DNA from: Peptococcaceae bacterium BRH_c23
GTDB taxonomy: Bacteria; Bacillota_B; Desulfitobacteriia; Desulfitobacteriales; Desulfitobacteriaceae
DNA: 16,799 bases
Assembly: GCA_000961805.1 (NCBI GenBank)
Contig: LADV01000246.1
Location: 1 to 16,799, forward strand
Direction of reading: 5' to 3'
Position numbers and translations under genes: made by a program. Shown in pieces: positions 1 to 16,799 of the stretch. The notes under the pieces were generated by a model that saw nothing but the letters and a program-made list of their open reading frames with translations, searched no databases and was not told the origin of the DNA. Numbering within the stretch: position 1 is the first letter of the stretch; the number at the start of each line of letters is the position of its first letter.

Positions 1-95
1 AAACTCCCCGTTACAGTGGCGGGACCGCGCCGGATTCACACCGGCTTCCCTGTTTTGATTCTTCTGCTAAGAAAAATCACTTGCTCAACTATTTA
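1..95 (-). promoter_or_regulatory. Cobalamin riboswitch, 3' part off-window
   Basis: Read on the minus strand, positions 50 to 14 give GGGAAGCCGGTGTGAATCC followed by GGCGCGGTCCCGCCACTGT. This is the conserved core of the adenosylcobalamin (B12) aptamer (the GGTG.AA.CC and CCCGCCACTGT elements). A P2-like helix (GATTCTT at 57-63 with the AAG..AATC part of 69-78) lies just upstream. The end of the aptamer, the B12 box and the expression platform would lie beyond the left edge. The controlled gene is therefore unseen; by family knowledge it is likely a cobalamin or cobalt uptake or synthesis gene, or a B12-independent isoenzyme. The core match is strong; the 5' boundary is approximate. Confidence 0.88.
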
Positions 96-145
96 ACTTT
101 GAAATAAATTTAACACGAAAAATCATCACAGTCAACAGAATCTTA

Positions 146-165
146 CCTTCACATGAACGTGAAGG
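146..165 (-). terminator. Possible weak terminator hairpin after rnj
   Basis: A perfect 7-bp stem (CCTTCAC with GTGAAGG, six-base loop) starts about 20 nt after the rnj stop codon. It is the only hairpin I see between rnj and the riboswitch. On the minus strand it is followed by TAAGATTCTG rather than a T-run, so intrinsic termination would be weak. It may instead be a 3'-end stabilising hairpin. Confidence 0.35.
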
Positions 166-186
166 GGAAGGCTCTTAAACGATCTA

Positions 187-1851
187 CTATTCAACTTCTT
201 GGATAATCGGCAAAATCACAGGTCTCCGACGAGTTTTCTCGTAAAAATGTTTACTCAAAGTATCTCGAATTTGGTTCTTTAAGACCGCCCATTCTGTGAC
301 GCGATTCTCCCGACACCTCGCCATTGTCTGCCGTATTTTTTGTTTAGCCTCGTCTAACATGGTCTCGGACTCCCGGACATACACAAACCCCCGGGTCACA
401 ACATCCGGTCCTGCCACGATGGCCCCGCTTGCACGGCTGATTGTTAAGACGACGATTAGAATACCATCTTGGGAGAGTTGTTTTCGATCCCTAAGCACAA
501 TGTTGCCGACGTCTCCAATCCCCAATCCATCGATCAACACCTTACCTGCCATAACCTTGCCACCTAGTGCAGCACCATGGCGGGTAAACTCAACGACTCC
601 ACCGTTTTCAGTGATAAAAATATTTTCCCGTGGAATACCCAGTTGTTCCGCTAGTTGAGCATGTTTGATCAACATGCGATATTCTCCGTGCACGGGCATA
701 AAATATTGTGGTCGAACCATACTCAGCATTAATTTTTGCTCTTCTTGACTTGCGTGACCGGATACGTGCATTCCTTCTGCCGATTCATAGATAACATTGG
801 CACCCAGCTTGAAAAGCTGATCCACTGTTTTGGCCACAGATTTCTCATTACCCGGAATTGGGCTCGCTGAGATAATCACCGTGTCTCCTGGTTGAATGGC
901 CACATGCCGATGATCATGGTTTGCCATGCGGGTCAGTGCAGACATCGGTTCACCTTGACTCCCTGTAGTCAAGATACAGGCTTGATTCCCTGGTAAACTG
1001 ATAATTTCGTCGATATCCATAAGGGTTCCCTCTGGAATATCCAGATATCCGAGTTCCTCGGCAATCCCTACAATATTCACCATACTTCGCCCTACAACCG
1101 CTACCTTACGGTTGGTATTAACAGCCGCTGTGATAGCCTGTTGAAGACGATAGACATTCGAAGCAAAGCTAGCAAGGATCACTCTATCCTTAGCATTACG
1201 AAACGCTTCATTAATCATTTCCCCCACATGACTTTCGGACGGCGTAAATCCAGCTCTTTCCACATTCGTACTGTCTGATAAAAGGCATAAAACCCCCTTA
1301 TCACCGAGTTCCGAGAATTTATGAATATCTAGGATTTCCCCGGATACTGGAGTATGGTCGAGTTTAAAATCCCCGGTCACAATAATAGTTCCTAAGGGCG
1401 AATGAATAGCAATTGCTACTGCATCTGGGATGCTATGGTTGACACGAATGAACTCAATTCGAAACACTCCCAGCTTAATCACATCGCGGGGTTGTACAAC
1501 AGTAGCATTAATATTGTTCAAATTATTCTCTTTCATCTTGGACTGAATAATCCCTAAGGTCAAGCGAGTTCCAAATAAGGGTACATTTAAGTCCTTCAAC
1601 ATATAGGGTAAGGCACCGATATGATCTTCGTGTCCGTGTGTAAGCAAAACTCCCAGCAGCATTTCTTTGTTTTCAACCAAATATGAGTAGTCAGGTATCA
1701 CAATATCAATACCGGGCATGTCATCGTCAGGGAATGCTAATCCGGCATCAACAAGCACCATTTGATTATCATAGCGGATCACTGTCATGTTCTTTCCGAT
1801 TTCTCCAAGTCCGCCCAATGGAATAATTTGTAACTTATGCTCTTTCGGCAA
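187..1851 (-). CDS. rnj: Ribonuclease J (metallo-beta-lactamase/beta-CASP RNase)
   Basis: This is a 554-residue protein, the usual length for RNase J, a 5'-to-3' exonuclease and endonuclease that drives mRNA decay and RNA maturation in Firmicutes. The zinc-binding signature HGHEDH (residues 72-77) is intact, followed by the VNHSIPDA and TGDFKLDH segments (about 137-166), the SGHASQEE beta-CASP motif and the PVHGEYRM motif. By gene order next to dapA it corresponds to B. subtilis rnjB (RNase J2). J2 is known to have a degenerate motif, so with its intact motif this protein is expected to be catalytically active like J1. The start is a TTG, chosen because CAGGAGGGA lies six bases upstream and the N-terminus (MPKEHKLQIIPLGGLGEIGK) fits the family. 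It is transcribed from its own promoter at 2045-2073. Confidence 0.95.
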   Translation of the reverse strand: MPKEHKLQIIPLGGLGEIGKNMTVIRYDNQMVLVDAGLAFPDDDMPGIDIVIPDYSYLVENKEMLLGVLLTHGHEDHIGALPYMLKDLNVPLFGTRLTLGIIQSKMKENNLNNINATVVQPRDVIKLGVFRIEFIRVNHSIPDAVAIAIHSPLGTIIVTGDFKLDHTPVSGEILDIHKFSELGDKGVLCLLSDSTNVERAGFTPSESHVGEMINEAFRNAKDRVILASFASNVYRLQQAITAAVNTNRKVAVVGRSMVNIVGIAEELGYLDIPEGTLMDIDEIISLPGNQACILTTGSQGEPMSALTRMANHDHRHVAIQPGDTVIISASPIPGNEKSVAKTVDQLFKLGANVIYESAEGMHVSGHASQEEQKLMLSMVRPQYFMPVHGEYRMLIKHAQLAEQLGIPRENIFITENGGVVEFTRHGAALGGKVMAGKVLIDGLGIGDVGNIVLRDRKQLSQDGILIVVLTISRASGAIVAGPDVVTRGFVYVRESETMLDEAKQKIRQTMARCRENRVTEWAVLKNQIRDTLSKHFYEKTRRRPVILPIIQEVE

Positions 1852-2044
1852 ATAAATCCCTCCTGTTTAATTCTATCTCTCGCATTGTGCCTAAAAAGCT
1901 AAGGCATCCCCGTGATTTCTTTCGAAGCCCCAAAATAAAGACAACAAAAAGACGCGAAATAACATAACGAACACAATGACGCCCAAGCATTCGCCAGTAT
2001 TTCGATTATCATCTATGAAACTAGCCGCACAATAAAGATAATAT

Positions 2045-2073
2045 ATTATAGCGCGAAAAACGAGGGCTGGCAA
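2045..2073 (-). promoter_or_regulatory. Sigma-A-type promoter of rnj
   Basis: On the minus strand TTGCCA (2073-2068) and TATAAT (2050-2045) are separated by exactly 17 bases, 11 of 12 matches to the sigma-A consensus. The predicted start is near 2038, which leaves a leader of about 187 nt before the rnj TTG codon. I see no gene in 1852-2038; it holds only a small TGCCT/AGGCA hairpin close to the ribosome site. Confidence 0.7.
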
Positions 2074-2188
2074 GTTACTTCAATTTCACTTAAAACATCT
2101 ACATTCCTCTATCTGACAGATACTACGTATAAATTTCTAGAATTCGGGAACTATAGAAACAATGCTGTCTAGAAAGGTGGATAAAATC

Positions 2189-2326
2189 ATGACCAATGTT
2201 GTTTGTTCTGCAATCAAATGTAGCCATAACGAGGATGGACACTGTCAGCTGGAGACCCTTAGTGTTACTTCAAGCTTGATGGACCGTGAAGCAGAGTGCG
2301 CTTTCTACGAACCTGGCAATCAATGA
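2189..2326 (+). CDS. DUF1540 small cysteine protein (45 aa)
   Basis: This short frame encodes 45 residues containing VVCSAIKCSHNEDGHCQLE and a late ECAFYEP. The cysteines at 6, 11, 19 and 37 match the DUF1540 pattern (C-x4-C-x2-N-x2-G-x-C, later C-x-F), a small, probably metal-binding domain common in spore-forming Clostridia and often found in one or two copies per protein. Its function is unknown. AAAGGTGG lies eight bases before the ATG and a strong hairpin terminator follows at 2361, so it looks like a monocistronic gene. A CTGACA-N19-TAGAAT pair at 2113-2143 is a poor promoter candidate. The domain call is from remembered family pattern, not a search. Confidence 0.8.
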   Translation: MTNVVCSAIKCSHNEDGHCQLETLSVTSSLMDREAECAFYEPGNQ

Positions 2327-2360
2327 TTCAGCGACTTTTTAAGCTTAAAACTTCATCGTT

Positions 2361-2400
2361 AAAGTCATCGCCCTTCAAGGTGATGACTTTAATTATTTTA
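2361..2400 (+). terminator. Intrinsic terminator of the DUF1540 gene
   Basis: A 12-bp stem (2361-2372 with 2379-2390, including one G-T wobble; loop CTTCAA) built on AAAGTCATC/GATGACTTT is followed by AATTATTTT. It lies 34 bases after the DUF1540 stop codon. It separates this gene from the downstream DUF6125 gene, which therefore probably has its own promoter. Confidence 0.8.
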
Positions 2401-2482
2401 GAAGCAGGAATTTCAAGGCTAGCAGAGAATGCTTTTTATTATAAAACATGTCATTTTTTCTACCTAAGGTAAAGGAAGAAGG

Positions 2483-3010
2483 GTGAATCGAATGTTAAAC
2501 TCTAAAGAAGACCTTACCCTAGAACAAGCTCAAACGCTCTTGGAGGACTTTGCAAAGCGTTGGTTGGCCCACGATGGGCTTTGGTTCCAAGCCATTGAGC
2601 AAGCGCGCGGAATTGAAGAAGCGGTTGAGCGTGATGTTGAAGCATGGCGAAGGTTTACAGTCCTTGAAGCTAAACGCGTTATGGCCTTTTTGGGGTTAGC
2701 TGAGAATGGGGGGCTTGACGCACTGGAAAGAGCCTTGAGATTTAGACTGTATGCCTTTCTAAATGAACAAGAAAGCTTTAGACCAGATGATCATACTTTG
2801 ATATTCCACATGAAGGATTGTCGTGTCCAGTCAGCCCGGAAACGCAAAAATCTTCCCGACCATCCTTGTAAACCAGTGGGAGAGGTTGAATACTCGTTAT
2901 TCGCTTCTACGATTGACCCTCGAATCAAGACAACTTGTATTGCATGTCCACCAGATCCCCACCCTGAAGAATTCTATTGTGGATGGAAGTTTACTCTCAG
3001 CGAAGATTAA
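2483..3010 (+). CDS. DUF6125 family protein (cysteine-rich C-terminus)
   Basis: The 175-residue product matches my memory of the DUF6125 family (LLEDFAKRWLAHDGLWF near residues 19-35, TVLEAKRVMAFLG at 59-71, RVQSARKRK at 114-122, DPRIKT and PHPEEFYCGW near the end). The N-terminal two thirds looks helical. The C-terminal third holds C113, C129, C152, C155, H160 and C166, which could form a metal site. No biochemical role is known to me. The start is ambiguous: GTG at 2483 (AAAGGA six bases upstream) or ATG at 2492 (GAAGGG eight bases upstream). It lies convergent to dapA and has its own terminator at 3020. Family assignment is from pattern memory only. Confidence 0.8.
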   Translation: MNRMLNSKEDLTLEQAQTLLEDFAKRWLAHDGLWFQAIEQARGIEEAVERDVEAWRRFTVLEAKRVMAFLGLAENGGLDALERALRFRLYAFLNEQESFRPDDHTLIFHMKDCRVQSARKRKNLPDHPCKPVGEVEYSLFASTIDPRIKTTCIACPPDPHPEEFYCGWKFTLSED

Positions 3011-3019
3011 CCAGTAACC

Positions 3020-3064
3020 GAGATAGAACCCCTGCTTCTTGTAGCAGAGGTTCTATCTCATTAT
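3020..3064 (+). terminator. Intrinsic terminator of the DUF6125 gene
   Basis: A long hairpin begins ten bases after the stop codon. GAGATAGAACC (3020-3030) pairs with its exact complement at 3049-3059, then after one mismatch CTGC pairs with GCAG; the loop has 8 bases. An AT-rich ATTATATATAA tract follows on the plus strand. On the opposite strand there is no T-run after the stem, so it should not terminate dapA transcripts arriving from the other side. Confidence 0.75.
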
Positions 3065-3154
3065 ATATAACGGGTCTTTTATAGTTTCTTTGTTACCTTG
3101 AAACGACTATCTAGTCATGAATTTGATCACCTTGTCTATACATTTTAGACAGCT

Positions 3155-4111
3155 CTAAACGATTGGGTGAACTGATTCAGAGGCTACCTTCAATTCAGAA
3201 AACGCTTGTGCTTGTTTGTTAGTATTACTTACTTTTATCTTCTTATGATCATTCATTAACTTTTCAAGAAACTTGATCTCTTCGTTTGTCGCATCGACAA
3301 GTGGTAGGCGGACTCTACCAGCTTTAATCCCGACCATATTCAGAATCGTTTTGATAGGGACAGGGTTCGATGTAATAAATATGCCTTTGAAGACTGGAAA
3401 GAGTTCAAGATGAGATTTTGTTGCTTGGGCCGTATCTCCAGCAAACCAGGCATCCACCATTTCTTTCATCTCATCTCCAATGATATGAGCTGCGACACTA
3501 ATGATTCCGCTACACCCTAAGGCTAACATGGGTAGGGTCATAGAGTCATCCCCACTGTAGACCGCAAAATCTGAAGGCAACAATCGCTTTAATTCACTAA
3601 CTTGATCGATTGAACCCGCTGCTTCTTTTAATGAGGTAATGTTGGGGATTTCAGATAGCCTTTTCACAGTCTCAGGCAATAAATTGGCTGAGGTCCTGCC
3701 TGGTACATTATAGAGCATCAAGGGTAGAGACGTTACCTCAGCGATCGCCTTAAAGTGCTGATACATCCCCTCTTGAGAAGGTTTGTTGTAATAGGGTACA
3801 ACGGCCATCAGTCCATCCACGCCCGTTGTCGCAGCCTTGCGGGCGAGGGCAATACTGGAATTGGTGGAATTGGACCCAATCCCTGCAATGACGGTCGCTT
3901 TTGAGCCCAGAGCCCCTTTCACGGCCTTAAATAGCTCTATTTTTTCCTGATCCGTAACCGTTGGAGATTCTCCCGTCGTTCCACATACCACAACTCCATC
4001 TGATCCATGGGCGATTAAGTGCTGAGCTAAGCGTATGGCTTCTTGATAATCGACCTCTAACGCTTCATTCATGGGAGTTACCATGGCTGTCAAGATTCTT
4101 CCCAAAGACAT
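3155..4111 (-). CDS. dapA: 4-Hydroxy-tetrahydrodipicolinate synthase
   Basis: DapA condenses pyruvate with aspartate semialdehyde, the first committed step to diaminopimelate, lysine and dipicolinate. The TIM-barrel aldolase signatures are present: GTTGESPT (44-51), YNVPGRTS with the proton-relay Tyr134, and the Schiff-base Lys162 in ITSLKEAAG. I place the start at the ATG three codons after the first in-frame ATG, because AAAGG then sits at proper spacing and the protein begins MSLGRILTAM like its relatives. The result is 318 residues, about 25 longer than usual. The excess is a C-terminal tail after residue 291 with no recognisable motif. It is the last gene of the dapB-dpaAB-asd-dapG-dapA group, 89 bases after dapG. 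No terminator is obvious on its strand. Confidence 0.95.
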   Translation of the reverse strand: MSLGRILTAMVTPMNEALEVDYQEAIRLAQHLIAHGSDGVVVCGTTGESPTVTDQEKIELFKAVKGALGSKATVIAGIGSNSTNSSIALARKAATTGVDGLMAVVPYYNKPSQEGMYQHFKAIAEVTSLPLMLYNVPGRTSANLLPETVKRLSEIPNITSLKEAAGSIDQVSELKRLLPSDFAVYSGDDSMTLPMLALGCSGIISVAAHIIGDEMKEMVDAWFAGDTAQATKSHLELFPVFKGIFITSNPVPIKTILNMVGIKAGRVRLPLVDATNEEIKFLEKLMNDHKKIKVSNTNKQAQAFSELKVASESVHPIV

Positions 4112-4163
4112 CTTTCTCATCCTTTCTTCCCACTTATACTTTTATTCTAAGCAATTCCGAGAC

Positions 4164-4190
4164 ACCCACCTCTATAAGTGGGTTTTTCTT
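4164..4190 (+). terminator. Plus-strand terminator-like hairpin between dapG and dapA
   Basis: ACCCAC (4164-4169) pairs with GTGGGT (4178-4183), and TTTTTCTTCTT follows on the plus strand. This is a short but well-formed intrinsic terminator pointing against the surrounding genes. Read in the gene direction it has an A-run before the stem and no T-run after it, so it should not block dapG to dapA read-through. It may stop antisense transcription or be chance. Confidence 0.45.
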
Positions 4191-4200
4191 CTTCTGCTTT

Positions 4201-5427
4201 CTAAACTTCTAATTTGAACTTTTTATGCAAGGACTGTACTGCTGTCACCATATCTTCCTTATGAACCAGTACCCAGATCGTTGTATGTGAATCAGCCGAT
4301 TGCAAGATGGTCACACCTGCATCGGATAGTGCTTCAACCATATCAGCCATGACACCTGGTACGCCAGCTATTCCCGCTCCTACAATAGAAACTTTAGCAC
4401 AACTGGCAACAACGTCCGGTTGAAAACCCATATTCTGTAGAATACTAACTGCCTTGGCAGCGATCTCGTCTGAAACCGTATACAGCACTGCTTCCGGTTG
4501 TACACTGATAAAATCTACGCTAATGTCTGCTAGCGCCATTGCTTTAAAGATTCGTTTATCCGTAAGATGTATGTCAGGATCATTCACCGTTAAAACTCGA
4601 AGTTGAGTAACACTTGGCGTGTGGGCAATTCCCGCAATAATCCGGTCACTGGTAATATCCGTTCCAACTTCTCGATCGGGATGCATATTAGTAACCAAGG
4701 TTCCCGGTGCATCCGAAAAGGTCGATTTGATTCTCAGAGGAATATTTCGTTGCATTGCGATCTCCACAGCACGTGGGTGAATAACCTTAGCCCCTTGATA
4801 AGCCAACTGACATATTTCGTTATAGGTGACTGTATCTAAAATCCGAGCATCGTCAACAATTCGAGGATCTGCGGTCATAATTCCCTCAACATCAGTGTAG
4901 ATATCGATAGTTTCCGCATCGAGGGCGACTCCCAGTGCTGAAGCCGTCGTATCGCTTCCTCCTCGTCCAAGTGTTGTAATCTGACCACTTTCCGTGACTC
5001 CTTGGAATCCAGTCACGACCACCACTTTACCTTCCGCCAATTGTTCGAGTATCTCGCCTGGCTCAACCCTAATAATTCGGGCATCCCCAAAATCATCATT
5101 CGTAATAATTCCTGCTTGCCCTCCTGTAAAGAGAACTGCTTTTAATCCCCTACTATTTAACGTGCTCACCAAAACGGTCCCTGAAATCACTTCTCCACAA
5201 CTCATTAGAAGATCTAACTCTCGTTTTGGCAAATCCGGATGTATCCCTTTTACCATGTTTAGAAACGTATCCGTCGAATAGGGATCTCCAGAACGGCCAA
5301 TTGCTGAAACGACAATCACCGGAGAATATCCGCTATGAACAGCCTCTGAGACTTTGGAAGCCACCAGGGCCCTTCGCTCTGCAGTAGCCAGGGAGGTTCC
5401 GCCAAATTTTTGGACTACAATACGCAA
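4201..5427 (-). CDS. dapG: Aspartate kinase, DapG type
   Basis: This enzyme phosphorylates aspartate, the entry step of the aspartate-family pathway. The sequence has KFGGTS (7-12) at the start of the amino-acid-kinase domain, GRGGSDTTA near 154-162, and FTDVEGIMTADPR, followed by two ACT domains (roughly 260-408) ending in QSADSHTTIWVLVH. The length (408), continuous catalytic plus ACT layout and overall sequence resemble B. subtilis DapG, the isozyme known to be inhibited by diaminopimelate, and the gene order matches too. I take the TTG two codons inside the longest frame as the start. AAGGGGGG then lies six bases upstream, and the protein begins (M)RIVVQKFGGTS as in relatives. No lysine riboswitch is visible upstream; the 222-bp gap before it is filled by 7-bp repeats. 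Confidence 0.94.
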   Translation of the reverse strand: MRIVVQKFGGTSLATAERRALVASKVSEAVHSGYSPVIVVSAIGRSGDPYSTDTFLNMVKGIHPDLPKRELDLLMSCGEVISGTVLVSTLNSRGLKAVLFTGGQAGIITNDDFGDARIIRVEPGEILEQLAEGKVVVVTGFQGVTESGQITTLGRGGSDTTASALGVALDAETIDIYTDVEGIMTADPRIVDDARILDTVTYNEICQLAYQGAKVIHPRAVEIAMQRNIPLRIKSTFSDAPGTLVTNMHPDREVGTDITSDRIIAGIAHTPSVTQLRVLTVNDPDIHLTDKRIFKAMALADISVDFISVQPEAVLYTVSDEIAAKAVSILQNMGFQPDVVASCAKVSIVGAGIAGVPGVMADMVEALSDAGVTILQSADSHTTIWVLVHKEDMVTAVQSLHKKFKLEV

Positions 5428-5441
5428 CTCCAACCCCCCTT

Positions 5442-5650
5442 TTCGAGGTTCGAGGTTCGATATTCGTGGTTCGAACTTAGCCTCGAACTTTTATCGTTTA
5501 CTTGTAACTTCTTTCTTCTACTTCTAATCTCTAAACAAAGAACTTTACCCCTAAATCTGAGCTTCTAGCCAGATGATCGTGTTTGATAGCCTCAAGCACA
5601 GGCCTTTCGGACTTGATTCTCGAACCACGTCCTCGAACTACGAACTACGC
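5442..5650. repeat. Heptamer-repeat element between asd and dapG, inverted arms
   Basis: This gap contains no gene. Its left end is five tandem 7-bp units (TTCGAGG, TTCGAGG, TTCGATA, TTCGTGG, TTCGAAC; 5442-5476). Its right end (5619-5650) is the same kind of array in inverted orientation: read on the minus strand it gives TTCGTAG, TTCGAGG, a six-base ACGTGG, and TTCGAGA. The two arms could pair imperfectly around a 140-bp AT-rich centre, a layout like a small non-autonomous mobile element, though I see no target duplication. Related arrays occur at 10613 and 16225. Confidence 0.75.
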
Positions 5651-5655
5651 CTCTG

Positions 5656-6645
5656 TTAAAGTAGAAGCTCCGCAATTTGCACGGCGTTCGTTGCCGCACC
5701 TTTACGTATTTGATCTCCTGCCACCCATAAATTGAAACCTTGAGGGATGGAAAAGTCTTGACGCAAGCGCCCTACATAGACTTCGTCCTTATCCGCACTA
5801 AACCAGGGCATGGGGTATTGGTCCTTCCCTGGATCATCGATTACAATAACGCCGGCAGCTTTACTCAAGGCCTCCCGAACTTCTGAGACACTGACTAAGC
5901 GATCCGTCTCCACGTTGATGGACTCTGAGTGACTACGGAATACCGGCACCCGTACCGTTGTAGCAGTGATCGCCATATTGGGTACGTGGAATATCTTTTG
6001 AGTTTCCTTGACCATCTTCCACTCTTCTTTGGTATAGTCTCCCTCTTGAAATACATCAATCCGTGGAACAAGGTTAAAGGCAATTTGATAGGGAAAAACG
6101 GAGGATTTGAGTTCTTCTCCATTAGACCAAGCCTTAACCTGTGCTTCCAGTTCCTCAATGCCTTCGCGTCCGGCTCCAGACACTGCTTGATAAGTTGAAA
6201 CAACCACCCGACGGATACCAGCTAAATCAAAAATCGGCTTAAGTGCCACTGCCATAATAATCGTGGAACAATTAGGGTTGGCAATAATCCCTTTGTGACT
6301 GAAGACATCTTCTGGATTAACTTCAGGTACGACAAGCGGCACTTCTGGGTCAAGCCGAAAGGCACTGCTATTATCTATCACCACTGCTCCACTCTCCACA
6401 GCAGAACGGGCATATTCTGTACTCGCTGATCCACCGGCAAAGAGAGCAATGTCTATCCCCTTAAAACTCTCGTGAGTCGTCTCCTGAACCTCAAGTTCCT
6501 GACCCTGCCATGTAATGCGTTTTCCTGCAGAACGCTTTGATGCTAACAACCTTAGTTCAGTAACCGGAAACTTTCGCTCAGCAAGGATTTTAAGAAACTC
6601 TTGTCCTACTGCGCCTGTGGCGCCAACAATTGCTACATTAGACAT
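5656..6645 (-). CDS. asd: Aspartate-semialdehyde dehydrogenase
   Basis: Asd reduces aspartyl phosphate to aspartate semialdehyde with NADPH, feeding DapA as well as the threonine and methionine branch. The 329-residue protein has the nucleotide-binding GATGAVGQ (8-15), the catalytic Cys126 in NPNCST, the QAVSGAG segment (153-159) and the substrate-binding RSHSE with His239. All key residues are present and the length is normal. The ATG start follows AAGGAGG by nine bases. It lies downstream of dpaB but is separated from it by about 280 bp of structured repeat sequence, so it may be expressed partly on its own. It is followed by the heptamer-repeat gap and dapG. Confidence 0.96.
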   Translation of the reverse strand: MSNVAIVGATGAVGQEFLKILAERKFPVTELRLLASKRSAGKRITWQGQELEVQETTHESFKGIDIALFAGGSASTEYARSAVESGAVVIDNSSAFRLDPEVPLVVPEVNPEDVFSHKGIIANPNCSTIIMAVALKPIFDLAGIRRVVVSTYQAVSGAGREGIEELEAQVKAWSNGEELKSSVFPYQIAFNLVPRIDVFQEGDYTKEEWKMVKETQKIFHVPNMAITATTVRVPVFRSHSESINVETDRLVSVSEVREALSKAAGVIVIDDPGKDQYPMPWFSADKDEVYVGRLRQDFSIPQGFNLWVAGDQIRKGAATNAVQIAELLL

Positions 6646-6687
6646 TACTTATGTTCCTCCTTAAATTTGTCTGGAATCAGGCCTAGT

Positions 6688-6912
6688 GGGCAAGGCGCCT
6701 ATATAGAAAACTTGGCTGGCGCCCGAAGACACTGTCTTCGCACGTATTAATCATTCTATCAGCCTTGGCGAAGGCGGCAGCCTTAGTTGCACTTATGCGC
6801 TGGCCACGGATGGCCGAGTGTCCCTGTAGCCAAGGATGGCGAGAAGGGACCTTCAGAAAGTATACAACGAAGTTATACTTTCTGATTAGTACGAAATGGC
6901 AAGGCACCTTAA
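6688..6912. repeat. Hairpin-rich intergenic element between dpaB and asd
   Basis: The 278-bp gap holds no credible gene but is unusually structured. The main stems are CGAAGACA/TGTCTTCG with a one-base loop (6724-6740), GGCCA/TGGCC (6802-6815), GTCCCT/AGGGAC enclosing GCC/GGC (6820-6850), and CAGAAAGTATA with its exact 11-bp complement (6854-6884). Near-identical GGCAAGGCGCCT (6689-6700) and GGCAAGGCACCT (6898-6909) lie at the two edges. The hairpins lack T-runs, so this is not a plain terminator. It may be a dispersed repeat or a processed leader of asd mRNA. Confidence 0.6.
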
Positions 6913-6923
6913 GCTGCTGCATG

Positions 6924-7514
6924 TTACACCCGGTAATCCACGAGGACTGGTTGAATTTGCTTTCCCTCACAGGCCATGAGGATTGTTTCTGGAACTCGAT
7001 TCATATGTGCCACTAGAGAATTTGCTTTAACGACCGGATTATCTTGCCCAAAGGGTACCAAGTAAACATTTTTCGTAATGAGTAAGGTCCCAATATTACG
7101 AGCATTTAACCCAAGCCCATCGTTGGTCGAAATCGCCAAAACTACAGGTCTCTGATTTCGAAGATGAGATTTTGCTGCCATGAGCACGGGTGTATCTATA
7201 ATTCCGTTAGCCAATTTTGCGAGGGTATTTCCTGTACATGGAGCAATAACCACACAATCAAACATCTTGGTAGGCCCAATCGGCTCCGCTTCAGGAATCG
7301 TATGAATCAATTCCTTATGCGTAATCTCCCGAAATTGCTGCTTCCATTCTTCTGCTTTTCCAAATCGTGTGTCAACGTTATCAACGGAATAGGAAATGAT
7401 TGGCGTTAGTTCTGCCCCTTCTGCCATTAAACGTTTCATGACTTGAATAATTTCATGGATTGTACAATGTGATCCTGTGATAGCAAACCCAATTTTTAAC
7501 CCCTCAAACTTCAT
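6924..7514 (-). CDS. dpaB: Dipicolinate synthase subunit B (flavoprotein)
   Basis: DpaB with DpaA converts the DapA product into dipicolinic acid, which is packed with calcium into the spore core. The 196-residue protein has the flavoprotein fold signature: a GFAITGSHCTIHE N-terminus, and VIAPCTGNTLAKLANGI followed by DTPVLMAAK in the middle, as in the SpoVFB/flavin-decarboxylase superfamily. Its length is close to B. subtilis SpoVFB. It starts four bases after the dpaA stop codon, and its ribosome site GGAGGTG is formed by the last codons of dpaA, which implies translational coupling. Synthesis in the mother cell late in sporulation is known for the family; no sporulation sigma site is convincing here. 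Confidence 0.95.
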   Translation of the reverse strand: MKFEGLKIGFAITGSHCTIHEIIQVMKRLMAEGAELTPIISYSVDNVDTRFGKAEEWKQQFREITHKELIHTIPEAEPIGPTKMFDCVVIAPCTGNTLAKLANGIIDTPVLMAAKSHLRNQRPVVLAISTNDGLGLNARNIGTLLITKNVYLVPFGQDNPVVKANSLVAHMNRVPETILMACEGKQIQPVLVDYRV

Positions 7515-7518
7515 CCTT

Positions 7519-8436
7519 TCACACCTCCACTTTACAAATAGTGTTCACTGTGGTCAAGTGACGAAGAATAAGTTGCGGATAAATTTGAGCTAGAATTCGT
7601 CCGGCAGTTTTCGGAGCTACTATACCCGGAAGACCCGGAGCAAGAAGAGCTTTAATACCCAGCATCTGGGCGTATTCGAAATCTGTCCCTCCCGGAATTG
7701 ATGCCAAATCCACGATGACTGCATCCCGCGCGACCTTCTCTAACATCATGCGATCTAAGATTTGATAAGGAACCGTGTTGAAAATTAGTTCCGCACGACC
7801 GATCTCATCCATCAGATCGACTAAATGTACAGCATGAAGTCCCATCTCTGCAGCGCGTGCTAAATCCGAAGGCTTTCGAGCAACCCCGGTAACATGTGCT
7901 CCAATTCCTTGTAGCATACGTGACAGAGTCCAACCACACCGCCCTAATCCAATGACGAAGCTTTGACTACCATGAATCGTAATCGTTGTAGCCTCCATTG
8001 CCATTTGAATGGCTCCTTCTGCGGAAGGAATAGAATTAAGGATAGCCAGTTCATTTAGGTTCACGGTTTCTATTAATTGGATACCTAAATTTTCTGCAAT
8101 TGCCCGCAAAGCTGGTCGCGCGAAACCTATGATCAGTGGTACCTGCATTGGTATAGATTCCAGAACTTTTTTGTTCAAGACAATCGGTGAAGCAGAGTAT
8201 TTGGCTTTGACAACCCCACGTTCGTCAGTGCCGAACATCGGAAAAAGCAACGCATCCACTTGACCGACTGCCTCTTCAAGCGATGGTGCAAGTGTCAATC
8301 CCGAAATGGGAGAAGCCTTTTCGAATCCGACCCCAACTATGTAGGCTCCCAGTTTCTGAAGTTCAGAAATTAAATAAAGTTCACGCTCGTCTCCTCCGAT
8401 TACCCCTAAACGAATTCCTTTAAGACCCGCACTCAT
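7519..8436 (-). CDS. dpaA: Dipicolinate synthase subunit A
   Basis: DpaA is the Rossmann-fold dehydrogenase-like subunit of dipicolinate synthase. The 305-residue protein has an N-terminal nucleotide-fold region beginning IRLGVIGGDERELYLI (8-23), a central FGTDERG/IGFARPA region, and a C-terminal NAD-binding motif GLGRCG (163-168) typical of the SpoVFA family. I take the ATG at 8436 rather than one ten codons earlier, because AAAGGGGGC lies six bases before it, the extra residues are not family-like, and the length then fits SpoVFA (about 297). The gene is coupled to dpaB. The 84-bp gap to dapB has a possible -10 box, so a separate sporulation start is conceivable. Confidence 0.95.
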   Translation of the reverse strand: MSAGLKGIRLGVIGGDERELYLISELQKLGAYIVGVGFEKASPISGLTLAPSLEEAVGQVDALLFPMFGTDERGVVKAKYSASPIVLNKKVLESIPMQVPLIIGFARPALRAIAENLGIQLIETVNLNELAILNSIPSAEGAIQMAMEATTITIHGSQSFVIGLGRCGWTLSRMLQGIGAHVTGVARKPSDLARAAEMGLHAVHLVDLMDEIGRAELIFNTVPYQILDRMMLEKVARDAVIVDLASIPGGTDFEYAQMLGIKALLAPGLPGIVAPKTAGRILAQIYPQLILRHLTTVNTICKVEV

Positions 8437-8451
8437 TTTATTGCCCCCTTT

Positions 8452-8486
8452 GAGACAGTGTCCCATTGACTACTATCCATTATATG
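8452..8486 (-). promoter_or_regulatory. Possible dpaA promoter region with small palindrome
   Basis: On the minus strand CATATAATGG (8486-8477) lies about 40 bases before the dpaA ATG and contains a perfect TATAAT, also resembling a sigma-E-type CATATAAT. No matching -35 box is present at the right distance for sigma-A. A quasi-palindrome GGGACACTGTCTC follows (8464-8452). I cannot tell which sigma factor, if any, uses it. Confidence 0.3.
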
Positions 8487-8520
8487 AGGGTATGCAGGCT
8501 GCGGTTACGCTCAAAATAAT

Positions 8521-9324
8521 CTAATCGAGGAAATTATCGAGCCCAATCACGAGATCCGTTAATTCTGCCGCTTTGCGAATACTCAATATAATCCCTGGCA
8601 TGTAGGTCTCTCTGGAGAATGCATCATGTCTAATGCTTAAAGCTTGACCTAACCCTCCAAATAAAACTTCTTGATGAGCGATTAAACCCGGCAAACGCAC
8701 AGAGTGAATATGAATTCCACCAAGATCGGCACCTCGAGCTCCAGGGAGTTTCTCGTACTCATTCGGGTGTCCCTGGACCATGGGTTTACGGACTTCTAAT
8801 ATCCCTTCAGCTGTTTTCAAGGCCGTCCCCGATGGGGCATCGAGTTTTTGATCATGATGCATTTCAATAATATCAACATTGGGGAAAAACTTGGCCGCTT
8901 CCCTAGCAAATCGCATCATTAAAATTGCGCCGATAGAGAAATTGGATGCGATGAACGCCCCCACCCCTTCTTTTTCAACAAGGACGCGGATTTCCCCGAT
9001 CTCTGCTTCATCCATACCAGTTGTTCCTACAACTGGTACCACTCCTGCCATAATTGCCATTTTTGAATTTTTCAAGACGGATTGGGGATTTGTAAAATCA
9101 ACCAAGACATCCGCCCGTGTCGAACGTAAGATTTCTTGATCAAGGGGGCCAGTGATATCCACACCCACTCGAGGAGCGCCAATAACAAATCCTATATCCA
9201 TTCCCTGATGTCTGGTATCAGAAGCTCCAACCAGAAGGAAATCATCTTCTTTTAAGAGCGAGCGGATCAGTTCTTGACCCATTTTTCCACATGCTCCAGA
9301 TACGAAAACCCGAATTTTTTTCAA
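8521..9324 (-). CDS. dapB: 4-Hydroxy-tetrahydrodipicolinate reductase
   Basis: DapB reduces the DapA product to tetrahydrodipicolinate, directing carbon to diaminopimelate, lysine and peptidoglycan. The protein has GACGKMG (9-15, the GxxGxxG dinucleotide site), DFTNPQS (76-82), the catalytic HHDQK (His156, His157, Lys160) and the substrate loop DAPSGTA (162-168). I choose the TTG start at 9324: AGGAGGGG lies five bases upstream, the frame gives 267 residues, typical for DapB, and the longer upstream frame would run through a terminator hairpin. It competes with DpaA/DpaB, encoded just downstream, for the same substrate. A strong promoter at 9398-9426 and a hairpin with T-run in its leader suggest its own control. 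Confidence 0.95.
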   Translation of the reverse strand: MKKIRVFVSGACGKMGQELIRSLLKEDDFLLVGASDTRHQGMDIGFVIGAPRVGVDITGPLDQEILRSTRADVLVDFTNPQSVLKNSKMAIMAGVVPVVGTTGMDEAEIGEIRVLVEKEGVGAFIASNFSIGAILMMRFAREAAKFFPNVDIIEMHHDQKLDAPSGTALKTAEGILEVRKPMVQGHPNEYEKLPGARGADLGGIHIHSVRLPGLIAHQEVLFGGLGQALSIRHDAFSRETYMPGIILSIRKAAELTDLVIGLDNFLD

Positions 9325-9350
9325 TGAAACCCCTCCTGCAATGATAAGGC

Positions 9351-9382
9351 AAAAACCCCGTTGCATAATGCAAGGCGGGGTT
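9351..9382 (-). terminator. Intrinsic terminator hairpin in the dapB leader
   Basis: Read on the minus strand, AACCCCG (9382-9376) pairs with CGGGGTT (9360-9354). After a two-base bulge, TTGCAT pairs with ATGCAA around a one-base loop, and TTTTTG follows. This is a strong GC-rich stem with a five-T tract. It would end transcripts coming from ymxH. It also lies downstream of the promoter at 9398-9426 and only 13 bases before the dapB ribosome site, so it could equally be an attenuator or a 5'-end stabilising stem. Confidence 0.75.
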
Positions 9383-9397
9383 ACAGCTTTTCCATTC

Positions 9398-9426
9398 ATT
9401 TTATTGGGTATCCGGTTCTCTGTCAA
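9398..9426 (-). promoter_or_regulatory. Sigma-A promoter for dapB and the dpa/asd genes
   Basis: On the minus strand TTGACA (9426-9421), a perfect -35, is separated by 17 bases from TAAAAT (9403-9398), five of six for the -10. The start is predicted near 9391, so the leader of about 67 nt opens almost directly with the terminator-like hairpin. It lies in the 111-bp gap after ymxH. Confidence 0.75.
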
Positions 9427-9435
9427 ATTGAATTT

Positions 9436-9705
9436 TTAACGAATCCTTTCGGATCTATTCTGTAAATCGATGATAATGACCTCAGACCCTACTTTTTTAA
9501 TCGTTTGCCAAGGGATCACCAGAGTTTCACGTTCTCGGTCTCCTTTTGATCCCCAAAAGCCTGAAAACCCTCCCCGTGAAGTAAGAATAATCGCCTCTAC
9601 AGAGCCACTTAAGGAAATATCCAGATCCGCATCGCCCACTAAGCCTAGTTTCGCGCCATCATACAAATTAATAATTTCTTTACCAGCAAGATCACTTAAA
9701 AGCAT
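9436..9705 (-). CDS. ymxH: YlmC/YmxH family PRC-barrel protein
   Basis: This 89-residue protein begins LLSDLAGKEIINLYDGAKLG, has a GFWG(S)KG linker and ends in a VIPWQTIKKVGSEVIIID strand pair. These features match the PRC-barrel YlmC/YmxH family of sporulating Firmicutes. The position next to the pepR-dpa genes is the same as B. subtilis ymxH. The molecular role is not established to my knowledge; PRC barrels usually mediate protein or RNA contacts. GGGAGAGGAT precedes the ATG. Upstream, 12 bases away, lies the small membrane protein gene; downstream is the dapB promoter and terminator, so ymxH probably ends the pnp-side operon. Confidence 0.88.
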   Translation of the reverse strand: MLLSDLAGKEIINLYDGAKLGLVGDADLDISLSGSVEAIILTSRGGFSGFWGSKGDRERETLVIPWQTIKKVGSEVIIIDLQNRSERIR

Positions 9706-9717
9706 CCTATCCTCTCC

Positions 9718-10023
9718 CTATTTCCGAAATCTCGTCCAAGCTTTCAATCCGAATGGTTGTAGAATGGCCAGCAATAAGGAAAACGCCGCTAGTGGCTCAA
9801 CGAAAAATTCGGATTTACTCCACCAATCTTCCGGTATTTTCAAGAAAGAGAATAAAAGTTCTAGTGATAGGTAAATTCCACCTGCCGTGCCAACTAATTG
9901 GCTTAAGACAGTTGCCAGTTGATTTGGTGTAGTCTGAGATGATCGCCACATCATCCTATACTTTCGTTCCCTTACCGAAAGGACAATTCCAATGATCAAA
10001 AGCATAACCCCAAGGGCTTGCAT
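9718..10023 (-). CDS. Small membrane protein of unknown function
   Basis: I do not recognise this 101-residue protein. It has three hydrophobic stretches, about residues 3-16, 40-62 and 74-92. A basic segment follows the first (RERKYRMMWR, 18-27) and the C-terminus is basic (KAWTRFRK), so it looks like a small three-pass inner membrane protein with positive patches that would face the cytoplasm. I start at the ATG at 10023 because GGGGGAG lies at proper spacing; a GTG two codons earlier would overlap that site. A CCCC-TGA-GGGG mini-hairpin overlaps the ribosome site. It sits between dut and ymxH, 12 bases from the latter, suggesting co-transcription. The 109-bp gap to dut (10030-10138) shows nothing else. 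Function cannot be inferred. Confidence 0.7.
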   Translation of the reverse strand: MQALGVMLLIIGIVLSVRERKYRMMWRSSQTTPNQLATVLSQLVGTAGGIYLSLELLFSFLKIPEDWWSKSEFFVEPLAAFSLLLAILQPFGLKAWTRFRK

Positions 10024-10138
10024 CTTCACTCCCCCTCAGGGGATTGTATGAACTGACAAACTTGCGTAGAACACGAAATTCTAAAAAATGAAGTTAAAAC
10101 TCCCCCTCAAGTAAGTTTTCCTATACCTCAAGATATCA

Positions 10139-10591
10139 TTATATTCCCGTCGAGCCAAACCCACCCGCCCCTCGGGGTGTTTCCTGAAGTTCAGCAACGT
10201 CTTCAAAGTTAGCGTGGAAAATCGGCATAAATAGCATTTGGGCTATCCTATCCCCGGGCTTAATAGTCACAGGTTGGGTTCCCAAGTTTTGAATCAAGAC
10301 CTGAATTTCTCCACGATAATCCGAATCGATCACACCCACACCGTTTGTTAAACCTATGCCGTGTCGACTTGCTAAACCACTCCGCGCAAAGACCAGTGCT
10401 ACAACAGACTGACTTGGGAGCTCAATAGCCAGTCCTGTTGGAATTTTAACATTTTCTCCTGGGCTCACAGTAATGGGTTCTCTGAGATCCGCGCTAAGAT
10501 CCACACCTGCGGAGGCAGCCGTCGCGTATGTCGGAAGGGCCAAGGAATTATTAGCCATTCTTTTTACCTTGACCGTGATAGAGTCTGTCAT
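10139..10591 (-). CDS. dut: Deoxyuridine 5'-triphosphate nucleotidohydrolase (dUTPase)
   Basis: Trimeric dUTPase hydrolyses dUTP to dUMP and pyrophosphate, keeping uracil out of DNA and supplying dTMP synthesis. All five family motifs are visible in the 150 residues: AGVDLSAD (28-35), ARSGLASRHG (69-78), GVIDSDYRGEI with the catalytic Asp (86-96), GDRIAQMLF (113-121) and the C-terminal glycine-rich arm RGAGGFGSTG (140-149). AAGGAGG lies before the ATG at proper spacing. It is separated from pepR by a 70-bp gap holding a heptamer-repeat array. The same position next to pepR and pnp is known from other Clostridia; B. subtilis lacks it here. Confidence 0.96.
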   Translation of the reverse strand: MTDSITVKVKRMANNSLALPTYATAASAGVDLSADLREPITVSPGENVKIPTGLAIELPSQSVVALVFARSGLASRHGIGLTNGVGVIDSDYRGEIQVLIQNLGTQPVTIKPGDRIAQMLFMPIFHANFEDVAELQETPRGAGGFGSTGI

Positions 10592-10612
10592 TAAATAATC
10601 CTCCTTGACATA

Positions 10613-10658
10613 AGCGAAGTTCGATGTTCGCTATTCGAATCACGAACTTCGAACCACG
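10613..10658. repeat. Heptamer-repeat array between pepR and dut
   Basis: Six 7-bp units run in phase: AGCGAAG, TTCGATG, TTCGCTA, TTCGAAT, CACGAAC and TTCGAAC (10613-10654). The array also folds back on itself: GAAGTTCG (10616-10623) pairs exactly with CGAACTTC (10643-10650), and further inner pairs with two mismatches give a 15-position stem with a five-base loop. It fills most of the gap between the dut start and the pepR stop. No T-run follows. Confidence 0.7.
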
Positions 10659-10661
10659 ATT

Positions 10662-11930
10662 TTACTCCCAGCCAATTTTCTCTAATAAATCGGAAAGTAC
10701 CACTTCATGCCCCGCTGGACCTAGTGTCATGACACTAATTTTATCTTTTTGCCAGAGGCGCCCTACGACGCGCAAAACATCTTCCAAGGTTACCCGACTG
10801 AGTTTTTCCACGACTTCCTCCGGGGAAAGTACGCGGTTATAGGTAAGTTCTGTCTTGCCCAGTCGACTCATCCGACTGCTTACTGCTTCTAGACCAAGAT
10901 ATAGGCCGCCTTTAATTTGCGCTTTTGTCCTGACTAATTCCTCTGCACTAATCCCTTTTTGTTTTATATTCATTAGTTCTTCCAGAATACACTCGATGAC
11001 TTCTTTAGTATTCTTGGGACTCGTACCCGCATAAACTGCGAATAACCCCGTATCAACATACGTAGAATGATACGAATATACGGAATAGGCTAATCCACGC
11101 TGTTCACGAATCTCTTGAAATAGGCGGGAGCTGAGCCCTCCACCTAAAATATTGTTAAAAATATGCATGGCATAGATATCCTCATCATCTTGGCTGAGAC
11201 CTGGTACTCCCAAGATAATATGCATCTGTTCTGTTTCTTTCTGTTGATAATGTTCCACTTTCAGACCTGAGGGAGTTCCTTCAATTACCCGACGTCCACC
11301 TCTCTCAAATGTTCCGAATTGAGGGGATAGTTTCTTCACGACTTCATCATGCTTAATTTTTCCCGCCACAGCGATCACGACATTTTCGGGGGCATAGTGT
11401 TCTGAAAGGAAATGCATGATTTTTTCTCGACTCAAAGACCCAATGCTCTCCACTGTCCCTAAGATTGGTTTTCCTAACGGATGATCATTCCAAACATGTT
11501 CTGAAAAGATATCATGAATTAGTTCATCCGGGGAATCCTCATACATCTTTATTTCTTCTATTACTACGTTCTTCTCTTTTTCGATTTCCTTTTCATCAAA
11601 GAGCGAGCAAAAGAACATGTCGCTTAAAACATTAATGGCTAGATCAAGGTCCTCGTCCAGAACTTTTGCGTAGTAACAAGTATATTCTTTCGTCGTAAAA
11701 GCGTTTAATTGACCACCAACGGCCTCGAGGGATTCCGCTAAGGCGCGAGCACTTCGATTTTCAGTGCCTTTGAAAAACATATGTTCAATAAAGTGTGAGA
11801 TTCCTTCATATCCTTCAAGTTCATCCCGAGAACCAGCTCCCACCCATATCCCAAAGGCGGCGGAACGCACATGTTCAATTTCTTCGGTAATGATCCTAAC
11901 TCCATTAGGTAACAGTGTTTTTTGATACAA
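10662..11930 (-). CDS. pepR: M16 zinc peptidase (YmxG/MlpA, PepR type)
   Basis: This is a 422-residue member of the M16 (pitrilysin/processing peptidase) family. The inverted zinc motif HFIEH (46-50) is intact, and a downstream Glu near 126 in NVVIEEIKM provides the third ligand at the expected spacing of about 76. The C-terminal half carries the GGGLSSRLFQEIREQRGLAY signature of the second M16 domain. B. subtilis MlpA at the same place is known to affect extracellular protease production; the substrate here is unknown and cytoplasmic action is likely, since no signal peptide is seen. The start is TTG, five bases after the dacF stop codon, with GGGAG formed by the end of dacF, so the two genes are translationally coupled. 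Confidence 0.93.
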   Translation of the reverse strand: MYQKTLLPNGVRIITEEIEHVRSAAFGIWVGAGSRDELEGYEGISHFIEHMFFKGTENRSARALAESLEAVGGQLNAFTTKEYTCYYAKVLDEDLDLAINVLSDMFFCSLFDEKEIEKEKNVVIEEIKMYEDSPDELIHDIFSEHVWNDHPLGKPILGTVESIGSLSREKIMHFLSEHYAPENVVIAVAGKIKHDEVVKKLSPQFGTFERGGRRVIEGTPSGLKVEHYQQKETEQMHIILGVPGLSQDDEDIYAMHIFNNILGGGLSSRLFQEIREQRGLAYSVYSYHSTYVDTGLFAVYAGTSPKNTKEVIECILEELMNIKQKGISAEELVRTKAQIKGGLYLGLEAVSSRMSRLGKTELTYNRVLSPEEVVEKLSRVTLEDVLRVVGRLWQKDKISVMTLGPAGHEVVLSDLLEKIGWE

Positions 11931-11935
11931 CTAAT

Positions 11936-13114
11936 TCACTCCCTCTTATTCCCTTGACTGTAAGGAAATAATCGAATTAAAGACCGTTCTTCAGCTACTT
12001 CATTTTCACTGAGCAATGGCATACTGTTTAATTTTTGTTCTCTAAGCCATATCTCTAAACGTCCAAGACGTTCTCCTGCTCGAACTGGAAGATTGGTCGT
12101 TTTTTCCCACACAACACGGGTTTGTAGGTTCTTACGTTCAACTTTAGATAGGCTGACATCGATTGGATCCTTAATAAAGACTGATACGGGTTCGATGACA
12201 CTGGGAAATTCGCTCATAATCTGTCCTGCATTAGCCAGATGAACAGTTTCAGTGTTCTGAAAACCCCACTCTAAAAGTTTCTTAGCATCTCCAAACCGAT
12301 CTGGTGCATTCAGAACAACGACTAAGAGTTGACGCCCCTCTTTTGTAGCGGAGGCAACCAGGCATTTTCCTGCTGCAGTCGTTGTGCCAGTTTTAACACC
12401 ATCAGCATAAGGGTAGTTCCAGAGCAATTTATTCGTATTGCGCAGATCCATCATCACGTCAGGCTCAATAAAATGAATCTCAGTTTCTTTAAGACGGGTA
12501 ATGGAAACAAACTGAGGAATTTGCAACCCATAGCGTGCCATCAAGGCCAGATCATAAGCCGTAGAATAATGTTCCTTCCGAGGCAAGCCATTGGTATTTA
12601 CGAAGTGTGTATTCTGTGCTCCTAGAGCCAAGGCTTTCCTATTCATCCACTTGAGAAACTGCTCTTCACTTCCAGCGATATGCTCGGAAATTGCAACACA
12701 TGCATCATTTCCTGAACGAACCAGTGCCCCGGTAATAAGTTCATAAAGATTGATCTTTTCTCCTGGATCGAGATACAAGGATGATTCTCCAACAACCGCC
12801 GCTTTCGGACTAACGGTCACAATTTCGTCTGGCCGCCCTAACTCTAACCCTAAAATTGCCGTCATAATCTTAGTTGTACTTGCAGGAGGACGCTGTTTAT
12901 GGGCTTGCTTACTAAAAAGAACATCCCCTGTAACGACATCCATTAGAACAGCTGCATCCGCTGTTATCCTAGCAACTCCGACTGTATCCGCAGCAGGTTT
13001 TTGCACAGATTTTTGGGCTGGGGCACTATAGACTGGGTTCACCGACATTAAACTAATAACTATCGTACAAAGAACTACGCAGCACCAAGCACGCGTCCAC
13101 TTTAGCCTGATCAT
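11936..13114 (-). CDS. dacF: D-alanyl-D-alanine carboxypeptidase (S11, DacF type)
   Basis: This low-molecular-weight penicillin-binding protein trims the terminal D-alanine from peptidoglycan stem peptides. Residues 1-30 form a signal peptide (basic start, a hydrophobic core, VYS-A cleavage region). The S11 active-site triad is complete: STTK with Ser79 and Lys82, SGN (134-136) and KTG (241-243). A C-terminal beta-rich PBP5_C-type domain follows (about 285-390). The length of 392 fits DacF/DacB-type enzymes, and the context of spore genes fits a role in spore cortex or germ-cell wall, though a vegetative role is possible. GAGGTGG precedes the ATG. It lies 25 bp after ylxY and overlaps the ribosome site of pepR. 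Confidence 0.92.
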   Translation of the reverse strand: MIRLKWTRAWCCVVLCTIVISLMSVNPVYSAPAQKSVQKPAADTVGVARITADAAVLMDVVTGDVLFSKQAHKQRPPASTTKIMTAILGLELGRPDEIVTVSPKAAVVGESSLYLDPGEKINLYELITGALVRSGNDACVAISEHIAGSEEQFLKWMNRKALALGAQNTHFVNTNGLPRKEHYSTAYDLALMARYGLQIPQFVSITRLKETEIHFIEPDVMMDLRNTNKLLWNYPYADGVKTGTTTAAGKCLVASATKEGRQLLVVVLNAPDRFGDAKKLLEWGFQNTETVHLANAGQIMSEFPSVIEPVSVFIKDPIDVSLSKVERKNLQTRVVWEKTTNLPVRAGERLGRLEIWLREQKLNSMPLLSENEVAEERSLIRLFPYSQGNKRE

Positions 13115-13139
13115 TTAACCACCTCGACTTTTTAATTTG

Positions 13140-13892
13140 TCATGAGGTAGTATCTCCGCTCTGGTGATATGTTATTAGTTCGTCAAGAGATTGGAAACTA
13201 TATCCTTGCAAGGCTAATTGATGGAGAATAACAGGTAAAGCTTTGACAGTATTCGCTTTGGGATGCATTAAAACAATGGCACCAGACTTGTTGGGTTTGA
13301 TTCCAAACCGGATTGCAGGATTAATAATCCGCTTGGCAATAATTTCCGGCGTACTGTCTGTACGCCAATCCACTGTATCTAATGTCCAGAGAATCGTCTG
13401 ATAGCCTAATTCTTTGGCAGCTCTTAGTCCCGAAGCACCTTTTTCACCGTAAGGAGGTGCATATAAATGTGTTTTTTGTCCGATAATTTCTTCTATAATA
13501 GTTTCCGTTTTTTTGATTTCTTCTTGGTTTGCGCTGACGGAAAGCCGATCTGGATGAGGATGAGAATAGCCATGGTTTTCAATTTGGTGGCCGCGATTGG
13601 AGATCATTTTTAATGTCTCTGGGTTCTTTTTAGCCCAGCGACCAGTGACAAAGAAGGTTACACGGGCTTTACCCTTATCCAACTCGTCCAGGATAGCTGG
13701 GATATATTCCTCGCCCCAATCCACGTTAATCGTTAAAGCCATGATCAATTGATCCGTATTAACTTGCTCTATAGGCTTTGTAACTGAAGCATTCGACCCT
13801 ATAAACCAACGCTCTGTGATACCCACAACCAACAGAAAGAAAATCCCGACTAACGAGAGGATTCGTCGCGAGATTTTTAAGTTAATGAACAT
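13140..13892 (-). CDS. Polysaccharide deacetylase family protein, YlxY-like
   Basis: This is a 250-residue NodB-fold protein with an N-terminal membrane anchor or signal (hydrophobic 11-25), expected outside the membrane. Deacetylase motifs are partly kept: motif 1 is NVDWG (56-60, usually TFDDG), motif 2 HGYSHP (His107, His111), motif 3 APPYG (145-149, usually RPPYG), motif 4 LDTVDW (171-176) and motif 5 LMHP (His210). Replacement of the second motif-1 Asp by Trp and of the motif-3 Arg by Ala makes ordinary metal-dependent catalysis doubtful; the YlxY group next to pnp is known to look like this. The start at 13892 has AAGGGGGG eight bases upstream; the frame extends 15 codons further but without a ribosome site. 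It sits between pnp and dacF. Confidence 0.88.
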   Translation of the reverse strand: MFINLKISRRILSLVGIFFLLVVGITERWFIGSNASVTKPIEQVNTDQLIMALTINVDWGEEYIPAILDELDKGKARVTFFVTGRWAKKNPETLKMISNRGHQIENHGYSHPHPDRLSVSANQEEIKKTETIIEEIIGQKTHLYAPPYGEKGASGLRAAKELGYQTILWTLDTVDWRTDSTPEIIAKRIINPAIRFGIKPNKSGAIVLMHPKANTVKALPVILHQLALQGYSFQSLDELITYHQSGDTTS

Positions 13893-13959
13893 ATGCGTCC
13901 CCCCTTCCTTAACATTTATGCGGATAGGGGAACTCACAGACTGGTCATCAATTATTATA

Positions 13960-16113
13960 TTAGGATTTAGGAATAGTCGGGTTTTCCTTACGAACGTTTG
14001 GCATAGCTTCCTTACGCGAAAGATTTAAGCGACCTTGTTTGTCAATGGCAGTCGCTTTGACCATGATCTCATCCCCGACTTTAACAATGTCCTCCACTTT
14101 TTCCACGCGTTCATGAGCTAATTGAGAGATGTGAACTAGGCCTTCCTTGCCTGACAGTCCCATGACTCCAGGAATGACTTCTACAAAAGCCCCGAAGTCC
14201 ATAACCCGAGTGACTTTTCCTTGGTAAATTTTACCGACTTCCACTTCTTGAGTTAAAGCCTGGATAATCTTTAAGGCTTTCTCCCCACCTTCGCCACCAA
14301 CCGAAGAAATAAAGACGCGGCCATCATCTTCGATGTCAATTTTAACACCGGTTTCCTCCACAATCTTCTTAATCGTTTTTCCACCAGGTCCAATAACATC
14401 GCGGATCTTATCGGGATGAATCGAGGCAGTGATTATTCTCGGTGCATAGATTGATAGTTGTGGGCGAGGTTTAGCCAAAATTGCCACCATTTTATCGAGA
14501 ATCAAAAGACGGGCAGCTTTAGCCTGGGTCAAGGCTTTCAATAAAACTTCTCGGGACACACCCATTATTTTAATATCCATTTGCAAGGCGGTTATCCCTT
14601 TAGTGGTTCCAGCCACCTTAAAATCCATATCTCCAAAGTGATCTTCTAAACCTTGGATATCGGTCAGGATCGCTAAATTATCCCCTTCCTTAACGAGTCC
14701 CATGGCAATGCCTGCAACTGGAGCTGAAATGGGAACACCGGCATCCATTAGGGAAAGAGTACTTCCACAAACAGAGGCCATCGAACTAGAACCATTAGAT
14801 TCCAACACCTCAGAAACGAGACGAATGGTATATGGAAATTCATTTTCATCGGGAAGAACTGGGATCAACGCTCTTTCTGCAAGAGCACCATGACCAATTT
14901 CTCTGCGCCCTGGTCCCCGCATCGGTCGGGTTTCTCCAACACTATAGGGCGGGAAATTATAGTGATGAATATAGCGTTTAGATCTTTCAAGACCTAAACC
15001 ATCTAGAATCTGTTCATCTCTTGCAGCCCCTAGAGTCGCCACTGTCAACACCTGAGTTTGACCACGCGTAAAAAGGCCTGTCCCATGGGTACGGGGTAGA
15101 ATTCCTACTTCAATACTGATCGGACGAACTTCATCGACTGCCCGACCATCCGGTCTAATTTGCTCATTCGTGATCAATTTACGAACAATCTGATGGACAA
15201 TGTCCTCAAGCACATTCTTGATCACTTTCGTGTCATCTGGAAACTCTGCTTCGAAGTAGCTCAAGGTTTCAGCTTTAACTTCGTTGATTGCACTTTCCCG
15301 TGCTTTCTTCTCCTCAACACGGATAGCCTGATCTAACTTGTCGTAGGCATAGGTATTTACCGCTTCGACAATGTTAGCTGGGGTTTTTACAAATATTACT
15401 TCAAGTTTTTCTTTGGCTAACCCGAGGGCCAAAGCTTCCTCACGATAGTCCGCAATAAATTGGGTAATCTTTTTAATTTCGGCATGTCCAAACATAATCG
15501 CTTCCAAGATTTGATCCTCTGGTACTTCGTGAGCACTAGCTTCCACCATCATAACCGCTTCTTCTGTTCCAGCCACAGTAAGAAGCATCTGACTTTTTCC
15601 TGCTTGTTCGATGGTCGGATTAATAATGTATTCATCTTCTATCAGTCCAACGGTCACTGCCGCAATAGGACCTTCGAAGGGTATATTTGAAATCGTCAGG
15701 GCTGCTGAAGCTGCATTAATGGCCGTAATATCTGTCGCACTATCTTGATCGACGGACATAACCGTGGCAACCACTTGAACTTCATTTCGAAATCCTTCCG
15801 GGAATAGCGGACGAATTGGACGGTCAATTAAACGAGCCGACAGGGTAGCTTTCTCGCTGGCTCTTCCTTCACGTTTAATAAATCCCCCTGGGATTTTACC
15901 GGCAGCGTACATTCTTTCTTCAAACTCAACGGTCAAGGGGAAGAAATCAATTCCCTCCCGGGCTACAGCACTGCAGGTTGCGAATGCAGTCACCACAGTA
16001 TCCCCGTAACGGAGAAAAATAGTGCCTCCCGCTTGTTTACCAAGCTTACCAGTTTGGAAAGTCATCGTTCTCCCACCGACTGAGAGTGACTTTTCGAGTA
16101 TTTCCTGTTTCAC
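13960..16113 (-). CDS. pnp: Polyribonucleotide nucleotidyltransferase (PNPase)
   Basis: PNPase degrades RNA 3' to 5' by phosphorolysis as a trimer and works with RNase J, encoded at the other end of this window, in mRNA turnover. The 717 residues contain two RNase PH domains separated by a helical linker. The second has the catalytic region [10 protein letters not shown]...LQMDIKI. A KH domain follows with [12 protein letters not shown] (about 555-615), then an S1 domain (about 620-700, [15 protein letters not shown] and GLVHISQL). The start is a GTG with AAGGAGG seven bases upstream. No rpsO gene precedes it within the window; instead there is a repeat array and an IS110-family element. No convincing promoter is visible in 16114-16224. 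Confidence 0.97.
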
Positions 16114-16224
16114 AATGGAACCTCCTTAAATTTTCAATCCTTCTCAACTTGTTTCCTCTTCGACATATTGTTATTATTTCCTGCAATTTGCATAAATAAA
16201 ACTAAATTAAGAATAAACCCCTAA

Positions 16225-16344
16225 ATCGAAGTTCGAGGCTCGATGTTCGAGGTTCGAACTTTGCAACGGGGGCTCGATACTAAGAATCACGCTCCCTAAA
16301 ACATCTCTTTCTCGCATCTTGAATTTTGCACTCGTACCTCGCAT
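16225..16344. repeat. Heptamer-repeat array upstream of pnp
   Basis: Five in-phase units ATCGAAG, TTCGAGG, CTCGATG, TTCGAGG, TTCGAAC (16225-16259) are followed by about 70 bp of spacer and two degenerate inverted units CTCGTAC, CTCGCAT (16331-16344). The layout, a direct block on the left and an inverted block on the right, resembles the element at 5442-5650. It lies in the gap between pnp and the IS110-family element. The rest of 16114-16404 shows no gene. Confidence 0.65.
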
Positions 16345-16404
16345 AAAGAAACAATCATGAACCCCGGCGTTCACAAATTAGAATGAAAATGTTTTCCAGT
16401 CATG

Positions 16405-16590
16405 CGAATTCCATAGTCTTCCATTTGGAATACTCTTATTGGCGGGAGTTAAATATCCGCAAGTTTATTGGTGGAATTTCCCCCGTTAAAGAAACTGGTT
16501 TCAGTAACCTTTGAGTACAAATTAGTGTGCCTTGAGCACGTGTAAGAAATTTCTTTTAGTTTCAGGTTACTGAATCTCCCGCCAATTAAT
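16405..16590 (+). ncRNA. Candidate bridge RNA of the IS110-family element
   Basis: The non-coding stretch directly before the recombinase folds into an ordered set of stems. ATTCCA/TGGAAT (16408-16431) forms a first small hairpin. A perfect 11-bp helix, ATTGGCGGGAG (16438-16448) with CTCCCGCCAAT (16576-16586), encloses two more: AAATaTCC with GGAATTT (16451-16458, 16473-16479; 14-base loop) and a perfect 11-bp TTCAGTAACCT/AGGTTACTGAA (16500-16510, 16564-16574) around a 53-base interior with its own GTGC/GCAC hairpin. IS110-group elements are known to encode a bridge RNA of about 180 nt exactly here, with loops guiding donor and target recognition. Location, size and two-loop layout fit; guide matches cannot be tested in this window. 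Confidence 0.5.
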
Positions 16591-16605
16591 TAAAGGAGGT
16601 TTCAA

Positions 16606-16799
16606 ATGGACGCTATTTTGGAATCATGTGCTGGCTTGGATGTTCACCAGGAAACAGTTGTAGCTTGTATACTCACTGGTTCTCTTGATCAAAAGCCTAA
16701 GAAAGTAGTTAAAACGTTTTCTACTACAACGACCGAACTCCTTGCATTAGCTAAATGACTTGAAGAGTTTAATTGCTCCCATGTTGCTATGGAGAGTAC
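16606..16799 (+). pseudogene. IS110-family recombinase, interrupted by TGA, 3' end off-window
   Basis: AAAGGAGGT five bases before an ATG opens a frame reading MDAILESCAGLDVHQETVVA, the N-terminus of IS110-family DEDD recombinases; the Asp of GLDVH is the first catalytic residue. After 50 residues the frame meets TGA (16756-16758), then continues open with LEEFNCSHVAMEST to the edge, again family-like. Relatives have Trp at about this place (LAKWLEEF, from memory), so one TGG-to-TGA change explains the stop. The copy is probably inactive by itself, unless the stop is read through or is a sequencing error. Confidence 0.82.

Follow-up and report, generated by a model that had tools for sequence, protein, structure and literature searches.

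Positions of about 16435 to 16588 on the plus strand of the DNA analysed here (the window, 16,799 nucleotides) very probably encode the bridge RNA of an IS110-family element; we put the probability of this reading at roughly 0.94. The element is inserted upstream of a gene that we take, from its translation, to be pnp, in a host related to Desulfosporosinus. The left end of the element, which starts at about 16351, occupies the final 450 bases of the window. A preliminary description of this DNA had proposed a bridge RNA at this place, and the proposal is borne out by compensatory changes in the stems and by loop segments that match both the target and the donor.

The predicted RNA is followed by the IS110-family recombinase gene, which starts at 16606 on the plus strand and runs off the window at 16799, as deduced from the reading frame and from relatives. 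Its first 50 residues are identical to a database protein of 408 residues (P0082) that carries PF01548 and PF02371, which are both IS110 Pfam domains; the 50-residue piece alone yielded no Pfam match. The DEDD RuvC-type N-terminal domain and the Tnp domain with its catalytic serine are known via the relatives, as the window holds 64 codons including a stop. Profile A1 matches IS621 and ISCro4 at residues 227-375. Codon 51 is a TGA in the window (16756-16758) and a Trp in 17 of 17 aligned relatives, so that the window copy is probably not active by itself; complete relatives exist, and L004 and L018 are examples with a full-length frame.

For the comparative analyses, genome contigs were scanned with a 17-protein alignment. 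This gave 218 matches, and the best 80 of the 218 were used, corresponding to 79 loci. Two viral contigs and two of three plasmid matches were added. When viral contigs were searched with the 50-residue piece, none of 55 stretches was confirmed. In total, 67 distinct leaders, including that of the window, could be aligned over conserved blocks.

The leader contains two nested, perfect helices, whose coordinates and pairing had been given exactly in the preliminary description. In the outer helix, ATTGGCGGGAG (16438-16448) pairs with CTCCCGCCAAT (16576-16586); in the inner helix, which belongs to the donor loop, TTCAGTAACCT (16500-16510) pairs with AGGTTACTGAA (16564-16574). Each comprises 11 bp with all positions paired, and all four strands are read on the plus strand. 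Folding of 16405-16600 as RNA gave -55.6 kcal/mol, compared to -40.2 +/- 4.1 kcal/mol for 200 dinucleotide shuffles (z -3.8; 0 of 200 as good), and both nested helices are present in the minimum-energy and in the centroid structure. A small plus-strand hairpin lies in each loop, namely GGTGG...CCCCC (16470-16484; helix 3 of the RNAalifold consensus) in the target loop and GTGC-CTTGA-GCAC (16527-16539; helix 4) in the donor loop. Rfam at gathering thresholds gave no match at the leader, and a scan of 16200-16799 detected no sigma-70-like promoter.

Covariation was assessed with a test set of 42 hand-picked elements from which near-duplicates had been left out; fewer were used where a left or right end was missing. 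For the strand-swap test, L061 was dropped because its leader had been truncated by a 190-base cut, which left 41 elements including the window. The z-scores obtained are inflated, like all permutation z-scores given here, by the relatedness of the elements: the outer helix has -20.6 kcal/mol with an element's own strands vs -13.4 kcal/mol with those of other elements (z -12.9), and the inner helix -13.7 vs -8.1 kcal/mol (z -13.4), with 0 of 20,000 permutations in both cases. A foreign 3' strand costs about 7 kcal/mol in the outer and 5.6 kcal/mol in the inner helix. The stem of the target loop gave z -5.4 (0 of 20,000 permutations). Applied to 28 sequences, RNAalifold recovered the outer helix, the target-loop stem and both small hairpins; it missed the inner helix, for which the strand-swap test provides the support. 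In these 28 sequences, and with the structure derived from the same alignment, all five outer-helix pairs (5/5) have changes on both sides, the covariation score is 0.41 vs 0.07-0.12 with slid partners, and 91% of the cells pair compared to 26-43% after sliding.

Covariance models lead to the same region. Model R1, which was trained with the window, matches it at 16435-16588 on the plus strand. Model R2 was built from 26 sequences with the window and L014 left out, and retrieves the window at 16432-16591 with 67.5 bits and an E-value of about 5e-13 on a rough calibration. R2 matched four of six sources and missed L077 and L082. R1 had no match in nine of 47 sources (L025, L072, L076-L080, L082, L083), and its match in L074 is away from the gene sought. 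Evidence that the fold extends beyond Bacillota therefore comes from the leader alignment and the strand-swap test, which included L074, L077, L080 and L082, and not from the model. In L057, a second match of the bridge-RNA model (5428-5577) lies about 1.6 kb after the first and apparently belongs to a neighbouring element.

Two loop segments of the window recur at the end of the element. In the first loop, the second target guide TAAAGAAAC (16487-16495, plus strand) has its sole other plus-strand occurrence in the window at 16344-16352, the junction of flank and element. Its nine bases split into five of the flank (16344-16348), which form the left half of the insertion target, two of an inferred core AA common to target and element (16349-16350; placed by eye from the CATG spacing and the right ends of relatives), and two of the left end. 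By eye, these last two bases agree with the handshake guides of IS621. In the second loop, the first donor guide ACAAATTAG (16517-16525, plus strand) has its sole other plus-strand occurrence in the window at 16373-16381. This segment is part of the left terminal stretch of the element (16351-16392, plus strand; delimited by repeat boundaries in multi-copy relatives) and starts 22 bases inside the left end, beyond a hairpin TGAAC-CCCGGC-GTTCA (16358-16373, not assigned to a strand) and beside the left subterminal repeat ATGAAAATG (16383-16391, plus strand). The arms of the hairpin covary among 39 elements (z -6.3; 0 of 20,000). Scores like those of the TAAAGAAAC and ACAAATTAG matches were found in 12 and 3 per 5000 shuffled stretches, respectively, and in 0 and 3 of 1621 stretches elsewhere in the window.

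Only these two of the four guides can be checked on the window copy, because the right end and the right flank fall outside the window. The first target guide (16459-16467, plus strand; register set by eye from relatives) is expected to be the complement of the right target half, and the second donor guide GTAAGAAATTT (16542-16552, plus strand) is expected to match the right end. L014 has the same second donor guide as the window and the right end TTTTCGTAAGAAAT; the right end of the window's element is expected to carry TTTTCGTAAGAA. In relatives, the right end contains CATTTTC, the inverted mate of the left subterminal repeat, and the donor-guide match comes after it; its distance from the end of the recombinase match varies between roughly 85 and 155 bases. 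A perfect inverted repeat of at least 7 bp is found in 25 of 31 relatives, with part of this length built in by the end-finding motifs. The subterminal inverted repeats of these 31 elements measure 4-10 bp with a mean of 7.4 compared to 6.65 when swapped (5 of 20,000 as high), values to which the anchor motifs contribute much of the length. The comparison of loops with junction and target that the preliminary description had called for is positive for two guides on the window copy and, via relatives, for the others; its second part, an empty site upstream of pnp, was not found in related genomes, where homology ends about 100 bases into the spacer. In the search of 398 genomes for the pnp gene, 384 matched, and the closest was Desulfosporosinus sp. 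BG with 81% over 2135 bases.

The guides were then compared with the ends and flanks of all elements of the test set, in which L029, L039 and L057 were kept with doubtfully anchored left ends. This discovery test comprised 32 comparisons, of four guides with four DNA stretches in two senses, and used guide windows that had been fixed after matches were seen by eye. The second target guide matched the left flank in the same sense (z 20.1, n=41), the first target guide matched the right end plus flank as reverse complement (z 7.8, n=32; 6.6 for an overlapping stretch), the second donor guide matched the right end in the same sense (z 10.6, n=32; 4.0 for an overlapping stretch), and the first donor guide matched in the same sense the left-end segment adjoining the subterminal repeat (z 9.8, n=41). 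Apart from the two overlapping stretches, the remaining combinations gave z -2.2 to 1.9. In the relatives, the 5' target guide therefore complements the top strand of the right side and the 3' target guide matches the left side; on the window, the 3' guide alone is open to this check. Reading the first donor guide as the reverse complement of the start of the left end, which corresponds to the IS621 geometry with sides exchanged, gave z 0.7 (n=41) and was rejected.

As the guide windows of the discovery set had been chosen after viewing examples, the test was repeated on elements fetched later (42-73% protein identity), for which the model matched at E <=0.1 in 17 of 29 sources. L096 and L100 were left out as further copies of the discovery element L025. 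The 15 elements kept, several of which share guides, include 14 with a left flank and 11 with a right end and a second donor guide. The second target guide again matched the left flank (z 6.5, n=14), the first target guide the right end plus flank (z 3.8, 15 of 20,000, n=11), and the second donor guide the right end (z 4.6, n=11). Values outside the signals span -2.6 to 2.7 in the 20 comparisons of this set. As sequence relationships, these three matches can be regarded as established. The first donor guide, which hardly varies in the later set, gave z -0.3 with the left-end segment (n=14). With one element per type of first donor guide, old and new elements mixed, z was 6.8 (n=19; 0 of 50,000). 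It is likely that this guide reads the left-end segment in the same sense.

The alternative that survives best concerns this last match. It accepts the remainder as a bridge RNA and attributes the likeness between left end and first donor guide to a recombinase-binding motif shared by RNA and DNA, and not to pairing. The match does run opposite to the direction that the IS621 scheme requires, and the later set gave the lack of signal just mentioned. However, guide and left end change together across distant lineages (CACAGGCTAT, CACAACGAAG, ACAAATTAG), as in the mixed set of 19 elements, and we consider a shared motif possible but rather doubtful. A structured 5' leader that controls translation of the recombinase, by attenuation or by masking the ribosome site, would be in keeping with its location directly before the gene and with the minimum-energy fold, in which AGGAG (16594-16598) pairs with CTCTT (16433-16437); such a switch leaves unexplained why loop segments track the flank and the ends of the element, which makes it very improbable as a replacement for a guide RNA. 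Least credible of all is that the helices act as DNA, in protein-binding or cruciform ends, and that the matches in the loops are remnants of end sequences. In its favour, a covarying hairpin and subterminal repeats are also found in the left end; against it, loop 1 matches the flanking target outside the element, and G-U pairs are present in the conserved helices.

For the bridge RNA, the observed fold, covariation and sequence matches are compatible with the following model. Once transcribed, the RNA would be a closed unit, in which the outer helix joins both ends and encloses the target and the donor loop, each of them a stem with two guides flanking a small hairpin. The recombinase of about 408 residues would hold this RNA with one loop on the target and the other on the joined ends of the circle, as in IS621. 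The guide pairings would bring the circular element to the target, and strand exchange would occur at the presumed two-base core. The geometry of the target loop would be that of IS621 after an exchange of left and right, as expected if the ends of the element were inverted with respect to the RNA. The first donor guide would read the left end beside the subterminal repeat, beyond the hairpin. If the junction folded on its subterminal repeats, the matches to the two donor guides would face each other across a single internal loop. Tentatively, one may imagine a third wiring that consists of a closed RNA, exchanged guides and a donor loop that recognises the circle junction in the form of a folded hairpin; the repeats would be its stem, and both donor guides would pair with the bottom-strand sides of the internal loop and not with a plain duplex junction.

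A further suggestion of the preliminary description concerned TTATTGGTGG (16465-16474), which resembles TTATTGGCGG (16436-16445). Both positions are correct. It had been supposed that TTATTGGTGG could swap into the outer helix or, alternatively, mark the donor end. When the alignment was compared by eye, the decamer proved to be mostly constant while the helix strand varies (GGCAGGTC, GAACCGG, TAACAATAC), and the swap was discarded for this reason; the donor end is marked by other sequences. TTATTGGTGG spans the last bases of the first target guide and the 5' arm of the small hairpin (consensus TTTTTTGGTGG). Its likeness to TTATTGGCGG is, in view of this alignment, best read as coincidence.

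According to the text of the reports on IS621 (PMC11208160, PMC11208158), its bridge RNA has a 5' stem-loop and two further stem-loops, and no helix closes it. Bottom-strand pairing on the left falls to the 5' guide and top-strand pairing on the right to the 3' guide, and the subterminal repeats of IS621 are 2-3 bp long; handshake guides are described in PMC11208158. As in IS621, the RNA of the window precedes the gene and lies in the left end of the element, the first loop serves the target and the second the donor, a stem-loop lies between the two guides of each loop, and the bases after the core resemble, by eye, handshake guides. In contrast to IS621 as described in text, an outer helix closes both loops; this had been recognised as a variation beforehand, and the helix is kept in relatives. 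Moreover, the left and right guide sides are exchanged, and the recombinase has about 408 residues vs 328.

For the IS1111 group, the text of PMC11187229 states that the RNA is usually downstream of the gene, with exceptions in the RNA side, that the recombinases have 330-350 residues, that the terminal extensions are 7 and 3 bp and the subterminal inverted repeats 7-17 bp, and that the guide RNA carries the top-strand complement 5' of the bottom-strand complement. The order found here, with the top-strand complement first, is that of the seekRNAs of ISEc11, ISKpn4 and ISPa11 in the text of that report. The subterminal inverted repeats (4-10 bp in relatives, with length added by the end-finding motifs) may also resemble the longer ones of this group. 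Unlike IS1111 elements as described there, the present one has its RNA upstream, a recombinase of about 408 residues and a left extension of about 30-45 bp with a hairpin. ISEc21, an IS110-type element of the same text (PMC11187229), shares the RNA upstream of the gene, whereas its guide order is opposite and its recombinase has 358 residues. In the texts of published reports, IS110 and IS1111 are separated by RNA position, guide order and repeat length, and their mechanisms are concluded to be perhaps different. Judged by its sequence, the wiring of the element appears to mix features of these two groups, which are usually described as distinct.

Compared to the published texts, an outer helix closing both loops and the combination of the IS1111 guide order with an RNA that precedes the gene of a recombinase with about 408 residues are provisionally new. 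The same holds for a donor guide that likely reads, in the same sense, a left-end segment lying past a conserved hairpin. Novelty is provisional because bioRxiv preprints and most subscription journals were outside the scope of the literature search; among the matches listed, there were no other studies of bridge-RNA anatomy. It was judged on the texts of papers, and six further bridge RNAs appear in a published figure outside the comparison. With a varied set of elements that combines both patterns, it becomes testable which features serve which step and which merely reflect position. The donor side may reveal how the element recognises its own folded ends. Bridge RNAs are under development for DNA rearrangement, and a closed RNA whose guides can be read, present in many Bacillota, thus offers new starting points and a target-reading rule.

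Close copies of the element at E 1e-130 were found in one of 82 genomes of the class, which is the genome of L014. The search for similarity to plasmid DNA gave no match. Among 62 distinct recombinase genes of the relatives, the frame stops at 306-320 codons in 17, at least 400 codons are reached in 39, and six are otherwise broken. Frames split at about codon 300-320 were noted, for example, in L063, L050, L032, L014, L041, L042, L045, L060, L061, L067 and L071. In the split genes seen, with the exception of L044, an A8-A9 tract adjoins the catalytic-serine motif ESAG just before the stop, and the family match in loci such as L032 continues to residue 404. Three genomes carry split forms in 7-8 copies with the same or almost the same score, which suggests programmed slippage and not decay. 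The text of a review on frameshifting, as far as available, names IS1, IS3, IS5 and IS630, and IS110 is absent from it.

In the spacer to the left of the element, a short repeated motif like CGAGGTTCGA was seen by eye at 16229-16260. Terminator-like hairpins or palindromes adjoin the insertions in several lineages (by eye; flanks of L005, L053, L070, L031 and L063). At the opposite end of the window, a cobalamin riboswitch (52.9 bits) is located on the minus strand at 1-99, where it is cut by the window edge.
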